Positions 1-64,000 of a DNA stretch of 64,000 nt are shown here, in pieces. The notes under the pieces are model-generated. The model saw nothing but the letters and a program-made list of their open reading frames with translations. It had not been told where the DNA came from and made no database searches. The DNA comes from Saccharicrinis fermentans DSM 9555 = JCM 21142 (GTDB lineage Bacteria > Bacteroidota > Bacteroidia > Bacteroidales > Marinilabiliaceae). Every line of letters starts with the position of its first letter. Position 1 is the first letter of the stretch. The stretch spans positions 3,779,980 through 3,843,979 of the forward strand of contig NZ_KI912107.1 of NCBI RefSeq assembly GCF_000517085.1, written 5' to 3'. The position numbers and the translations under genes are program-made.

Positions 1-636
1 AACAACATAGAAGCTGCCACAGATGCCAACATCATTTTCTTAGCTGTTAAGCCCTATCAGATTCAACAGGTAATAGAAGAAATTAGTCCTTACGTTCAAA
101 AAGGTACCATCATTATCTCCTTGGCCACTGGCATAGACGCCTTGTCCATTGAAAAATATTTCAAAAAAGAACTCCCTATATTCAGAGCCATGCCCAACAC
201 GGCTATTGCCATTGGGGAGTCAATGACCTGTATTTCGGCACACCATGCCAACCAAGAGCAGGAACAAATTGTACTTACCCTTTTTGAGCAAGTTGGACAA
301 GCACTGATTATTCCCGAAGAACTGATGTCTTCTGCCACTGTTCTGGCTGCTTGCGGAATAGCCTATGCCTTACGCTTTATTCGTGCTGCTACACAAGGAG
401 GGATAGAAATTGGTTTTGGCTCAAACCTGGCATTGCAGGTGGCTGCGCAAACTGTAAAAGGAGCCGCTGAGCTTCTGATCAAAGCAGGCACACACCCCGA
501 AGAAGAAATAGACAAGGTGACAACACCACGTGGTGTTACCATCTCCGGATTAAACGAGATGGAACACCAGGGCTTTAGCTCTGCCCTCATCAAAGGAGTA
601 TTAACATCATTTAATAAAATTGAGAACGGTAAGTAA
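1..636 (+). CDS. proC: pyrroline-5-carboxylate reductase, 5'-truncated by window edge
   Basis: Last step of proline synthesis, NAD(P)H reduction of 1-pyrroline-5-carboxylate to proline in the cytosol. The frame is open from base 1, so the N-terminal part of the Rossmann fold lies outside the window. Visible are the FLAVKP motif that follows the nucleotide-binding sheet and, near the C-terminus, TPRGVTISGLNEME, which matches the P5C reductase signature (usually PGGT-x-x-GL). Other in-frame ATGs are internal. proB follows 35 bases later in the same direction, so proC, proB and proA look co-transcribed. The family call is firm; only the missing start is uncertain. Confidence 0.93.
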   Translation, partial: NNIEAATDANIIFLAVKPYQIQQVIEEISPYVQKGTIIISLATGIDALSIEKYFKKELPIFRAMPNTAIAIGESMTCISAHHANQEQEQIVLTLFEQVGQALIIPEELMSSATVLAACGIAYALRFIRAATQGGIEIGFGSNLALQVAAQTVKGAAELLIKAGTHPEEEIDKVTTPRGVTISGLNEMEHQGFSSALIKGVLTSFNKIENGK

Positions 637-671
637 GTTCAAGAAACCCATAGCTCACAATCTTAGAAAAA

Positions 672-1745
672 GTGTATAAATCCATTATAATAAAAATAGG
701 CTCCAATGTGCTCACTAAAGACGACGGCACTCTTCATGATCAAAGAGTATCACACTTGGTGGACCAAATAGCCCAGCTGCACGACCGAAACAAAAAAATC
801 ATTTTAGTTTCTTCCGGAGCCGTTGCGGCAGGCAGGTCAATGGTGCAGGTACACAAAAAAACAGACACCGTTTCTTCTCGTCAACTACTATCTTCGGTTG
901 GCCAGGTAAAATTACTCAACACCTATTCAACACAGTTCGAGAAACATCATATCCAATGCGCACAGGTTTTAGTGACCAAACAAGACTTCAGATCCAGAGA
1001 GCACTACCTGAATATGAAAAATTGCCTTTCAACTTTATGGGACAATGATATCGTTCCCATCATCAACGAAAACGATGCAGTATCTGTCACAGCCCTTATG
1101 TTTACCGACAACGATGAACTGGCAGGACTCTTAGCAACCATGATGAACTCCGAGGCACTTTTTATCTTGAGCAATATCAATGGCATCTACAACGGAAACC
1201 CCGATAAAAAGGACACACAAGTGATCAGAACCATCGACAGCGCTCACACCGATTTATCAGCATATATCTCCACCACCAAATCTAATTTCGGCCGTGGAGG
1301 GATGTTAACCAAATGTAAGATAGCGCAAAAGACGGCAGCATCAGGCATATCGGTCCACATCGCCAATGGCACCATCAAGAACATATTGATTGACTTAAAT
1401 AACGCCCCCAAAAAGGTAGAACACACTCATTTTACAAAGGGAGAAAAATACCCCGCTGTAAAAAAATGGATGGCCTACTCTGAAGCATTTGCCAATGCTC
1501 AGGTTTATATTAACCAGGGTGCTATGGAAGCTTTAAATTCAGAAAAAGCTACCAGTTTATTATTGGCCGGTGTGACACATATGCAGGGTAACTTTAAAAA
1601 GGGCGACTTGCTAAAAATTATGTCTGAAGATGGGAAAGCAATAGGGATAGGAAGGGCCAAGTACGACCGATCGAAGGCCGATGAACATCTGCACGATAAT
1701 AAATATCAGCCGCTAATCCATTATGATTATTTGTATTTATTTTAA
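672..1745 (+). CDS. proB: glutamate 5-kinase
   Basis: First committed step of proline synthesis, ATP-dependent phosphorylation of L-glutamate to gamma-glutamyl phosphate. The start is GTG; it directly precedes the conserved YKSIIIKIGSNVLT strand. The amino-acid-kinase domain shows KIGSN and SSGAVAAGR near the N-terminus and the FGRGGMLTK loop, followed by about 100 C-terminal residues consistent with a PUA domain. The length of 357 residues is close to the E. coli enzyme (367). It is followed by proA after 31 bases. In other bacteria ProB is feedback-inhibited by proline; nothing here shows whether this one is. Confidence 0.95.
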   Translation: MYKSIIIKIGSNVLTKDDGTLHDQRVSHLVDQIAQLHDRNKKIILVSSGAVAAGRSMVQVHKKTDTVSSRQLLSSVGQVKLLNTYSTQFEKHHIQCAQVLVTKQDFRSREHYLNMKNCLSTLWDNDIVPIINENDAVSVTALMFTDNDELAGLLATMMNSEALFILSNINGIYNGNPDKKDTQVIRTIDSAHTDLSAYISTTKSNFGRGGMLTKCKIAQKTAASGISVHIANGTIKNILIDLNNAPKKVEHTHFTKGEKYPAVKKWMAYSEAFANAQVYINQGAMEALNSEKATSLLLAGVTHMQGNFKKGDLLKIMSEDGKAIGIGRAKYDRSKADEHLHDNKYQPLIHYDYLYLF

Positions 1746-1776
1746 TTATACGTTCAAATTCTAAATCACTCATAGC

Positions 1777-3027
1777 ATGCAATGTTTACAACAGTTCGAA
1801 AAAGTTAAAGAAGCCGCACGCGGGTTGTCCAGAATATGTAAGGATGACATTACAGCCTTATTGAACCAATTGGCAGACGAAGCGGAGAAAAACATCCCTG
1901 CACTCCTACTGGCCAACCAAAAGGATTTGGAGCGTATGGACAAGGAAGACCCCAGATACGACCGTCTGATGCTAAGTAAGGAACGAATAGAAGCCATCGC
2001 CTCAGATATTCGCAACGTAGCCAAGCTTCCCTTTCCCATTGGCGAAGTACTGGAAGAAAAAACACTGGACAACGGCATGACTCTACAAAAAGTACGTGTC
2101 CCACTGGGTGTGATTGGTGTTATTTACGAAGCTCGTCCCAATGTAACTTTCGATGTTTTTTCACTTTGCCTGCAATCAGGAAATGCCTGTGTACTTAAAG
2201 GTGGTAGTGATGCAAATTATTCCAACAAGGCCATTGTTGCTTTAATTCATCAGGTATTAGAGAAACAAGGCTTGAATCCGGAGTTACTACAACTGTTACC
2301 ACCAGACAGATCGGCAGCCAACGAGCTGATGAACGCAGTAGGATATGTGGATATACTCATCCCCAGAGGATCGCAGGGTCTTATTAATTCGGTTCGCGAC
2401 AATGCCAATATTCCAGTCATCGAAACAGGTGCCGGTATCGTACATACCTATGTGGATGCGTCAGCCAACATTGAAAAAGCATCACATATTGTAGCCAATG
2501 CTAAAACCAGAAGACCGAGCGTATGTAATTCTCTAGACTGCTTGGTACTACACAAAAGCCAACTAAAAGAGCTACCATCGATCATGAGGGAGTTAAAAGC
2601 CTTTGACGTAGAAGTATTTGCCGACGATGCATCTTTTGCCAGTCTGAAGGATAATTATCCTCCTAAGCTATTGCAAAAAGCAACCCCAGCATCCTACGGA
2701 ACAGAGTTCTTATCCAATAAAATGTCCATAAAAACGGTGGACAATTTAGACGAAGCGCTCAATCACATCTATACCTTTAGCTCCAAACACAGTGAAGCGA
2801 TTGTAGCAGAAGACAGCGAAGCAATTGCACGATTCTTCAATGAAGTAGACGCTGCTGCTGTGTATGCAAATGCCTCCACAGCCTTCACCGACGGTGCTCA
2901 GTTTGGCCTGGGTGCCGAAATAGGTATCAGCACCCAAAAATTACATGCCCGTGGACCAATGGCACTAAAAGAACTAACTAGTTATAAGTGGTTGATCAAA
3001 GGAAATGGTAATATCCGTCCTGCATAA
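1777..3027 (+). CDS. proA: gamma-glutamyl phosphate reductase
   Basis: NADPH-dependent reduction of gamma-glutamyl phosphate to glutamate-5-semialdehyde, which cyclises to the ProC substrate. It belongs to the aldehyde dehydrogenase superfamily; the catalytic cysteine lies in RRPSVCNSLDCLV, and the C-terminal LGAEIGISTQKLHARGPMAL block is typical of ProA. Length 416, the same as usual family members. It is the third gene of the proC-proB-proA run, and completes the proline pathway next to the arginine genes; both pathways start from glutamate. Confidence 0.95.
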   Translation: MQCLQQFEKVKEAARGLSRICKDDITALLNQLADEAEKNIPALLLANQKDLERMDKEDPRYDRLMLSKERIEAIASDIRNVAKLPFPIGEVLEEKTLDNGMTLQKVRVPLGVIGVIYEARPNVTFDVFSLCLQSGNACVLKGGSDANYSNKAIVALIHQVLEKQGLNPELLQLLPPDRSAANELMNAVGYVDILIPRGSQGLINSVRDNANIPVIETGAGIVHTYVDASANIEKASHIVANAKTRRPSVCNSLDCLVLHKSQLKELPSIMRELKAFDVEVFADDASFASLKDNYPPKLLQKATPASYGTEFLSNKMSIKTVDNLDEALNHIYTFSSKHSEAIVAEDSEAIARFFNEVDAAAVYANASTAFTDGAQFGLGAEIGISTQKLHARGPMALKELTSYKWLIKGNGNIRPA

Positions 3028-3149
3028 ACCAAGCTTAAACAACAATATAATTAACACATAAAACAAGCCATGATAAAGGATTTCTCACACAAGAGCATGA
3101 TTCGTCTCTGTGAGTTCCATATGGCCATTAAGAAACAAATTATAAACAT

Positions 3150-4097
3150 ATGAAAAGATTTTTAAAAGTTGAAGATATAGGAGACCTAAAGAAAGCATTA
3201 CAGGATGCCGTTGAAGTAAAACAAAACCCTTATGCTTTTCAAGAATTAGGAAAGAATAAAACCATCATACTGGTATTTTTCAACTCCAGCCTTCGTACAC
3301 GTTTAAGCACACAAAAAGCTGCCATGAACATGGGCATGAATGTAATGGTACTTGACATCAACAAGGACGGTTGGAAACTAGAAACCGAAATGGGCGTGGT
3401 AATGGACAGCGACAAACCAGAACACATCAAGGAAGCTGTTCCGGTAATTGGACAATACTGTGATATGATTGGCGTTCGATCTTTTGCTACCTTTGAAAAC
3501 AAAGAAGATGACTACACAGAGAAAGTCATCAATCAATTTATCCAGTATTCAGGTGTTCCTGTCATCAGTTTAGAATCTGCCACACGCCACCCTTTACAAG
3601 CTTTCGCTGATTTAATTACCATCGAAGAGCACAAATCTAAGGCGCGTCCAAAAGTAGTACTAACCTGGGCTCCCCACCCCCGTGCCCTCCCCCAGGCAGT
3701 AGCCAATTCATTTGCTGAATGGATGAAAGAAGCTGATGTGGAATTTGTTATCACCCACCCCAAAGGATATGAGTTAGCCGAAGAATTCACTGCTGGCGTT
3801 GAAGTAGAATACGATCAACGTAAAGCCTTCGAAGGTGCCGATTTTATATATGCCAAAAATTGGTCTTCCTTTAAACAATATGGACAGGTTATTTCACAGG
3901 ACAAAGATTGGACAGTTGACGAAGAAAAAATGGCTTTGACCAACCAAGCCAAATTCATGCACTGCCTTCCTGTACGCAGAAACATGATTGTGAGCGATGG
4001 CGTAATCGAAAGCGAAAATTCACTAGTAGTACAGGAAGCTGCCAACAGAGTTGTTTCGGCACAAACCGTGATCAAAAGAATTTTAGAAAGTCTGTAA
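3150..4097 (+). CDS. argF': N-succinylornithine carbamoyltransferase
   Basis: Transcarbamylase carrying the carbamoyl-phosphate loop as FNSSLRTR (STRT region) and the C-terminal HCLPVRRN motif. From family knowledge, the Bacteroides fragilis enzyme uses N-succinyl-L-ornithine and has Pro90 where the acetylornithine enzyme of Xanthomonas has Glu92. Counting residues here puts Pro at position 90 in MDSDKPEH, so the succinyl-substrate assignment is supported by sequence. Length 315. The gene lies 122 bases after proA and 17 bases before argB. A canonical ornithine carbamoyltransferase is not supported. Confidence is high for the family, good for the substrate. Confidence 0.93.
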   Translation: MKRFLKVEDIGDLKKALQDAVEVKQNPYAFQELGKNKTIILVFFNSSLRTRLSTQKAAMNMGMNVMVLDINKDGWKLETEMGVVMDSDKPEHIKEAVPVIGQYCDMIGVRSFATFENKEDDYTEKVINQFIQYSGVPVISLESATRHPLQAFADLITIEEHKSKARPKVVLTWAPHPRALPQAVANSFAEWMKEADVEFVITHPKGYELAEEFTAGVEVEYDQRKAFEGADFIYAKNWSSFKQYGQVISQDKDWTVDEEKMALTNQAKFMHCLPVRRNMIVSDGVIESENSLVVQEAANRVVSAQTVIKRILESL

Positions 4098-4114
4098 GCA
4101 AAACAAAACATATC

Positions 4115-4897
4115 ATGCAAAAAATAACCATCGTCAAAGTGGGAGGCAAAGTTGTTGAAACGCCAGAATCACTGCAAGAACTACTTCATGATTTCGCAGC
4201 CCTACAAGGACATAAAATACTGGTTCACGGAGGAGGTAGATCGGCAACCAAAATTGCAAAACAGCTGGGTATTGAAACGCAAATGGTCGACGGCAGAAGA
4301 ATCACCGACCTGGAAACACTCAAAGTTGTAACCATGGTATATGCCGGTTTAGTCAACAAGAATATCGTTGCTTCATTGCAGGCCAAAGGAGTTAATTCTG
4401 TAGGCTTAACAGGTGCCGACCTCAATCTCATCACAGCCATTAAGCGCCCTGTTAAAGATATCGACTACGGTTACGTTGGCGATGTTAAGTCAGTACAGAT
4501 TAAAGAACTAACTACATTGATCCAAAGGGATGTTGTACCAGTAATCGCCCCCTTAACACACGACGGCAAGGGAAACATGCTTAACACCAATGCCGACACC
4601 ATGGCCTCTTCGTTAGCCAGCGCCCTGACACAAGAGTTCGATGTACAACTGATATATTGCTTCGAAAAGAAAGGCGTCCTCAGCAATCCTGATGATGATG
4701 ACACTGTTATTACAAACTTAACATACAAACTATTCAAACAATACCAAGAAAGTGGTACTATTGCAGCAGGCATGATACCCAAACTAGATAACGGATTTAA
4801 CGCACTTACAAACGGGGTTAAAAAGGTGATGATCACCAATACACAAGGACTAAAGGAAGGTATAGATACCGGAACCATACTAACGAATGAATCATGA
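4115..4897 (+). CDS. argB: N-acetylglutamate (or N-succinylglutamate) kinase
   Basis: Amino-acid kinase that phosphorylates an N-acylated glutamate in arginine synthesis. VGGKVVE at the N-terminus and LVHGGGRSATKIAKQLGI are the phosphate- and substrate-binding segments; AAGMIPKLDNGFNAL is the C-terminal ArgB signature. Length 260. Because the neighbouring carbamoyltransferase looks specific for succinylornithine, the acyl group here may be succinyl, which is an inference. The stop overlaps the start of the next gene by four bases (ATGA), pointing to translational coupling. Confidence 0.93.
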   Translation: MQKITIVKVGGKVVETPESLQELLHDFAALQGHKILVHGGGRSATKIAKQLGIETQMVDGRRITDLETLKVVTMVYAGLVNKNIVASLQAKGVNSVGLTGADLNLITAIKRPVKDIDYGYVGDVKSVQIKELTTLIQRDVVPVIAPLTHDGKGNMLNTNADTMASSLASALTQEFDVQLIYCFEKKGVLSNPDDDDTVITNLTYKLFKQYQESGTIAAGMIPKLDNGFNALTNGVKKVMITNTQGLKEGIDTGTILTNES

Positions 4898-5985
4898 AAA
4901 GCATCCAGACCTACAGTAAGGAAGTCATTGAACTGTTGAAAAAACTGATTGACACAGAATCATTAAGCAGGCAAGAGGACCAAGCAGCTGATTTAATGGA
5001 GTTTTTTTTAAAAGAAAAAAAACTGTCCGTTAATAGAAAAAAAAACAACGTGTGGGTTTGGGCGAGCAAAAGAAACAGCAACAAACCTACCATCCTGTTA
5101 AACTCTCATTTAGACACGGTAAAACCATCATCCAAATGGACCTATCCACCCTTTGAAGCAACATTAGAAGGCGATTCCCTTTATGGACTGGGAAGCAACG
5201 ATGCAGGCGGTCCACTGGTTTCTTTGCTGGCTACTTTCTTGTTGTTATCAGAAAAAGAGCAACCCTATAATCTTGTCTACGCAGCAACCGCCGAAGAAGA
5301 AATATCGGGTAAAAATGGAGTAGAACTTATACTAGATGAGCTGGGCACTATAGATCTGGGTATTATTGGGGAGCCAACTCAAATGCAGATGGCAGTGGCC
5401 GAAAAAGGATTATTGGTATTAGACTGTGAAGCCAAAGGTAAATCAGGTCATGCTGCCCGAAATGAGGGACTCAATGCCATATACCAGGCCTTGTGCGATA
5501 TTGAATGGTTTAAAACCTTCCAATTCCCTGAGACATCAGACCTTTTTGGCCCTGTAAAAATGACCGTTACACAGATACAAGCAGGCACTCAACACAATGT
5601 AGTCCCCGATAGCTGTAAATTTGTAGTGGACGTTCGCCTCAACGAAAAATACAGAAATCAACAGGCCGCCGACCTTATACAAAGCAAGGTAAAATGCAAG
5701 GTTAGCCCAAGGAGTGTACGCTTAAACAGCTCCTATATTCCCTTGGAACATCCAGTGGTTCAACGAGGATTAGAACTAGGTAGAAACTATTATGGTTCAC
5801 CAACAACATCAGATCAAGCACTGATGACATTTAACACTTTAAAAATAGGACCCGGCGATTCTGCACGTTCCCACACCGCAGATGAGTATATCAGAATAAG
5901 CGAAATAGAAGAAGGAATTAAAATATACTTTCAATTATTAAATGACTTACAATTAGACCATTACATAAACGATAAAATCATGTGA
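4894..5985 (+). CDS. argE: M20-family N-acyl-citrulline/ornithine deacylase (ArgE-like)
   Basis: Zinc-dependent M20 peptidase-family amidohydrolase of 363 residues. The metal-ligand motifs are visible: NSHLDTVKPS (His-x-Asp), GLGSNDAGG (bridging Asp), and ATAEEEISG (catalytic Glu pair), then the dimerisation domain starting around residue 180. Its place between argB and argH means it most likely removes the N-acyl group from the carbamoylated intermediate (N-succinylcitrulline in this pathway) to give citrulline; that substrate is inferred from context. It overlaps argB by four bases. The specific substrate is less sure than the family. Confidence 0.88.
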   Translation: MKSIQTYSKEVIELLKKLIDTESLSRQEDQAADLMEFFLKEKKLSVNRKKNNVWVWASKRNSNKPTILLNSHLDTVKPSSKWTYPPFEATLEGDSLYGLGSNDAGGPLVSLLATFLLLSEKEQPYNLVYAATAEEEISGKNGVELILDELGTIDLGIIGEPTQMQMAVAEKGLLVLDCEAKGKSGHAARNEGLNAIYQALCDIEWFKTFQFPETSDLFGPVKMTVTQIQAGTQHNVVPDSCKFVVDVRLNEKYRNQQAADLIQSKVKCKVSPRSVRLNSSYIPLEHPVVQRGLELGRNYYGSPTTSDQALMTFNTLKIGPGDSARSHTADEYIRISEIEEGIKIYFQLLNDLQLDHYINDKIM

Positions 5986-6011
5986 TAAATATCATATTTT
6001 TAACAATTCAA

Positions 6012-6043
6012 TTTGAATTTATAAGTTTATTAACTTATATTTG
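6012..6043 (+). promoter_or_regulatory. Bacteroidota-type promoter for argH
   Basis: TTTG at 6012-6015 and TATATTTG at 6036-6043 with 20 bases between them match the Bacteroidota -33 (TTTG) and -7 (TAnnTTTG) consensus exactly. It lies in a 196-base gap between argE and argH, giving an untranslated leader of about 130 bases. It suggests argH and the citrate synthase behind it can be transcribed separately from the upstream arg genes. Confidence 0.65.
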
Positions 6044-6181
6044 CCTCAACTATAAGAAATAGTGATAACGCTGTTGACAATCCGTAATTACCATCTTTTT
6101 AAATTACTTGGGGGGAGAATATCAATAATAAGCAACCAATTGCCAAAAGCAAGGGGTGTGCAAAAAAGTGAATAGAGATAA

Positions 6182-7519
6182 ATGAAACTTTGGGACAAAG
6201 GCATAAAAGTAAACGATAAAGTTGAACGTTTTACAGTAGGTAAGGATCGTGAAATGGATCTGTATCTGGCTCCTTTTGATGTATTAGGAACCATGGCACA
6301 TATCACAATGCTCGAGAGCGTTGGATTATTACAAAAAAACGAATTAGATCAACTATTAAGTGAGTTACAAAACATATATACTACCACACTTGAGGGTAAC
6401 TTTAAAATTGAAGATGGCATTGAAGATGTGCATTCTCAAGTGGAAATGATGTTAACAGAGCGTCTGGGGGACATCGGTAAAAAAGTACATAGTGGAAGAT
6501 CAAGAAACGATCAGGTACTGTTGGATTTAAAACTTTTTATCCGTAAAAAGATTGAAGAAGTTGTAGAGGCAGTTCAGGATTTCTTTGGAGCCCTGCAAAC
6601 ACAAAGCGAAAACTACAAAGACTACCTTATTCCTGGGTATACACATTTACAGGTGGCTATGCCCTCTTCATTTGGGCTATGGTTTGGAGCCTATGCAGAA
6701 AGCCTGACCGACGATATGCAGATGCTGAAGGCGGCATGGAAAATCACCAATCAAAACCCACTGGGTGCAGCAGCCGGCTATGGCAGCAGTTTTCCTCTAA
6801 ACAGACAGTTAACTACCAGCCTACTGGGATTTGACAACATGAACTACAATGTAGTATATGCCCAGATGGGAAGAGGAAAGACAGAAAAAAATGTAGCTAT
6901 GGCACTTAGCTCTGTGGCATATACCGTTGGGAAATTTGCCATGGATGCATGTTTATATATGAGTCAGAACTTTGGTTTTTTAACCCTCCCTGGAGAATTA
7001 ACCACGGGATCGAGCATCATGCCTCACAAAAAAAATCCTGACGTTTTTGAACTAATCAGAGCCAAATGCAATCAAATTCAAGCACTTCCAGAAAGCATAG
7101 GGATAATCACAGGAAACCTTCCTTCCGGTTACTTCAGAGACCTACAACTTATTAAGGAGAACTTTTTACCTGCCTTTGATGAGTTAATCAGCTGTTTGGA
7201 CTTAGCTACGTTTGCGGTAAATAACATCACCATAAAAAAAGATGTACTCCAAAACGAAATGTACAAATATGCATTTAGCGTTGAAGAAGTCAATAAATTA
7301 GTTTTGCAGGGCATCCCCTTTAGAGATGCTTACAAACAAATTGGAAAGATGATTGAAGATGGAGCGTTTGACCCCGAGATAAACGTAGCACACACGCACG
7401 AGGGAAGCATAGGAAATCTCTGCAATCAACAAGTTCAACAAAAAATGGAAGGCCTCATTGATTCCTTCAATTTTGAAAAAGTTAACAAGGCATTAAAGTC
7501 TTTATTGGAACTAAAATAG
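6182..7519 (+). CDS. argH: argininosuccinate lyase
   Basis: Splits argininosuccinate into arginine and fumarate. Aspartase/fumarase superfamily: HSGRSRNDQV near residue 100, PGYTHLQVAMPSS with the catalytic His, and the signature TGSSIMPHKKNPD, where family members usually have MPQKKNPD. Length 445. The start at 6182 follows a 196-base leader with its own promoter. Citrate synthase follows after 12 bases. Confidence 0.95.
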   Translation: MKLWDKGIKVNDKVERFTVGKDREMDLYLAPFDVLGTMAHITMLESVGLLQKNELDQLLSELQNIYTTTLEGNFKIEDGIEDVHSQVEMMLTERLGDIGKKVHSGRSRNDQVLLDLKLFIRKKIEEVVEAVQDFFGALQTQSENYKDYLIPGYTHLQVAMPSSFGLWFGAYAESLTDDMQMLKAAWKITNQNPLGAAAGYGSSFPLNRQLTTSLLGFDNMNYNVVYAQMGRGKTEKNVAMALSSVAYTVGKFAMDACLYMSQNFGFLTLPGELTTGSSIMPHKKNPDVFELIRAKCNQIQALPESIGIITGNLPSGYFRDLQLIKENFLPAFDELISCLDLATFAVNNITIKKDVLQNEMYKYAFSVEEVNKLVLQGIPFRDAYKQIGKMIEDGAFDPEINVAHTHEGSIGNLCNQQVQQKMEGLIDSFNFEKVNKALKSLLELK

Positions 7520-7531
7520 GAGAAAGAGAAC

Positions 7532-8872
7532 ATGATATTATTGGAAAATCTGGCTAAGATGGCCGTACAATCTTGCGAAATCGAAAAAGAACTGTTTGAC
7601 CAAATGGGGGTCAAGAGGGGCTTGCGTAATGCCGATTTCTCAGGTGTACTGGTTGGCTTAACCCATATTGGAAATGTGGTCGGATACAATAACGAAGATG
7701 GTAAACTAGTTCCCTGCGAAGGAAAACTTTACTATCGTGGTATCGAGCTTAAAGATCTGGCCAAAGGATTTCTATCCACTGGCCGTCATGGTTTCGAAGA
7801 AACAGCTTACTTACTACTCACAGGACAGCTGCCCAACCAGACCGAACTCAATGACTTTACGGAATACCTTGCCGAACAAAGTGAACTACCGCCCTTCTTC
7901 TCCAAAAGCATGATCTTATCACTGCGGGGACGAGACGTTATGAACATGTTAGCTCGTTCGGTACTTGGTTTATATGCGGCAGATGAAGAAGCAGAGGACT
8001 ATAGCCATGTAAACATCATGAAACAGGCCATTAGTTTAATTGCTAAATTCCCTGTTATTGTTGCTTATGCCTACTATGGCATGCGTCACTCTTTTCAGCG
8101 TAAGTCATTGATCATCCGCCACCCTCAGAAACACCTAAGCCTGGCAGAAAATTTTCTTTATATGCTAAAGGGCAATGAGTATACAAAACTTGAAGCTGAC
8201 TTACTGGATTTATCTTTGGTAATACATGCAGAACACGGGGGCGGTAATAACTCCACATTTACAACTCGGGTAGTTAGCTCAGCTCAAACCGACACCTACT
8301 CTGCCATTGCCGCAGCTTTAGGGTCGCTTAAGGGAGGACTGCACGGTGGCGCTAATCTAAAAGTAATTGACATGATGAATAATATCAAAGAAAATGTCAA
8401 GGATTGGAGTGATAAAAAAGAACTATCTGCCTACCTGCTTAAACTGCTTAAGAAAGAAGCTTTTGACCACACCGGAAAAATTTACGGCATCGGCCATGCC
8501 ATCTATACCTATTCAGATCCCCGGGCTGTATTGTTGAAAGAAAAAGCACGAGAGCTAGCTGAAGAGAAAGGCCGTATGGATGAGTTTAACCTATACACCC
8601 TTATAGAAGAACTAGCCCCTGAAGTTTTTTATAGCTTCAAGGGAGAAAATGCCAAAATAGTCTGCGCTAATGTTGACTTTTATTCGGGATTTGTATACGA
8701 ATGTATCAAAATCCCCAAAGAAATATATACTCCTATATTTGCCATTGCCCGCATTGCAGGATGGGCAGCGCATCGCATAGAGGAGGTTACATTCTCGAGC
8801 CGAAGAATCATTCGTCCGGCATACAAGTGTGTAATAGATCGCTCTACTTATCTTCCATTAGATTCGAGATAA
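7532..8872 (+). CDS. gltA: citrate synthase
   Basis: Condenses acetyl-CoA with oxaloacetate. The three active-site regions are present: IHAEHGGGNNS (His), GGLHGGAN (His) and NVDFYSGF (Asp). Length 446, in the citrate/2-methylcitrate synthase family; a methylcitrate synthase cannot be excluded from sequence alone. Lying 12 bases after argH and ended by a strong terminator, it is probably co-transcribed with argH. In anaerobic Bacteroidota the citrate branch supplies 2-oxoglutarate and hence glutamate, the common precursor of the proline and arginine genes upstream, so the grouping is metabolically sensible. Confidence 0.9.
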   Translation: MILLENLAKMAVQSCEIEKELFDQMGVKRGLRNADFSGVLVGLTHIGNVVGYNNEDGKLVPCEGKLYYRGIELKDLAKGFLSTGRHGFEETAYLLLTGQLPNQTELNDFTEYLAEQSELPPFFSKSMILSLRGRDVMNMLARSVLGLYAADEEAEDYSHVNIMKQAISLIAKFPVIVAYAYYGMRHSFQRKSLIIRHPQKHLSLAENFLYMLKGNEYTKLEADLLDLSLVIHAEHGGGNNSTFTTRVVSSAQTDTYSAIAAALGSLKGGLHGGANLKVIDMMNNIKENVKDWSDKKELSAYLLKLLKKEAFDHTGKIYGIGHAIYTYSDPRAVLLKEKARELAEEKGRMDEFNLYTLIEELAPEVFYSFKGENAKIVCANVDFYSGFVYECIKIPKEIYTPIFAIARIAGWAAHRIEEVTFSSRRIIRPAYKCVIDRSTYLPLDSR

Positions 8873-8895
8873 GTGTTTTTGTTGATTGGGTAATG

Positions 8896-8935
8896 AAAAG
8901 GCTGTCTGTGGGGGAAACATCAGACAGCCTTTTTT
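8896..8935 (+). terminator. intrinsic terminator after citrate synthase
   Basis: A 13-base perfect stem (AAAAGGCTGTCTG at 8896-8908 with its complement ending at 8933), a 12-base loop and a T-run of six. It closes the argH-citrate synthase unit. Confidence 0.9.
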
Positions 8936-9008
8936 ATGACTTTTTTTTCAATTACTAAACAAAAAATTGTAAATTGAAACTGGTTTAAATCTTTTAATCT
9001 ACCCAACC

Positions 9009-9707
9009 ATGACGGAAAAGTTAATTCATCAAAGTCTCCATACAGAAGTAGCCTGCTGCACCAAACATATGATTGATGAATTCAATCATAGCCCGTTAAA
9101 ATCAGATGTTTTCTTGAGTAACCTGTTTGGTAAACTTACCATTCAATATGAAGATTTATACGAGGCAATGAACCAAAGCAATGAAGATTCAGACGTAGAA
9201 GAAAAAGACCTGATACGCGACGACAAAATACGTGCATTACTTAACATCCTCAATGATCATATGCACCACCCAGACAACAACATTCAAAAAGCAAGTGCAA
9301 AAGTAAAACAGGTGTTCGATAAATATGGAATGGGAATGATCAACGAAGGTTATACGATCGAATCATCTATTATACATTCCTTACTAAAAGACCTAGATGA
9401 ACCTCACATTCAAGTTGATATACATCAAATACCATCATGTCAAACTATTTGCGATGCGCTTAAGCAAGCCCAACAAGATTTTGAAAATGCGCTAAAACTT
9501 GAAAAATCAAAAATGATACGCATAGGCATGAAAGAAAGTGCCAGAAGCATCAAAAGACTTATCTTGGACACAATAAATAACCAACTGATAAACTACCTAA
9601 ACAGCATGCAACAAACCAACAACAACTACGACACCTTTTTTAAGACCATTCATCAAATCATTACCCATAGCAATGCCCGGACAAAATCGCTGGAAGAAAA
9701 AAAATAA
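9009..9707 (+). CDS. uncharacterised helical protein
   Basis: A 232-residue protein without signal peptide or membrane segment, predicted mostly helical from its heptad-like composition, with acidic patches around residues 60-70 and a lysine/glutamate-rich end. It resembles in size and character the Bacteroidota-only DUF6261 family, but that match is from memory and is not certain. It stands alone between the citrate synthase terminator and carA, starting 74 bases after the terminator. No function is proposed. Confidence 0.7.
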   Translation: MTEKLIHQSLHTEVACCTKHMIDEFNHSPLKSDVFLSNLFGKLTIQYEDLYEAMNQSNEDSDVEEKDLIRDDKIRALLNILNDHMHHPDNNIQKASAKVKQVFDKYGMGMINEGYTIESSIIHSLLKDLDEPHIQVDIHQIPSCQTICDALKQAQQDFENALKLEKSKMIRIGMKESARSIKRLILDTINNQLINYLNSMQQTNNNYDTFFKTIHQIITHSNARTKSLEEKK

Positions 9708-9732
9708 ATACAGGGAAAAATATTCAATTTGA

Positions 9733-9794
9733 CGGTGATCAGGCCCCCTTTCTTTTATCCATTGAAAGCTGCTAGGATAAAACTTTTATCACCG
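9733..9794. other. nested inverted repeats in the carA upstream gap
   Basis: Outer arms CGGTGAT (9733-9739) and ATCACCG (9788-9794), inner arms TTTTATCC (9753-9760) and GGATAAAA (9775-9782). It lies upstream of the carA -7 element, so it is not in the carA leader; it could be a 3' structure of the preceding gene. No T-run follows, so a classical terminator is unlikely. Confidence 0.4.
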
Positions 9795-9872
9795 AGGACA
9801 ATAACGACTGCAGCAAGCTCCATATCACCAATAAAAAACAAATTTTAGACACCTGGAAATATATTTATTTAC

Positions 9873-9880
9873 TACCTTTG
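9873..9880 (+). promoter_or_regulatory. -7 element upstream of carA
   Basis: TACCTTTG followed by C is a full match to TAnnTTTG, 62 bases before the carA ATG. No convincing TTTG box is seen 19-21 bases upstream, so the -33 element is weak or absent. Confidence 0.5.
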
Positions 9881-9942
9881 CGCCCGGAACAAATTACGGA
9901 GTTTTAAGCATGTACAACGCAGTAGCTACTCCGCATTAAATA

Positions 9943-11046
9943 ATGGATTATCTTGATGTTATGCCTGAAATAAAAGGAATTAAATTGGTACTCGAAGATG
10001 GAACTGTCTTTGAAGGTAAATCTTTTGGATACCACAAGTCAATTTCCGGAGAGGTTGTTTTCAACACTGCCATGACCGGTTACCCCGAAAGTTTAACAGA
10101 CCCATCGTACAAAGGACAAATTCTGGTTTCTACCTACCCTTTGATTGGTAACTACGGAGTACCTAAAGACGAAACAGAGGAACATGGTATTCCATTATTT
10201 TACGAGTCAGATCAAATTCATATTTCCGGATTGATTATTTCTGACTACTCCTTTGAATATAGTCACTGGAATGCCAAAAGCTCTCTTAGCGAATGGTTAA
10301 TAAAAAACGAAGTTCCCGGTATATTTGACATTGACACGCGTGCATTAACAAAGATCCTTCGCGAAAAAGGATCCATGTTAGGAAAAATTTTGATCGATGA
10401 CGAAGACATCGATCAATACGATCCCAATCAGGATAACTTGGTGGCTCAAGTAAGCACCAAAGAAAGAAAAGTTTACGGCAAAGGAAAACACAAAGTGGTT
10501 CTTGTGGACACAGGTGCAAAATATAATATATTACGCTGCCTCCTGAAAAGAGACACTACCGTGATTCAGGTACCCTGGGACTTCGACTTTACACAAGAGG
10601 ACTATGATGGTGTTATGCTTTCAAACGGTCCAGGTAACCCGGAGATGTGCTCTATTACGGTAGAAAACATTAAAAAAGCCATCGAAATAGGGAAGCCTAT
10701 TTTTGGCATCTGCCTGGGCAACCAACTACTAGGTATAGCCGCCGGAGGTAGTACCTACAAATTAAAATATGGTCACCGTGCCCATAATCACCCTGCCATA
10801 AGAGTAGGCACCAACAATTGCTATATCACCTCACAAAACCATGGTTATGCTTTAGATAATGATTCCTTAACCGATGATTGGGAACCTTTATTTATCCATA
10901 TCAACGACCAAAGTAACGAGGGAATCAGACACAAGTCCAAACCCTTTTTCTCCACTCAGTTTCACCCAGAAGCTTCAAGTGGGCCAACAGATACCGAATT
11001 TTTATTCGACGACTTTATCCACTTAATTGAGGAAAGTAAAAAATAA
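9943..11046 (+). CDS. carA: carbamoyl-phosphate synthase small (glutaminase) subunit
   Basis: Releases ammonia from glutamine for the large subunit CarB, feeding arginine and pyrimidine synthesis. The N-terminal CPSase small-chain domain begins GIKLVLEDGTVFEGKSFG; the C-terminal class I glutamine amidotransferase domain shows SNGPGNPE, the nucleophile Cys in FGICLGNQLLG, and the His-x-Glu pair in QFHPEASSGP. Length 367. A second ATG six codons in (9961) is an equally good start. carB is not beside it, although the two are commonly adjacent; CarB must be encoded elsewhere. Carbamoyl phosphate is the co-substrate of the argF' product upstream. Confidence 0.95.
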   Translation: MDYLDVMPEIKGIKLVLEDGTVFEGKSFGYHKSISGEVVFNTAMTGYPESLTDPSYKGQILVSTYPLIGNYGVPKDETEEHGIPLFYESDQIHISGLIISDYSFEYSHWNAKSSLSEWLIKNEVPGIFDIDTRALTKILREKGSMLGKILIDDEDIDQYDPNQDNLVAQVSTKERKVYGKGKHKVVLVDTGAKYNILRCLLKRDTTVIQVPWDFDFTQEDYDGVMLSNGPGNPEMCSITVENIKKAIEIGKPIFGICLGNQLLGIAAGGSTYKLKYGHRAHNHPAIRVGTNNCYITSQNHGYALDNDSLTDDWEPLFIHINDQSNEGIRHKSKPFFSTQFHPEASSGPTDTEFLFDDFIHLIEESKK

Positions 11047-11054
11047 TAATCACC

Positions 11055-11117
11055 GTTTTCCCGAATGATGTATTAAACACATTGCAATAGATGCGCTCAA
11101 TACATCATTCGGAAAAC
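11055..11117 (+). terminator. long hairpin after carA
   Basis: CCGAATGATGTATT (11061-11074) pairs perfectly with 11099-11112; the flanks GTTTTC and GAAAAC extend the pairing past a one-base bulge. The loop is 24 bases. Only a short T-stretch (TTTT) follows, so it may stop transcription or just protect the 3' end. Confidence 0.6.
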
Positions 11118-11442
11118 AATTTTAACCTACCCACCATCTCTAAAAATACACAACTGCACATCTCTTACCAACACAGCCCCCGCGTATTGTTTTGGGCACC
11201 TCTACTGTATATTTGCAGGTAATTGAGTATTCTAATGGAAATTACTCATTTATTGAGAATCGTCAAATATAATTATTGCCCAATTGTGAGCTTCTATGAT
11301 CTTCTCGCATCAGTTTTAAAGATTGACATGTCTCTAAACGTCCCTTTATTCCCGGAGAGATCAATTTCAAAGTCCCTCATGATCAATATACAACAATCAA
11401 TAAGAACACCTAGCAAGTGGAAAATTTCATTATTATAATCTA
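11118..11442. other. 325-base gap with promoter-like site and doubtful small ORF
   Basis: TATATTTG at 11208-11215 with TTG at 11187-11189 (18 bases apart) looks like a plus-strand promoter. The only frame behind it is a 67-codon reading frame from ATG 11235 to 11438, with no recognisable features, lying tail-to-tail with the minus-strand hemerythrin gene. It may be non-coding, a small RNA, or spurious. Confidence 0.35.
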
Positions 11443-11859
11443 TTAAGGCAACTCATCTACCAATGCATATAGCTCTTTATTCTCAACATTGGTACGTAAT
11501 ACCAACTTTTTAAAAATCGCTTGCGTCTCGTCCATAAATTCAAGGGGTCTTTCTTTTATCTTATGCTCATTGGACCACCTTTTATCATAAGAATTTAACA
11601 AGTCTACAATATCCCCCATTTCATCAAAAAACCGCTGAGCCGTATGAGCAATATTTGAATCTTCATGCCGCAGTAAGGTGGGATATATCACCTTATCTTC
11701 AATCGACAAATGAAATTTCAACTTCCCAAACAAACCCGAAATTAACAACCTAACTTCACGAGCATTGAACATGAGCATTTCCACATCTAGCTTCCTATCA
11801 ATCTTATCAATAGCACCTAAAATATCTTCATGTTGTTTTCTGTATCTTTGTGTATTCAT
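11443..11859 (-). CDS. hemerythrin-like HHE domain protein
   Basis: A 138-residue single-domain protein. His10 in KQHEDIL, His50 and Glu54 in KFHLSIED followed by KVIYP, and His72 fit the helical iron-ligand pattern of hemerythrin/HHE domains, which bind a di-iron centre and oxygen or nitric oxide. The protein is soluble, without signal peptide. It stands alone on the minus strand with no partner gene. Oxygen or NO sensing, or iron-centre repair, are the known roles of the superfamily; none can be chosen from sequence. Confidence 0.8.
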   Translation of the reverse strand: MNTQRYRKQHEDILGAIDKIDRKLDVEMLMFNAREVRLLISGLFGKLKFHLSIEDKVIYPTLLRHEDSNIAHTAQRFFDEMGDIVDLLNSYDKRWSNEHKIKERPLEFMDETQAIFKKLVLRTNVENKELYALVDELP

Positions 11860-12095
11860 TTTGAATTTTTAAATAATTTAAACCAAGTTAGCCAACAACA
11901 TCAACAGGCAGCCATTTAATTCCGTAATGGACACGACTAAGCCTCCCTTTGCTTTGGATACTTTTGAAACCAATAAGTTTACTGATTGTAAATGACTGTT
12001 TCAAACATTATTTTAAGTCACTATATTATTCCTGGTACAGAGAGCTATTTTGCAGGATAAATTCAATAATACTTACGAAGTTCCAGTTAAAATCT

Positions 12096-12103
12096 TATTT
12101 TTG
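12096..12103 (+). promoter_or_regulatory. -7 element upstream of the ABC exporter operon
   Basis: TATTTTTG matches TAnnTTTG, 27 bases before the ATG at 12131. No clear -33 TTTG is seen at the right distance. Confidence 0.4.
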
Positions 12104-12130
12104 AAATATAATTAACATCACATTCACATT

Positions 12131-13057
12131 ATGAATTTACTGGAGGCTTCAGGCGTAGTAAAAAAATATGCTAATCACCTAGCACTTGACAACCTAGACG
12201 TTCAGGTTCCTAAAAATAAAATCTTTGGACTTCTTGGTCCCAATGGAGCAGGAAAAACCACCTTTATACGGATCATCAATCACATTACAATGCCCGACAA
12301 AGGGGAAATTCTATTCGATGGCATTCCGCTGAATGCAGAAGACATTTATAGAGTCGGATATTTGCCCGAGGAGCGAGGACTTTACAAAAAGATGAAGGTG
12401 GGCGAGCAAGCCATGTATCTGGCACGCCTAAAAGGCATGTCAAAATCTGACGCTTTCAAGAAACTAAAGTACTGGTTCGAGAAGTTTGAGATAGCCGCAT
12501 GGTGGGATAAGAAAGTGGAAGAACTATCAAAGGGCATGCAGCAAAAGGTACAATTTATTGTCACCGTTTTGCACGAACCGGAATTACTCATCTTCGACGA
12601 ACCCTTTAGTGGTTTCGACCCCATTAATGCCAATCTGCTAAAACAGGAGATACTAGAGCTAAAAGACAAAGGCTCCACCATTATTTTTTCCACCCATAAC
12701 ATGAGTTCAGTAGAGGAGCTGTGTGATAACATTTGTTTAATCAACAAATCCAAAAGCATCCTAAAAGGTAATGTTGAAGAAGTAAAACATGCGTTTAAAA
12801 ACAATGAAGTCATGATCGAATTCAATGGCGACGACAATCTTTTTAAGGCAAAGCTAAACGACGATTATCAAATTAAGTCACTGGTAAAAAAACACGATAG
12901 CTTTATCGCCAAAATCAAATTAACCTCTGAAGATAAAACCAACCACCTACTCACAACCCTCCTCCCGGACTTCAAAATAAGATCGTTTCAAGAGATACTA
13001 CCGAACATGGACGAGGTATTTATTAAAGCCGTAGAAAAATCAAACGCTGCCTATTAA
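12131..13057 (+). CDS. ABC transporter ATP-binding protein (NatA type)
   Basis: Nucleotide-binding subunit of an ABC-2 exporter. Walker A is GPNGAGKTT (around residue 35), the signature is LSKGMQQKVQ, Walker B is LLIFDEPFSGFDP, and the switch His is in STHNMSS. About 90 extra C-terminal residues follow the ATPase domain, as in NatA-like proteins with a C-terminal accessory domain. Length 308. The permease starts 17 bases later. NatAB in Bacillus exports sodium ions; the substrate here is unknown. Confidence 0.9.
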   Translation: MNLLEASGVVKKYANHLALDNLDVQVPKNKIFGLLGPNGAGKTTFIRIINHITMPDKGEILFDGIPLNAEDIYRVGYLPEERGLYKKMKVGEQAMYLARLKGMSKSDAFKKLKYWFEKFEIAAWWDKKVEELSKGMQQKVQFIVTVLHEPELLIFDEPFSGFDPINANLLKQEILELKDKGSTIIFSTHNMSSVEELCDNICLINKSKSILKGNVEEVKHAFKNNEVMIEFNGDDNLFKAKLNDDYQIKSLVKKHDSFIAKIKLTSEDKTNHLLTTLLPDFKIRSFQEILPNMDEVFIKAVEKSNAAY

Positions 13058-13074
13058 CCATTTAGTTATCAAAC

Positions 13075-14409
13075 ATGAACAAGATATCATTAATTATACA
13101 ACGAGAATATATTACCCGGGTCAAAAAGAAGAGTTTTATCATTATGACTTTCCTTAGCCCCATTATATTTGCTGCCATAGCCTTTGTTCCAGCCTGGCTA
13201 AGCTCTCAGGAAGACACCAAAGAAAAGATCATTGCTATTGACGACTCCACGCAACAATATGCACAAGCACTAAATAGCACACAGTACATTAAATACCAAA
13301 CGCTTGCACCAACAGAGGCGCAACAAACAAAACAAGAGCTAACCCAACATTTTGATGCACTCTTGCTTATTGAGCATGATTTACTTCAGAACAAACCCAT
13401 TGTTCATCTGTACTCCGAAGGCCAGGTAACCATGGATGTCATTGACAATATCAAATCCAACCTCAATGCACATATCCGCCAATTAAAACTTGAGAGTTAC
13501 CATATAGAAGGGCTCGATGTTAAGATCAAAGAGTTAAACCAACTAAAAGTAGAAATAAAAACTACGCGACTAGACGAAGATGGTTCTGAGAAACAAAGCA
13601 GTGCCGAGATAGCTATTATTATAGGCATGGCATCCGCCTTTCTCATCTACATGATCATGGTTTTGTATGCCACGCAAGTTATGAGAGGCGTCATTGAAGA
13701 AAAGACAAGTCGCATTGTTGAAGTGATGATATCTTCAGTAAAACCCTTTCAACTGATGATGGGTAAAATTATAGGCATCGGTTTAGTGGCTCTCACCCAA
13801 TTCTTTTTATGGATCATCCTTACTATAGGAGTTCTATTTAGCGCACAAGCAGTACTTACGGACAAAGGCAATACTCAAGAAATAACGCAATCCATCAGCA
13901 ACCAGCAAATGGTAAATGAACAACTCAACACCAATGAAACCGCACAAGTATTCGAAAAGATCAGCAACATCATAGGAGATGTGAACCTTCCTTTCATCCT
14001 AGGCATGTTCCTATTTTATTTCATTGGTGGGTATTTAATCTATTCTGCACTGTTTGCAGCCATTGGTTCTGCCATAGACAATGAAACAGAAACACAACAA
14101 TTCGTCATGCCTGTATTGCTACCCCTGATACTATCCATTTATGTTGCTCTATTTGCATTCCGAAATCCACATGGCGACATTGCCTTTTGGTTTTCGATGA
14201 TCCCTTTAACCTCACCGGTAGTCATGATGTCCCGGATACCATACGATGTGCCCCCATGGGAGCTCATTTTATCCATGAGTATATTAACTGCCTCATTCAT
14301 ATTATTTACTTGGTTTGCCGCAAGAGTGTACAGAACCGGTATTTTGATGTACGGTAAAAAAGTGAGTTACAAGGAAATTTGGAAATGGTTTATTCAAGCC
14401 GGAAAATAG
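13075..14409 (+). CDS. ABC-2 type permease (NatB-like)
   Basis: Membrane partner of the upstream ATPase. One transmembrane segment at about residues 23-43, a large external domain of some 130 residues, then five to six further segments from about residue 180 (IIIGMASAFLIYMIMV onward). The cytoplasmic RGVIEEKTSRIVEVM loop after the second segment is characteristic of the NatB/ABC-2 family and contacts the ATPase. Length 444. The Ppx/GppA gene follows after only nine bases. Confidence 0.9.
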   Translation: MNKISLIIQREYITRVKKKSFIIMTFLSPIIFAAIAFVPAWLSSQEDTKEKIIAIDDSTQQYAQALNSTQYIKYQTLAPTEAQQTKQELTQHFDALLLIEHDLLQNKPIVHLYSEGQVTMDVIDNIKSNLNAHIRQLKLESYHIEGLDVKIKELNQLKVEIKTTRLDEDGSEKQSSAEIAIIIGMASAFLIYMIMVLYATQVMRGVIEEKTSRIVEVMISSVKPFQLMMGKIIGIGLVALTQFFLWIILTIGVLFSAQAVLTDKGNTQEITQSISNQQMVNEQLNTNETAQVFEKISNIIGDVNLPFILGMFLFYFIGGYLIYSALFAAIGSAIDNETETQQFVMPVLLPLILSIYVALFAFRNPHGDIAFWFSMIPLTSPVVMMSRIPYDVPPWELILSMSILTASFILFTWFAARVYRTGILMYGKKVSYKEIWKWFIQAGK

Positions 14410-14418
14410 AAAACACAT

Positions 14419-15351
14419 ATGCAAATTGCAATTATAGACCTGGGTACTAATACTTTTAATCTATTAATAGCCAGAGTGGACAAGAATAACAGCTATACTA
14501 TTCTATCAGAAACAAAATATCCTGCCAAGATTGGCAAAGGAGGCATTCAAAAAAGAACCATCACCCCTGAGGCATTCGAACGTGGACTAAAAGCACTTCA
14601 AACACATTTAGACACCATTGCTCAATACGAAGTAGATGCTATACACTGCTTTGCCACTTCCGCCATCAGATCCGCCGAGAATGGAGGCGATTTCGTATCC
14701 AAGGTAAAAGAAAAATTTAACCTTGACATACAAGTTATCCAAGGCTCACAGGAAGCCGGATTGATCTACGACGGGGTAAAACAAGTATTACCCATTGGAC
14801 AAGAGAAAGTACTGATTATGGATATTGGCGGAGGGAGTACCGAATTCATCATTGCCAATACAGATGGTGTAGTATGGAAACACAGCTTTGAGTTAGGAGC
14901 TGCCAGAATGCTTGAACTGGTAAAGCCCTCTGATCCCATGCAAACAGAAGAGATAAAACATGCGGAAGAAATCATTGCGCACAAGATAGCTCCTCTGCTC
15001 CAAGAACTTCAACACCATCAAATCAGCAAACTGATTGGCTCATCGGGCTCCTTCGACACCATGGCTGCCATGATAGCAGCCGTGGAGCACCCTTTACTAG
15101 ATATGAGCAAGCTAACCAGTTATCAAATCAGCAAACCTCACTTTGAAAACCTACATCGTCAATACTTACAAAGCTCCATTCAACAACGCCTTAAAATGAA
15201 ACGGATGGATCCTGACCGCGTTGAAATGATTGTACTGGCCTCTATTTTTATTAAATTCATGCTCGATCATTTAAGCCTAGATGAACTATTCCAGTGCAGT
15301 TACGCACTTAAAGAAGGCGCTATCTATCAAATAATAAACAACAAAAAGTAA
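14419..15351 (+). CDS. Ppx/GppA-family phosphatase
   Basis: Acetate-kinase/actin-fold phosphatase related to exopolyphosphatase and pppGpp phosphohydrolase. The two phosphate-binding loops are IDLGTNTFNLLIA at the N-terminus and MDIGGGSTEFI near residue 135; the Glu and CFATSAIRSAENG loop typical of the family are present. With 310 residues it is the short form, lacking the C-terminal HD-like domains of E. coli Ppx and GppA. Whether it prefers polyphosphate or pppGpp cannot be told. It sits between the exporter and a response regulator with gaps of 9 and 6 bases, so it is in their operon. Confidence 0.88.
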   Translation: MQIAIIDLGTNTFNLLIARVDKNNSYTILSETKYPAKIGKGGIQKRTITPEAFERGLKALQTHLDTIAQYEVDAIHCFATSAIRSAENGGDFVSKVKEKFNLDIQVIQGSQEAGLIYDGVKQVLPIGQEKVLIMDIGGGSTEFIIANTDGVVWKHSFELGAARMLELVKPSDPMQTEEIKHAEEIIAHKIAPLLQELQHHQISKLIGSSGSFDTMAAMIAAVEHPLLDMSKLTSYQISKPHFENLHRQYLQSSIQQRLKMKRMDPDRVEMIVLASIFIKFMLDHLSLDELFQCSYALKEGAIYQIINNKK

Positions 15352-15357
15352 GAATAC

Positions 15358-16521
15358 ATGGCAAAAATATTGGTAATTGACGATCAAAAAAGCATTCGTA
15401 ATACACTAAAAGATATTTTGGAATACGAGAGCCACGAGGTTACACTAGCCGAAAATGGAGAAGAAGGCATTGATCTTTTTGAAAAAGATAAATTCGATAT
15501 TGTATTGTGCGATATTAAAATGCCCAACATGGATGGCATGGAAGTATTAAACATTATCGTAGGCAAAAACCACGAAATTCCTGTTGTGATGATATCAGGA
15601 CATGGCAACATAGACACCGCAGTGGAAGCCATCAAGATAGGAGCTTATGACTTTATTGAGAAACCTCTTGACTTAAACCGATTATTGGTGACCATACGCA
15701 ATGCCCAGGAACGAAAAGATTTGGTGGTAGAAACCAAAGTCTTGAAACGTAAGGTGAGTAAGACCTACGACATGATAGGAGAGTCTGAGGCCATTGAAAA
15801 AGTAAAAGAAATGATTGACAAGGTGGCACCAACCGATGCCCGCGTGCTAATTACCGGTGGAAACGGAACAGGAAAAGAGTTGGTAGCCCGCTGGTTGCAC
15901 GAAAAAAGCAAACGTGCCGACCATCCCTTTGTGGAGGTTAATTGCGCTGCCATACCCTCAGAACTTATTGAAAGCGAACTATTTGGCCACGAGAAAGGTG
16001 CTTTTACATCAGCCCACAAACAACGCAAAGGTAAATTTGAACAAGCCAACGGAGGAACTATCTTTTTAGATGAGATTGGCGACATGAGCTTGAATGCTCA
16101 AGCCAAAGTATTACGTGCATTACAGGAAAATGTAATCAGCCGTGTGGGTAGTGACAAAGACATAAAAGTAGATGTCCGTATATTGGCAGCCACCAATAAA
16201 AACCTAAAAGAAGAGATTAAAAACAATCACTTTCGGGAGGATTTATACCATAGACTAAGCGTGATACTCATTCATGTTCCTGCTTTAAACGATCGCAAAG
16301 AAGACATCCCCTTACTGGCTGCGCACTTTAACACGATCATATGTGCCGAACTAGGAATCAGCGAAAAAAAGATTGAAGAGTCAGCCATTGAAGAACTTCA
16401 AAAACTGAACTGGACAGGTAACATTCGTGAGTTCCGCAATGTAATAGAAAGGTTAATCATTCTTTCGTCAGACATCATTACCTCCGCTGACGTAAAAACC
16501 TATGCGGTTCCACAGATGTAA
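15358..16521 (+). CDS. sigma-54 response regulator lacking a DNA-binding domain
   Basis: Domains in order: CheY receiver (residues 1-120, phospho-acceptor Asp52 in CDIKMP, acidic pair in VIDDQKS), then an AAA+ sigma-54 activation domain (about 140-375) with Walker A GGNGTGKE and Walker B GGTIFLDEIGDM. The sigma-54 contact loop, normally GAFTGA, is GAFTSA at 214-219. The protein ends at residue 387 just after the AAA+ lid, with no Fis-type helix-turn-helix, so it cannot bind an enhancer in the usual way. It is the last gene of the exporter-Ppx operon. No sensor kinase is in that operon. Confidence 0.9.
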   Translation: MAKILVIDDQKSIRNTLKDILEYESHEVTLAENGEEGIDLFEKDKFDIVLCDIKMPNMDGMEVLNIIVGKNHEIPVVMISGHGNIDTAVEAIKIGAYDFIEKPLDLNRLLVTIRNAQERKDLVVETKVLKRKVSKTYDMIGESEAIEKVKEMIDKVAPTDARVLITGGNGTGKELVARWLHEKSKRADHPFVEVNCAAIPSELIESELFGHEKGAFTSAHKQRKGKFEQANGGTIFLDEIGDMSLNAQAKVLRALQENVISRVGSDKDIKVDVRILAATNKNLKEEIKNNHFREDLYHRLSVILIHVPALNDRKEDIPLLAAHFNTIICAELGISEKKIEESAIEELQKLNWTGNIREFRNVIERLIILSSDIITSADVKTYAVPQM

Positions 16522-16575
16522 GCCTTATTCACACTCACAAAAAAGCCATTGATAAAAAAATAGTTCCACGAAGCC

Positions 16576-18021
16576 ATGCGTATTGAAAAAGACTTTATCG
16601 GATCTTGTGAAATTCCCAAAGATGCTCTTTACGGAATAAACTCGCTCAGGGCAAAACAAAACTTTCCTAATTCAACGGCTTTTCATAAGGAGTGGTTTAA
16701 AGCAGTTGGCATCGTAAAGCATGCTTGTTATAAGACTTACCAGAAGTACAAACAAGCTGCCTTGCAAAAATACCCCGAAAAAAACCTACATTTCATGTCC
16801 GATGAAGTGATAGAGGCATTAAAATGCGCTTCCATTGACATATCCAAAGGGAACTACTTTGAGCATTTCATCATTCCGGCCATACAAGGAGGAGCCGGGA
16901 CAAGCATCAACCTAAATATAAATGAGATAATCAGCAATCTCGCATTGCAAAAATTAGGTAAAGAATTGGGTGAGTATCACTTTATCGACCCCATTGAACA
17001 TGCGAATATATACCAGTCAACCAACGATGTAATTCCCACCGCCTTAAAGGTGGCCCTTATTTTTCTCTTTAAAGAGTTGGATGTTTCCATCAACCGCACT
17101 ACGCAAGCACTGGAAAAAAACGAAACAAACACACGTAACCGGCTACGCCAGGCATACACGCAAATGCAAACAGCAGTTCCCTCATCGTACGATAAACTCT
17201 TTGGCGGGTATGGCAACGCTTTATCGCGCGATTGGTGGCGTGTAAGCAAATGTTCAGAACGCATTAAAGAAGTAAATCTGGGAGGAGGGGCCATCGGGAC
17301 AGGCATCGCAATCCCTTCCTATTTCATCATGGAGGTGGTCAGCCAACTACAACGCCTAACCGGACTCCCCATCACACGCTCCGAAAACCTTTCAGACACC
17401 ACGTCCAATCTAGATAGCCTTGTTGAAGTGCACGCTAGCCTAAAAGCACATGCCGTAAACATGGAAAAAATGGCGGCCGACCTCAGGCTAATGGCATCTG
17501 ACTTATTTAAAAACAGAGAGATACTCTTACCTCAAAAACAGGTAGGAAGCTCTATCATGCCAGGGAAAGTAAATCCGGTTATTAGCGAGTACATCATATC
17601 ATCCGCACATAAAATATATGCCAATGACCAATTGGTTAGCAGTCTGTGCGCACAGGGCTGCTTAGATTTAAATGCCTATCTACCCACCATTGGTCACGCC
17701 ATGATAGAAAGCACCAAACTGCTCATTACCTGCAACCGAACCATTACCGATAACTTACTGACAGGCTTACAATTTAAAAAGATTCCAGACAAAGCATCTA
17801 TATTAAAAAATCCATCACTCACTACTGCCCTATCGCCTTACATAGGCTACCATCAAGCAACCCAGTTGGCAGACCTTATGAATACTGAACATTGCAGCAT
17901 ATCAGAAGCTAACACCAAGCTTCAGTTAGTTGATCCAAAAACATTAGATCATCTCTTAAAACCAGCACAACTTTTAAAACTTGGCTACCGTTTAAATGAT
18001 GTTATTGATAATAAAATTTAA
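16576..18021 (+). CDS. aspartase/fumarase-superfamily lyase, altered active site
   Basis: A 481-residue protein closest in layout to aspartate ammonia-lyase: RIEKDFIG and IPKDALYGINSLRA at the N-terminus, QGGAGTSINLNINEI, YQSTNDVIPTA and the flexible catalytic loop GSSIMPGKVNPV (serine at 325-326). The conserved T-H-L-Q-D-A block that carries the general acid/base histidine in aspartase and fumarase reads T-Q-M-Q-T-A at 195-200, so His is replaced by Gln196. Activity on aspartate is therefore uncertain. hydF lies just beyond the next gene; ammonia-lyase-like genes near hyd maturation genes are remembered from other anaerobes, making an accessory role possible but unproven. Confidence 0.85.
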   Translation: MRIEKDFIGSCEIPKDALYGINSLRAKQNFPNSTAFHKEWFKAVGIVKHACYKTYQKYKQAALQKYPEKNLHFMSDEVIEALKCASIDISKGNYFEHFIIPAIQGGAGTSINLNINEIISNLALQKLGKELGEYHFIDPIEHANIYQSTNDVIPTALKVALIFLFKELDVSINRTTQALEKNETNTRNRLRQAYTQMQTAVPSSYDKLFGGYGNALSRDWWRVSKCSERIKEVNLGGGAIGTGIAIPSYFIMEVVSQLQRLTGLPITRSENLSDTTSNLDSLVEVHASLKAHAVNMEKMAADLRLMASDLFKNREILLPQKQVGSSIMPGKVNPVISEYIISSAHKIYANDQLVSSLCAQGCLDLNAYLPTIGHAMIESTKLLITCNRTITDNLLTGLQFKKIPDKASILKNPSLTTALSPYIGYHQATQLADLMNTEHCSISEANTKLQLVDPKTLDHLLKPAQLLKLGYRLNDVIDNKI

Positions 18022-18082
18022 CCATTTGTTATATTTTTAAAACTTCTTTCTTATTTTTAACCAATCTTTTACAATAATCTAT

Positions 18083-18628
18083 ATGAGCGATCAAGTTCAA
18101 TTTACGTACCATCTCCATCCTCCAGGCAAAGCGACCGGAAGTCTGTTGGTGGGTAATAAAAACACATCCTTTGAAATAACCAATATATGCAATCCACTAT
18201 ATGATTTACTAAAAGGACTTGTATCTATGGTTGTGGAACCCAGGCATCTTTGGGATGAGGACAACACGATATGGGTTGACTGGTTTAACGAGACCTCCTG
18301 TATCAAGTGGATACTCAATACCACAGATGGCAAGGATTTAAAGATTAGAATCATTTCAACCAAGGACATATTTGACGAAAGCAATGCAGAGGTAATATTA
18401 GAAAGTGGCTGCGATTTTATGGAATTTTGTCAGGCCATCATTTCAGAACTTGATCGGTTTATCAAAGAACTTGGCTTGCTAAACTACGAGCAGATATGGA
18501 AGAAAGACGAATTTCCCATCACCTATCACCTCATTCTTAAAAAATATCTAATAGAACATAAACTTTGGAAATCCATTGACAACAAGACGGATAATCTATA
18601 CGACGAAATAAGTATTTTAGAGGCATAG
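18083..18628 (+). CDS. unknown 181-residue protein next to hydF
   Basis: No signal peptide, no membrane segment and no recognised motif. The first half is beta-rich (strands around residues 5-12, 20-25, 60-70, 85-92), the second half helical, and it is rich in aromatic and acidic residues. It starts 61 bases after the lyase on the same strand and ends three bases before the convergent hydF stop, so it may share the lyase transcript. No function is assigned. Confidence 0.7.
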   Translation: MSDQVQFTYHLHPPGKATGSLLVGNKNTSFEITNICNPLYDLLKGLVSMVVEPRHLWDEDNTIWVDWFNETSCIKWILNTTDGKDLKIRIISTKDIFDESNAEVILESGCDFMEFCQAIISELDRFIKELGLLNYEQIWKKDEFPITYHLILKKYLIEHKLWKSIDNKTDNLYDEISILEA

Positions 18629-18631
18629 TAC

Positions 18632-19849
18632 TTATAAATAATCGGCGGCATTTCTATCTACCTGCACAAAGGGAGCCACAGCTCTATTGTATATTCCTAA
18701 AACATAAGCTATGGCCATCCCATAGTTGGTAACCGGAATTCCGGCATCTACTGCAGGCTTTAGTCTATTCACCAATTGCTTGCGTGAGATCATACATCCA
18801 CCGCATTGAATAACAATTGCATAATTTTCAATTGGTACGGGTAACTTATCGAAACCTGCAACCACATCAAACTTGTGCTGCTTTCCCGTGAAGTTAGAAA
18901 TCCATCGCGGTATTTTACTTCTACCAATATCATTGCATGAAACATGATGCGTACACGATTCCAGCAGCAACACCCGGTCACCCTCTTTTAGTTCAGACAA
19001 TTGAGGGGTTCCCTGTAAGTAATTGGAAAAATCTCCTTTAAAACGTGCTAGCATAATACTAAAGCTAGTCAAAGGAATATCCTGAGGGATGGATGCATCA
19101 GCTTTTAAGAACACCTGGCTATCGGTAATTACCAGAGCCGGCTTCACCTTTGTCTTCATCAAAAAAGCATCCACCTCGCGCTCCTTCAACACTATACAAA
19201 CAGCATCATTATCAATAACATCGCGAATTGCCTGTACTTGAGGCAATATCAAACGTCCCTCTGGAGCTTCAATATCAATGGGGGTAATCAATAAAACGAT
19301 ATCGCCCTGCTGAACAATATCACCCAACAAACTCGGATTAGAATAAGCCGATTCTGGTATACTCCCTTGAATACAGCGGATCAATTCTTCGGTCTCTGTA
19401 TCCTTATTCATCACAAGAAAACCAGCACTATCCAACGTACGCACCTTCTCTACCAAAGAATCATCGGGTGTTGAAAGGTCACTCTTACTATACACGATAA
19501 TAAAAGGTACATCACGCTCCCTAAGTTTCTTAATGACCCTATCCTCCTGACTTTCAAAAATATTATCACTAATCAACAAAATAGCCAAATCAACCTGCTC
19601 AATTATCTTCTCTGTTTTCTCAATCCGTTTTTCACCCAAAAGACCTTCATCGTCAATCCCGGCTGTATCAATAAATACTACCGGACCAAAGCCAGGTATT
19701 TCAAAAGATTTTTTAACAGGATCAGTGGTTGTCCCAAGCACATCCGAAACAATGGCCACCTCTTGTCCTGCCAACTTATTGACCAACGTACTTTTACCAT
19801 AGTTTCTCCTTCCAAAAACACCAATATGAGCTTGTTTATCCTTCGCCAT
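18632..19849 (-). CDS. hydF: [FeFe]-hydrogenase maturation GTPase HydF
   Basis: Scaffold on which the di-iron part of the H-cluster is assembled before transfer to the hydrogenase. The N-terminal GTPase domain has GRRNYGKST (P-loop), FIDTAGIDD (G3) and YSKSDL (G4); a dimerisation domain follows, and the C-terminal iron-sulfur domain carries Cys299-Thr-His301 and Cys349-Gly-Gly-Cys352. The family motif is CxH-x(46-53)-HCxxC; here the spacing is 46 and the histidine before the CxxC is Gln348. Length 405. hydE, hydG and a hydrogenase are not in the window, so the cell presumably encodes them elsewhere. Confidence 0.93.
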   Translation of the reverse strand: MAKDKQAHIGVFGRRNYGKSTLVNKLAGQEVAIVSDVLGTTTDPVKKSFEIPGFGPVVFIDTAGIDDEGLLGEKRIEKTEKIIEQVDLAILLISDNIFESQEDRVIKKLRERDVPFIIVYSKSDLSTPDDSLVEKVRTLDSAGFLVMNKDTETEELIRCIQGSIPESAYSNPSLLGDIVQQGDIVLLITPIDIEAPEGRLILPQVQAIRDVIDNDAVCIVLKEREVDAFLMKTKVKPALVITDSQVFLKADASIPQDIPLTSFSIMLARFKGDFSNYLQGTPQLSELKEGDRVLLLESCTHHVSCNDIGRSKIPRWISNFTGKQHKFDVVAGFDKLPVPIENYAIVIQCGGCMISRKQLVNRLKPAVDAGIPVTNYGMAIAYVLGIYNRAVAPFVQVDRNAADYL

Positions 19850-19924
19850 TTTTATTTACAAAGTAAATAATTCTTTATCATACATACCCCGTAATCAGTA
19901 CCCAAAAAAAGAACAAAAGCGCTT

Positions 19925-19939
19925 CATACAATTTGTATG
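19925..19939. promoter_or_regulatory. palindrome between hydF and the sensor kinase
   Basis: CATACAA and TTGTATG arms around a single central T, in the 175-base divergent gap, 75 bases before hydF and 85 bases before the kinase gene. Its position and symmetry suit an operator for a dimeric regulator; no known regulator consensus is recognised. Confidence 0.35.
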
Positions 19940-20024
19940 GCAGCAAACCAAAATCATGTTGCACAATATCAATAAAATTACGTTATTGTATATCATTCGT
20001 GTTTTACTGCACTAACAGGGGATT

Positions 20025-22244
20025 ATGATTCAATTTGACGAACTACAATTGGCATTAAACGAACTAGAAACAATCGTTGTCGTTACCGACACAAAGGGCA
20101 ACATACGATATGTTAATGACGCATTTGTATCTAAGTATGGATATTCGCGAAAAGAAAGCATGGGTTCCAACCTAAGAATGATCAGAACCGATTACCACGA
20201 CGAACAGTTTTACAAGAACCTATGGAAGACCATTCTGAGCGGCGAAACATGGGAAGGCATATTCCTCAACAAATCAAAAAAGGGAAGACTGATATGGGAG
20301 GAGGCTAAAATATCGCCCATTAAAAAAGATGGTAAGCTGAACGGTTTTATTGCTATTAAAGATGACATCACCTATAAAAAAGAGTTGGAAGAACAATTCC
20401 ATAAAGAAAAATTTTTACTCGATGAATTATTTGACAATGCGCCAGTAGGCATATTACTTTTTAAACCCTTATACACCGACGACGCCATTTCCGATTTAAT
20501 TGTACTAAAAGCAAATTCCATTGCAGGAAAAGTCTTTAATCAACTAGGTTTGGTGGGCCAATCTCTCAAGCAATTTATTCCTGAGTTTCCCGAAATCACA
20601 GCGCGAGCCACCCAAATGCTTTTAGAAAAGCAGAACTTTGAACTCTATTTCAAAAGCCTCAATAAACATTTAAACATGCGTACATTTCCATTGGAAAATG
20701 AACGATTCTGCATGTATGTACATGACGTTACACAATATAAAAACAACATTTCGGCCCTGCAAAAAAGTGAGCTTCGTTACTCTACCCTGGTTGAGGATTC
20801 TCCTGCCTTGATCAGAAGGTTTAACACCAAGGGAATCATCAGCTATGTAAATAGCTACTATGCCAATTATTTCAACAAAACACCGGAGCAACTTATTGGA
20901 GATAACATATTTGAGCTACAATGGCAAGTAGAAGCAAAAACATACAGACAGCAACTTGAAAAATTATCGCCCAGCTACCCTTTTATCGAATACCAGCAAG
21001 AGATAGTATTTCCAGATGGCAGCAAGCGATGGCAAAAATGGGTAGACCGTGCTCTGATGGATTCCACAGGAAACATAGTAGAATACCAGTCTGTGGGCAT
21101 GGATTTTTCACAATTAAAAATGACCGAAAAATCCTTGGAGGAACAGAAAAATAGATTAGACGCAATTTTTGAAAACTCCATTATGGGCATTGGGGTATTA
21201 GATCATAAAGGAAATATACGCATGGCCAATGCACGTCTGAAAGAGATGTTTGAATTCAACAATGACAAAGAGGGTACCAACTACAACTACTTTAACTTTG
21301 CTATTAAAGAAGAGATTTCTGACGCTCAATCCAACCTCAAAAAAATATTTGAGCACAAAATCTTAGATAACTTCAACATACAGAGAAAATTCCTAACCAA
21401 AAACGGCAAAGAATTTTGGGCGGATATCTTTGCTTCGGCTATCGCAACTGCCGACAAAAAACATACAGAAGCCGTTGGACTGGTGATAGATATCACCCAG
21501 AAATACCGTATGGAACAAGAGCTCAAAGCCAGTGAAAAAAAATTAAAACAACTCAACAACACCAAAGACAAACTATTTTCTGTCATTGCCCATGACATCC
21601 GGAATCCATTCAATGCCATTCTTGGATTCTCAACCTTACTCAACAAAAAAATTGATGAATTTGGTCCCCGGGAAATCAGGGAGTTTACGCAGAAAATACT
21701 AGAAGCCAGCGGGCAGACCTACAAATTACTGGAAGACTTACTCACTTGGGCAAAATCACAGCTGGGACAGCTTAGAGTCAACAAAATAGCTTTCAACCCA
21801 CACGATATTATTAATGATTGCTTTGAGTCACTACTGCCCAATGCCCACAGCAAAAACATTCAGTTACAAAATAAGGTCTTGGATCAACTCAACATTGAAG
21901 CAGACATAGACATGTTTAAATTTGTCATTAGAAATCTGGTTCATAACGGCATAAAATTCTCTCACCCAAACTCCACCGTAGAATGCGGCTCCATAGCCAC
22001 CGACCAACCTGATACCATAACGATATATGTGAAAGACAGTGGAGTTGGCATTCAGGCCGAAAAACTCAAAATATTATTTAACCTGGACGATTTTATTTCT
22101 ACACAAGGTACTTTATCCGAGAAAGGAACTGGATTAGGTCTCTCATTATCAAGGGAGATGATAGAACTAAATGGAGGCACCATATCCGTCACCAGCACTA
22201 TAAATGCTGGTTCAGAATTTCGTGTAACCCTACCAATCAGGTAA
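20025..22244 (+). CDS. multi-PAS sensor histidine kinase
   Basis: A 739-residue soluble kinase with no membrane segment. Domains in order: PAS (about 8-120), a degenerate PAS-like region (125-240), PAS (245-365), PAS (375-500), HisKA with phospho-acceptor His523 in IAHDIRNPF, and HATPase_c with the N box NLVHNGIKFS, G1 DSGVGI and G2 KGTGLGLSL. No receiver domain is fused and no response regulator is adjacent. PAS domains suggest cytoplasmic sensing of redox, gas or a small ligand. It is divergent from hydF across 175 bases, so a regulatory link with hydrogenase maturation is conceivable but not shown. Confidence 0.9.
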   Translation: MIQFDELQLALNELETIVVVTDTKGNIRYVNDAFVSKYGYSRKESMGSNLRMIRTDYHDEQFYKNLWKTILSGETWEGIFLNKSKKGRLIWEEAKISPIKKDGKLNGFIAIKDDITYKKELEEQFHKEKFLLDELFDNAPVGILLFKPLYTDDAISDLIVLKANSIAGKVFNQLGLVGQSLKQFIPEFPEITARATQMLLEKQNFELYFKSLNKHLNMRTFPLENERFCMYVHDVTQYKNNISALQKSELRYSTLVEDSPALIRRFNTKGIISYVNSYYANYFNKTPEQLIGDNIFELQWQVEAKTYRQQLEKLSPSYPFIEYQQEIVFPDGSKRWQKWVDRALMDSTGNIVEYQSVGMDFSQLKMTEKSLEEQKNRLDAIFENSIMGIGVLDHKGNIRMANARLKEMFEFNNDKEGTNYNYFNFAIKEEISDAQSNLKKIFEHKILDNFNIQRKFLTKNGKEFWADIFASAIATADKKHTEAVGLVIDITQKYRMEQELKASEKKLKQLNNTKDKLFSVIAHDIRNPFNAILGFSTLLNKKIDEFGPREIREFTQKILEASGQTYKLLEDLLTWAKSQLGQLRVNKIAFNPHDIINDCFESLLPNAHSKNIQLQNKVLDQLNIEADIDMFKFVIRNLVHNGIKFSHPNSTVECGSIATDQPDTITIYVKDSGVGIQAEKLKILFNLDDFISTQGTLSEKGTGLGLSLSREMIELNGGTISVTSTINAGSEFRVTLPIR

Positions 22245-22347
22245 AAACAGCCTAATAGGCGATTCAAAGCGAGAGATGAGGATACATCCATCCCCAACAA
22301 ACACCCGCTCATCATATGTTTAAACACTTTTTATTCAGACAGACTAA

Positions 22348-22944
22348 TTATTGGTGTCTTTTTTTAAGCTCTTTCGCCAAATCTTCAATTCGATATCCTT
22401 TATGGGTCAGCAACACAATCAAATGATAAAGCAAATCAGCACCCTCGTACAAAAAGTTTTCATCATCATTCGCCATTGCTCCAATAACAGTTTCGATAGC
22501 TTCCTCACCCACTTTTTGCGTAATTCTTCTGGTTCCCTCTTTAAACAGCGAGGTTGTATAAGAACCTTCAGGCATCTCCGCCTTACGCTTATCGATAAAA
22601 TCTTGCAAGAAGCTTAAAAACGTAACGTCCGCAACATTTTTTTCATCAAAGCAAGTATCGGCTCCCGTATGGCAAGTTGGCCCAACAGGGTTGGCTTTTA
22701 TCAACAGCGTATCATCATCGCAATCTAAAAGTATAGATACAACATTTAAAAAATTTCCCGACTCTTCTCCTTTGGTCCACAATCGGTTCTTGGTACGACT
22801 AAAGAAAGTCACTTTACCTTCGGCCTGTGTTTTATCAAATGCTTCCTGGTTCATAAAACCAAGCATAAGCACTTTGTTGGTACTGGCATCCTGTATGATA
22901 GCAGGCACCAATCCATTTCCTAATTTATCGAAATCTATTTTCAT
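22348..22944 (-). CDS. hisIE: bifunctional phosphoribosyl-AMP cyclohydrolase / phosphoribosyl-ATP pyrophosphatase
   Basis: Steps 2 and 3 of histidine synthesis. The N-terminal HisI domain (1-105) shows FFSRTKNRLWTKGEESGN, the DCDDD metal site and the zinc Cys motif GPTCHTGADTC; the C-terminal HisE domain (110-198) shows KVGEEAIETVIGA and EGADLLYHLIVLL. Length 198. It is the last gene of hisH-hisA-hisF-hisIE, 51 bases after hisF. Confidence 0.95.
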   Translation of the reverse strand: MKIDFDKLGNGLVPAIIQDASTNKVLMLGFMNQEAFDKTQAEGKVTFFSRTKNRLWTKGEESGNFLNVVSILLDCDDDTLLIKANPVGPTCHTGADTCFDEKNVADVTFLSFLQDFIDKRKAEMPEGSYTTSLFKEGTRRITQKVGEEAIETVIGAMANDDENFLYEGADLLYHLIVLLTHKGYRIEDLAKELKKRHQ

Positions 22945-22995
22945 TTTCTTTTAAGTATCAAGCTAAAAGCTATTGTAATTTTATATCCTATCTAT

Positions 22996-23754
22996 TTATA
23001 ATCTCACATTTACACCCTCCTGCCGCAAGTAACTCTTCAGGTCAGGAATTGCTATTTCTTTATAATGAAAGATACTGGCCGCCAGTCCTGCATCCGCCTT
23101 ACCAGCGGTAAACACATCTTTAAAATGTGCCATACTACCCGCACCACCACTGGCAATAATTGGAATGGACAATTCGCTTGACATTTTAGCCAGTGCTTCA
23201 TTGGCAAAACCTTGCTTTACCCCATCGTGATCCATGGAGGTAAACAATATTTCACCAGCTCCTCTTTCTTCAGCTTCTTTGGCCCATGAAAACAGTCTTT
23301 TCTCGGTAGGAATACGTCCTCCATTTACTGTCACCACCCACTGGTCAGCTTCCAAATGCTTAGCATCAATTGCCACAACCACAAACTGACTGCCGAAATT
23401 CTGTGCCATATCATTGATAAGTTGGGGATTTTTAACGGCCGACGAATTGATACTAATTTTATCGGCACCGGCATTTAACAAGGCCTCAGCATCTTTCAGC
23501 TCGCTAATCCCCCCTCCAACAGTAAACGGGATATTAATATGCTTTGCAATACGTTTCACCAAATCAACAAAGGTTTTACGCCCCTCATGACTCGCAGTAA
23601 TATCCAAGAACATCAATTCATCGGCTCCCTGGCTCGCATATAAGGCACCCAATTCCACTGGATCTCCAACCTCTTTAATGCCTACAAATTTAATTCCCTT
23701 AACGGTCATGCCGTTTTTGATATCCAAACAAGGTATGATTCTTTTTGCCAGCAT
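22996..23754 (-). CDS. hisF: imidazole glycerol phosphate synthase, cyclase subunit
   Basis: TIM-barrel subunit that uses ammonia delivered from HisH to make imidazole glycerol phosphate and [19 protein letters not shown] carries the first catalytic Asp, and FTVGGGI and IIASGGAGS bind phosphate; VAIDAK carries the second Asp. Length 252. Its start shares one base with the hisA stop, a coupling typical of the HisH-HisA-HisF set. Confidence 0.96.
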
Positions 23755-24479
23755 TATGCGTATTTTTCTAATTGTTTCAATTCAATTTTACCTTCGTAAA
23801 TCGCTTTTCCGGTGATGACGGCAGGCACTTTTGCCTCCACCAAATCGTCAATATCTTTCAGGCTGCTTAATCCACCACTGGCCACCAGATAAAGATCCGG
23901 AAAAGCAACCAGAATTTTTTCATATAATTCTGTAGCAGTACCTGTTAGCATCCCATCTTTTCCTATGTCGGTACAAATAACCTTTGAAATTCCTTTGTTT
24001 ATATATGTTTCAATAAATGGCATCAGTGCACTATCAGAAGTCTCAGTCCATCCCGACACGGCAATCATTTCATTCTTCACATCAGCTCCCAGTATTATTT
24101 TTTCAGGGCCGTATTTCTCTATCCATCCGGTAAACACCTCTTTATTTTTTACGGCAATACTACCACCTGTTATCATCTGGGCGCCACTCTCAAAGGCAAT
24201 CCTCAAGTCTTCATCACTCTTTAAGCCGCCCCCAAAATCTATGATCAAGTTAGTTTTAGATGCAATGGTTTCCAGCACCTTATAATTAATGATCCTACTA
24301 GCCTTAGCTCCATCCAAATCCACCAGATGAAGTCTTTTTATTCCATGGTCCTGAAACATCTGAGCCACTTCCAGCGGATGTTCGTTATACACTTTTTTCT
24401 GTGCATAGTCACCCTGACTAAGTCTCACACATTTACCATCAATAATATCTATCGCCGGAATTATATCTATCAAAGCCAT
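23754..24479 (-). CDS. hisA: phosphoribosylformimino-AICAR ribotide isomerase (HisA)
   Basis: Amadori isomerisation of ProFAR to PRFAR in histidine synthesis. The TIM barrel has [15 protein letters not shown] with the catalytic Asp, IDFGGGL and VASGGLSS for the two phosphates, and [10 protein letters not shown] with the second catalytic Asp. Length 241. It begins one base after the hisH stop and overlaps hisF by one base. Confidence 0.96.
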
Positions 24480-24480
24480 A

Positions 24481-25080
24481 TCACAGTTTTACAAAATTTT
24501 CCAAAATTCGGGAACCTACATCTCCACTCTTCTCAGGATGAAACTGAGTAGCATAAAAATTATCTTTGTGCAATGCCGAACTATAGGGTAAGATATAATG
24601 GGTTGTAGCAGCCGTATGCGCTCCCTGCGCCACATAAAAACTATGCACAAAATACACATACTGTCCTTCCAGTGATTGATCAAAAAGACGGCTCTTCAAA
24701 TTGGTAATTGCATTCCAGCCCATATGCGGCACTTTGATAAAATCGGGATTGGGTTTTGGCAAGTCAAACTTCTTTACTTTCTCCTCAAAGATACCCAGAC
24801 AATCCACATCTCCCTCCTCTGAATGGCTACACATCAACTGCATTCCCAGGCATATACCCAGAACTGGTTGTTTCAGTTTCACTATCAGTTCGTCCAGATG
24901 ATGTTCTTTCAGATATTTCATTGTTGAGCTGGCTTCTCCCACACCCGGAAAAATTACCTTATCAGCGTTTATGATTTCCTGCGGGTCAGCAGTAATAACA
25001 TACTCCACACCCAATCGTTCCAAAGCGAAACTTACCGAACGAATATTACCTGCATTATATTTTATGATGGCTATTTTCAC
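24481..25080 (-). CDS. hisH: imidazole glycerol phosphate synthase, glutaminase subunit
   Basis: Class I glutamine amidotransferase that feeds ammonia to HisF. The nucleophile is in [11 protein letters not shown] and the His-Glu pair in [11 protein letters not shown]. Length 199. The start codon is GTG, directly before [11 protein letters not shown]. It heads the hisH-A-F-IE run; hisG, hisD, hisC and hisB are not in the window. A 96-base gap precedes it without a clear promoter or a histidine-rich leader peptide. Confidence 0.95.
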
Positions 25081-25176
25081 ACGTATAAAAATTTATTCTT
25101 GATCACAGTACCGTTATTATATGCAACACCTATCATGAAAGCGATAAATGGCCCACTCTCTTTGGTCGCATTCCAA

Positions 25177-25704
25177 CTACTTATTCAGGAGATCTTCAAT
25201 TTTCAACTTCATGGCATCAAACTCCTCCTGATTAAATAAGCGCGTCATATAAGCGATTGAACCATCTCTATCTATGATTACATTGCGGGTTACACCTGCC
25301 TTTTTCAGCGCATAAAGTCCAAAAATAGCAGCTTCCGGATCCAAAGCCAATGGATAAGTTATTCCAGTGGCCGTGGACAAATCATTCAGTTTCTCCAACG
25401 GTTCGTCCCTATCTATACCAACCAGAACAAAATCCTTATTTCTATGCACTTGCCATATTTCACTTTCAATAAAAGGCATTTCTTTGCGGCAAACTCCACA
25501 CCAACTGGCTGTAAACTGTAACATCACCACCTTGCCTTTATGATCAGACAAGCGGAAGGTATCACCGTTATCAAGCACAGTAGTATAATCTGGCGCTTTA
25601 TCCCCCACCTTAACAATATAACCCCTGTCATCCTCTTTTTTTGTTACACACGAAACCACAAAGATCATATGTATCAATAATAAGGTTGTAATTTTATTCT
25701 TCAT
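25177..25704 (-). CDS. TlpA-like thioredoxin-fold lipoprotein
   Basis: Thiol-disulfide protein of the TlpA/ResA/AhpC-TSA group. The redox motif is ASWCGVCRKEMPF, and the cis-Pro region is replaced by a less typical loop. The chosen ATG gives MKNKITTLLLIHMIFVVSC, a lipoprotein signal with Cys19, so the mature protein is probably anchored on the periplasmic face of a membrane. An upstream in-frame ATG at 25761 would overlap purU and bury the signal peptide, so it was not used. Roles in cytochrome maturation or reduction of periplasmic disulfides are known for the family; the target is unknown. Confidence 0.87.
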   Translation of the reverse strand: MKNKITTLLLIHMIFVVSCVTKKEDDRGYIVKVGDKAPDYTTVLDNGDTFRLSDHKGKVVMLQFTASWCGVCRKEMPFIESEIWQVHRNKDFVLVGIDRDEPLEKLNDLSTATGITYPLALDPEAAIFGLYALKKAGVTRNVIIDRDGSIAYMTRLFNQEEFDAMKLKIEDLLNK

Positions 25705-25711
25705 GACCCAA

Positions 25712-26578
25712 CTAATTAAAAATAATCGTTCTGTTTTTATATACCAATGTTCTTCGTTCAATATGGGCTTTTACCGCTCTCGACAACACAATTTTTTCAA
25801 TATCTTTTCCTTTTTGAATAAGCGTACTAACCGAATCACGATGCGAAATACGGTTGATATCCTGCTCAATAATAGGACCGGCATCCAGGTCGGTGGTAAC
25901 ATAATGGCTCGTTGCCCCAATAATCTTCACCCCCCTTTTATGCGCCGCATGATAAGGTTTGGCTCCTGCAAAAGCCGGCAAAAAAGAATGATGAATATTG
26001 ATCACTTTTTCAGGAAAATGGTTGATAAAACTCTGCGAAAGCACTTGCATATACCTGGCTAAAACCACAAAGTCCACTTTATATTTTTTCAATATCTCGA
26101 GTTCTTTTTTCTCCTGTTCGTCCTTGGTATCTGCTGTAATTGGAATATGGACAAAGTCAATACCGAACTGCTTTGCAATAGGTTCCAACGTGGCATGATT
26201 GCCAATAATAACGGGCACTTCCACCCTAAACTCGCCACTTTGGTAACGGGCCAACAGGTCGTACAAACAGTGTGAGGCCTTTGACACAAAAATAGCCATT
26301 CGTGGTATTTCATCCGTAAAGTTCAATGTCCACTTCATTTGATAGGGGTCACCCAAGAACTTTTGGAATGTTGGTCTTATCTCCTCCCGAGGCATGCTGA
26401 AATCGGTCAGATCCCATGAAACCCTCATTGAAAAAAGATTTTCATTATGATCCACGTGCTGATCCACACTAATAATATTACCATGGTGCAAGTTAATAAA
26501 ATCGGTCACCCTGGCCACAATTCCGCTCTGGTCAGGACAATGTATTTTAACAATCGCTGTATTTGTATTATTTTCCAT
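25712..26578 (-). CDS. purU: formyltetrahydrofolate deformylase
   Basis: Hydrolyses 10-formyl-THF to THF and formate, balancing one-carbon pools. An N-terminal ACT domain (VKIHCPDQSGIVARVTDFI) is followed by a formyltransferase-like domain with VINIHHSFLPAFAGAKPYHAAHKRGVKIIGATSHYV, which includes the catalytic His and the substrate loop (quoted parts only mark the region, residues 190-230), and the Asp in LDAGPII. Start chosen at the second ATG; one four codons upstream (26590) is possible. Length about 288. The TlpA-like gene follows after seven bases. Confidence 0.93.
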   Translation of the reverse strand: MENNTNTAIVKIHCPDQSGIVARVTDFINLHHGNIISVDQHVDHNENLFSMRVSWDLTDFSMPREEIRPTFQKFLGDPYQMKWTLNFTDEIPRMAIFVSKASHCLYDLLARYQSGEFRVEVPVIIGNHATLEPIAKQFGIDFVHIPITADTKDEQEKKELEILKKYKVDFVVLARYMQVLSQSFINHFPEKVINIHHSFLPAFAGAKPYHAAHKRGVKIIGATSHYVTTDLDAGPIIEQDINRISHRDSVSTLIQKGKDIEKIVLSRAVKAHIERRTLVYKNRTIIFN

Positions 26579-26840
26579 TTTAATACCCATTTCTCTAATA
26601 TCTACAACAGTTAATCCAATGGCGCTATCCCAATGGCATCATAGACAATATTTTTATAAGCCCGCTAAATTAGCTATTTATTGCAACATCAAAAACAATT
26701 AACTGACATTTGTCATACCTCCTTCTTTCACCCTCATTACAATCATACCGTCCAACAGCGCTATAAGCCATACCACCCTGGCCACCGCCTCTCAGTCGCA
26801 TGTTTAATATCTCCGCACCTTCCATTCAGCGCTGCTTACC

Positions 26841-27608
26841 TCATTTAATACCCTGAATAAATGACTTTATATGGGCGTGCATATCACCGGCCTCTCCCAA
26901 CAGCTTAACAAAAGCACTCCCGATGATGGCGCCATCCGCATACTTACAAGTTTCAATGTAAGATGCCCGGTCGCTTATTCCAAAACCAATTAAAGCCGGA
27001 TTCGTCAGCTTCAGTTTACTCACCCGCTCAAAGTAAGCCAGCTGCTGATCACTTAAACCTTTTTTAGCACCGGTCACCGAAGCCGAAGAAACCATATATA
27101 TAAAGCCATTGGTCTTTTCATCAATCAGCTTAATCCGTTCTTCGGGCGTTTGAGGCGTAATTAGAAAGACATTGCTCACTCCATATCGATCGAATGTTTC
27201 TTTATATTCATCCAGATAAACCTGAAAAGGCAGATCCGGGAGAATGACTCCATCCACTCCCACCTCGCTACATCGTTTAGCAAAATTTTCAATTCCGAAC
27301 TTATACACGGTATTGATATAGCCCATGAGCACCAACGGCATTTTCACCTTTGTACGAACATCTTCCAGTTGTTTAAATAAGACCTGTAAGCTCATCCCGT
27401 TTTCAAGGGCTCGCTGACCACTATGTTGTATTGTTGGTCCATCGGCCAATGGATCGGAAAATGGGATACCAATCTCAACCAAATCAGCCCCCGCTTCTTC
27501 CAAGGACTCTAAAATAGGCACTGTATCACCCAGTTGCGGATAACCCGCCGTATAATAAATAGATAAGATATCTTTTTTATCTTGAAATAATTGTTTTATG
27601 CGATTCAT
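26841..27608 (-). CDS. trpA: tryptophan synthase alpha subunit
   Basis: Cleaves indole-3-glycerol phosphate to indole and glyceraldehyde-3-phosphate and channels indole to TrpB. Visible are LVEIGIPFSDPLADGPTIQ with catalytic Glu and Asp, the FLITPQTP and SSASVTG loops, and GFGISD for phosphate binding. The start at 27608 (MNRIKQLF) is preferred; an ATG four codons upstream exists. It is separated from trpB by an exporter gene, an unusual arrangement because trpB and trpA are usually adjacent. Confidence 0.95.
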   Translation of the reverse strand: MNRIKQLFQDKKDILSIYYTAGYPQLGDTVPILESLEEAGADLVEIGIPFSDPLADGPTIQHSGQRALENGMSLQVLFKQLEDVRTKVKMPLVLMGYINTVYKFGIENFAKRCSEVGVDGVILPDLPFQVYLDEYKETFDRYGVSNVFLITPQTPEERIKLIDEKTNGFIYMVSSASVTGAKKGLSDQQLAYFERVSKLKLTNPALIGFGISDRASYIETCKYADGAIIGSAFVKLLGEAGDMHAHIKSFIQGIK

Positions 27609-27682
27609 AACGACCATCATTTAGCTTCGAACACAGAGACCTCATGGCACCGTATTCAGTAACAAAATTTATATTGTATTAT

Positions 27683-28312
27683 TTATCTCTTGGCCAACAT
27701 CAAGCCCAGTCCCAGTAAGCCTAAAACGCTTACTTTACTATATTTTGTGACTTTCCAGAATTGACTATTATTCAAATAAGTTGACAGGCGGCCAGATAAA
27801 ATTGAGATAAGACTAAATATCACCAAGGCTTGCACCATAAAAACAGCGCCTAACACCATCATCTGCCAGCCTACCGGCAAGCTATTTTGAACCACAAACT
27901 GGGGCAATAGCGCCATAAAAAACAGCACCACCTTAGGATTCAGCACATTCATCAGCAAGCCCTTTCGCAGCAATCTCCAGAAGCCATTCTCTCCCTTACC
28001 CTCTTTGGCCTCCAGATGAATCGTTGGTTTCTTCTCTCTCAAAGACTGGTAAGCAAGATAGAATAGATAAGCTGCGCCCATATACTTAAGTACAGCAAAA
28101 GCCATTGCTGATTTCTGTATAATAATAGAGACACCCGTTGTAGCAGCAATGGTATGGATCAGTATACCACAACAAAGACCAATAGAAACAGCTATTCCAT
28201 TGCGATATCCTTTGGTCATGCTCTCTGTCAGTACAAAAATATTATCCGGTCCCGGCATGATAGTTAATAACATGGCTGCGCCTAAAAACGATAGTAAAAC
28301 CTCCAGTTCCAT
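27683..28312 (-). CDS. LysE/RhtB-family amino-acid exporter inside the trp operon
   Basis: A 209-residue inner-membrane protein with about six hydrophobic segments. The family signature is visible at the N-terminus: TIMPGPDNIFVLTES, and later GLLMNVLNPKVVLFFMALLPQFV. The family exports amino acids such as lysine, arginine, threonine and homoserine. It starts four bases after the trpB stop and ends 74 bases before trpA, so it is within the trp transcript. Export of tryptophan or a related aromatic compound is a reasonable inference from position. The ATG at 28312 is used; the codon before it is TTG. Confidence 0.88.
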   Translation of the reverse strand: MELEVLLSFLGAAMLLTIMPGPDNIFVLTESMTKGYRNGIAVSIGLCCGILIHTIAATTGVSIIIQKSAMAFAVLKYMGAAYLFYLAYQSLREKKPTIHLEAKEGKGENGFWRLLRKGLLMNVLNPKVVLFFMALLPQFVVQNSLPVGWQMMVLGAVFMVQALVIFSLISILSGRLSTYLNNSQFWKVTKYSKVSVLGLLGLGLMLAKR

Positions 28313-28316
28313 CAAA

Positions 28317-29507
28317 CTACAATTTAAAACGCTCCATATAAGTACTCATATCCTTATCGCCCCTACCCGACAAAGTGATCACCACACAATCTTCCTTTTT
28401 CAACTTCAGTTTTTTCAAGGCAACAAAGGCATGCGCCGACTCCATAGCCGGGATAATACCCTCCAGGCGCGTCACTTCCATGGCAAAATCCAAGGCCTCC
28501 TGATCTGTTGCATCCAAGAAGATAGCCCTATCAGTATCCTTTAGGTGCGCATGCTGCGGTCCAATACCTGGGTAATCCAACCCGGCAGAAATAGAGTAAG
28601 GCTCAATGATCTGCCCATCCCCATCCTGCATTAAGAAAGTTTTACTACCATGGATAATACCCACGTCCCCCAACGCTATGGTGGCTGCTGTTTCTCCCGA
28701 ATCAACACCCAGGCCGGAGGCTTCCACCGCCACTAATTTCACTTGTTCGTCGTCTAAGAAATGATAAAAAGAACCCGAAGCATTGCTACCACCTCCAACA
28801 CACGCAACCACATAATCAGGATATTCGCTTCCTGTTTTTTCCTTAAGCTGTTCCTTTATCTCCTTACTAATGACACTCTGAAAGCGAGCAACCATATCAG
28901 GATAAGGATGGGGGCCCACCACCGATCCAATGATATAAAAAGTATCTTCCGGATTACATATCCAATCGCGCAAAGCTTCGTTGGTAGCATCTTTTAATGT
29001 TTTGTTACCCGATTCTGCAGCTATCACCTCAGCACCCAGCATTTTCATACGCGCCACATTGGGTGCCTGACGCACCACATCCAAGGCTCCCATGTACACC
29101 ACACATTTCAACCCCATCAAAGCACACGCTGTTGCCGTTGCCACACCATGCTGACCAGCACCCGTTTCTGCTATGATACGCTCCTTACCCATTTCCTTCG
29201 CCAACAGTATCTGTCCCAAGGTATTATTAATCTTATGGGCGCCCGTATGATTCAGGTCCTCCCGTTTTAAATAAACATGCGTATTATATTTCTCTGAAAG
29301 TCTTTTGGCATAATACAAAGGAGAGGGGCGACCCACATAATCCTTCAGCAATTGAATATATTCCTTTTGAAATTTATCGGTATTGATAATTTTTAGGTAA
29401 TTCTTTTTCAGGTTATCAATATTAGGCTGTAACATTTCAGGAATCCATGCGCCCCCAAAACGACCATAATTTCCTTTTTCGTCTGCATTATATTTTGAAC
29501 TCATCAT
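28317..29507 (-). CDS. trpB: tryptophan synthase beta subunit
   Basis: PLP enzyme joining indole with serine. The PLP lysine is in LNHTGAHKINNTLGQ and the phosphate-binding loop is CVGGGSNASGSF; the TrpA-contact and indole-tunnel region around residues 280-310 (ISAGLDYPGIGPQHAHL) is present. Length 396, the TrpB1 type that partners TrpA. The LysE-type gene begins directly after its stop. Confidence 0.97.
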   Translation of the reverse strand: MMSSKYNADEKGNYGRFGGAWIPEMLQPNIDNLKKNYLKIINTDKFQKEYIQLLKDYVGRPSPLYYAKRLSEKYNTHVYLKREDLNHTGAHKINNTLGQILLAKEMGKERIIAETGAGQHGVATATACALMGLKCVVYMGALDVVRQAPNVARMKMLGAEVIAAESGNKTLKDATNEALRDWICNPEDTFYIIGSVVGPHPYPDMVARFQSVISKEIKEQLKEKTGSEYPDYVVACVGGGSNASGSFYHFLDDEQVKLVAVEASGLGVDSGETAATIALGDVGIIHGSKTFLMQDGDGQIIEPYSISAGLDYPGIGPQHAHLKDTDRAIFLDATDQEALDFAMEVTRLEGIIPAMESAHAFVALKKLKLKKEDCVVITLSGRGDKDMSTYMERFKL

Positions 29508-29590
29508 TTATTATTTTAACTATCCACAAAGTATAATATGCCGCATCATTCTAATTTCACATATATCTCAGCAACATTTATTACACGTAT

Positions 29591-30226
29591 TTATTCTCTT
29601 AGCTTACTTACAAAAGCCGAAACCAAGGCTACATCTTTCAAGGCCGGTTCCGTTTCAAATTTACTGTTAATATCCACGGCATAAACATTTAAATGCCTTA
29701 GTTTTTTGATACTATCCACATCTTCATGGCTAATTCCTCCGCTTAAAAAAATGGGTTTATGGTTGTTATATTGGTTCAGTATATTCCAATCGAACTTATG
29801 TCCACTGCCCCCATAGCCAATAGTCTTGGTATCAAACAAGTAATAATCACACACCTCGGCATAGTCGTCCAGAAGGGTAAAATCAAAGAGCGCATCCACC
29901 TGAAACGCTTTGATCACTTCAACCCCCATTTGCCTCACCTTCTTGCACAACGCTACGGATTCATTACCGTGCAGTTGAACGGCGTTTAATGCATACCGCT
30001 CAATCGTCTCCGCTATCTTCTGTTCCTTATCATTGACAAAGACACCTGTACGTTGGATACTCCTGGGAAGGTGATACATATTATCAGGTGCATAATCATC
30101 ACCCATGTATCTGGGCGATTTATCGTAAAAAATAAAACCCATATAATCAGGCCGTAATGTGGCAATCGCATTCATATTATCGCTATTACGCATTCCACAT
30201 ACTTTTATTTTAGGCCGCTTAATCAT
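29591..30226 (-). CDS. trpF: phosphoribosylanthranilate isomerase
   Basis: Isomerises PRA to CdRP. A TIM barrel beginning IKVCGMRNSDN with the catalytic Cys, FIFYDKSPRYM, and the second catalytic Asp in YLFDTKT; FLSGGIS binds phosphate. The start at 30226 gives MIKRPKIKVCGM and overlaps the trpC end by eight bases; a longer reading frame from 30322 lies entirely inside trpC and adds no homologous sequence. Length 211. It is a separate gene rather than a trpC-trpF fusion. Confidence 0.94.
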   Translation of the reverse strand: MIKRPKIKVCGMRNSDNMNAIATLRPDYMGFIFYDKSPRYMGDDYAPDNMYHLPRSIQRTGVFVNDKEQKIAETIERYALNAVQLHGNESVALCKKVRQMGVEVIKAFQVDALFDFTLLDDYAEVCDYYLFDTKTIGYGGSGHKFDWNILNQYNNHKPIFLSGGISHEDVDSIKKLRHLNVYAVDINSKFETEPALKDVALVSAFVSKLRE

Positions 30227-31037
30227 CTTCTCTTTTATTAGCATGCCCCACCGTTGCTTTGATGGCCGCTGAAAACTGCATACAGGCCTGTCCCGGATTC
30301 TTATCCCGCATAAAGTTCTCACCTATTAAAAAGCCCTGAAAACCATGTTCACGCAGCAGAAATATATCCTCCGGAGTATAAATTCCACTTTCTGATATTT
30401 TCACTATCTCCTGGGGCATGGCCTTTGCCAAATCAATACTTTGCTGCAAACTAACCTCAAATGTTTTTAGGTTTCTATTATTTACACCCACTACATCTAC
30501 CAATGGGTTTACCCTATCCAACTCCTCTTTACTATGCACTTCCATCAGGATATCCAAACCCAGATCCTTGGCCAGTTTGGATAACTCTTCCGCTTCGTGA
30601 TACGATAAGATGGCAGCAATCAACAATATGGCACTTCCTCCAATAGCCTTGGCTTCATAAACCTGATAAGGAGAAATCATAAAGTCCTTACGTAGTATAG
30701 GCACCCGAGTCACCTTACGAGCCGCCACCAAGTCACTCTTATTACCCCCAAAAAATTCAGAGTCGGTTAATACAGAGATACCACTTACACCAGCTCTCTC
30801 ATACATAGGCACGACCTCCTCAACAGTCGACATACTATTAATAACGCCTTTGGACGGTGACATTCTCTTATATTCGGATATAATACCATTGTGGTTTTCA
30901 TCCTGTAAAAAAGCTTTCAACGAAGGCACTTCCGACCGAAAGTAATCATAACCTTTCAGTTTTTCTACAGTGGTATATTCCTGTTGACGAAGCACTTCAA
31001 TTCTTTTTTGAGCAACTATTTTATCTAAAATATTCAT
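30219..31037 (-). CDS. trpC: indole-3-glycerol phosphate synthase
   Basis: Ring-closing step from CdRP to indole-3-glycerol phosphate. TIM barrel with EYKRMSPSKG (catalytic Glu and Lys), ILRKDFMISPYQVYEAKAIG (catalytic Lys), VGVNNRNLKTFEV and SESGIYTPED. Length 272. Its last eight bases overlap the trpF start, pointing to translational coupling; trpD lies 66 bases upstream. Confidence 0.96.
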   Translation of the reverse strand: MNILDKIVAQKRIEVLRQQEYTTVEKLKGYDYFRSEVPSLKAFLQDENHNGIISEYKRMSPSKGVINSMSTVEEVVPMYERAGVSGISVLTDSEFFGGNKSDLVAARKVTRVPILRKDFMISPYQVYEAKAIGGSAILLIAAILSYHEAEELSKLAKDLGLDILMEVHSKEELDRVNPLVDVVGVNNRNLKTFEVSLQQSIDLAKAMPQEIVKISESGIYTPEDIFLLREHGFQGFLIGENFMRDKNPGQACMQFSAAIKATVGHANKREDD

Positions 31038-31103
31038 CTTTTATGGTGTCGGAATTTGAGTATCTGCACATCAGATAACTTGCATTAAAAATAATATGCG
31101 CTA

Positions 31104-32102
31104 TCATTCACTTAACGCGACTAATGATTTTAGCGTTTGTTTGGCTCTTCCCGAGAGCAAAGAATCCTTAGCCAAAGCAATGGCATCCTCCACTGATTTG
31201 GACTTATCCATACAACTAATGGCCATAGCGGCATTGGCAAAAATAGTCGAATTTTGCGCATCCGTACCCTTACCATCTAATATATTTGTAAATATTTGGG
31301 CTGCTTGAGGAACCGTATCTCCCCCAAAAATATCTTCCTGACAAATCCGTTTAAAACCTAAATATTCCGGAGCAATCAATTGTTCACCCTCATTGGTGAT
31401 CGACTTAAAATCTCCGGTAAGCGAGATCTCATCATAACCGTCCAGACTATGAATGATGGTATAATTTTTATTGGTATCCTGAAACAGATATTGATACAAA
31501 CGAGCCAACTCTAAACTATACACACCCAGTAACTGGCTATTAGGGAAAGATGGATTTACCAATGGGCCAAGCATATTAAAAAAAGTTTTTAAACCGAGCT
31601 CCTTGCGATAAGGAGCCACCGCTTTCATGGCAGGGTGAAACAAAGGTGCATGCAAAAAGCAAATTCCAGCTTTATCCGTTTGTCTTTTTAAAACATCTTC
31701 CTCATTACTAAACTTATACCCAAGATATTCCATCACATTGGACGAACCACTGGCCGACGAAACACCATAATTACCATGTTTGGTTACTTTATATCCAGCA
31801 CCCGCCACTACAAACGAAGATAAGGTGGAGATATTAAAAGTATTTTTTCCATCTCCGCCCGTCCCCACAATGTCAATGGCCTCAAAATCTGAGAGATCCA
31901 CCTTACAACAAAGCTCCAATAAAGCATCCCGGAAGCCACTTAATTCTTCTACACTTATGGGGCGCATCATATAAACCGAAAGAAATGCAACCACATGAGA
32001 TCCATTATATTTATCAGCGGCTATATCTATTAATATCTCTTTGGCCTCAGAACGGCTCAACTTTTTATATTCAAAGAGTTTTTTTAGAATATCTTTAATC
32101 AT
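31104..32102 (-). CDS. trpD: anthranilate phosphoribosyltransferase
   Basis: Transfers phosphoribosyl from PRPP to anthranilate. IVGTGGDGKNTFNIST is the PRPP-binding signature, followed by KHGNYGVSSASGSSNVMEYLG, and HPAMKAVAPYRKELG and NMLGPLVNP for substrate and metal. Length 332. It is separate from trpG, unlike the TrpGD fusion of enterobacteria. Confidence 0.96.
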   Translation of the reverse strand: MIKDILKKLFEYKKLSRSEAKEILIDIAADKYNGSHVVAFLSVYMMRPISVEELSGFRDALLELCCKVDLSDFEAIDIVGTGGDGKNTFNISTLSSFVVAGAGYKVTKHGNYGVSSASGSSNVMEYLGYKFSNEEDVLKRQTDKAGICFLHAPLFHPAMKAVAPYRKELGLKTFFNMLGPLVNPSFPNSQLLGVYSLELARLYQYLFQDTNKNYTIIHSLDGYDEISLTGDFKSITNEGEQLIAPEYLGFKRICQEDIFGGDTVPQAAQIFTNILDGKGTDAQNSTIFANAAMAISCMDKSKSVEDAIALAKDSLLSGRAKQTLKSLVALSE

Positions 32103-32139
32103 AATTTTACAAACTACAAGGTTTTAGACAATAGATTCA

Positions 32140-32712
32140 TTAAGACTTCAACCAATTTTCGATCATTCTTTTTCCATGCTGAGTAAGTATGGATTCCGGA
32201 TGAAACTGCACCCCTCTCACATCGTATTCGTTGTGATGCAAGCCCATTATTTTACCTTCCTCATCACGCGAAGTGACCGTAAAACAGCTTGGCAAATCCT
32301 CCTCGTTCACCACCCATGAATGGTATCTTCCCACATTAATTTCATTGGGCACATCCTTAAAAAGAACCTCATCTTCTGCAATGACAGATACGGGCGTGGC
32401 CACACCATGATATACCGTTGACAAGTTAGAGATAGAGCCTCCAAAGGCCTCTGCAATAGCCTGATGCCCCAGACATACCCCTAAGATACTTTTTGTGGCT
32501 CCATATTTTTTTATCAAGGGAATTAAAATACCTGCATCACTGGGAATACCGGGACCAGGAGACAACAATATTTTATCATACTTTTCAATTTCATCCAATA
32601 AAATCTGGTCGTTTCGTACCACATCTATCTTATAACCCACAATCTCCTCTATATAGTGGACCAGATTATAGGTGAATGAATCATAATTATCAAAAACTAA
32701 TATTTTTTCCAT
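32140..32712 (-). CDS. trpG: anthranilate synthase glutaminase component
   Basis: Class I amidotransferase supplying ammonia to TrpE. FDNYDSFTYNLVHY at the N-terminus, LLSPGPG, the nucleophile in ILGVCLGHQAI, and GVQFHPESILT. The start at 32712 (MEKILVFDNYD) is chosen because the longer frame from 32742 would begin inside trpE. Length 190. The gap to trpE is 26 bases. As in many bacteria it may also serve para-aminobenzoate synthesis, but its operon marks it as TrpG. Confidence 0.95.
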   Translation of the reverse strand: MEKILVFDNYDSFTYNLVHYIEEIVGYKIDVVRNDQILLDEIEKYDKILLSPGPGIPSDAGILIPLIKKYGATKSILGVCLGHQAIAEAFGGSISNLSTVYHGVATPVSVIAEDEVLFKDVPNEINVGRYHSWVVNEEDLPSCFTVTSRDEEGKIMGLHHNEYDVRGVQFHPESILTQHGKRMIENWLKS

Positions 32713-32738
32713 GTCTGTATATTCAAAACAATTAAAAA

Positions 32739-34154
32739 TCAAAACGCAGCAGCTAACTCCACTGCTTTTTTCAGTGCCCCCAATTTATTATTCACCTCTG
32801 CCAACTCACTTTCCGGAACCGATGCCGAAACCACACCCGCACCAGCCTGATAATACAGAGTATTATTTTTACAAAGGAAAGAGCGAATCATAATGGCCTG
32901 ATTAAAAGAACCATCAAAACCTAACATACCAATACAACCGCCATAATATCCACGGTTTTGGTTTTCGTATTTATCAATCAGCTCCATAGCCTTATACTTG
33001 GGTGCTCCCGAAAGTGTTCCTGCAGGAAAAGTATCAGCCATCACCCTACAAGTATTGGAACTCTTCTTGAGCTGCCCCCTCACATCAGATACAAGATGAA
33101 GAACGTGAGAATAATATTGTACTTCTTTGTAAGTCTTTACCTTTACTTTTTCACAATTTCGACTTAGATCATTACGGGCCAAATCAACCAACATCACATG
33201 TTCAGCATTCTCTTTGGGGTCGTTGCTCAACTGCTCAGCCAGCTCCTTATCCTTAATGTCGTTCCCTGTACGCTTAAAAGTACCGGCAATAGGATTAATC
33301 GTCGCCTCACCCTTACGAATCACCAACTGAGCCTCAGGTGAAGAACCTAGTATTTTATAACTTCCATAATCAAAATAATATAAATACGGAGAGGGATTAA
33401 TATTACGCAAAGCCCTATAAACATTAAACTCATCTCCGGTATACTTACGTTTAAACTGCCGCGAAAGTACGATCTGAAACACGTCTCCTCTAAAACAATG
33501 TTCTTTCCCCTTTTTCACCATCTCTATATAATCATGATCACTTACATTAGACACTTCTTCCCCATCCGGATGAAAACTAAAGTTGGGCACCGTACGATTA
33601 TGCAACAGTTCCATAATTTCGTCCAGCTCACTTTCCTGACCCTCAGGCAAATTTTCTATCAGCTTTATTTGGTTTGAAAAATGGTTAAACGCCAAAACAT
33701 ATTTATAATAATTATACCTGATCTCCGGTATCTCATATGCTTCATCTACCTTATTTTTCAACTGAATCGATTCAAAGTGCTGCACGGCATCATAGGATGA
33801 ATAACCAAATAAACCATTTACTTTAGGGGCATTGGTGGGCAACTCCACATTAAACAACTTTAAAAAGGAATCCAATTGAGCAGGCACATCCTTTATGGCA
33901 GGGCTTTCCCCTTTTTCGATCGTTCCTTCGGGCGAAGTTGTTTCTACTACGCCTTGGCTTACTTTAAATTCAGCAATTGGCTCAAAACATATGAAAGATT
34001 GAGAATTGTTGTTACCGTGATAATCTGAACTCTCCAATAATATTGTATTGGGATATAAATCGCGTAGTTTTAAGTAAATGCTGACCGGCGTTATGATGTC
34101 TGCTATGTTAGCTGGAACTATCTTTGTTGAACTAATGATATTGATGGACTTCAT
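32739..34154 (-). CDS. trpE: anthranilate synthase component I
   Basis: Chorismate to anthranilate, the committed step to tryptophan. The catalytic domain shows GSSPEAQLVIRKG, NPIAGTFKRTG, LVDLARNDLSRNC, FPAGTLSGAPK and YYQAGAGVV. The N-terminal LLES-x10-SF element (LLESSDYHG..., around residue 40) is the tryptophan feedback site known in this family, so end-product inhibition is likely in addition to the transcriptional attenuator upstream. Length 471. First structural gene of the operon, 32 bases after the leader terminator. Confidence 0.96.
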   Translation of the reverse strand: MKSINIISSTKIVPANIADIITPVSIYLKLRDLYPNTILLESSDYHGNNNSQSFICFEPIAEFKVSQGVVETTSPEGTIEKGESPAIKDVPAQLDSFLKLFNVELPTNAPKVNGLFGYSSYDAVQHFESIQLKNKVDEAYEIPEIRYNYYKYVLAFNHFSNQIKLIENLPEGQESELDEIMELLHNRTVPNFSFHPDGEEVSNVSDHDYIEMVKKGKEHCFRGDVFQIVLSRQFKRKYTGDEFNVYRALRNINPSPYLYYFDYGSYKILGSSPEAQLVIRKGEATINPIAGTFKRTGNDIKDKELAEQLSNDPKENAEHVMLVDLARNDLSRNCEKVKVKTYKEVQYYSHVLHLVSDVRGQLKKSSNTCRVMADTFPAGTLSGAPKYKAMELIDKYENQNRGYYGGCIGMLGFDGSFNQAIMIRSFLCKNNTLYYQAGAGVVSASVPESELAEVNNKLGALKKAVELAAAF

Positions 34155-34186
34155 AAGTCTTTCTGATTTTTAGTGTTTGACCTAGT

Positions 34187-34230
34187 GAAAAAAAAAATGG
34201 CTTACCGAGGTTTCGGCAAGCCATTTTTTA
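34187..34230 (-). terminator. trp attenuator terminator
   Basis: On the minus strand AATGGCTTGCCG pairs with CGGTAAGCCATT (12 base pairs with one G-U), loop AAACCT, followed by nine T. It lies between the leader peptide stop and trpE, with about 24 bases between stop codon and stem. It is not at the end of any gene, so it acts as a conditional terminator of the trp operon. Confidence 0.85.
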
Positions 34231-34254
34231 TATTTTATATAATAGCGTAGCGTC

Positions 34255-34305
34255 CTACCTCTTTTCCTTTGAAAAAAGCCAGTGCCACCACCATGTATTG
34301 TTCAT
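34255..34305 (-). CDS. trpL: trp operon leader peptide
   Basis: A 16-codon reading frame, M-N-N-T-W-W-W-H-W-L-F-S-K-E-K-R, then TAG. Four of 16 codons are the rare Trp codon TGG, three in a row. It sits about 30 bases after the predicted transcription start and 25 bases before an intrinsic terminator that precedes trpE. This is the layout of ribosome-mediated attenuation: when charged tRNA-Trp is scarce the ribosome stalls on the TGG run and the terminator should be disfavoured. A strong antiterminator is not obvious; GAGGU in codons 14-16 can pair with ACCUC in the terminator loop and 3' arm (five pairs). Too short for standard gene finders. Confidence 0.88.
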   Translation of the reverse strand: MNNTWWWHWLFSKEKR

Positions 34306-34341
34306 TATCTTTGTCATTTGCTTATAATTTGTTAGCAAGGG

Positions 34342-34373
34342 CAAATTTTAGGATATTTTTTGAAATATCAAAA
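34342..34373 (-). promoter_or_regulatory. trp operon promoter
   Basis: Reading the minus strand, TTTTG (34369-34373) and TAAAATTTG (34342-34350). The distance between the two TTTG blocks is 23 bases, the same as in the Bacteroidota consensus TTTG-N19-TAnnTTTG, although the TA is one base further upstream than ideal. Transcription would begin near 34335, about 30 bases before the leader peptide ATG. Confidence 0.6.
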
Positions 34374-34412
34374 TTTATTTTGCTTTTAAATTGTTTTTTT
34401 AATTACCCAACA

Positions 34413-34604
34413 CTAGACTGACATCCCCAAAAACACCTCACTCAATATTTGTGAATAGTTCGATCCAAACTCCTTCTTTACCCAATAATACAACGCTTCA
34501 CTTTCCTCATCACTCAGCCACACAAGTGACTTAACAATCTCTTTTCTAAAACGTCTGGGGTTATTTGCCACCCCTAACAACACTTTTTTTTGATGCTCTA
34601 ACAT
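34413..34604 (-). CDS. small unknown protein upstream of the trp promoter
   Basis: A 63-residue basic, probably helical protein beginning MLEHQKKVLLGVANNPRRF, with a W/E-rich middle. No membrane segment or signal. The ATG at 34604 is preferred over an in-frame ATG at 34658 because the extra 18 residues look non-coding. Its stop is 40 bases before the trp -33 box. No family is recognised; its regular amphipathic pattern favours a real gene. Confidence 0.6.
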   Translation of the reverse strand: MLEHQKKVLLGVANNPRRFRKEIVKSLVWLSDEESEALYYWVKKEFGSNYSQILSEVFLGMSV

Positions 34605-34658
34605 GATAAATATTTTTGGTAAAACTGCCTGACTCTTCCGGGGTAGAAAGATCAACAT

Positions 34659-34994
34659 ACAACGTTAAATAATTTATATTTGAATGTTATAATGTTATGG
34701 ATGTTTTCATCCGAAACAAACATCAGAAAGGTCTATTAAAAAAATTGAACGATTTAGCTTAAAATGGTTCAATGCATTCAACCATAAAACATGCCAAACT
34801 ACATCTTCCAGGCAAAAAAACTCCCCCTTATAGCATCACTAAATTGACTTTTTACCCTTGTAATTTTCTTATTTTATTGTATATTACAGATATAAATAGC
34901 CTATCATTACAAATAGTTTTTTTTTACAATTATCACTAATCACCCACAGCTAAAAAATATATTATTCTGTAATTCAGGCAAAAAACCAAAGCTT
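34659..34994. other. 336-base gap, AT-rich
   Basis: Divergent spacer between the small minus-strand gene and the PhzF-like gene. It contains a plus-strand TATATTTG (34675-34682) without a -33 partner, an inverted repeat GATGTTT/AAACATC (34700-34706, 34718-34724), and a 21-codon frame from ATG 34697 that is probably meaningless. No gene supported. Confidence 0.5.
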
Positions 34995-35780
34995 ATGCGT
35001 ACCCATATTTATCATGTAGATGCCTTTACCAACGAGCTTTTTAAAGGAAATCCAGCCGCGATTGTCAAACTCAAAAAATGGCTTGACGAGGATCTGATGC
35101 TGAAAATCGCACAAGAGAACAACCTTTCTGAAACCGCTTTTATCGCTCCGATAGCTGATCAACTGCACATAAGATGGTTTACCCCAACCACCGAAGTCGA
35201 TTTATGTGGTCATGCCACCCTGGCGGCCGCACACATACTATTTACCCATGAAGATTTTGAAGGAGACCAAGTTTTTTTTCAAAGCAAAAGCGGTACTTTA
35301 AAAGTTTATAACAACTTTGAAAACCTCACCTTGGATTTTCCGGCGGACACCATCCAAGCGATAAAGGAATTACCTGAACTAATGAAGCTGGACGCCCAAC
35401 ATGTGGTAAAAGAGGTGTACAAAGGAAAAACAGATTTGATGTTTGTTCTGGATAAGCAAAAGGACATAGAAGAATACCTTCCGAACCTTGCCCTCATCCG
35501 CCAATTGAACTGCAGGGGATTAATCATCACTGCCCCAGGAGAAAACACTGATTTCGTCTCCCGTTTCTTTGGTCCTCAAACCGGAATCAATGAAGATCCT
35601 GTTACCGGCTCTGCTCACACGACACTCACCCCGTTTTGGGCTGACAGACTAAAAAAGAACAAATTAACGGCTGCCCAACTCAGCAAAAGAGGTGGGAATT
35701 TAACCTGTGAACTAAAAGGAGACCGGGTATTCATTGGAGGCACTTGTCAAACATACTTTAAGGGCGAGTTATTCATTTAA
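34995..35780 (+). CDS. PhzF-family isomerase/epimerase
   Basis: A 261-residue two-lobed protein of the PhzF/diaminopimelate-epimerase fold. HVDAFTNELFKGNPAAIV at the start and ENNLSETAFI with the presumed catalytic Glu are diagnostic; TTEVDLCGHATLAAAHIL and DPVTGSAHTTLTPFW are the other conserved blocks. PhzF itself isomerises a phenazine precursor, but most family members have unknown substrates and no phenazine genes are nearby. It is a stand-alone gene. Confidence 0.9.
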   Translation: MRTHIYHVDAFTNELFKGNPAAIVKLKKWLDEDLMLKIAQENNLSETAFIAPIADQLHIRWFTPTTEVDLCGHATLAAAHILFTHEDFEGDQVFFQSKSGTLKVYNNFENLTLDFPADTIQAIKELPELMKLDAQHVVKEVYKGKTDLMFVLDKQKDIEEYLPNLALIRQLNCRGLIITAPGENTDFVSRFFGPQTGINEDPVTGSAHTTLTPFWADRLKKNKLTAAQLSKRGGNLTCELKGDRVFIGGTCQTYFKGELFI

Positions 35781-35972
35781 TTTGCCTGGATTTACAATTT
35801 CATAAAACTCGCCGGACGGGATCATCTACTCGTGTAAGAACAATAATTTTATGGCTTGTTTCATCGCTGAAATATATTCCCAAGCCTTCAGTTTATCGCT
35901 CTACCCTACCTCGTAAGATGTGATAAAATAATCAAGAGCAGGCGTATAAATAAGACCTCACGTTGACACTAC

Positions 35973-36362
35973 TTAATGATTCATAAACCGGCGAGCTGTT
36001 ATCTCATCCACCCTTAAACAATATGCTTTTAAAAGACGCTGTCTGTTTTTAGCCACCCTATCATACAACCAGTCGCGCACCGGTCTGGGAATACATCTTA
36101 ATAGGCGCAATAGGCACAACGGGAATTTAAGATAAGTAGCTATTTGAATCAAGGCATTGCTTTTTACATAGAGCCGTCCGTTTTTCCTTAAAATAACGGC
36201 ATCCAGATTCTTCCGCCATTCAAGGGGCAACATTCTGCTTGCCACATCCGATTGCAAAGCAGCAAACCTAACAATGGCCTCCTTTTCATAGGTAAGAATA
36301 AAGCGCACAGCAAAATTACAAAGACCACAATCTCCGTCATAAAATAAAATAGGATGATCCAT
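35973..36362 (-). CDS. DCC-family (DUF393) thiol-disulfide protein
   Basis: A protein of about 129 residues with the family-defining FYDGDCGLCN motif at its N-terminus, which gives the DCC family its name and contains a CxxC pair, plus the conserved RFAALQSDVA block. It has a thioredoxin-like character and is thought to be a thiol oxidoreductase; no substrate is known. Starts at 36383 and 36413 are also open; the ATG nearest the conserved strand was chosen. Gene order gives no clue to its partner. Confidence 0.82.
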   Translation of the reverse strand: MDHPILFYDGDCGLCNFAVRFILTYEKEAIVRFAALQSDVASRMLPLEWRKNLDAVILRKNGRLYVKSNALIQIATYLKFPLCLLRLLRCIPRPVRDWLYDRVAKNRQRLLKAYCLRVDEITARRFMNH

Positions 36363-36510
36363 ATCACTTCTCTTTTGCTCCATCATACAATCACTTAACA
36401 ACACACCATGCAAAATGTTATTTTCCGACTAACATTGATCATAGTATGATCTACCTATTTTAGTACCTTAGGCTCACAAAATACAGGTGACAATAAAAAA
36501 CAATACCCAC

Positions 36511-39462
36511 ATGGAATTAAGCGATATATACAAACGAAAGAAAAACGACCAGGATATTTTTGCAGAATTAATGGAGTTCAAGGTTAAAGAGGTCCTGCTC
36601 ATCGCTAACCATTACGATGCTTATTCAATTGTGCGCGAAGGACGCTTTTTTGACCGTATCTATGGGGAATTTTTGCAGTTAAACCTATACACCGCTCCGC
36701 GAGTAACATCCGCTTCCAATGCCACAGAAGCACTGGAACTAATAGACAAGCGTCACTTCGACATGGTTATTCTAATGGTGGGACTGGATAAAAAGACACC
36801 CATTAGCACCAGCAAAATCATCAAACAAAAAGCGCCTCTTATGCCTTTACTGGCTATGGTTAACAACAATAGCGACCTCCGTTTCTTTGACGAAGCAGGC
36901 CCCAATGTTGAATACATAGACAAAGTCTTTGTTTGGAATGGTGACTCAAAGGTATTTCTGGCCATGATCAAATATGTGGAAGATAAAATGAACGTAGCCA
37001 ACGACACCAGAATAGGTCATGTAAGGGTCATTCTGCTAGTTGAAGATTCACAAAAATATTACACACGCTACCTTCCTTTGTTATACTCCATTATCATGAA
37101 ACAGACACAGGTAGTATTGGCAGAGGAAGGCTATGACCAAATACATAAGATATTAAAAATGCGTGCCCGTCCGAAAATACTATTGGTAAGTAATTATGAA
37201 GACGCCATTGATATTATCGAAAAATACAAAGAATACCTCATCTGTGTGATCTCCGATGTAAAATACAAGCGCCAAGGCATAGATGATGAAAATGCGGGAG
37301 TAGAACTCATCAAACATGTAAAATCACTTACCAGCCTACCCACACTATTACAATCCTCCGACCCTTCCAATGCACTTAAAGCCCAAAACATTGGAGCCGA
37401 CTTTATAGATAAAAACTCAGAGTCACTTTCTCAAGACATCTATGACTTTATCCATCGCAAGCTTGGCTTTGGAAATTTCGTTTTTAAAAATTCAAGAGGC
37501 ATACAAATATCCGTGGCCCATAACCTGAAAGAATTCATGCGTTGCATACAGCAGGTCTCCGCAGAATCGCTCTTATACCATGCCCGAAGAAATGGCATCA
37601 GCACCTGGCTAATGGCTCGCGGAGAAGTCAATATGGCACAAAGACTACGACCATACAGCATTGAAGACTTCGATAGCTCCAACAAATTACGTCAAGCCAT
37701 TTTAAACGTATTTGAGCAAGTACGCATAGAAAGGTTACGCGGACGCGTTGTACTATTTGATTCCTCACTCGTTAACAGCGACCGGTATATTATTCGCATT
37801 GGAGAAGGAAGCTTTGGGGGCAAAGGACGTGGACTGGCCTTTTTAAGTCATTTTGTTGAAAACATCGACTTTAAAAAACTCTTTCCTGACTTGGCAATTC
37901 ACATCCCACCAACCGCCATTATTGGTGCCGATGAATTTACCAATTTCATCCAAACCAACCAGCTTTACCATAAGATTTACGTACAACAAAAATACGACAG
38001 TGCACGTGCGCTCTTTCTAAAAGCCACCTTTTCGGAGCGGATAAAAAATCAGTTACACAAATATGTTGAAGTAATGACCGAACCACTGGCAGTTCGCTCC
38101 TCAGGTCTTTTCGAAGACTCTCTATTACAACCATTTGCAGGCGTGTACGAAACTTTTATGCTACCCAATAACCACCCCGACACAGAAGTGCGCTACCAGC
38201 AATTAGAGACTGCCATCAAACTGGTATACGCATCCATGTTCAGTCCTTCAGCCAGGGCCTATTTCGAGGCAGTCAATTATAAGATTGAAGAAGAAAAAAT
38301 GGCTATCATCATTCAAAAGGTAGTAGGAGAAAAGGCACACAACCGTTTTTATCCACATATCAGCGGAATAGCTCAAAGTTACAATTATTACCCCTTTGCC
38401 TATATGAAACCCGAGGATGGCTTTGCTGTACTGGGAGTAGGCTTAGGCAAATATGTTGTTGGAGGCGAAAAAGCATGGCGCTTTTGTCCCAAATACCCCA
38501 ACCTGGAACTCAACGCCATTCATGATCAAATAAAAGATTCACAAACACACTTCTACGCCCTGAATTTAAACACAGAAGAAAATGACTTACTACAATACCA
38601 AGAACACTCTTTTGTACAAAGACTTTCCATTAAAGAAGCTGAAGAAGATGGCAACCTTAGACTGTGCGCCTCTGTATATGATTACAACAACGACAGAATC
38701 ATTCATAACCTCCACAAAAAAGGACCCCGCATCATCAACTTTGCCAATATACTCAAGTATGATTATATACCGCTCGCCAAGTGCTTAGATCTACTATTAA
38801 AGTATTTTAAAGAGGCAATGGGAGCCCCGGTGGAAATTGAATTTGCCTTGGATTTAAGTGCCGATAAAAAACCCGCATTTTATTTGCTCCAAATAAAACC
38901 ACTCATAAGAATAGAAAACAACACAAAAATAAACTTTGACCAAGTGGATGAATCTAGAACTATTCTTGCTTCAAAAAAGGGAATGGGTAATGGCAAAATA
39001 GAATACATCAAAGATGTTATTTTTATGAAGCCAGAAATGTTTAAGCGAACCAAAACCGACGAGATGGCCAAAGAAATAGCCGTACTCAATAAAGAAATGG
39101 AAAAATCCGGAAAAGAATACTTGCTAATAGGTCCCGGACGATGGGGAACCCGCGACAAATTCACAGGTATTCCAGTGCTATGGTCACAAATTTCCTACGC
39201 CAAAGTAATTGTTGAAATGGGACTGGCAGACTTTCCTTTGGACGCCTCTCTGGGGTCTCACTTCTTTCATAATGTGACCTCCATGAATGTTGGATATTTT
39301 TCGGTACACCATAACAAAACAGATGAATACGTCAATTTTGATGTCCTTAAAGAACAGAAAGTTATTCACCAAACAGTGTATTTTACACATGTGGAATTTG
39401 AACATGAATTACAAATACTCATGGACGGAAAACAACAGAAAGCAGTGGTTATTAGAAAATAA
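36511..39462 (+). CDS. double receiver plus PEP-synthase-like ATP-grasp protein
   Basis: A protein of about 983 residues. The region 20-150 looks like a CheY receiver without the phospho-acceptor Asp; 165-320 is a second, apparently functional receiver (LLVEDSQ, Asp249 in ISDVKY, Lys in DKNS). Residues about 425-800 resemble the nucleotide-binding domain of PEP synthase/pyruvate phosphate dikinase (GEGSFGGKGRGLAFL, VRSSGLFEDSLLQPFAGVYET). The phospho-histidine and PEP-binding domains of true PEP synthase are absent, so it is not a complete PEP synthase. The ATG at 36511 is preferred; a GTG eight codons upstream is possible. Similar proteins are remembered from other Bacteroidota, without known function. 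Confidence 0.85.
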   Translation: MELSDIYKRKKNDQDIFAELMEFKVKEVLLIANHYDAYSIVREGRFFDRIYGEFLQLNLYTAPRVTSASNATEALELIDKRHFDMVILMVGLDKKTPISTSKIIKQKAPLMPLLAMVNNNSDLRFFDEAGPNVEYIDKVFVWNGDSKVFLAMIKYVEDKMNVANDTRIGHVRVILLVEDSQKYYTRYLPLLYSIIMKQTQVVLAEEGYDQIHKILKMRARPKILLVSNYEDAIDIIEKYKEYLICVISDVKYKRQGIDDENAGVELIKHVKSLTSLPTLLQSSDPSNALKAQNIGADFIDKNSESLSQDIYDFIHRKLGFGNFVFKNSRGIQISVAHNLKEFMRCIQQVSAESLLYHARRNGISTWLMARGEVNMAQRLRPYSIEDFDSSNKLRQAILNVFEQVRIERLRGRVVLFDSSLVNSDRYIIRIGEGSFGGKGRGLAFLSHFVENIDFKKLFPDLAIHIPPTAIIGADEFTNFIQTNQLYHKIYVQQKYDSARALFLKATFSERIKNQLHKYVEVMTEPLAVRSSGLFEDSLLQPFAGVYETFMLPNNHPDTEVRYQQLETAIKLVYASMFSPSARAYFEAVNYKIEEEKMAIIIQKVVGEKAHNRFYPHISGIAQSYNYYPFAYMKPEDGFAVLGVGLGKYVVGGEKAWRFCPKYPNLELNAIHDQIKDSQTHFYALNLNTEENDLLQYQEHSFVQRLSIKEAEEDGNLRLCASVYDYNNDRIIHNLHKKGPRIINFANILKYDYIPLAKCLDLLLKYFKEAMGAPVEIEFALDLSADKKPAFYLLQIKPLIRIENNTKINFDQVDESRTILASKKGMGNGKIEYIKDVIFMKPEMFKRTKTDEMAKEIAVLNKEMEKSGKEYLLIGPGRWGTRDKFTGIPVLWSQISYAKVIVEMGLADFPLDASLGSHFFHNVTSMNVGYFSVHHNKTDEYVNFDVLKEQKVIHQTVYFTHVEFEHELQILMDGKQQKAVVIRK

Positions 39463-39716
39463 CCCTCCTTTAAATTCTAGGACCATAATTTTTAATCATC
39501 TAAAATAAAAAGTATATTGCATTTTAGTCTGCCAATGATTGGGCGACCAATTTACAAGGAAGCACTCATCAAAGGTTCTGACTGGCTCATGGGCCCACAA
39601 CACACAAAGGCTGCATAAGCGAAACAGCCAATAAAGAATAAGAAGTAAAGGGTTCACAAGATGAAGATCATTATACAATGAAAATATTTATGAATAAAAA
39701 TTAAACTGTCCAAATC

Positions 39717-40610
39717 ATGAATGTATTAAAGATATCACAAAAGAAAAGGATTTGTTTTTACTTTGCAGTGGCCATTATAATGATATCCTGCTCCACCAAG
39801 TCTAAGTCACCTGAAATCGTAGTGCAGCCTCTTCAGATGGAAGTCCCTGCACAGATGCAGAGCTTTAGTGAAGAATTACTCTCCGGAGAAATTGCCGACA
39901 CAAAGATCCACCACCATGCCTTTGTAGGCTCCAGCAAACACACCATCACATTAACCGAAGGTTATATCGATATGTTTATATTTATTCGCGGATATGGTTC
40001 GCTACAGTCGGACACCCTAAAATATAATATCGAACCCGAATCCATTGCAATACCGATGGGCAGCACAAGGCGCATACATATTGAAGTACCCGAAGGCGAA
40101 CCCCTTCACTTTTTACAATTCACCAAACTACTTTCGACACAAGACATTGAAGACCTAAATAATTTCCCCGAAGAGAATAAATACGATTTATTTTTCACTC
40201 GCTTTGCCGATTGCGAACCTTATACCGAAAAGATCAAGAGTCCCAACACTACCAGCAGAACAGTACTTCCGGCTGACATCATCCCCCGCGTCTCCCTGGG
40301 AACGGTAGAAGCAATGGGGCCTGACGAGGTAGGTGCCCATAAGCATCCCATGTTGGATCAACTTTTTTTAGGACTCACTGACAACGAAGTCGTTGTACAC
40401 GCAGACAGCGCTTCAACAACATTTAAGCAATACGAACTATTGCATATTCCCATTGGCTCAAGCCATTGGGTTAGTGTAGACGAAAATAAAAGGATGTATT
40501 ACTTGTGGATGGATTTTTTCTTAACAAAAGAGGGGCAAGAATGGTTAAAAACACACAAACCCTCGAATACCGATAACAATGATTATCCACAAGACGAAGA
40601 TGCACAATAA
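39717..40610 (+). CDS. cupin-domain lipoprotein
   Basis: A 297-residue exported lipoprotein: hydrophobic segment then IIMISCS, with the lipidation Cys near residue 25. The C-terminal cupin is recognised by GAHKHPMLDQLFLGL and the later PIGSSHWVSV; the first half has a similar beta-rich layout with THHH-type histidines (KIHHHAF), so a bicupin is likely. Metal-binding His residues are present in the second domain. Enzyme or sugar/ligand-binding roles are both possible. It ends with a bidirectional hairpin facing the next gene. Confidence 0.75.
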   Translation: MNVLKISQKKRICFYFAVAIIMISCSTKSKSPEIVVQPLQMEVPAQMQSFSEELLSGEIADTKIHHHAFVGSSKHTITLTEGYIDMFIFIRGYGSLQSDTLKYNIEPESIAIPMGSTRRIHIEVPEGEPLHFLQFTKLLSTQDIEDLNNFPEENKYDLFFTRFADCEPYTEKIKSPNTTSRTVLPADIIPRVSLGTVEAMGPDEVGAHKHPMLDQLFLGLTDNEVVVHADSASTTFKQYELLHIPIGSSHWVSVDENKRMYYLWMDFFLTKEGQEWLKTHKPSNTDNNDYPQDEDAQ

Positions 40611-40684
40611 AACAAATACCCGTATAGAAAAAAGCCATGTTAAAAAGCCCGCATCGCAATTACCAGTCATCCTGCACAAACAAT

Positions 40685-40728
40685 AAAGGACACAAGGGGT
40701 AAGCCGCAGCTTACTCCTTGTGTCCTTT
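40685..40728. terminator. bidirectional hairpin between convergent genes
   Basis: A 19-base-pair stem with one G-U pair (arms 40685-40703 and 40710-40728) and a six-base loop. It lies between the converging cupin and DUF4097-like genes and can serve both strands; the T-runs are only three to four bases long. Confidence 0.75.
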
Positions 40729-40754
40729 ACACATTAGCAGTCCGTCCGCTTTTT

Positions 40755-41771
40755 TTAATAATAAGACTGGCTACCCGTAGTACTGTTTCCTGTTATAACA
40801 ATACTACCCTTACCAACCTTTAGTGATTTCTTTTTTGATTTACCCATGGCTCTCAAGTATGAATTACTCGATTTTAAAAGAAAAGCTAAGTCCTCTTTCT
40901 CATTCATTTGAACCTTGATATTTCCCTCCGTTGAGCTAAAAGACGAAGAAGCAGTAAACACCACCCGTGTTCCTGTTATGTTTCCTGTTGAAGACTGCAC
41001 CTCAAACACACCATTGATATTAAACAATTTCACATCCCCATCAAAGGACTTCAACACCATATTACCCTTGGCAACAGACAAACTAGTATCGCCACTGGTA
41101 GACTTCAAAGCAACATCACCCTCAACATTTTCCACCTCCAGGCTACCGGTACCACCTTCAACAGATAATTTACCTTGCACATCTTTAACCCGAATAGATC
41201 CTTTTGCACAAGCTATATCACATTTGCCATTTACTCCCTTAACATCCACCGAACCAGTCTTTGTTTTAGCCTGCAAATCACCAATAAATTGCGCTACCTT
41301 AAAATCACCCGCTGGAGATACGACGCTTATATTCCCTTCACATGCATTCAAAGAAACATGTCCCGATTTAGAAACGACCTTTAGATCACAATCCTTCAAT
41401 GCAGTCACCTCTACCTTACCCGACTGAGTTTCAGCCTCAACAGCCACACCTGCTGGCAAGGTTAAAATCACCTCACCCCAATGCGATTTCCATTCATCTG
41501 GTTTCATGACCACGACACGTAAAATTCCATCCTGTTCATTGATTTCAAAACCATAAGCATTTAAATTCTCCTGTGACTCAATCACCCCTTGAAAAATAAC
41601 CTCTTCAGAACTATGTCCACGAAGGACTAAAGAACAAAAATCTGCATTCACTTCAACTCTATCAAGCCCTTTGAACACCTTTTGTTTTTCAATAGCTTTT
41701 TCTTGTGAATAACCATTGACGCAAAGCAAAATGCCCAGCAATCCCATTGCAAGTTTTCTCATAAATACCAT
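40755..41771 (-). CDS. exported DUF4097-like beta-repeat protein
   Basis: A 338-residue protein with a signal peptide ending around GYSQ (residue 23). From residue 100 it consists of about nine repeats of 19-21 residues with the pattern G-x-V-x-V plus a Gly-rich turn (SGKVEVTAL, TGSVDVKGV, KGSIRVKDV, TGSLEVENV, SGDTSLSVA), which predicts a parallel beta-helix or stacked-strand fold, as in DUF4097/GIN-type putative adhesins. A second ATG at 41762 is an alternative start. Periplasmic or surface location; role unknown. Confidence 0.8.
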   Translation of the reverse strand: MVFMRKLAMGLLGILLCVNGYSQEKAIEKQKVFKGLDRVEVNADFCSLVLRGHSSEEVIFQGVIESQENLNAYGFEINEQDGILRVVVMKPDEWKSHWGEVILTLPAGVAVEAETQSGKVEVTALKDCDLKVVSKSGHVSLNACEGNISVVSPAGDFKVAQFIGDLQAKTKTGSVDVKGVNGKCDIACAKGSIRVKDVQGKLSVEGGTGSLEVENVEGDVALKSTSGDTSLSVAKGNMVLKSFDGDVKLFNINGVFEVQSSTGNITGTRVVFTASSSFSSTEGNIKVQMNEKEDLAFLLKSSNSYLRAMGKSKKKSLKVGKGSIVITGNSTTGSQSYY

Positions 41772-42088
41772 GTATAGTTTAATAATTCTAGCTTTATTTA
41801 CAAAATGGTACGTGATGAGTTTTTTTTAGTTTCAACTTTTACTTTATTTGTATTTTAGCCTGATTTATTCATGAATTGTCGAAAAGTTGCATTTGCTTTT
41901 TATCAAAGCTATAGCTATTCATAATAGATATTTTATGAATAGCTTAGATGTTGAGCACAAAAAATGCCATTTTTTTGATTAAAAACATACCTTCATATAA
42001 AATAAAGGTACTAATTTGCTCAAATCAACAACAAACCCTTGTTTTATAAGTAAATTAGTTATTTTTACAATTATCTAATTATCAAAAA
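41772..42088. other. 317-base divergent gap with a perfect inverted repeat
   Basis: AT-rich. AGCTATTCATAA (41913-41924) and TTATGAATAGCT (41933-41944) form a perfect 12-base inverted repeat with an 8-base spacer; a second short palindrome AAAAAATG-C-CATTTTTT lies at about 41959-41975. A weak promoter (TTG 42039-42041, TATTTTTA 42060-42067) precedes the glycosyltransferase gene. No gene is supported. Confidence 0.5.
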
Positions 42089-43036
42089 GTGGATTTCAGC
42101 AAGCTAAAGATTCTATACGTATACAGTAGTCAGGGAATATCGGCCCGAACGCATTTGGTTACCACACAGGGCAAATCGATAGCAAAAACAGGTGCTACCG
42201 TTGAATACTATGATATTCCGGGGGTAGGCATGTGGAATTACGTGTCGCACATAGGTAAACTACGCAAATTTGCCAAGGAAGGTAATTACGATTTAATACA
42301 TGCTCAATTTGGTTACTCAGGATTCACCGCATCCTTTGCCGGAATCAGGCCACTGATCGTTTCATTGATGGGCTCCGACTACAGGCTTGAAAGAATGGCA
42401 TCCAGGTTAACGCGGTTATTTGCACGCCTATTTTGGGATTGCACAATTGTTAAATCTCAAAAGATGTTTAACAATCTAAAAATAAAAGATGCAAAAATCA
42501 TCCCCAATGGCATTAACTTTAAACGATTCAAACCCATTGACAGGGAGATAGCGCGCCGACAAGCAGGATTTAGTTCTTCGGCACATGTTTTATGGGTATC
42601 CGACCCCCAACGAAAGGAAAAAAACTTTGCGCTTGCCAGAGAGTCCTTCTCTTTTATAGAGACAGAAGACGTTGAATTAACCATTGTCAACAATGTAGAG
42701 ATAGACAAGGTCCCTTCCTATTACTATGCTGCCGATGTGTTATTGTTAACATCACGCTGGGAAGGATCTCCCAATGTAATCAAAGAAGCCATGGCTTGCT
42801 CACTACCCATTGTTTCAACCGATGTGGGAGATGTAGCTGACATCACCAAAGAAGTAGATGGCTGCTTCATTGTGGAAAGTGATCCGGAAGAAATTGCCAA
42901 TGCTATTGACACAGCGCTGCTCTATGGCAAAAGAACCAATGGCAGAGACAAAGTAAAACACATGGACGTAGAATTTATTTCGGAACGTCTTTTAGAGGTA
43001 TACAAAAATGTTTTAAAAGAACATACAAAAAAATGA
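42089..43036 (+). CDS. family 4-type glycosyltransferase
   Basis: GT-B glycosyltransferase of 315 residues: an N-terminal Rossmann half (ILYVYSSQGI, YDLIHAQFGYSG, GSDYR), linker IIPNGINFKRFKP, and a donor-binding half with EGSPNVIKEAMACSLPIVSTDVGD, the EX7E motif of GT4 enzymes. The start is GTG; no ATG lies near. No signal or membrane segment, so it acts at the cytoplasmic face. It overlaps the next gene, a Wzi-like protein, by four bases (ATGA), tying it to capsule or exopolysaccharide synthesis. Confidence 0.88.
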   Translation: MDFSKLKILYVYSSQGISARTHLVTTQGKSIAKTGATVEYYDIPGVGMWNYVSHIGKLRKFAKEGNYDLIHAQFGYSGFTASFAGIRPLIVSLMGSDYRLERMASRLTRLFARLFWDCTIVKSQKMFNNLKIKDAKIIPNGINFKRFKPIDREIARRQAGFSSSAHVLWVSDPQRKEKNFALARESFSFIETEDVELTIVNNVEIDKVPSYYYAADVLLLTSRWEGSPNVIKEAMACSLPIVSTDVGDVADITKEVDGCFIVESDPEEIANAIDTALLYGKRTNGRDKVKHMDVEFISERLLEVYKNVLKEHTKK

Positions 43037-44700
43037 GAGCAAACGTAAGCCATACAAAAAACCCGTTAAAATACACCTCTGTCATTCTTATTTCTTACGC
43101 CTTTAGCTTTTTTTTTCTTTCTTCGCTAAAGGCGCAAGACGCTCCATATCATATAGACAACGAGGTAGTATATGATTTTATTGACGAACTAGCCAACAAA
43201 GATATTATCCACATTAACAGTGCTGTAAAACCCTATTCACGAAAACAAATCGCGCTTTTTCTGTCAGAAGCAAAAAAGTCCCAGCTCCTAACGCCCCGAC
43301 AAAGACAAGAGATAAAATTTTACTTAAAAGACTTTAATAAAGAATTAATACCTAATAAAGATTTCAATAAGCGCTTCGACGTCTTTTACCATAGCGATTC
43401 CACCTTTAAATTATCCGTCAACGCCATCTTTGGTGGCCGTGGCTATTCCAACGCAAACGGCTTTGAACAGCACAGGTGGAACGGCGCACAGTTCTTCGGA
43501 TATATGGGCTCTAAGCTTTCTTTTTATGGCAGTCTGCGTGATAACTACGAGAGCGAGGCCATTGGATCACCCACCAACCTGACGCAACACCCGGGCGCAG
43601 TCTATAAATTAGGGGCCGACAAGAAAGACTACAGTGAGGCTCGGGGCGGACTAGTATATAGCTGGAACACCGGGAGCATAGGCATTGTTAAAGATCATTT
43701 TATCTGGGGGAATAATTACAATGGATCTAATATTTTCTCGGGACACACGCCCAGCTTTGCCCATCTTAAGCTTCACTTAAAACCAACCCAATGGCTTGAA
43801 ATCAATTACTTGCACGGCTGGCTGGCATCAGAGGTGGTAGACAGTGCTGCCTCCTATAGTCTGTTAAACGATACACGTCGTGTATACGCCAACAAATTTA
43901 TCGCAGCCAACCTCATCACCATTCAACCCTGGAAAAAATTACATCTCTCAATCGGCAACAGTATTATTTACAGCGACGGCAATGTTAATGCCACCTATTT
44001 GATACCCATTTTATTCTATAAATCAGCCGATCACAGTTACAATGGATCAAAAAACAGCGCGGGGCACAATACGCAAATGTTTTTCGACATTAGCAGCAGG
44101 CAAATAAAAAACACACATCTATACACCAGTATTTTTATTGATGAAATTTCCGTATCAAACATGTTCAACAAAGACGAACACTCCAATTTTATCAGCATCA
44201 AACTGGGAGCCCGTGTTACAGACCTACTCCCTAACATAAGTCTCACTGCTGAATATACCCGAACCAACCCCTTCACCTATACGCACTTCATTCCTTCTTT
44301 GACATACGAAAGCAACCATTACACCCTAGGTCATTACCTTAAAGACAACGCAGATGAAGTATTTCTAGCAGCCAGATATAAACCCATCCGCGGCCTAGAT
44401 ATTCAGCTATCGTATACACATAGCAGAAAAGGCAAAGACAACCAAAAAATATTAGAAGAAAGCGGAGCCATAGAGAACCTGTGGGGAGACGGCCGAACAG
44501 GCTATTCTTTTATGGAAACTGTACGATATAAAAAAAACGCAGTAAAACTAAAGGCATTGTACCAAATAATAAACGATGCTTATCTTTATGCTGAAATAGA
44601 AAGCTATCATATTTCAGGGGAAGATATGGAGACATACACCCCCTTGCCATACTTAAATGATAATAAGATGATTATATTCGGACTTAACTTTGGATTCTAA
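43033..44700 (+). CDS. Wzi-like capsule assembly outer-membrane protein
   Basis: A 555-residue protein with an N-terminal hydrophobic signal (ISYAFSFFFLSSLKAQ) and alternating beta strands ending in the aromatic MIIFGLNFGF, typical of a C-terminal outer-membrane barrel strand. The pattern resembles the Bacteroidota capsule-assembly Wzi family; E. coli Wzi holds capsule polymer at the cell surface. Translationally coupled to the preceding glycosyltransferase. The barrel assignment is good, the exact function inferred. Confidence 0.8.
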   Translation: MRANVSHTKNPLKYTSVILISYAFSFFFLSSLKAQDAPYHIDNEVVYDFIDELANKDIIHINSAVKPYSRKQIALFLSEAKKSQLLTPRQRQEIKFYLKDFNKELIPNKDFNKRFDVFYHSDSTFKLSVNAIFGGRGYSNANGFEQHRWNGAQFFGYMGSKLSFYGSLRDNYESEAIGSPTNLTQHPGAVYKLGADKKDYSEARGGLVYSWNTGSIGIVKDHFIWGNNYNGSNIFSGHTPSFAHLKLHLKPTQWLEINYLHGWLASEVVDSAASYSLLNDTRRVYANKFIAANLITIQPWKKLHLSIGNSIIYSDGNVNATYLIPILFYKSADHSYNGSKNSAGHNTQMFFDISSRQIKNTHLYTSIFIDEISVSNMFNKDEHSNFISIKLGARVTDLLPNISLTAEYTRTNPFTYTHFIPSLTYESNHYTLGHYLKDNADEVFLAARYKPIRGLDIQLSYTHSRKGKDNQKILEESGAIENLWGDGRTGYSFMETVRYKKNAVKLKALYQIINDAYLYAEIESYHISGEDMETYTPLPYLNDNKMIIFGLNFGF

Positions 44701-44840
44701 GGAATATCTACTTAATCCGTTTTTGATACATCCTCTGTTTTCAATACTCAGTCAAAGAAAAACGTATGGTATTCAAAAACTGTTAGCATAGCTAAGATAT
44801 TAATTGGAAATTAAGACAAAATTACGCAAAACGTTATAAC

Positions 44841-46130
44841 ATGTTAGATAAACTATTAGCCAAAGAAACTAAACTATCAGTCATAGGATTAGGGTATGTG
44901 GGCTTACCCATCGCACTGGAGTTTTCAAAGAAAATGAAGGTCATCGGGTTCGACATCAAACAAGATAGAATTGACTTGATGAAACAAGGCATCGACCCCA
45001 GCAAGGAATTAAACAAAACAGATTTTGATGGTTGCGATATTGAATTCACAAATCATATTGAGGATGTAAGAAAAGCTACTTTTCACGTAGTGGCTGTCCC
45101 TACACCAATTAACGAACACAACCTACCCAATCTGAACCCACTACTCAGTGCTACACGCACTGTTGGGAAAGCATTAAAAAAAGGAGATATCGTTGTTTTT
45201 GAATCCACCGTTTATCCCGGTTGCACTGAAGAAGACTGCGTACCCATCCTGGAACAAGAGTCAGGTCTTAAATTCGGTATCGACTTTAAAGTAGGTTACT
45301 CTCCAGAGAGGATTAATCCCGGCGACAAGGAACACACCTTAACCAAGATTCTTAAAATAGTTTCCGGCAGCGATTCCGAATCACTCGACACCATAGCCAA
45401 GGTATACGAATCTATAATTAAAGCAGGCATACACAAGGCCAGCTCTATAAAAGTAGCGGAAGCAGCAAAAATTATAGAAAACACACAGCGCGATGTAAAC
45501 ATTGCACTGATGAACGAGCTCTCGTTGATTTTTGACCGCATGAATATCAACACCTACGAAGTATTGGAGGCGGCAGGCACCAAGTGGAACTTCTTAAAAT
45601 TCTTCCCTGGGCTCGTTGGTGGCCATTGTATTGGTGTGGACCCCTATTACCTGACTTATAAAGCCAATGCCTTAGGATACCACTCTAAGATTATTGATAG
45701 CGGAAGGGTGATTAATGATTCTATGGGTAGCTATGTGGCAGAAACCACCATCAAAAAACTCATCAGAAAAGGGCACAACGTTAATGGAGCCAAGATATTA
45801 ATCATGGGTGCTACCTTCAAAGAAAATGTAAGTGACATCCGCAATTCCAAAGTAGCTGATGTATACAACGAGCTGGTTTCATTCAGTGCCCATGTAGACG
45901 TGGTCGATCCCTATGCCAATTCCCAGGAACTACTTGAAGAATATGGCTATGAATTAATCCCGGAAATATGCGACAAGTATGAAGCAGTCATATTGGCCGT
46001 TAACCACAAAGAATATCTAAAACTGGACGAATCATACTTTAAAAAGATCACCAAAAAAGATGCGGTCTTTGTGGACATCAAGGGCGTATTCCGCGGAAAA
46101 ATAAACGAACTGGAATACTGGAGCCTCTAA
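44841..46130 (+). CDS. nucleotide-sugar dehydrogenase (UDP-HexNAc type)
   Basis: UDP-sugar 6-dehydrogenase of 429 residues, oxidising a UDP-hexose to the uronic acid with two NAD. N-terminal Rossmann motif SVIGLGYVGLPIA, the catalytic Lys in KVAEAAKIIENTQRDVNIAL and the catalytic Cys in VGGHCIGVDPYYLTYKA. It resembles the WbpA/TviB group acting on UDP-N-acetylhexosamines rather than UDP-glucose dehydrogenase, a moderately sure distinction. It provides a precursor for acidic surface polysaccharide, in line with the two genes before it. Confidence 0.9.
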   Translation: MLDKLLAKETKLSVIGLGYVGLPIALEFSKKMKVIGFDIKQDRIDLMKQGIDPSKELNKTDFDGCDIEFTNHIEDVRKATFHVVAVPTPINEHNLPNLNPLLSATRTVGKALKKGDIVVFESTVYPGCTEEDCVPILEQESGLKFGIDFKVGYSPERINPGDKEHTLTKILKIVSGSDSESLDTIAKVYESIIKAGIHKASSIKVAEAAKIIENTQRDVNIALMNELSLIFDRMNINTYEVLEAAGTKWNFLKFFPGLVGGHCIGVDPYYLTYKANALGYHSKIIDSGRVINDSMGSYVAETTIKKLIRKGHNVNGAKILIMGATFKENVSDIRNSKVADVYNELVSFSAHVDVVDPYANSQELLEEYGYELIPEICDKYEAVILAVNHKEYLKLDESYFKKITKKDAVFVDIKGVFRGKINELEYWSL

Positions 46131-46700
46131 TAAAACAATAGAAGCACAACAGCTTTCCAGCTCTTCAAAAAGCGTATACAGTTTATACCGGGTCAGCCCT
46201 TGCTAATTCGGTATAATACTTGCTTAAGACCTGCATTGACTCTCCAAAATAACATTTAACGAAGATCATCCTACAGTAATAGTTCTACATTTGAATGACC
46301 CCACATTAAAAAAACAGGTTAACATAGTCATCGCCGCATAAAATTCTACATTTATGTAGATTATTCTACATTCTGCCCCATTTTTTCTACAATATGTGTA
46401 TTTTATACATAAAGAACACTCCGCTACCGATCACTATTAATTAAAGTAAAAATAACCATTATTTAAGACCACTTACACTCATCACAACACATAGCACATT
46501 CCTCAAATTTACAAGCACTTAGACATATCATTTCATATCTTTACCATTAACACTATCTAGGACAAGAAGAATTTAAAATGTTTAAAAACACAGATTTTTT
46601 TTCAGCAAAAATGTGGTTTTTGGACACATTATTGATATATTTATAACAGATAGAACGAGAAAAACAAAAAGAATTACTAATCATTAAAATTTTTAACATT
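46131..46700. other. 570-base gap with TTCTACA repeats
   Basis: The longest non-coding stretch in the window and very AT-rich. TTCTACA occurs at 46283-46289, 46344-46350, 46364-46370 and 46385-46391; the second is half of a near palindrome TCTACAT-TT-ATGTAGA (46345-46360). A hairpin TTATACCG/CGGTATAA lies at 46183-46216 without a T-run. No RNA gene or reading frame is supported. Confidence 0.55.
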
Positions 46701-46901
46701 ATGATCAAAGAAAAAGCGAGAACTGAAACAAACTTGGAAGAGAAAATCATTTCCTTTGTTAGCGAAAAACAACCTGTTCACATTGGTGAAATATTCAAGA
46801 CTTTAAGAATATCTCAGACCAAGGGGCTGAATTATGTAACTTCAATGATTAACCAAGGTAAACTTTATTATGCATCCAATAACCAAGTTAACGTATTTTA
46901 A
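46701..46901 (+). CDS. mini winged-helix-like protein
   Basis: A 66-residue basic protein. Residues 13-66 read as three helices and a small beta wing (EEKIISFVSEKQPVHIGEIF..., then GKLYYASNNQVNVF), similar to a stand-alone winged helix-turn-helix. It has a good terminator behind it and a long regulatory-looking region in front, so it is probably a real, independently controlled gene. DNA binding is inferred from fold only. Confidence 0.7.
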   Translation: MIKEKARTETNLEEKIISFVSEKQPVHIGEIFKTLRISQTKGLNYVTSMINQGKLYYASNNQVNVF

Positions 46902-46947
46902 TCAACCAAGCCCGGGTCATTCATTCAACCCTAAATTTCACCTTTAG

Positions 46948-46982
46948 ACTTCCCTCACTACAAATGACGGGAAGTTTTTTTA
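46948..46982 (+). terminator. terminator after the winged-helix gene
   Basis: ACTTCCC pairs with GGGAAGT, extended by TCA/TGA past a one-base bulge, followed by seven T. Confidence 0.8.
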
Positions 46983-47003
46983 TGCCTATACGTGATCACT
47001 GCA

Positions 47004-47038
47004 CAAAAAAACCTCTTCACCATTACTGATAAAGAGGT
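47004..47038 (-). terminator. terminator after the zinc metallopeptidase gene
   Basis: On the minus strand ACCTCTT and AAGAGGT form a seven-base stem with a 14-base loop, followed by seven T. Confidence 0.75.
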
Positions 47039-47061
47039 CGAATAAATTCTTTTTTATACTC

Positions 47062-47766
47062 CTAATCATCCATGCCTACGTACCTCAACACGTAATACAA
47101 TAAGGTAACCAAGGATGACAAAGCAGCCACCACATAAGTATAAGCTGCCCATTTTAAAGCATCTTTGGCTTTATCATGCACAGCACCGGTAGCTACCCCA
47201 CTGCTATCTAACCAAGTCAATGCCCGTTGTGTTGCATTAATTTCAACGGGTAGAGTAACAAAGGCAAACAAAGTAAATACCGAATAACACATAATAATAA
47301 TCTGCAATGCCAACTTGTAAGGCAATAGTCCCGGAAGTAAAAAAGCACCAAATATCATTACCATAAAAATAATATTCAGTACGCTTCCGCTAATATTCTG
47401 TATGGGCACCAATGCAGAACGCATCTCAAGAGGTGCATAACCTTGTGCATGTTGCACTGCATGACCACATTCATGCGCCGCCACAGCAGCAGAAGAAACC
47501 CCCTGTCCTGAATACACTTCCGGACTCAGATTAACCGTTCTATTGGCCGGATTATAATGATCCGTCAGCTTACCAGGAACAGACACCACTTTTACATCGT
47601 AAATACCATTATCCTTTAACATTTTCTCAGCAACGTCTCTTCCGGTCATTCCATACGACATAGGAATTTTTGCATACTTTTTAAACTTCGATTTCAATCT
47701 CGAGCTTACTATCCAGCTCAACAGGAAGAAAGCTCCAAAAATCAATAATAAAAATGGATCATACAT
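47062..47766 (-). CDS. membrane zinc metallopeptidase (YugP-like)
   Basis: A 234-residue inner-membrane protein. The N-terminal membrane segment is followed by a peptidase domain with the zinc motif AAHECGHAVQHAQGY (HExxH-like, HECGH), then three further hydrophobic segments. It fits the YugP/DUF neutral-zinc metallopeptidase family (Peptidase M48-like). Substrate unknown. Single-gene unit with its own terminator. Confidence 0.9.
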   Translation of the reverse strand: MYDPFLLLIFGAFFLLSWIVSSRLKSKFKKYAKIPMSYGMTGRDVAEKMLKDNGIYDVKVVSVPGKLTDHYNPANRTVNLSPEVYSGQGVSSAAVAAHECGHAVQHAQGYAPLEMRSALVPIQNISGSVLNIIFMVMIFGAFLLPGLLPYKLALQIIIMCYSVFTLFAFVTLPVEINATQRALTWLDSSGVATGAVHDKAKDALKWAAYTYVVAALSSLVTLLYYVLRYVGMDD

Positions 47767-47979
47767 AATTCTCTCGTTTTTTTATAACACACTAGCATTT
47801 CACAATCAAAAACTTTGCCACTCCTAAATTACAATGACAAGTAAAGACTAATCAGTTAAGAAGGCAGAATCCTCTGCCACTTTCGCAGCGAACACTGCCA
47901 CCCATGACATTTAGCTCCTCACCCCAAGACTTCTGATAACAACCACAATACCTATAAAAGAGCCTCAAGCATCAGCCTT

Positions 47980-50900
47980 TTATTCCTTAGCAAATTGCAG
48001 TGCATTACCGATGGCCATCGAAGCGTAGACTCCAACATTTTTCATAAAATGAAAATGATATGGCGAATAAGCATCTTTCTGTAAGCTTTGAACAGAAATA
48101 ACACCGATCACCTCAGTATAGATCCTTAGCGGAATATAGATCAACGACTCCGTCTCCTCTCCATTGGCAACGGGTCGTACCTCAGACAAATACAAGGTAT
48201 GCTCCTTATGAAAATCACGCATAAAGATATCCAAATCATGAGAAAAAGAATACACAGCCAATCGCCCTTTATCCTCTATCAGATACCTGACAAAAGGTTG
48301 CCGTTCGCCCAAGAGGTAAACATGCGCAAAATCGATAGATTTTTCACGAGCATTGAATACTCCAATGGAAAACACATCCGTACACATCACCTTAGACACA
48401 GATTGATACAACAACTCTGCGATCTGATCCAGCGATGACTTAAACCTAAGCAAGTGAGCCACCTCACTTAACACCTCAATATCCTTACTACTATCCATCA
48501 ACGACTTAGCCTGATACGCCAACTGTTTCTTTTGTACATCCAGAATCTCTGTCTGCTGTTGAATTTCGGTTTGTTGCTGTTGAATTTTACGTTTATGCTT
48601 ACTCAGTTTTTTCTCCAGCTCATCCTTCAGGCTCTTCTCCTTACTCATCCACACTCTCACCGGCCAAAACACCAATCCCATCAGTAATATAATGGCCAAC
48701 ATTCTAACAAGTGCATACTGATACCAAGCGGGTCTTATTTCAAAAGAATAAGATGCACCTTCTTCATTCCAAACCCCATCATTATTACATGCCAACACCT
48801 TAAAGGTATACTTACCAGGACTTAAGCCAGGATAAAAAGCCATATTAAAATCATTAACGGGCGACCATTCCTCCTCAAGGGGTTCCAGCTTCCATTTATA
48901 CTTTATTTTCTCCGGTACGGCATAACTCAAGCCATCAAAAACAAAGGCCAGATGACTTCTATTGTAGGGCAAGCTCAAATTTTGCGGCAAAGAAAACCAA
49001 GCACTAATGGAGTCATATTCAGCCTGTATAGAATCCGAATCCCAATTAGGCTTCTGAAAATTAAGCAATATATCACGCAGGTAAATGGGAGGTTCCAGGT
49101 AATTAGGACGTTCAGCATCGGGGTTATATACCATAGCTCCTTTAATGGTTCCGAACCACAACTTCCCATCTCTATCCAACAAGTTACACCCGCCATTATT
49201 CTCAACCCCTATAAATCCATCATCCTTATCATAGTTTTGTATCGACACCAATTCTCCTGTTTGATCCAAAGTTAACTTATCCACCCCATTTTGGGTTCCT
49301 GCCCAAATATTCCCTTCGGCATCGGCAATCACAGAATAAACATTGTCAGACCTAACACCGGTAGAAGAATCAAAATATGTAAACCTTTGACCATCATACC
49401 TATTCAACCCACCCGTAAATGTAGCAAACCATATATTACCTACCTTATCCTCTGCCGTTTGTAACACCCAAGAAGAATTCAATTGGTTCACATCAGAAAA
49501 ATGAACGAAGTGTATATGATCGTATTTAAAAACGCCTTTGGTAGTTGAAATCCATATATTCTGTTTGGAATCGACAAATAAGTTGGTGATAAAGGGAGAC
49601 ACCAAGCCCGAGTTAGCAGGAGTAAACCAGTGGCTTAGCTGCCCTGGCACATATTTAAACAAACCCTTACCATATATACCCATCCAGATGGTATCACCCT
49701 GCTGTATCATATCCACAACAGGCGTTTGCGGATCCAGTCCATACTTTTCTCCAACAGAAATAAAACGCTTATGATCATATTCATACAAACCCCCAACGGT
49801 TGCAACAAGTACATTTCCATTCTTAAGCTCTAACATACTGCGTGCTTGTGCCATCTTAGCATCCGCCGACGCCTGCAACAATTCAACTTTTTCACCATCA
49901 AACACCGAAATAGTATTATTGTCGTCGCCCAGGTAAACTTTACCTTCGCTATCCTGAAATATACTCCTAACAATATTCCCACCCAATCCGCTCTCTTCAT
50001 TAAAAGAAACAAATTTATCACCACCATATTTGAAGACTCCAGATCCACTGGTTCCGAACCACATATTCCCCTCTCTATCTTCGCCCAAAGAAGTTACCAA
50101 TGATGTTTTTAGTCCATTGCTATTATTAAACAACTTAATTTTATCGTCATGAAACCACACTATTCCTCCCGAAGAAACCGCCACCCAAACGCCTCCATCT
50201 CTGTCCTCATAGGCCCTAAAAACCCTATCCAATGGTATTTCCTTGGGCCAGTCAATATCTTTAACATCGCCATTCAATCCCAGCACCAACAAATTTTGCG
50301 TGCCATCACCCTTCCCAAAAGCAAGAACCCATTGATTTCTATATTTATCCTGCAACAAGGGAATTAATATCTTGTCCTCCAGGCCGTATGTCTCTTGCAT
50401 ATGCGATAATGTCACCTGATTATTTTCAATCTCACAAACTCCTTTATCAGTGGCTATCATCATTTTCTTTGGACCCGATTTCGACATATAAAAGATCGTT
50501 TTATCTTTAAAAAAAGCTTTATTTTCACGCGTAAAATCAGTCACTTCACCCTCTCTAAAACGATAAATAACCTTTTCTCCACTCACACTGCGTGCCATCA
50601 ACCATACCGAGCCATCCATCATCTCCATAAATTGCATACGATCCTGAAAGATAGCCGTATCCGATTTCAGGTAGTATTTAAAATCTTTTCCATTATATTT
50701 TATCACACCCTTAGGTGAGCCAATCCACAAATCATAATTATTGTCGGAGTACAAACCCATCACAAGATCTTCAAGTAACCCATCCTTTTTGGTCAGCACA
50801 TCAAAGTGCATACCATTAAAACGACATAGGCCTCCACCATTGGTGCCCAACCACAAATAGCCAAACTGATCCTCAGCAATATCATTCACCTCGGATTGAG

Positions 50901-51006
50901 GGAGCCCCTCCTCCAAGGAATATTGACGAAAAAAATGATGCTGCCCATTGAGAACACAAGGCAACAAAAAAACAACAAAAACAATATGTACAAACTTTAA
51001 CTTCAT
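47980..51006 (-). CDS. two-component propeller protein with GAF output, no kinase
   Basis: A protein of about 1008 residues. Signal peptide (1-22); periplasmic beta-propeller repeats (25 to about 640) with the recurrent LWLGTNGGGL / IWAGTQNGV pattern of reg_prop repeats; a Y_Y_Y domain (about 690-745, FLACNNDGVWNE-like); one membrane segment (755-775); a glutamine-rich coiled coil (785-845); and a C-terminal GAF-like domain (850-1005). Hybrid two-component proteins of this architecture normally end in a histidine kinase, which is absent. The ATG at 51006 is preferred; an upstream GTG at 51015 is possible. Confidence 0.88.
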   Translation of the reverse strand: MKLKFVHIVFVVFLLPCVLNGQHHFFRQYSLEEGLPQSEVNDIAEDQFGYLWLGTNGGGLCRFNGMHFDVLTKKDGLLEDLVMGLYSDNNYDLWIGSPKGVIKYNGKDFKYYLKSDTAIFQDRMQFMEMMDGSVWLMARSVSGEKVIYRFREGEVTDFTRENKAFFKDKTIFYMSKSGPKKMMIATDKGVCEIENNQVTLSHMQETYGLEDKILIPLLQDKYRNQWVLAFGKGDGTQNLLVLGLNGDVKDIDWPKEIPLDRVFRAYEDRDGGVWVAVSSGGIVWFHDDKIKLFNNSNGLKTSLVTSLGEDREGNMWFGTSGSGVFKYGGDKFVSFNEESGLGGNIVRSIFQDSEGKVYLGDDNNTISVFDGEKVELLQASADAKMAQARSMLELKNGNVLVATVGGLYEYDHKRFISVGEKYGLDPQTPVVDMIQQGDTIWMGIYGKGLFKYVPGQLSHWFTPANSGLVSPFITNLFVDSKQNIWISTTKGVFKYDHIHFVHFSDVNQLNSSWVLQTAEDKVGNIWFATFTGGLNRYDGQRFTYFDSSTGVRSDNVYSVIADAEGNIWAGTQNGVDKLTLDQTGELVSIQNYDKDDGFIGVENNGGCNLLDRDGKLWFGTIKGAMVYNPDAERPNYLEPPIYLRDILLNFQKPNWDSDSIQAEYDSISAWFSLPQNLSLPYNRSHLAFVFDGLSYAVPEKIKYKWKLEPLEEEWSPVNDFNMAFYPGLSPGKYTFKVLACNNDGVWNEEGASYSFEIRPAWYQYALVRMLAIILLMGLVFWPVRVWMSKEKSLKDELEKKLSKHKRKIQQQQTEIQQQTEILDVQKKQLAYQAKSLMDSSKDIEVLSEVAHLLRFKSSLDQIAELLYQSVSKVMCTDVFSIGVFNAREKSIDFAHVYLLGERQPFVRYLIEDKGRLAVYSFSHDLDIFMRDFHKEHTLYLSEVRPVANGEETESLIYIPLRIYTEVIGVISVQSLQKDAYSPYHFHFMKNVGVYASMAIGNALQFAKE

Positions 51007-51175
51007 ATACCTCACTCATTCATAAACCACCAAGCACTATACTCGCACAGCACTGATCTACAGCACAAATACAAAATATTCCCTTTTAATAAATCACTAA
51101 ACACCCCTATCACCCAAAATCATCTAATGATTAGGAATGCATCAAAAAGCTACAAAAAAAAGACAATGAAAAAGA

Positions 51176-52684
51176 TTAAAACCTGAAATATATAAATGGT
51201 TTTATATCCATTAAGCTAAATTGGTAAATAATTACTGAAAAAACAACGACAACAATCATCTTTATAACAACATTTGCCCTAATAAGGTTGTATTTTATTA
51301 ATCGTTCCAATTCCGAAGGTAACCAGTGAAGCATATACCCCAAAAAGATCACAAACAAAACACTTGCATATGCATGAAATAATTCACTGGGATTATAGAT
51401 TAAAAAGGCAGAGGTCAGGCGCATAAGAAACAATCGCAAAGTCTCCATATCGGGCGATCGAAATACGACCCATGTAAAAACTATGAAATGAAAAGTAAGT
51501 AAAAAAGCTATAAATTTGGGCATTTTAAAGTTTACTTTTTTAAAAACCCCCAACATCATTTTTTCAATCAACAGGGCCAATCCATGCAAGGCGCCCCAAA
51601 TAACAAACAACCATCCGGCACCATGCCAGAGTCCTCCCAGGAGCATCGTAATCATCAGGTTTAATCCTCTACGAATGGTTCCGTGTCTATTTCCGCCCAA
51701 TGGTATATACAAATAATCACGCAGCCACGACGACAAGGAGATATGCCATCTCCTCCAAAAATCGGTAACAGATGTAGCCACATAAGGAAGGTTAAAATTA
51801 TTGGGTAATTTAAATCCCAATATAAGAGCCACACCAATGGCAATATCGGTATATCCTGAAAAATCACAATATATTTGTAAGGTATAAGCATAGGCACCCA
51901 TAAGAAGCTCTACACCGCTATACATCATGGGGGCATCAAAAACACGATCTACCAAGTTGACAGACAGATGATCAGAAATAACCATTTTTTTGAACAGACC
52001 GCCCAATATTAACCACACAGCCCACCAGAATCTCTTTTCGGACAGCACATACTTTTGATGCAATTGCGGTATAAACTCCCAAGCTCTAACAATGGGTCCA
52101 GCCACCAGTTGGGGAAAAAAAGACACATAAAAACCAAAATCCAACATATTTCTTACCGGCTTTATTCTATTCCTATAAACATCCACCGAATAACTAATGG
52201 TTTGAAAAGTAAAAAAAGAAATACCCACTGGAAGCAATATATGACTCGTCGCCAGTCCGGTTTTAAAAAAAGCATTGGTAATTAGCGAGAAATAATTGAC
52301 CACATTCACCTTTAGTCCAAAAAGCTGAAATAAAAGCTCTGCAAAAAAATATGCATATTTAAAATATGCCAACACACTAAGATTGACTACCAGGCTCAGT
52401 ACCAACAAAAACTTCCGCACCCTTTGTTTCTTTGAACTACCAATCCCCAGCCCGATACAATAATCAACAATGGTTGAGAACAACAATAAAAAAAAGTAAT
52501 ACCCTCCGGCTTTGTAGTAAAAAAAGATACTGGCCACAAAAAGAAATGCATTGCGTAAAACACTGCGATTGAACAAGAGTGCATTACCCAACAATACGAC
52601 GCCAAAGAACACCCAAAACAAATAATGCGTAAAAACAAAACTTGACTGAGGGTCATATTTTAATATTCCAATAATATTTTCCAA
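51176..52684 (-). CDS. MBOAT-family O-acyltransferase (AlgI-like)
   Basis: A 502-residue protein with about ten to twelve hydrophobic segments. The MBOAT core is visible: DFWRRWHISLSSWLRDYLYIPLGGNR and LLGGLWHGAGWLFVIWGALHG, whose His is the catalytic residue. It is of the AlgI/DltB/PatA type that transfers acetyl groups across the membrane for O-acetylation of an exported polysaccharide. The start appears to be TTG, as no suitable ATG lies upstream of the first membrane segment. It directly follows an SGNH protein gene (15 bases), its expected partner. Confidence 0.9.
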   Translation of the reverse strand: MENIIGILKYDPQSSFVFTHYLFWVFFGVVLLGNALLFNRSVLRNAFLFVASIFFYYKAGGYYFFLLLFSTIVDYCIGLGIGSSKKQRVRKFLLVLSLVVNLSVLAYFKYAYFFAELLFQLFGLKVNVVNYFSLITNAFFKTGLATSHILLPVGISFFTFQTISYSVDVYRNRIKPVRNMLDFGFYVSFFPQLVAGPIVRAWEFIPQLHQKYVLSEKRFWWAVWLILGGLFKKMVISDHLSVNLVDRVFDAPMMYSGVELLMGAYAYTLQIYCDFSGYTDIAIGVALILGFKLPNNFNLPYVATSVTDFWRRWHISLSSWLRDYLYIPLGGNRHGTIRRGLNLMITMLLGGLWHGAGWLFVIWGALHGLALLIEKMMLGVFKKVNFKMPKFIAFLLTFHFIVFTWVVFRSPDMETLRLFLMRLTSAFLIYNPSELFHAYASVLFVIFLGYMLHWLPSELERLIKYNLIRANVVIKMIVVVVFSVIIYQFSLMDIKPFIYFRF

Positions 52685-52699
52685 ACTTCTATTCGTATG

Positions 52700-54196
52700 T
52701 TAATTTGAACTTAAAATCGTTTGTTTTTCTTCTACAAAATGTTCATTTTTTACATAATCACCATAGTCACTCATGATGGCTTTATACAACCAAGCTGCCA
52801 CTTTTTTACCGCCCGCCCTGTTGAAGTGTGTATAATCAGACATGGCCAATTTAGGATGACCAGTCACCCATTTTAATATGGATCCTTCCCCGCCCATGGC
52901 TTCAAAAAGGTCAAAAAAAGCGCATCCGGCCTTAAACGCAGCTTGTTTTTGCGCTTCTTTAATCTTAAATATATGCGAATAAGCCTGCGCCTTACCGCCT
53001 TTCAACCTACCCACATCACCAACTCCAACAACTAAAACAGGCACCCCGGGCATCGTCTTTTTGAGTATCTCCAGTTGACGGTAAAATGTTAAGCTATAAA
53101 AACCATAATTCTCAGTAATAGTAGGTACCATATTGGTACCGTATTGCAAAATAACCAGACCAATATCCATATATTCAGCCATCGATTTATACAGCAAAGT
53201 ATCTGTTTTATCAAGTCTGGGAGAAGACTGTCCTCGCATGGAGATATTATCCACGGCCACTCCACACAAACTATCCAGACTCATACCTAGAAACAAAGGG
53301 CTTTGCTCACACTCGAAGTCCAGCGCAAATTTACGAGGAGCACGCGCAAAGGTCCAACTGACCTCCGTAATATTATCGTCTGTCTCCAAGGAATCGGAAC
53401 TTATCAAGTCATCTCCCCAATAAGCCTTTACCACAAATGGTTTTTCTATGTTTTTCAATAACAAGCGCGACTTATAAAACTTGGAAGCCTTGGGCTGAGC
53501 CATATAGGACCTACTCACCAGAACCCTGGATTTCCTCATGGAATCAATTTTCACCACCTTTCCCATCAATCCATATTGATATCCCTTAATTAAACGCGGA
53601 TATTTATACACCTCATGCTGACTCCAGGCGCCTTTGTTGGTAATCCATACCGAAGAAAACTGTTTTTGCGGATCATATAAAGGTATAAGACCAGGGCCTG
53701 AGCCTTTAAAATTAGTTTGAAAACGCTCCCGTAAAAATTTAGTAATACGATCCCCTTCAATCTGCGAATCGCCCATGTGCAATATCCGTATCACTTTATT
53801 ATCTTCCTGTGCCGATTCTATTTTCCGATAAAAAGAATACAACATCCTTTTAAACGAAGACGGATATTGCATTTTAAGTTTTTGAACAATAGAATCCTCT
53901 TTTAAAGAAGCGACTACACCTATTGAATCAGCACTTAGGGAGTCTATTTTCGTATACAAAGCACTGTCCTGTGCTACAACACTGCCCATGGCAAGAGAAT
54001 CATTAATACCAGATCTGGCTTGCACCATAGGTTCTCCTGATTTACAACCGTCTAATATATGTTTTACAGAAAACCAACGTATCCGATACCCTGTATTCCC
54101 CAAACCAATGCCTTCATCAGGTATAAAATAGGCTAGAGCTCCAAACAGCATCAGAACAAGCATATAGTATAAAAATATTTTAGGTGGTTTTATCAT
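52700..54196 (-). CDS. SGNH-hydrolase/acetyltransferase-like membrane protein
   Basis: A 498-residue protein with one N-terminal membrane anchor (about 8-25). The SGNH fold is recognised by LHMGDSQIEGDR (nucleophile block, GDSQ instead of GDSL) and MSDYTHFNRAGG near the C-terminus with the Asp-His dyad (D-x-x-H). Periplasmic. SGNH proteins in such pairs, like AlgJ or AlgX, transfer acetyl groups received through the MBOAT partner onto polysaccharide. Substrate unknown, but polysaccharide genes lie 8 kb away. Confidence 0.85.
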   Translation of the reverse strand: MIKPPKIFLYYMLVLMLFGALAYFIPDEGIGLGNTGYRIRWFSVKHILDGCKSGEPMVQARSGINDSLAMGSVVAQDSALYTKIDSLSADSIGVVASLKEDSIVQKLKMQYPSSFKRMLYSFYRKIESAQEDNKVIRILHMGDSQIEGDRITKFLRERFQTNFKGSGPGLIPLYDPQKQFSSVWITNKGAWSQHEVYKYPRLIKGYQYGLMGKVVKIDSMRKSRVLVSRSYMAQPKASKFYKSRLLLKNIEKPFVVKAYWGDDLISSDSLETDDNITEVSWTFARAPRKFALDFECEQSPLFLGMSLDSLCGVAVDNISMRGQSSPRLDKTDTLLYKSMAEYMDIGLVILQYGTNMVPTITENYGFYSLTFYRQLEILKKTMPGVPVLVVGVGDVGRLKGGKAQAYSHIFKIKEAQKQAAFKAGCAFFDLFEAMGGEGSILKWVTGHPKLAMSDYTHFNRAGGKKVAAWLYKAIMSDYGDYVKNEHFVEEKQTILSSN

Positions 54197-54413
54197 ATAT
54201 GCATTAAATTACATTTCTCATAGGCAAACAACACATTTGAGCATTCACTCTGTCATTTATCAAAAACAAATATATTAATCCTATGGAACAAATACGTTAC
54301 ACCACGAATTAAGATACACAAAAGTATCATTATCTTTCATACATATAAAATTTAGTAAAATACGCAAATACCCAACCCACACAACAATCCCTTTCCCTTA
54401 CACAATCTCTCAA

Positions 54414-56351
54414 CTACTGCACGCCATTTTTCTTCAGAAAGGCCACATACTTTTTATCTTTCTCCAAAATATGCTCCAACAGCCAGTTTTTCAGGTATTC
54501 GATGATTTCAAAAGAAACGGTAGCATCTCCTGCTTCAAACTCATTTTTAAAATTTCTTATCTTCTCAATAAACTCTTCATGATTTGCTTTGTGTGCATCA
54601 CTATACTCGTAGCCAAACGCTTCAAAATATTTTTCTTCCACTCCAAAATGGTACACGGTATAATCCAGCAATTCTTTAAATACCTTTTTATACTTAGCCT
54701 TACTACTTCCTTTACCAAAATAGCTATAAGTAAGGTTAATTAAATCAACAAGCACCTTATGCTGCTCATCTATGGTTTTTAATCCAATATAAAATTGTGG
54801 TCCCCATGCAATAAGTTCCTCACGTATTACATCCCCTTGTCCATCCGCTTGTCCGTTACTAAAAAAGGAGATGGTTTCTTTTAGAGCCTCAGCCTGACTG
54901 GTAAATTCCTCCGAGGACGCAGCCAGCTCTTCAGAGGATGCAGAAGTGCGCTGGGTAATTATATTCATTTGAGTAGTAGCATCGTTAATTAGTCGGGCGC
55001 CACTATTCAGTTCTCTCAAAGCTGTTCCTACGCCATTTACCAAATCAACACATTTCTGAAAACTAACAGAAAGCTTCTCTGAAATCGCACGCGAGTAATG
55101 TGTCACATCCAATGTTTTTTGCGACAGTACATTCATCTCCACAGCTGCTTTTTTACTATTTTCGGCCAGTTTACGAACCTCTGAAGCCACCACAGCAAAG
55201 CCTTTACCATGCTCTCCGGCTCTGGCTGCCTCCACGGCAGCATTCAAGGCCAAGATATTGGTTTGTTGGGCAATCGCATTAATAATATTAATCTTTTCAT
55301 GGATCAACTCAATGGCTTCTTCACTATCAATACTGGCCGAATGCATTTGTTCCATCTCCTTTTCGGCCTGAACAAAACGAGACATGGTTTGATCAGCATT
55401 GTCTTTTGCCACTCCAATACTTGCGGTCATTTCCTCAATGGCAGAAGAAATATTTTCGGCACTTTGCACTTGATCAGCAGCTCCCAAGGAAAGTGTTTGA
55501 GAAGCGGCACTGATCTCAGTACTTCCGGTTACAATCTGCTCGGCGCTATTATTAATCTCATCAACAATATGATTCAATTTCTCATTCATGCGATTAAAAG
55601 CCATTCCCAATTGACCTATTTCATCTCTACCTTTAATGGATGATTTCTGACCTAAAATACCATTTGAAATATTCAAAAAATAAGGAAGCAGGCTTTTGAT
55701 AGGTTTGCTGATGGTTTGAACAACCCAGTAAATAATACCTACAATAACCAAAAGCAATATGATGGTGGTAATCATTAAGGTTAGGTCTATCTGTTTTCCG
55801 ATTTTCAACACTTCCTGATTACTAATACTTACCGCATCCACCTTTTGAAGAATCACATCAAAATTATCCGTCACCTCATCTATTGCGCGCGCCGTCTCAT
55901 TTTCATAAGCATATTGCAAACGGATGAACTTATCCTCGGCATTCTCTTCCAATATATTGTTAAGGGTCATGACGGACCTATGCAATGCTTGGTGCGGTTT
56001 CTCAACGCCTTCCAGCAGAGGCGCTATTTCAGGATATGCATATGCAATCATCTCTTTATTCCCATCATACCATTGTCCAAACGCACATTGATGCGCATCT
56101 ATCTGTACCTGGATATGATCCACAGTAGAGTCTGTAAAAATCTCATTTACCTTATTCACCCAAATCATGTGATCGAGGTAGGCATGTGTCAAATTCTCTT
56201 TTAAATCTTTGTCTTTGAAGTTTTTAGTGACATTTTCACTTAAGCGGGCTACTGACAAGATGGTCGTTACAAAAGCAATCATACATATGACCAGAATCAT
56301 GCCTAAACCATACATGATTTTTTTTTGGATGCTAACATGCTGAAATTTCAT
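54414..56351 (-). CDS. chemoreceptor with periplasmic CZB-like and C-terminal hemerythrin domains
   Basis: Domains in order: TM1 (12-35); a periplasmic helical domain with [20 protein letters not shown] and PHQALH, matching the zinc-ligand set of CZB domains (His61, Cys89, His120, His124 from the ATG); TM2 (about 190-215); HAMP (215-270); MCP signalling hairpin ([20 protein letters not shown], about 350-375); and a bacteriohemerythrin domain (about 510-640) with [25 protein letters not shown] and [12 protein letters not shown] iron-ligand blocks. The ATG at 56351 is chosen; the codon before is TTG. No other chemotaxis genes are nearby. CZB domains are normally cytoplasmic and C-terminal, so the order is unusual. 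Confidence 0.9.
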
Positions 56352-56580
56352 CAATCTTTCTTTTTGTTAATGTTTGCATGGTAAAGGTTAGACATGGAGT
56401 CTCCGTTTTACTGCCAAAAAACAAATTGGATACGTTTTCGAAGAAAAAAAGCACACTTTAGAATCAAACTAAATTATTGATTGACCGATTTTTCAACACA
56501 TGCACCCATCCCTTTTTAATAAAAACACGATTATTTACTATTTTTCCGCCTTGTTTTTCGTTTACTAATGACAGAAGTCA

Positions 56581-56588
56581 TATTTTTG
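56581..56588 (+). promoter_or_regulatory. -7 element upstream of metH
   Basis: TATTTTTG matches TAnnTTTG, 53 bases before the metH ATG. The -33 box is weak. No SAM or cobalamin riboswitch was recognised in the 290-base gap. Confidence 0.4.
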
Positions 56589-56641
56589 TGCAACGAACAA
56601 ATATTAAGTGAAGCAGTTAATATCTCTAAGCAGATAAACAT

Positions 56642-59600
56642 ATGGACAGAACAACAAAGTTATATAAAGCAATACAGGAGCGAATTCTGATATTGGATGG
56701 TGCAATGGGAAGTTTGATTCAAACTTATAAACTGGAAGAGGAAGATTATAGGGGCGAGCGGTTCAAGAATCATCACATGCCCATCAAAGGAAATAACGAT
56801 ATTCTTTCCATTACCCAGCCACAACTGATTAAAGAGATTCATACTAAATATCTGGAAGCGGGTTCTGACATCATTGAAACCAACACATTTAATGCCACCA
56901 CCATATCGCAAGCCGATTACGATATGCAAGCAGCTGTTTGGGACATCAACTATCAGTCGGCCAAGATAGCCCGGGAAGCAGCAGATGCATACACCCTCAA
57001 AACGCCGGAAAAACCACGTTTTGTTTGTGGTTCTATTGGCCCCCTAAACAAGGCCCTATCGCTCTCGCCAGACGTAAACAACCCTGGATACAGGGCCGCC
57101 AGCTTTGATGAAGTAAAAGCAGCCTACTTGGAACAGGTAGAGGCACTCATCAGGGGAGGCGCTGACCTTTTGATGATAGAAACCGTCTTTGACACCCTCA
57201 ATGCCAAGGCAGCCCTATTGGCCATTGATGAAATTTTCGACAAGATGGGTAAGAAATTACCTGTGATGGTTTCTGGAACAATCACAGATGCCAGTGGAAG
57301 AACGCTGTCGGGACAAACGCTGCAGGCCTTTATTGACTCTGTTTCGCACATGGATATCCTCAGCATTGGCTTAAACTGTTCTTTAGGAGCCAAGGAATTA
57401 GAACCCTATGTGACCGAATTATCGGAGAAAGCGCCTTTTTATATCAGCACCCATCCCAATGCCGGTTTACCAAACCAATTTGGCGAATATGACCAAACGC
57501 CCGAACAAATGTCGGCGCTTATCAGCAAGTGGCTTGAAGCGGGCAAAGTAAATATACTTGGAGGATGTTGCGGCACCACGCCCGAACATATTGCAGCCTT
57601 AGCCAAAGCAGCAGAAAAATACCACACACACCAAAAAGTTAAGCCTCCTGAAATCACGCATCTAAGTGGACTAGAGTCCTTACAAATGCGTTCAGATACT
57701 AACTTTATAAACATAGGAGAACGATGTAACGTGGCTGGATCACGTAAGTTCCTTCGCCTCATCAAAGAAAAAAAATACGAAGAGGCTGTTGACATAGCGC
57801 GCCACCAGGTTGAAAACGGAGCACAGATTGTAGATGTTAACATGGACGATGCCATGTTAGATGCCAAAGAGGAGATGGTCACTTTCCTGAACATGCTCAT
57901 GTCTGATCCTGATGTATCACGGGTACCTATCATGGTCGACTCCTCCAAGTTTGAAGTCATAGAAGCTGGCTTAAAATGTCTTCAGGGCAAATCTGTAGTC
58001 AACAGTATCAGTCTGAAAGAAGGTGAAGAGATCTTTTTACAACAAGCAACAACCCTCAAACGCTACGGTGCTGCAGTAGTGGTGATGGCCTTTGATGAGA
58101 AAGGACAGGCCGACAGCTTAGAGCGTCGTAAAGAAATTTGCTCACGAGCCTATAAACTTCTTACAGAAAAGGTTAACTTCCCTCCACAGGACATCATCTT
58201 CGACCCCAATGTATTGGCCATTGCAACCGGTATTGAGGAACATAACAACTATGCCGTTGACTTTATTGATACATGCCGATGGATAAAGAAGAATCTGCCC
58301 CACGCACACATTAGTGGTGGCATCAGCAACCTATCATTCTCCTTCCGAGGCAACAATGTGGTACGCGAGGCTATTCACTCTGTATTTCTATATTACGCCA
58401 TTAAAGAAGGCTTAGACATGGGCATTGTAAACCCCGCAATGCTTCAGGTATATGACGAGATACCCAAAGAACTATTGGGTTATGTTGAAGACGTGGTTTT
58501 TAACAAACGACCAGATGCCACCGACCGCTTGGTTGACTATGCCGAAACCATCAAAAACATCACCCCAGAAGAGGGTGAAGTTAAGCAAGCTGCTTGGCGA
58601 GAGGGTAATCTGGAGGAACGCCTAAGCCATTGTCTGGTTAAGGGAATCAGTGACTTTTTAGAAGTTGACATTCAAGAAGCACTGGAAAAATACCCTACAG
58701 CACTGGATATCATTGAACAACCTCTCATGGATGGCATGAATGTGGTGGGCGACCTCTTTGGTGATGGAAAGATGTTTTTACCCCAGGTGGTAAAAACGGC
58801 ACGGGTGATGAAAAAAGCAGTAGCCATTTTACAGCCCATCATCGAAAAAGAAAAAGCATCAACAGGAGCCTCGTCCAGTAATGGAAAAATACTTATGGCG
58901 ACAGTTAAGGGTGATGTTCATGATATTGGAAAGAACATTGTCGGTGTAATCTTAGGCTGCAACAATTACGAGGTAATTGACTTGGGCGTGATGGTTCCTA
59001 CCGAAAAGATACTTCAAGAAGCCATTGACCAAAAAGTTGATATCATTGGCTTAAGCGGACTGATAACACCCTCCTTGGAAGAGATGGTGAATGTAGCCAA
59101 AGAGATGAAAAACCGAAACTTTGAAGTACCACTTATGGTAGGAGGTGCAACCACCTCAAAAGTACATACGGCCGTAAAAATTGAGCCACAGTACACTGAG
59201 CCGGTCATTCATGTGAAAGATGCCTCTAAAAGTGCACAGGTAGTGAGTGCATTGCTTTCTAAAACAGGCAAAGCGGCATTTGTAAACAAAACAAAAGAAG
59301 AGTATGCTGCCCTACGCGAACGCAATGCCAACAAAAGACCTGTGGTCATTGCTCCCATAAGTAAAGCCCGAGAAAAAGGCTTTAAAATAGATTGGAGTCA
59401 GGATCAAATATGCACTCCCAACACCATGGGTATTCAGGTATTTGACGACTATTCCATTGCTGAGATTAGAAAGTTTATTGATTGGACCTTCTTTTATCAG
59501 GCCTGGAACCTTACAGGTAACTACGATGGGATAGAGACAGTAACAACAGCTCAACAGGAAACCGAATGGCTCAAAAAATATAAAACAGAAAACGCCCTGG

Positions 59601-60379
59601 CCAAAGCCAAAGAAGCCCTGAAACTCTGGAGAGATGCACAAGCTATGCTCGATAAAATTGAGCGTGATAAAATGTTAACCCCTAAAGCTGTATTTGGATT
59701 ATTCCCGGCAAACAGTGAAGGAGATGATGTGATCGTTTACACAGACGAAAGTCGTACGATAGAAAAAACCAGGTTTCATCAAATACGAGAACAACAAGAC
59801 AAACCCGGTAAAGAAACCTTTCATGCATTATCCGACTTCATTGCACCTGTTTCTTCGGGTGTAAAAGATTATATTGGAGGCTTTGCCGTGACTTCAGGCA
59901 TCGGTATTGAAAAGTGGGAAAAAGCGTATATGGACGACCACGATGATTTTAGTGCTATCATGTTAAAATCACTGGCCGACAGGTTAGCTGAAGCCTTTGC
60001 TGAGCTACTGCATTTTCGGGTTCGCAAAGAGTTCTGGGGCTATGCCCCTGACGAGGATTTTAATACTGACAACTTCATTCGTGAACGTTACAGAGGCATC
60101 CGTCCGGCATTGGGATACCCTGCCTGTCCGGATCATAGCGAAAAAAGATCACTATTTGACCTAATGGAAGTGGAAAAAAATGTGGGCATCACTCTCACCG
60201 AACATTTCAGTATGTACCCCAATGCATCCGTTAGCGGATTGTATTTTGCACACCCCAAAGCCATGTACTTTGGTATTGGTAAAATAGGCAAAGATCAAGT
60301 GGAAGATTTAGCCCAACGCAAAGGAATCTCTACTGACGAAATGGAAAAATGGATTCCCATCAATTTAAGTTATAGATAA
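56642..60379 (+). CDS. metH: cobalamin-dependent methionine synthase
   Basis: Transfers the methyl group of methyl-THF to homocysteine through methylcobalamin. Full four-module protein of 1245 residues: homocysteine domain (zinc Cys in GLNCSLG and [10 protein letters not shown]), pterin domain ([14 protein letters not shown]), B12 domain ([11 protein letters not shown] with the cobalt-binding His), and the C-terminal AdoMet activation domain ([17 protein letters not shown]). Length as in E. coli (1227). metF follows 73 bases later, providing its methyl donor. Confidence 0.97.
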
Positions 60380-60452
60380 AACAGGATTCGTTGCTTCATA
60401 AACAACGTATATCTTCGTATCAGAACCCTCATAAAAAAATAAGACACATACA

Positions 60453-61406
60453 ATGACAGCTGCAGAGTTAGTTTTAAAAAATAAAGAAACCAAGTTCTCA
60501 TTTGAGCTACTACCGCCTTTAAAAGGAAATAACATCGATAAAGTATTTAAAACCATCGATATATTAAAAGAGTTCAATCCTCAATTTATCAACATCACCT
60601 CACACCGCGAGGAGTATAAGTTTGAAACGAACGACAAAGGATATGTAGAGAAAAAAGTAGTACGCAAACGTCCAGGTACAGTAGCTGTTGCGGCCTCCAT
60701 ACAAAATAAATACGGCATTAAAGTAATCCCCCACATCATTTCCCGTGGCTTTACCAAAGCAGAAACAGAATATGCCTTAATAGACCTTAACTTTTTGGGC
60801 ATCCACGATGTATTGTTATTGCGAGGAGATGATGCCCACAAAGATAAATATCCAGAGAGAAGCGAAGACTGCAATCAATATGCCATTGAGCTGGCTGAAC
60901 AGGTTAACAACCTAAACAAAGGAATCTATCTGGACGGCACAAGCAACGATGCTTTTACCACACCTTTTGCTTACGGAGTTGCAGGTTATCCGGAGAAACA
61001 CGAAGAAGCACCCAACATGGATTCGGATCTAAGATACCTAAAAGCCAAAGTGGACGCTGGAGCCGAATATGTAATGACACAAATGTTTTTCGACAACCAA
61101 AAATATTATGACTTTGTTGATAAATGCAGAGCCATGGGTATTACAATTCCTATCATTCCGGGTATTAAGCCCATTACAACAGCCAACCAACTCACGGTAT
61201 TGCCCAAAATATTTAGTTGTGATATCCCCGAAGACTTCGCCAAAGAGTTACGTAAATGCAAGGACAATGAACAGGTAAAACAAGTGGGAATTGAGTGGTG
61301 CATTCAACAAGCTCTTGACCTAAAAAAGAACGGCGTACCCATCATTCACTTCTATACCATGATGGCAACCCAAAGCACCCGAAAAGTAGCCGAAGCTATC
61401 TATTAA
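60453..61406 (+). CDS. metF: 5,10-methylenetetrahydrofolate reductase
   Basis: Makes 5-methyl-THF for MetH. FAD-dependent TIM barrel beginning KFSFELLPPLKGN with the catalytic Glu, then ITSHREE, LRGDDAHKDKYPE and MTQMFFDNQKYYDFVDKC. Length 317, slightly longer than E. coli MetF (296), as in many Bacteroidota. It lies behind metH, probably in one transcript, and is closed by a hairpin. Confidence 0.95.
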   Translation: MTAAELVLKNKETKFSFELLPPLKGNNIDKVFKTIDILKEFNPQFINITSHREEYKFETNDKGYVEKKVVRKRPGTVAVAASIQNKYGIKVIPHIISRGFTKAETEYALIDLNFLGIHDVLLLRGDDAHKDKYPERSEDCNQYAIELAEQVNNLNKGIYLDGTSNDAFTTPFAYGVAGYPEKHEEAPNMDSDLRYLKAKVDAGAEYVMTQMFFDNQKYYDFVDKCRAMGITIPIIPGIKPITTANQLTVLPKIFSCDIPEDFAKELRKCKDNEQVKQVGIEWCIQQALDLKKNGVPIIHFYTMMATQSTRKVAEAIY

Positions 61407-61430
61407 GACATAGAAACCAATACCAATATT

Positions 61431-61463
61431 AAATCCGATTCATGCCATGAATCGGATTTTTTG
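61431..61463 (+). terminator. terminator after metF
   Basis: AAATCCGATTCA (61431-61442) pairs perfectly with TGAATCGGATTT (61448-61459), five-base loop, then TTT within a T-run of six. Confidence 0.85.
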
Positions 61464-61580
61464 GCAATGAATATTCATAAATTCATCAAGCTAAAAGGTA
61501 TAACTTGACAAATTTCATATTAACTTTATACGAAATATCACCAAGAGTTATCATATTTACCGCATAAAACTTATGCAACC

Positions 61581-62951
61581 ATGTTACTTAAATCCATTAA
61601 TCCGGCCAACGGTGAAACTGTACACGAATACCCTGAGTCACAGTGGGAAGAAATAGACACCACTATCCGCAGTGTTAAAAATGCCTTTCATTCATGGAAA
61701 AAGACATCCACACAAAAGCGTATTGATCATGTCAAAAAATTAGCCCACCTCCTAGACATTCGTAAGGAAAACTTAGCCCACACCATGACCATTGAGATGG
61801 GTAAGCCCATTCAGGAATCCAGGGCCGAGGTCGAGAAATGTATCTGCTTATGTAATTATTATTGTGAACATATCGATGAATTTTTGAGGTCCAAGTCTAT
61901 ACCTACCGAAGCCACTGAATCCTATGTCTCCTTTCAGCCACTGGGCGTGATACTGGCCATTATGCCATGGAACTTTCCTCTCTGGCAGGTATTCCGATGT
62001 GCTATCCCATCCATTCTGGCCGGAAATACAATGGTGTTAAAGCATGCTTCCAATGTACCCGGTTGTGCCATCGCCATCGAAGATTTATTTCTAGAGTCTG
62101 ATTTTCCGGATGACATATTCCGCTCTGTGCTCACCTCCAACAGAAGAGTAGAGCGTATAATCGCCAACAAACGCATTGCTGCAGTAACCCTCACAGGAAG
62201 CACCAAAGCCGGACAAGCGGTAGCACAAACAGCAGGAACCTACCTCAAAAAATGCGTTTTAGAATTGGGTGGCAGTGATCCTTATATCATCTTAGATGAT
62301 GCAGATTTGGACATGGCGGTAGAAGCATGCGTTAAAGGCCGCCTACTAAACACAGGACAGAGCTGTATTGGTGCCAAACGATTTATCGCAACCGAAAAAA
62401 TATATGACGAGTTTGAACAACGTTTTGTAGCAGAGATGAAAGCAGTAACCATGGGCGATCCGCTCAATGAGTTCAACCAACTGGGTCCAATAGCAAGAGG
62501 CAACATACGAGAAGACCTTCTGAGCCAAGTAAATAAATCCATATCGATGGGAGCCCATCTATTATGCGGAGGCGAGATCAATTACGACGTTGAAGGCTTC
62601 TACTACCCTGCCACGGTTTTATCTAATGTACAAAGCGGAATGCCAGCATATAACCAGGAATTGTTTGGTCCGGTAGCATCCCTTATCAAAGTAAAGGGAG
62701 AGCAAGAAGCCATTCATATTGCCAATGACACTAGTTATGGATTGGGCGCTGCTATCTTTACCGCTGATGTTGAAAAAGGAAAATACATCGCTGAACATGA
62801 GCTGGATGCCGGCTGTTGCTTTGTAAATGATTTTGTGAAGTCAGACCCCCGGCTGCCTTTTGGTGGCATCAAGGATAGTGGATATGGCCGCGAACTCTCC
62901 ATCTATGGCTTACACGAATTCGTTAACATCAAAACAGTATATATTAAATAA
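61581..62951 (+). CDS. succinate-semialdehyde dehydrogenase-like aldehyde dehydrogenase
   Basis: NAD(P)-dependent aldehyde dehydrogenase of 456 residues, nearest in size and layout to Sad/YneI-type succinate-semialdehyde dehydrogenases. Conserved blocks: MPWNFPLWQVFR, TLTGSTKAGQAVA, catalytic Glu in LELGGSDPYIIL, catalytic Cys in NTGQSCIGAKRF, and GPVASLIKVK. Substrate preference is inferred from family resemblance. Its stop shares a base with the recX start (TAATG). Confidence 0.88.
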   Translation: MLLKSINPANGETVHEYPESQWEEIDTTIRSVKNAFHSWKKTSTQKRIDHVKKLAHLLDIRKENLAHTMTIEMGKPIQESRAEVEKCICLCNYYCEHIDEFLRSKSIPTEATESYVSFQPLGVILAIMPWNFPLWQVFRCAIPSILAGNTMVLKHASNVPGCAIAIEDLFLESDFPDDIFRSVLTSNRRVERIIANKRIAAVTLTGSTKAGQAVAQTAGTYLKKCVLELGGSDPYIILDDADLDMAVEACVKGRLLNTGQSCIGAKRFIATEKIYDEFEQRFVAEMKAVTMGDPLNEFNQLGPIARGNIREDLLSQVNKSISMGAHLLCGGEINYDVEGFYYPATVLSNVQSGMPAYNQELFGPVASLIKVKGEQEAIHIANDTSYGLGAAIFTADVEKGKYIAEHELDAGCCFVNDFVKSDPRLPFGGIKDSGYGRELSIYGLHEFVNIKTVYIK

Positions 62952-63418
62952 TGACATTTGAACAAGCATTACTAAAAGCCTCTCATATATGCGCCCGCCA
63001 AGAGAAATGTATTTTTGATATCCAAAAAAAACTCAATGACTGGCAGGTGGAACCTAATATTGCCCAACGGGTAATAGACCAGTTGATCAAGGAAAAATTT
63101 ATTGACGAAGAGAGGTATATTCGGTTTTATGTAAAGGATAAATTTTTATTTAACCGCTGGGGAAAAATAAAAATAAGGTGGCAACTGAAGGCAAAACAGA
63201 TATCCGGCAAGCAGGTAGACACAGCGCTCGAACAGATTAATATGGGAGAATACAGGCAGGCTTTGGCGCAATTATTGATACAAAAAAAACGTTCAATAAA
63301 AAACGATGATCCATTTAAAACAAAAGCTTCACTGATCAGATATGCATCATCACGTGGCTTTGAACCACCGTTGATATATCAAATTTTAGACAATGAAGTA
63401 ATGAGCGATAACAAATAA
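62951..63418 (+). CDS. recX: RecX-family regulatory protein
   Basis: A 155-residue, mostly helical protein of three RecX-type repeats; DQLIKEKFIDEERYIRFYVKDKF is the best conserved block (residues 43-65), followed by GKIKIRWQLKAKQIS. In other bacteria RecX blocks or modulates RecA filaments. recA is not nearby. Its start overlaps the aldehyde dehydrogenase stop, so the two are translationally coupled. Confidence 0.88.
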   Translation: MTFEQALLKASHICARQEKCIFDIQKKLNDWQVEPNIAQRVIDQLIKEKFIDEERYIRFYVKDKFLFNRWGKIKIRWQLKAKQISGKQVDTALEQINMGEYRQALAQLLIQKKRSIKNDDPFKTKASLIRYASSRGFEPPLIYQILDNEVMSDNK

Positions 63419-63429
63419 AACATGAACCT

Positions 63430-64000
63430 ATGAACCTCTTTAACTTACCAAAGTCACTTAGCAGGCTAATACTCTGCATGATGATATTTACACTTTCTTT
63501 CTTCTCATTGGAGGCCAAAAGAAAACCCTCTTGGGTCAATCAACGTCCCACCGACACAAACTACTATTATGGCAGGGCCATGAGCTCAAAACTAGATGGT
63601 GAGGTTTCTTTCCGGACAGAAGCGCGTAATAAAGCATTAAAAGAACTTAGCTCTGAAATTAAGGTGACTATCTCATCCAATTCTATTCTACGGCAATTTG
63701 AACATAATTATCAGGTAAAAGAAGAGTTTGAAGCAAGCACGTATGAGTCGGTAGAAGCCACCTTAGAAGGCTATGAGGTACTCACATGGGAAAACAAAAA
63801 GGAATATTGGGTAATGGTTCGTCTTAACAAGGACAAATATGCCATGCTCAAGAAACAAAAACTGGACTATGCAAAAAAAATGTCCGCCACCTATTATTAC
63901 GACGGAAAAAAAGCGGTTGCCCAAGGGAATATCTACGAAGGCTTACTTTTTTACGTACAAGCCATCAAAGCCATTAAAAACCACACTGCAGAAGACCTGA
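63430..64000 (+). CDS. LPP20-like exported protein, 3'-truncated by window edge
   Basis: Reading from ATG 63430 the frame stays open to the window end (190 codons). It begins with a signal peptide (LSRLILCMMIFTLSFFSLEA) followed by KRKPSWVNQRPTDTNYYYGRAMS, the W-x-x-x-R-P then YYYGxA pattern of LPP20-family lipoproteins, and the RTEARNKALKELSSEIKVTISS block. There is no lipobox Cys at the expected cleavage site, so it may be periplasmic rather than lipidated. An ATG at 63422 ends after three codons and is not used. Not detected by ordinary minimum-length ORF calling because of the edge. Confidence 0.72.
   Translation, partial: MNLFNLPKSLSRLILCMMIFTLSFFSLEAKRKPSWVNQRPTDTNYYYGRAMSSKLDGEVSFRTEARNKALKELSSEIKVTISSNSILRQFEHNYQVKEEFEASTYESVEATLEGYEVLTWENKKEYWVMVRLNKDKYAMLKKQKLDYAKKMSATYYYDGKKAVAQGNIYEGLLFYVQAIKAIKNHTAEDL

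Follow-up and report, generated by a model that had tools for sequence, protein, structure and literature searches.

The window is the whole 64,000-nt stretch of Saccharicrinis fermentans DSM 9555 that was analyzed (contig NZ_KI912107.1), and all coordinates given here are positions within it. On its minus strand, a promoter, a Trp-rich leader open reading frame (ORF) and a terminator precede trpE, which confirms the positions proposed for this locus in an initial annotation. The features of the locus are as follows.

34342–34373, minus strand: Bacteroidota-type promoter, TTTTG plus an 18-nt spacer plus TAAAATTTG; read from the sequence.
34255–34317, minus strand: leader ORF MTKIMNNTWWWHWLFSKEKR with stop codon TAG, 20 codons; from the sequence and start conservation.
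34279–34293, minus strand: Trp codons TGG TGG TGG CAC TGG, the proposed stall site; from Trp clusters upstream of trpE in a phylum-wide sample.
34242–34294, minus strand: 1:2 (protector) hairpin; from RNAalifold on nine species.
34257–34261, minus strand: arm 2, GAGGU, which comprises the 3' end of the leader coding sequence plus the first stop-codon base; from pairing cells in the genus.
34241–34246, minus strand: GCUAUU, 5' side of a second antiterminator helix; from genus pairing with AAUGGC.
34220–34225, minus strand: AAUGGC, base of the terminator 5' arm and partner of GCUAUU; from genus pairing and folding.
34207–34211, minus strand: ACCUC at the terminator apex, spanning the loop and the start of the 3' arm and pairing with arm 2; from apex-swap, genus and state-folding data.
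34188–34229, minus strand: intrinsic terminator with U tract; from a terminator scan, with 134 of 134 genus cells paired.
32739–34154, minus strand: trpE, the operon's first gene, encoding anthranilate synthase component I; from its ATG at 34154 and domains PF00425 and PF04715.

The gene downstream of the attenuator is indeed trpE, as annotated from its ATG and its two domains. The operon has the order trpE-G-D-C-F-B, a LysE-type exporter gene and trpA; trpE and the LysE-type gene were assigned by domains, and the remaining names are translations judged by eye. The exporter gene (PF01810; 27683–28315) is thus located within the operon, between trpB and trpA. Among the matches listed, the closest named relatives of this TrpE are those of Labilibacter marinus (86%) and Plebeiobacterium marinum (82%), both of which we take to be Marinilabiliaceae, Bacteroidota. 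A search for the Trp repressor had no match in the window's genome at E 0.001, and the same search was positive in the E. coli control.

For the promoter, TTTTG lies at 34373–34369 and TAAAATTTG at 34350–34342 of the minus strand, and the pattern holding both is kept in all nine members of the genus alignment, such that the promoter proposed at 34342–34373 is upheld by the sequence as well as by its conservation. Bacteroidota promoters have the consensus TTTG / TAnnTTTG; the window promoter differs in having three bases rather than two between TA and TTTG. The leader peptide (34317–34255) reads M T K I M N N T W W W H W L F S K E K R stop, with the four TGG codons at 34293–34285 and 34281–34279. 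The Trp-rich ORF and its four TGG codons are therefore as first annotated. The start codon is not; a 16-codon leader starting at 34305 had been proposed, and although this position is an in-frame ATG, it is GTT in one member of the genus (L084) and ATA in another (L085). The 20-codon leader is preferred because the ATG 12 nt upstream, at 34317, is present in 9/9 genus members and that at 34305 is not conserved. In the window, two short ATG ORFs (8–60 codons, both strands) have at least three Trp per five residues, one of them being the leader. In the genome, TGGTGGTGGCA occurs at eight sites, including the window leader, versus two for the reversed control.

The intrinsic terminator sits between the Trp leader and the first structural gene. 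Its stem (34229–34192) has 17 pairs including A-U ends, six of them G-C, and the 12-base-pair core recognized initially is part of it; the T tract (34197–34188) has ten T, not nine. Within 33900–34900, both strands together have two terminator-like sites, compared with 0.6 expected from shuffles.

The distribution of such leaders was examined in three samples. The first consists of the best 80 matches listed in a TrpE scan of named contigs. The second covers the window's family, in which a search of 71 genomes gave matches in 69 and 66 loci were used, and the third the phylum (296 genomes searched, 181 matched at E 1e-80, 89 further loci taken). Removal of eight duplicates and L110, which has 44 nt of upstream DNA, from the 235 loci left 226 unique upstream regions, a sample picked by TrpE similarity and not an even census. 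A leader was called by script as an ATG ORF of 8–60 codons with at least two Trp in five residues within 400 nt of trpE; where two leaders were present, the script in some instances picked the upstream one, and not all calls were checked by eye. By this definition, 205 of the 226 regions have a leader (at least three Trp in five residues in 171). In an alignment of relatives, a check suggested along with the initial annotation, arm 2 covaries with the terminator apex in the genus. Both a leader and an intrinsic terminator 3' of it are present in 198/226. Shuffled controls had leaders in 59/2260 and the stricter Trp cluster in 2/2260, and the opposite strand had 6/226 and 1/226, respectively.

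Within the family, 63 of 65 loci have a leader within 400 nt (46 with at least three Trp), and the other two have one farther upstream, which brings the count to 65/65. In these two loci, L123 (the same as L008) and L124, the Trp leader is found about 430 and 640 nt upstream of trpE, respectively, leaving a few hundred extra bases between attenuator and gene. Overall, 21 of the 226 regions have no leader within 400 nt, and 14 of these are labelled as MAG. A wider look at these 21 (600 nt, other start codons) recovered L008, L063 and L071, and the leader of L124 lies farther upstream; the other 17 remained without a credible leader in that wider search. Among 20 distant loci picked from the list, with TrpE 38–42% identical (L216–L235), 18 have a leader and 17 also a terminator.

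The last leader codons and the stop codon can base-pair with the apex of the terminator hairpin. In the window, the five-pair GAGGU:ACCUC exists as it had been described; it joins 34261–34257 to 34211–34207, and it covaries in the genus. With one neighboring base included (GAGGU(A):(A)ACCUC, pairing with 34212–34207), 51 of 54 genus cells are paired, compared with 20–31 of 47–54 when one side is slid, and two pairs have changed on both sides within the genus of nine, versus none in the slid controls. Across 198 loci, the pairing of arm 2 with the apex is genome-specific: its mean energy with the locus's own apex is −11.85 kcal/mol, compared with −8.37 (sd 0.19) after permutation (z −18.4). The gain over swaps is highest, at 1.5–2.7 kcal/mol, in 14-nt windows whose start lies at −18 to −6 relative to the end of the stop codon; it falls to 0.4–0.85 kcal/mol in windows at −33 to −21 and is about zero farther away. 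Only 25% of the loci beat 95% of the apex swaps, because relatives share sequences. The window's own apex match is ordinary among the swaps (row 0.13, column 0.44).

A second helix, between GCUAUU and AAUGGC, can hold the 5' arm of the terminator. In the genus, 52 of 53 cells of this helix are paired, compared with 19–27 of 52–53 in the slid controls; it has no covariation within the genus because it is nearly invariant. A role for such a helix throughout the phylum was not supported, as 14-nt windows after the stop codon paired with the terminator 5' arm about as well as swaps did (−0.28 at most), and this swap test found no general support for the second helix outside the genus. For windows at −24 to −12 relative to the end of the stop codon, pairing with the 5' arm exceeded that of swaps by 0.5–0.75 kcal/mol. 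The idea that GAGGU:ACCUC could work only as a pseudoknot was abandoned when folding brought out the second helix; a pseudoknot may still form.

In the 1:2 hairpin, the Trp codons pair with GCUACGCUAU 3' of the stop codon, and CUUUUUUC:GAAAAGAG forms over arm 2. In the genus, 162 of 171 cells of this hairpin are paired versus 77–91 of 163–170 in slid controls, a score obtained on the same nine sequences from which the structure was derived, and double changes are not in excess (one versus one to two slid). Compared with dinucleotide shuffles, the 1:2 stretch is more stable across 198 loci (mean z −2.21; 55% below −2), to which coding constraint may contribute. In the same 198 loci, the Trp-codon region pairs better with its own post-stop bases than with swapped ones by 0.3–0.8 kcal/mol. 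A small GUAG/CUAC hairpin, named in the initial annotation as part of the antiterminator, occurs in some folds of the window alone, yet the nine-species genus alignment does not preserve it in that form; there, its bases take part in the 1:2 hairpin with the Trp codons.

Minimum-energy folding was conducted for different ribosome states, with 13 nt assumed to be masked from the A-site codon on. Without a ribosome, the window forms the 1:2 hairpin and the terminator, and with the ribosome at the stop codon it forms the terminator only. In RNA extending to 34205, the antiterminator is the minimum with the third or fourth Trp codon in the A site, not with the first or second. Among the sampled 3' ends, the arm 2:apex helix is the minimum only at 34206, for stalls at the second Trp, third Trp, His and fourth Trp codons but not at the first. 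Once the window's RNA has grown by two further bases, the upper part of the terminator stem wins over the arm 2:apex helix, and in the finished transcript the terminator wins in every state tested. Among the nine genus members, with RNA up to the apex, this helix forms in all when the third Trp codon is in the A site, and it is the minimum in 3/9 for the first Trp codon and in 8/9 two codons past the third. Across the wider set, at least four arm 2:apex pairs form in 31/198 loci without a ribosome, 112/198 at the first Trp codon and 129/194 at the last, to be read against a swapped-terminator control that already pairs in 228/582. In this 198-locus test, the window was cut two bases later and scores 0 in all three states. 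By position, covariation and state folding up to the apex, there is thus an antiterminator arm that a ribosome on the Trp codons leaves open and one at the stop codon blocks; for the window alone, state folding gives this result weakly. Under the same protocol, the E. coli trp leader forms its 1:2 hairpin without a ribosome and its antiterminator on stalling, holds the latter over 12 nt of growth, and has the terminator at the end. Minimum-energy folding cannot settle the efficiency of the switch.

Taken together, the window very probably contains an ordinary ribosome-mediated trp attenuator that senses charged tRNA-Trp for the trp operon, a reading proposed initially and well supported by the comparisons, namely the spread of leaders, the apex swaps and the covariation in the genus. 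For ribosome stalling, its effect on transcription and the kinetics at this leader, we infer the following states. On a ribosome-free leader, arm 2 would be hidden by the 1:2 hairpin, and the terminator would form. When charged tRNA-Trp is ample, a ribosome at the stop codon would cover arm 2 and part of GCUAUU, with the terminator again as the outcome. When charged tRNA-Trp is scarce, stalling on the W-W-W-H-W codons would open the 1:2 hairpin; arm 2, once freed, could pair with ACCUC at the apex, GCUAUU could pair with AAUGGC at the foot of the terminator 5' arm, and as a consequence of these two pairings termination would be delayed or avoided and trpE transcribed. The initial annotation also suggested that the switching mechanism may differ from the classic one. 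The layout is the usual one, with a protector hairpin and a second antiterminator helix that were both absent from the initial annotation, and what remains of this suggestion is that, under the same folding protocol, the window's antiterminator has less strength and a shorter lifetime than the E. coli one.

These last properties are also what an alternative explanation would draw on, in which the leader and terminator are real but lack a working switch, and expression is set by fixed partial read-through or is controlled at translation, by Rho or through mRNA decay. In every state tested, the complete leader has the terminator as its minimum-energy fold, and in the model the window's antiterminator persists only briefly. 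However, the E. coli trp leader has the same thermodynamic bias, the complementarity of arm 2 to the apex is specific to each genome and strongest at the stop codon, and the Trp clusters found in 205/226 regions would be purposeless for a fixed terminator. Taking these points into account, the absence of a switch appears improbable. The short ORF could alternatively encode a functional Trp-rich small peptide, such as a tryptophan-responsive arrest peptide like TnaC. By eye, some residues past the Trp run (H, N, R) recur within lineages, but across lineages only the Trp cluster is common. Moreover, the codons adjacent to the stop track the terminator apex, and the window's peptide has no Pfam or NCBIfam match, such that a function of the peptide itself is highly improbable. 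Even less credence, close to none, is given to control of the terminator by a small-molecule riboswitch or by a protein-bound leader of the TRAP type. The genus does have conserved bases around GCUACGCUAUU 3' of the stop codon, but these may be explained by pairing with the Trp codons and the terminator arm, and a search of the window returned no Rfam family at its gathering score.

The attenuator reading places the window within a known kind of element. The search of the whole window at the Rfam gathering threshold returned no family, and RF01692 (Bacteroid-trp) surfaced only by an E-value search, with 45.6 bits (E 7.9e-4, the best match in its own genome) and alignment over all 131 positions. 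This score is below the 49-bit cut-off; therefore, the window is not filed as a formal RF01692 member. By its Rfam description, RF01692 is a Bacteroidetes tryptophan peptide leader in which Trp codons pair with bases after the ORF, like the window, and its consensus structure has a hairpin comparable to the window's 1:2 hairpin. The RF01692 model, however, stops in the terminator 5' arm, so that the complete terminator and the arm 2:apex helix, both present in the window, are outside it. RF01692 is the same sort of element, and thus a Trp attenuation leader in Bacteroidota is already known in kind and the window is a sub-threshold, RF01692-like case. Work by Merino, Jensen and Yanofsky from 2008 and by Lopatovskaya from 2010 is also said to contain what may be predictions of attenuation in Bacteroidetes. 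The Bacteroid-trp motif, the basis of RF01692, is listed in Table 1 of its source (Weinberg et al., 2010; PMC2864571) and resembles the E. coli trp leader according to another publication (PMC6414381). The E. coli leader (trpL; RF00513) and the window share Trp codons in a short ORF, a protector hairpin, an antiterminator and a terminator, and RF00513 itself is absent among the matches up to E 10 in 34100–34450 and does not reach its gathering score. The two differ in that arm 2 of the window lies at the stop codon and forms five to six pairs with the apex, supplemented by a second helix of six pairs, whereas the E. coli antiterminator has 11 pairs and is stronger and longer-lived in the same minimum-energy folding.

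In a search of the window's family under stricter filters, RF01692 matches 13/71 genomes at E 0.01 and passes the cut-off in 1/71. At its cut-off, the model therefore misses nearly all cases in the family, where a leader was found in 65/65 loci. One family member has a second RF01692-like match (G058:C43:59085–59210; 46.9 bits) about 4 kb upstream of trpE, in addition to the 48.7-bit match located at trpE.

More broadly, there is about an even chance that trp attenuation is ancestral and near-universal in Bacteroidota, with a compact arm at the stop codon that targets the terminator apex and with a doubling in one family, probably Prolixibacteraceae. If so, transcription and translation would be tightly coupled at leaders across Bacteroidota, a phylum whose mRNAs are without Shine-Dalgarno sequences (PMC6847099). 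Such leaders provide a ready test of transcription-translation coupling in Bacteroidota, and the trp operon of the window's organism can be interpreted as a classic attenuator from which no part is missing. The phylum-wide spread and the tandem element are presented with no claim of being unpublished.

By eye, 11 loci (L013, L014, L016, L018, L020, L024, L026, L032, L033, L036 and L051) have a second Trp leader, with its own stop-region arm and terminator, upstream of the trpE-proximal one and about 235–410 nt before trpE. The peptides of these upstream leaders include, for example, ..NTIWLPWWGLL.. or ..SIWLWWGNTFLC, and a helix of about 10 pairs, CAATATGGCT...AGCCATATTG, was seen by eye over the first Trp codon. 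These apparently tandem attenuators include loci on Draconibacterium, Mariniphaga and Prolixibacteraceae contigs, and for this reason the family concerned is probably Prolixibacteraceae. A pattern for the tandem element matched 65/100 genomes of family f121 and none of the reversed control, with the matches in G829 and G784 looking like chance; a stricter pattern matched 2/393 genomes of the order and is absent from the window's genome. Among 30 loci fetched with the tandem pattern (L250–L279), all except L259 have it on the strand of trpE, 172–970 nt upstream, and 28 of the 30 carry a pair of TGG codons (adjacent or one codon apart) no more than 260 nt 3' of it.
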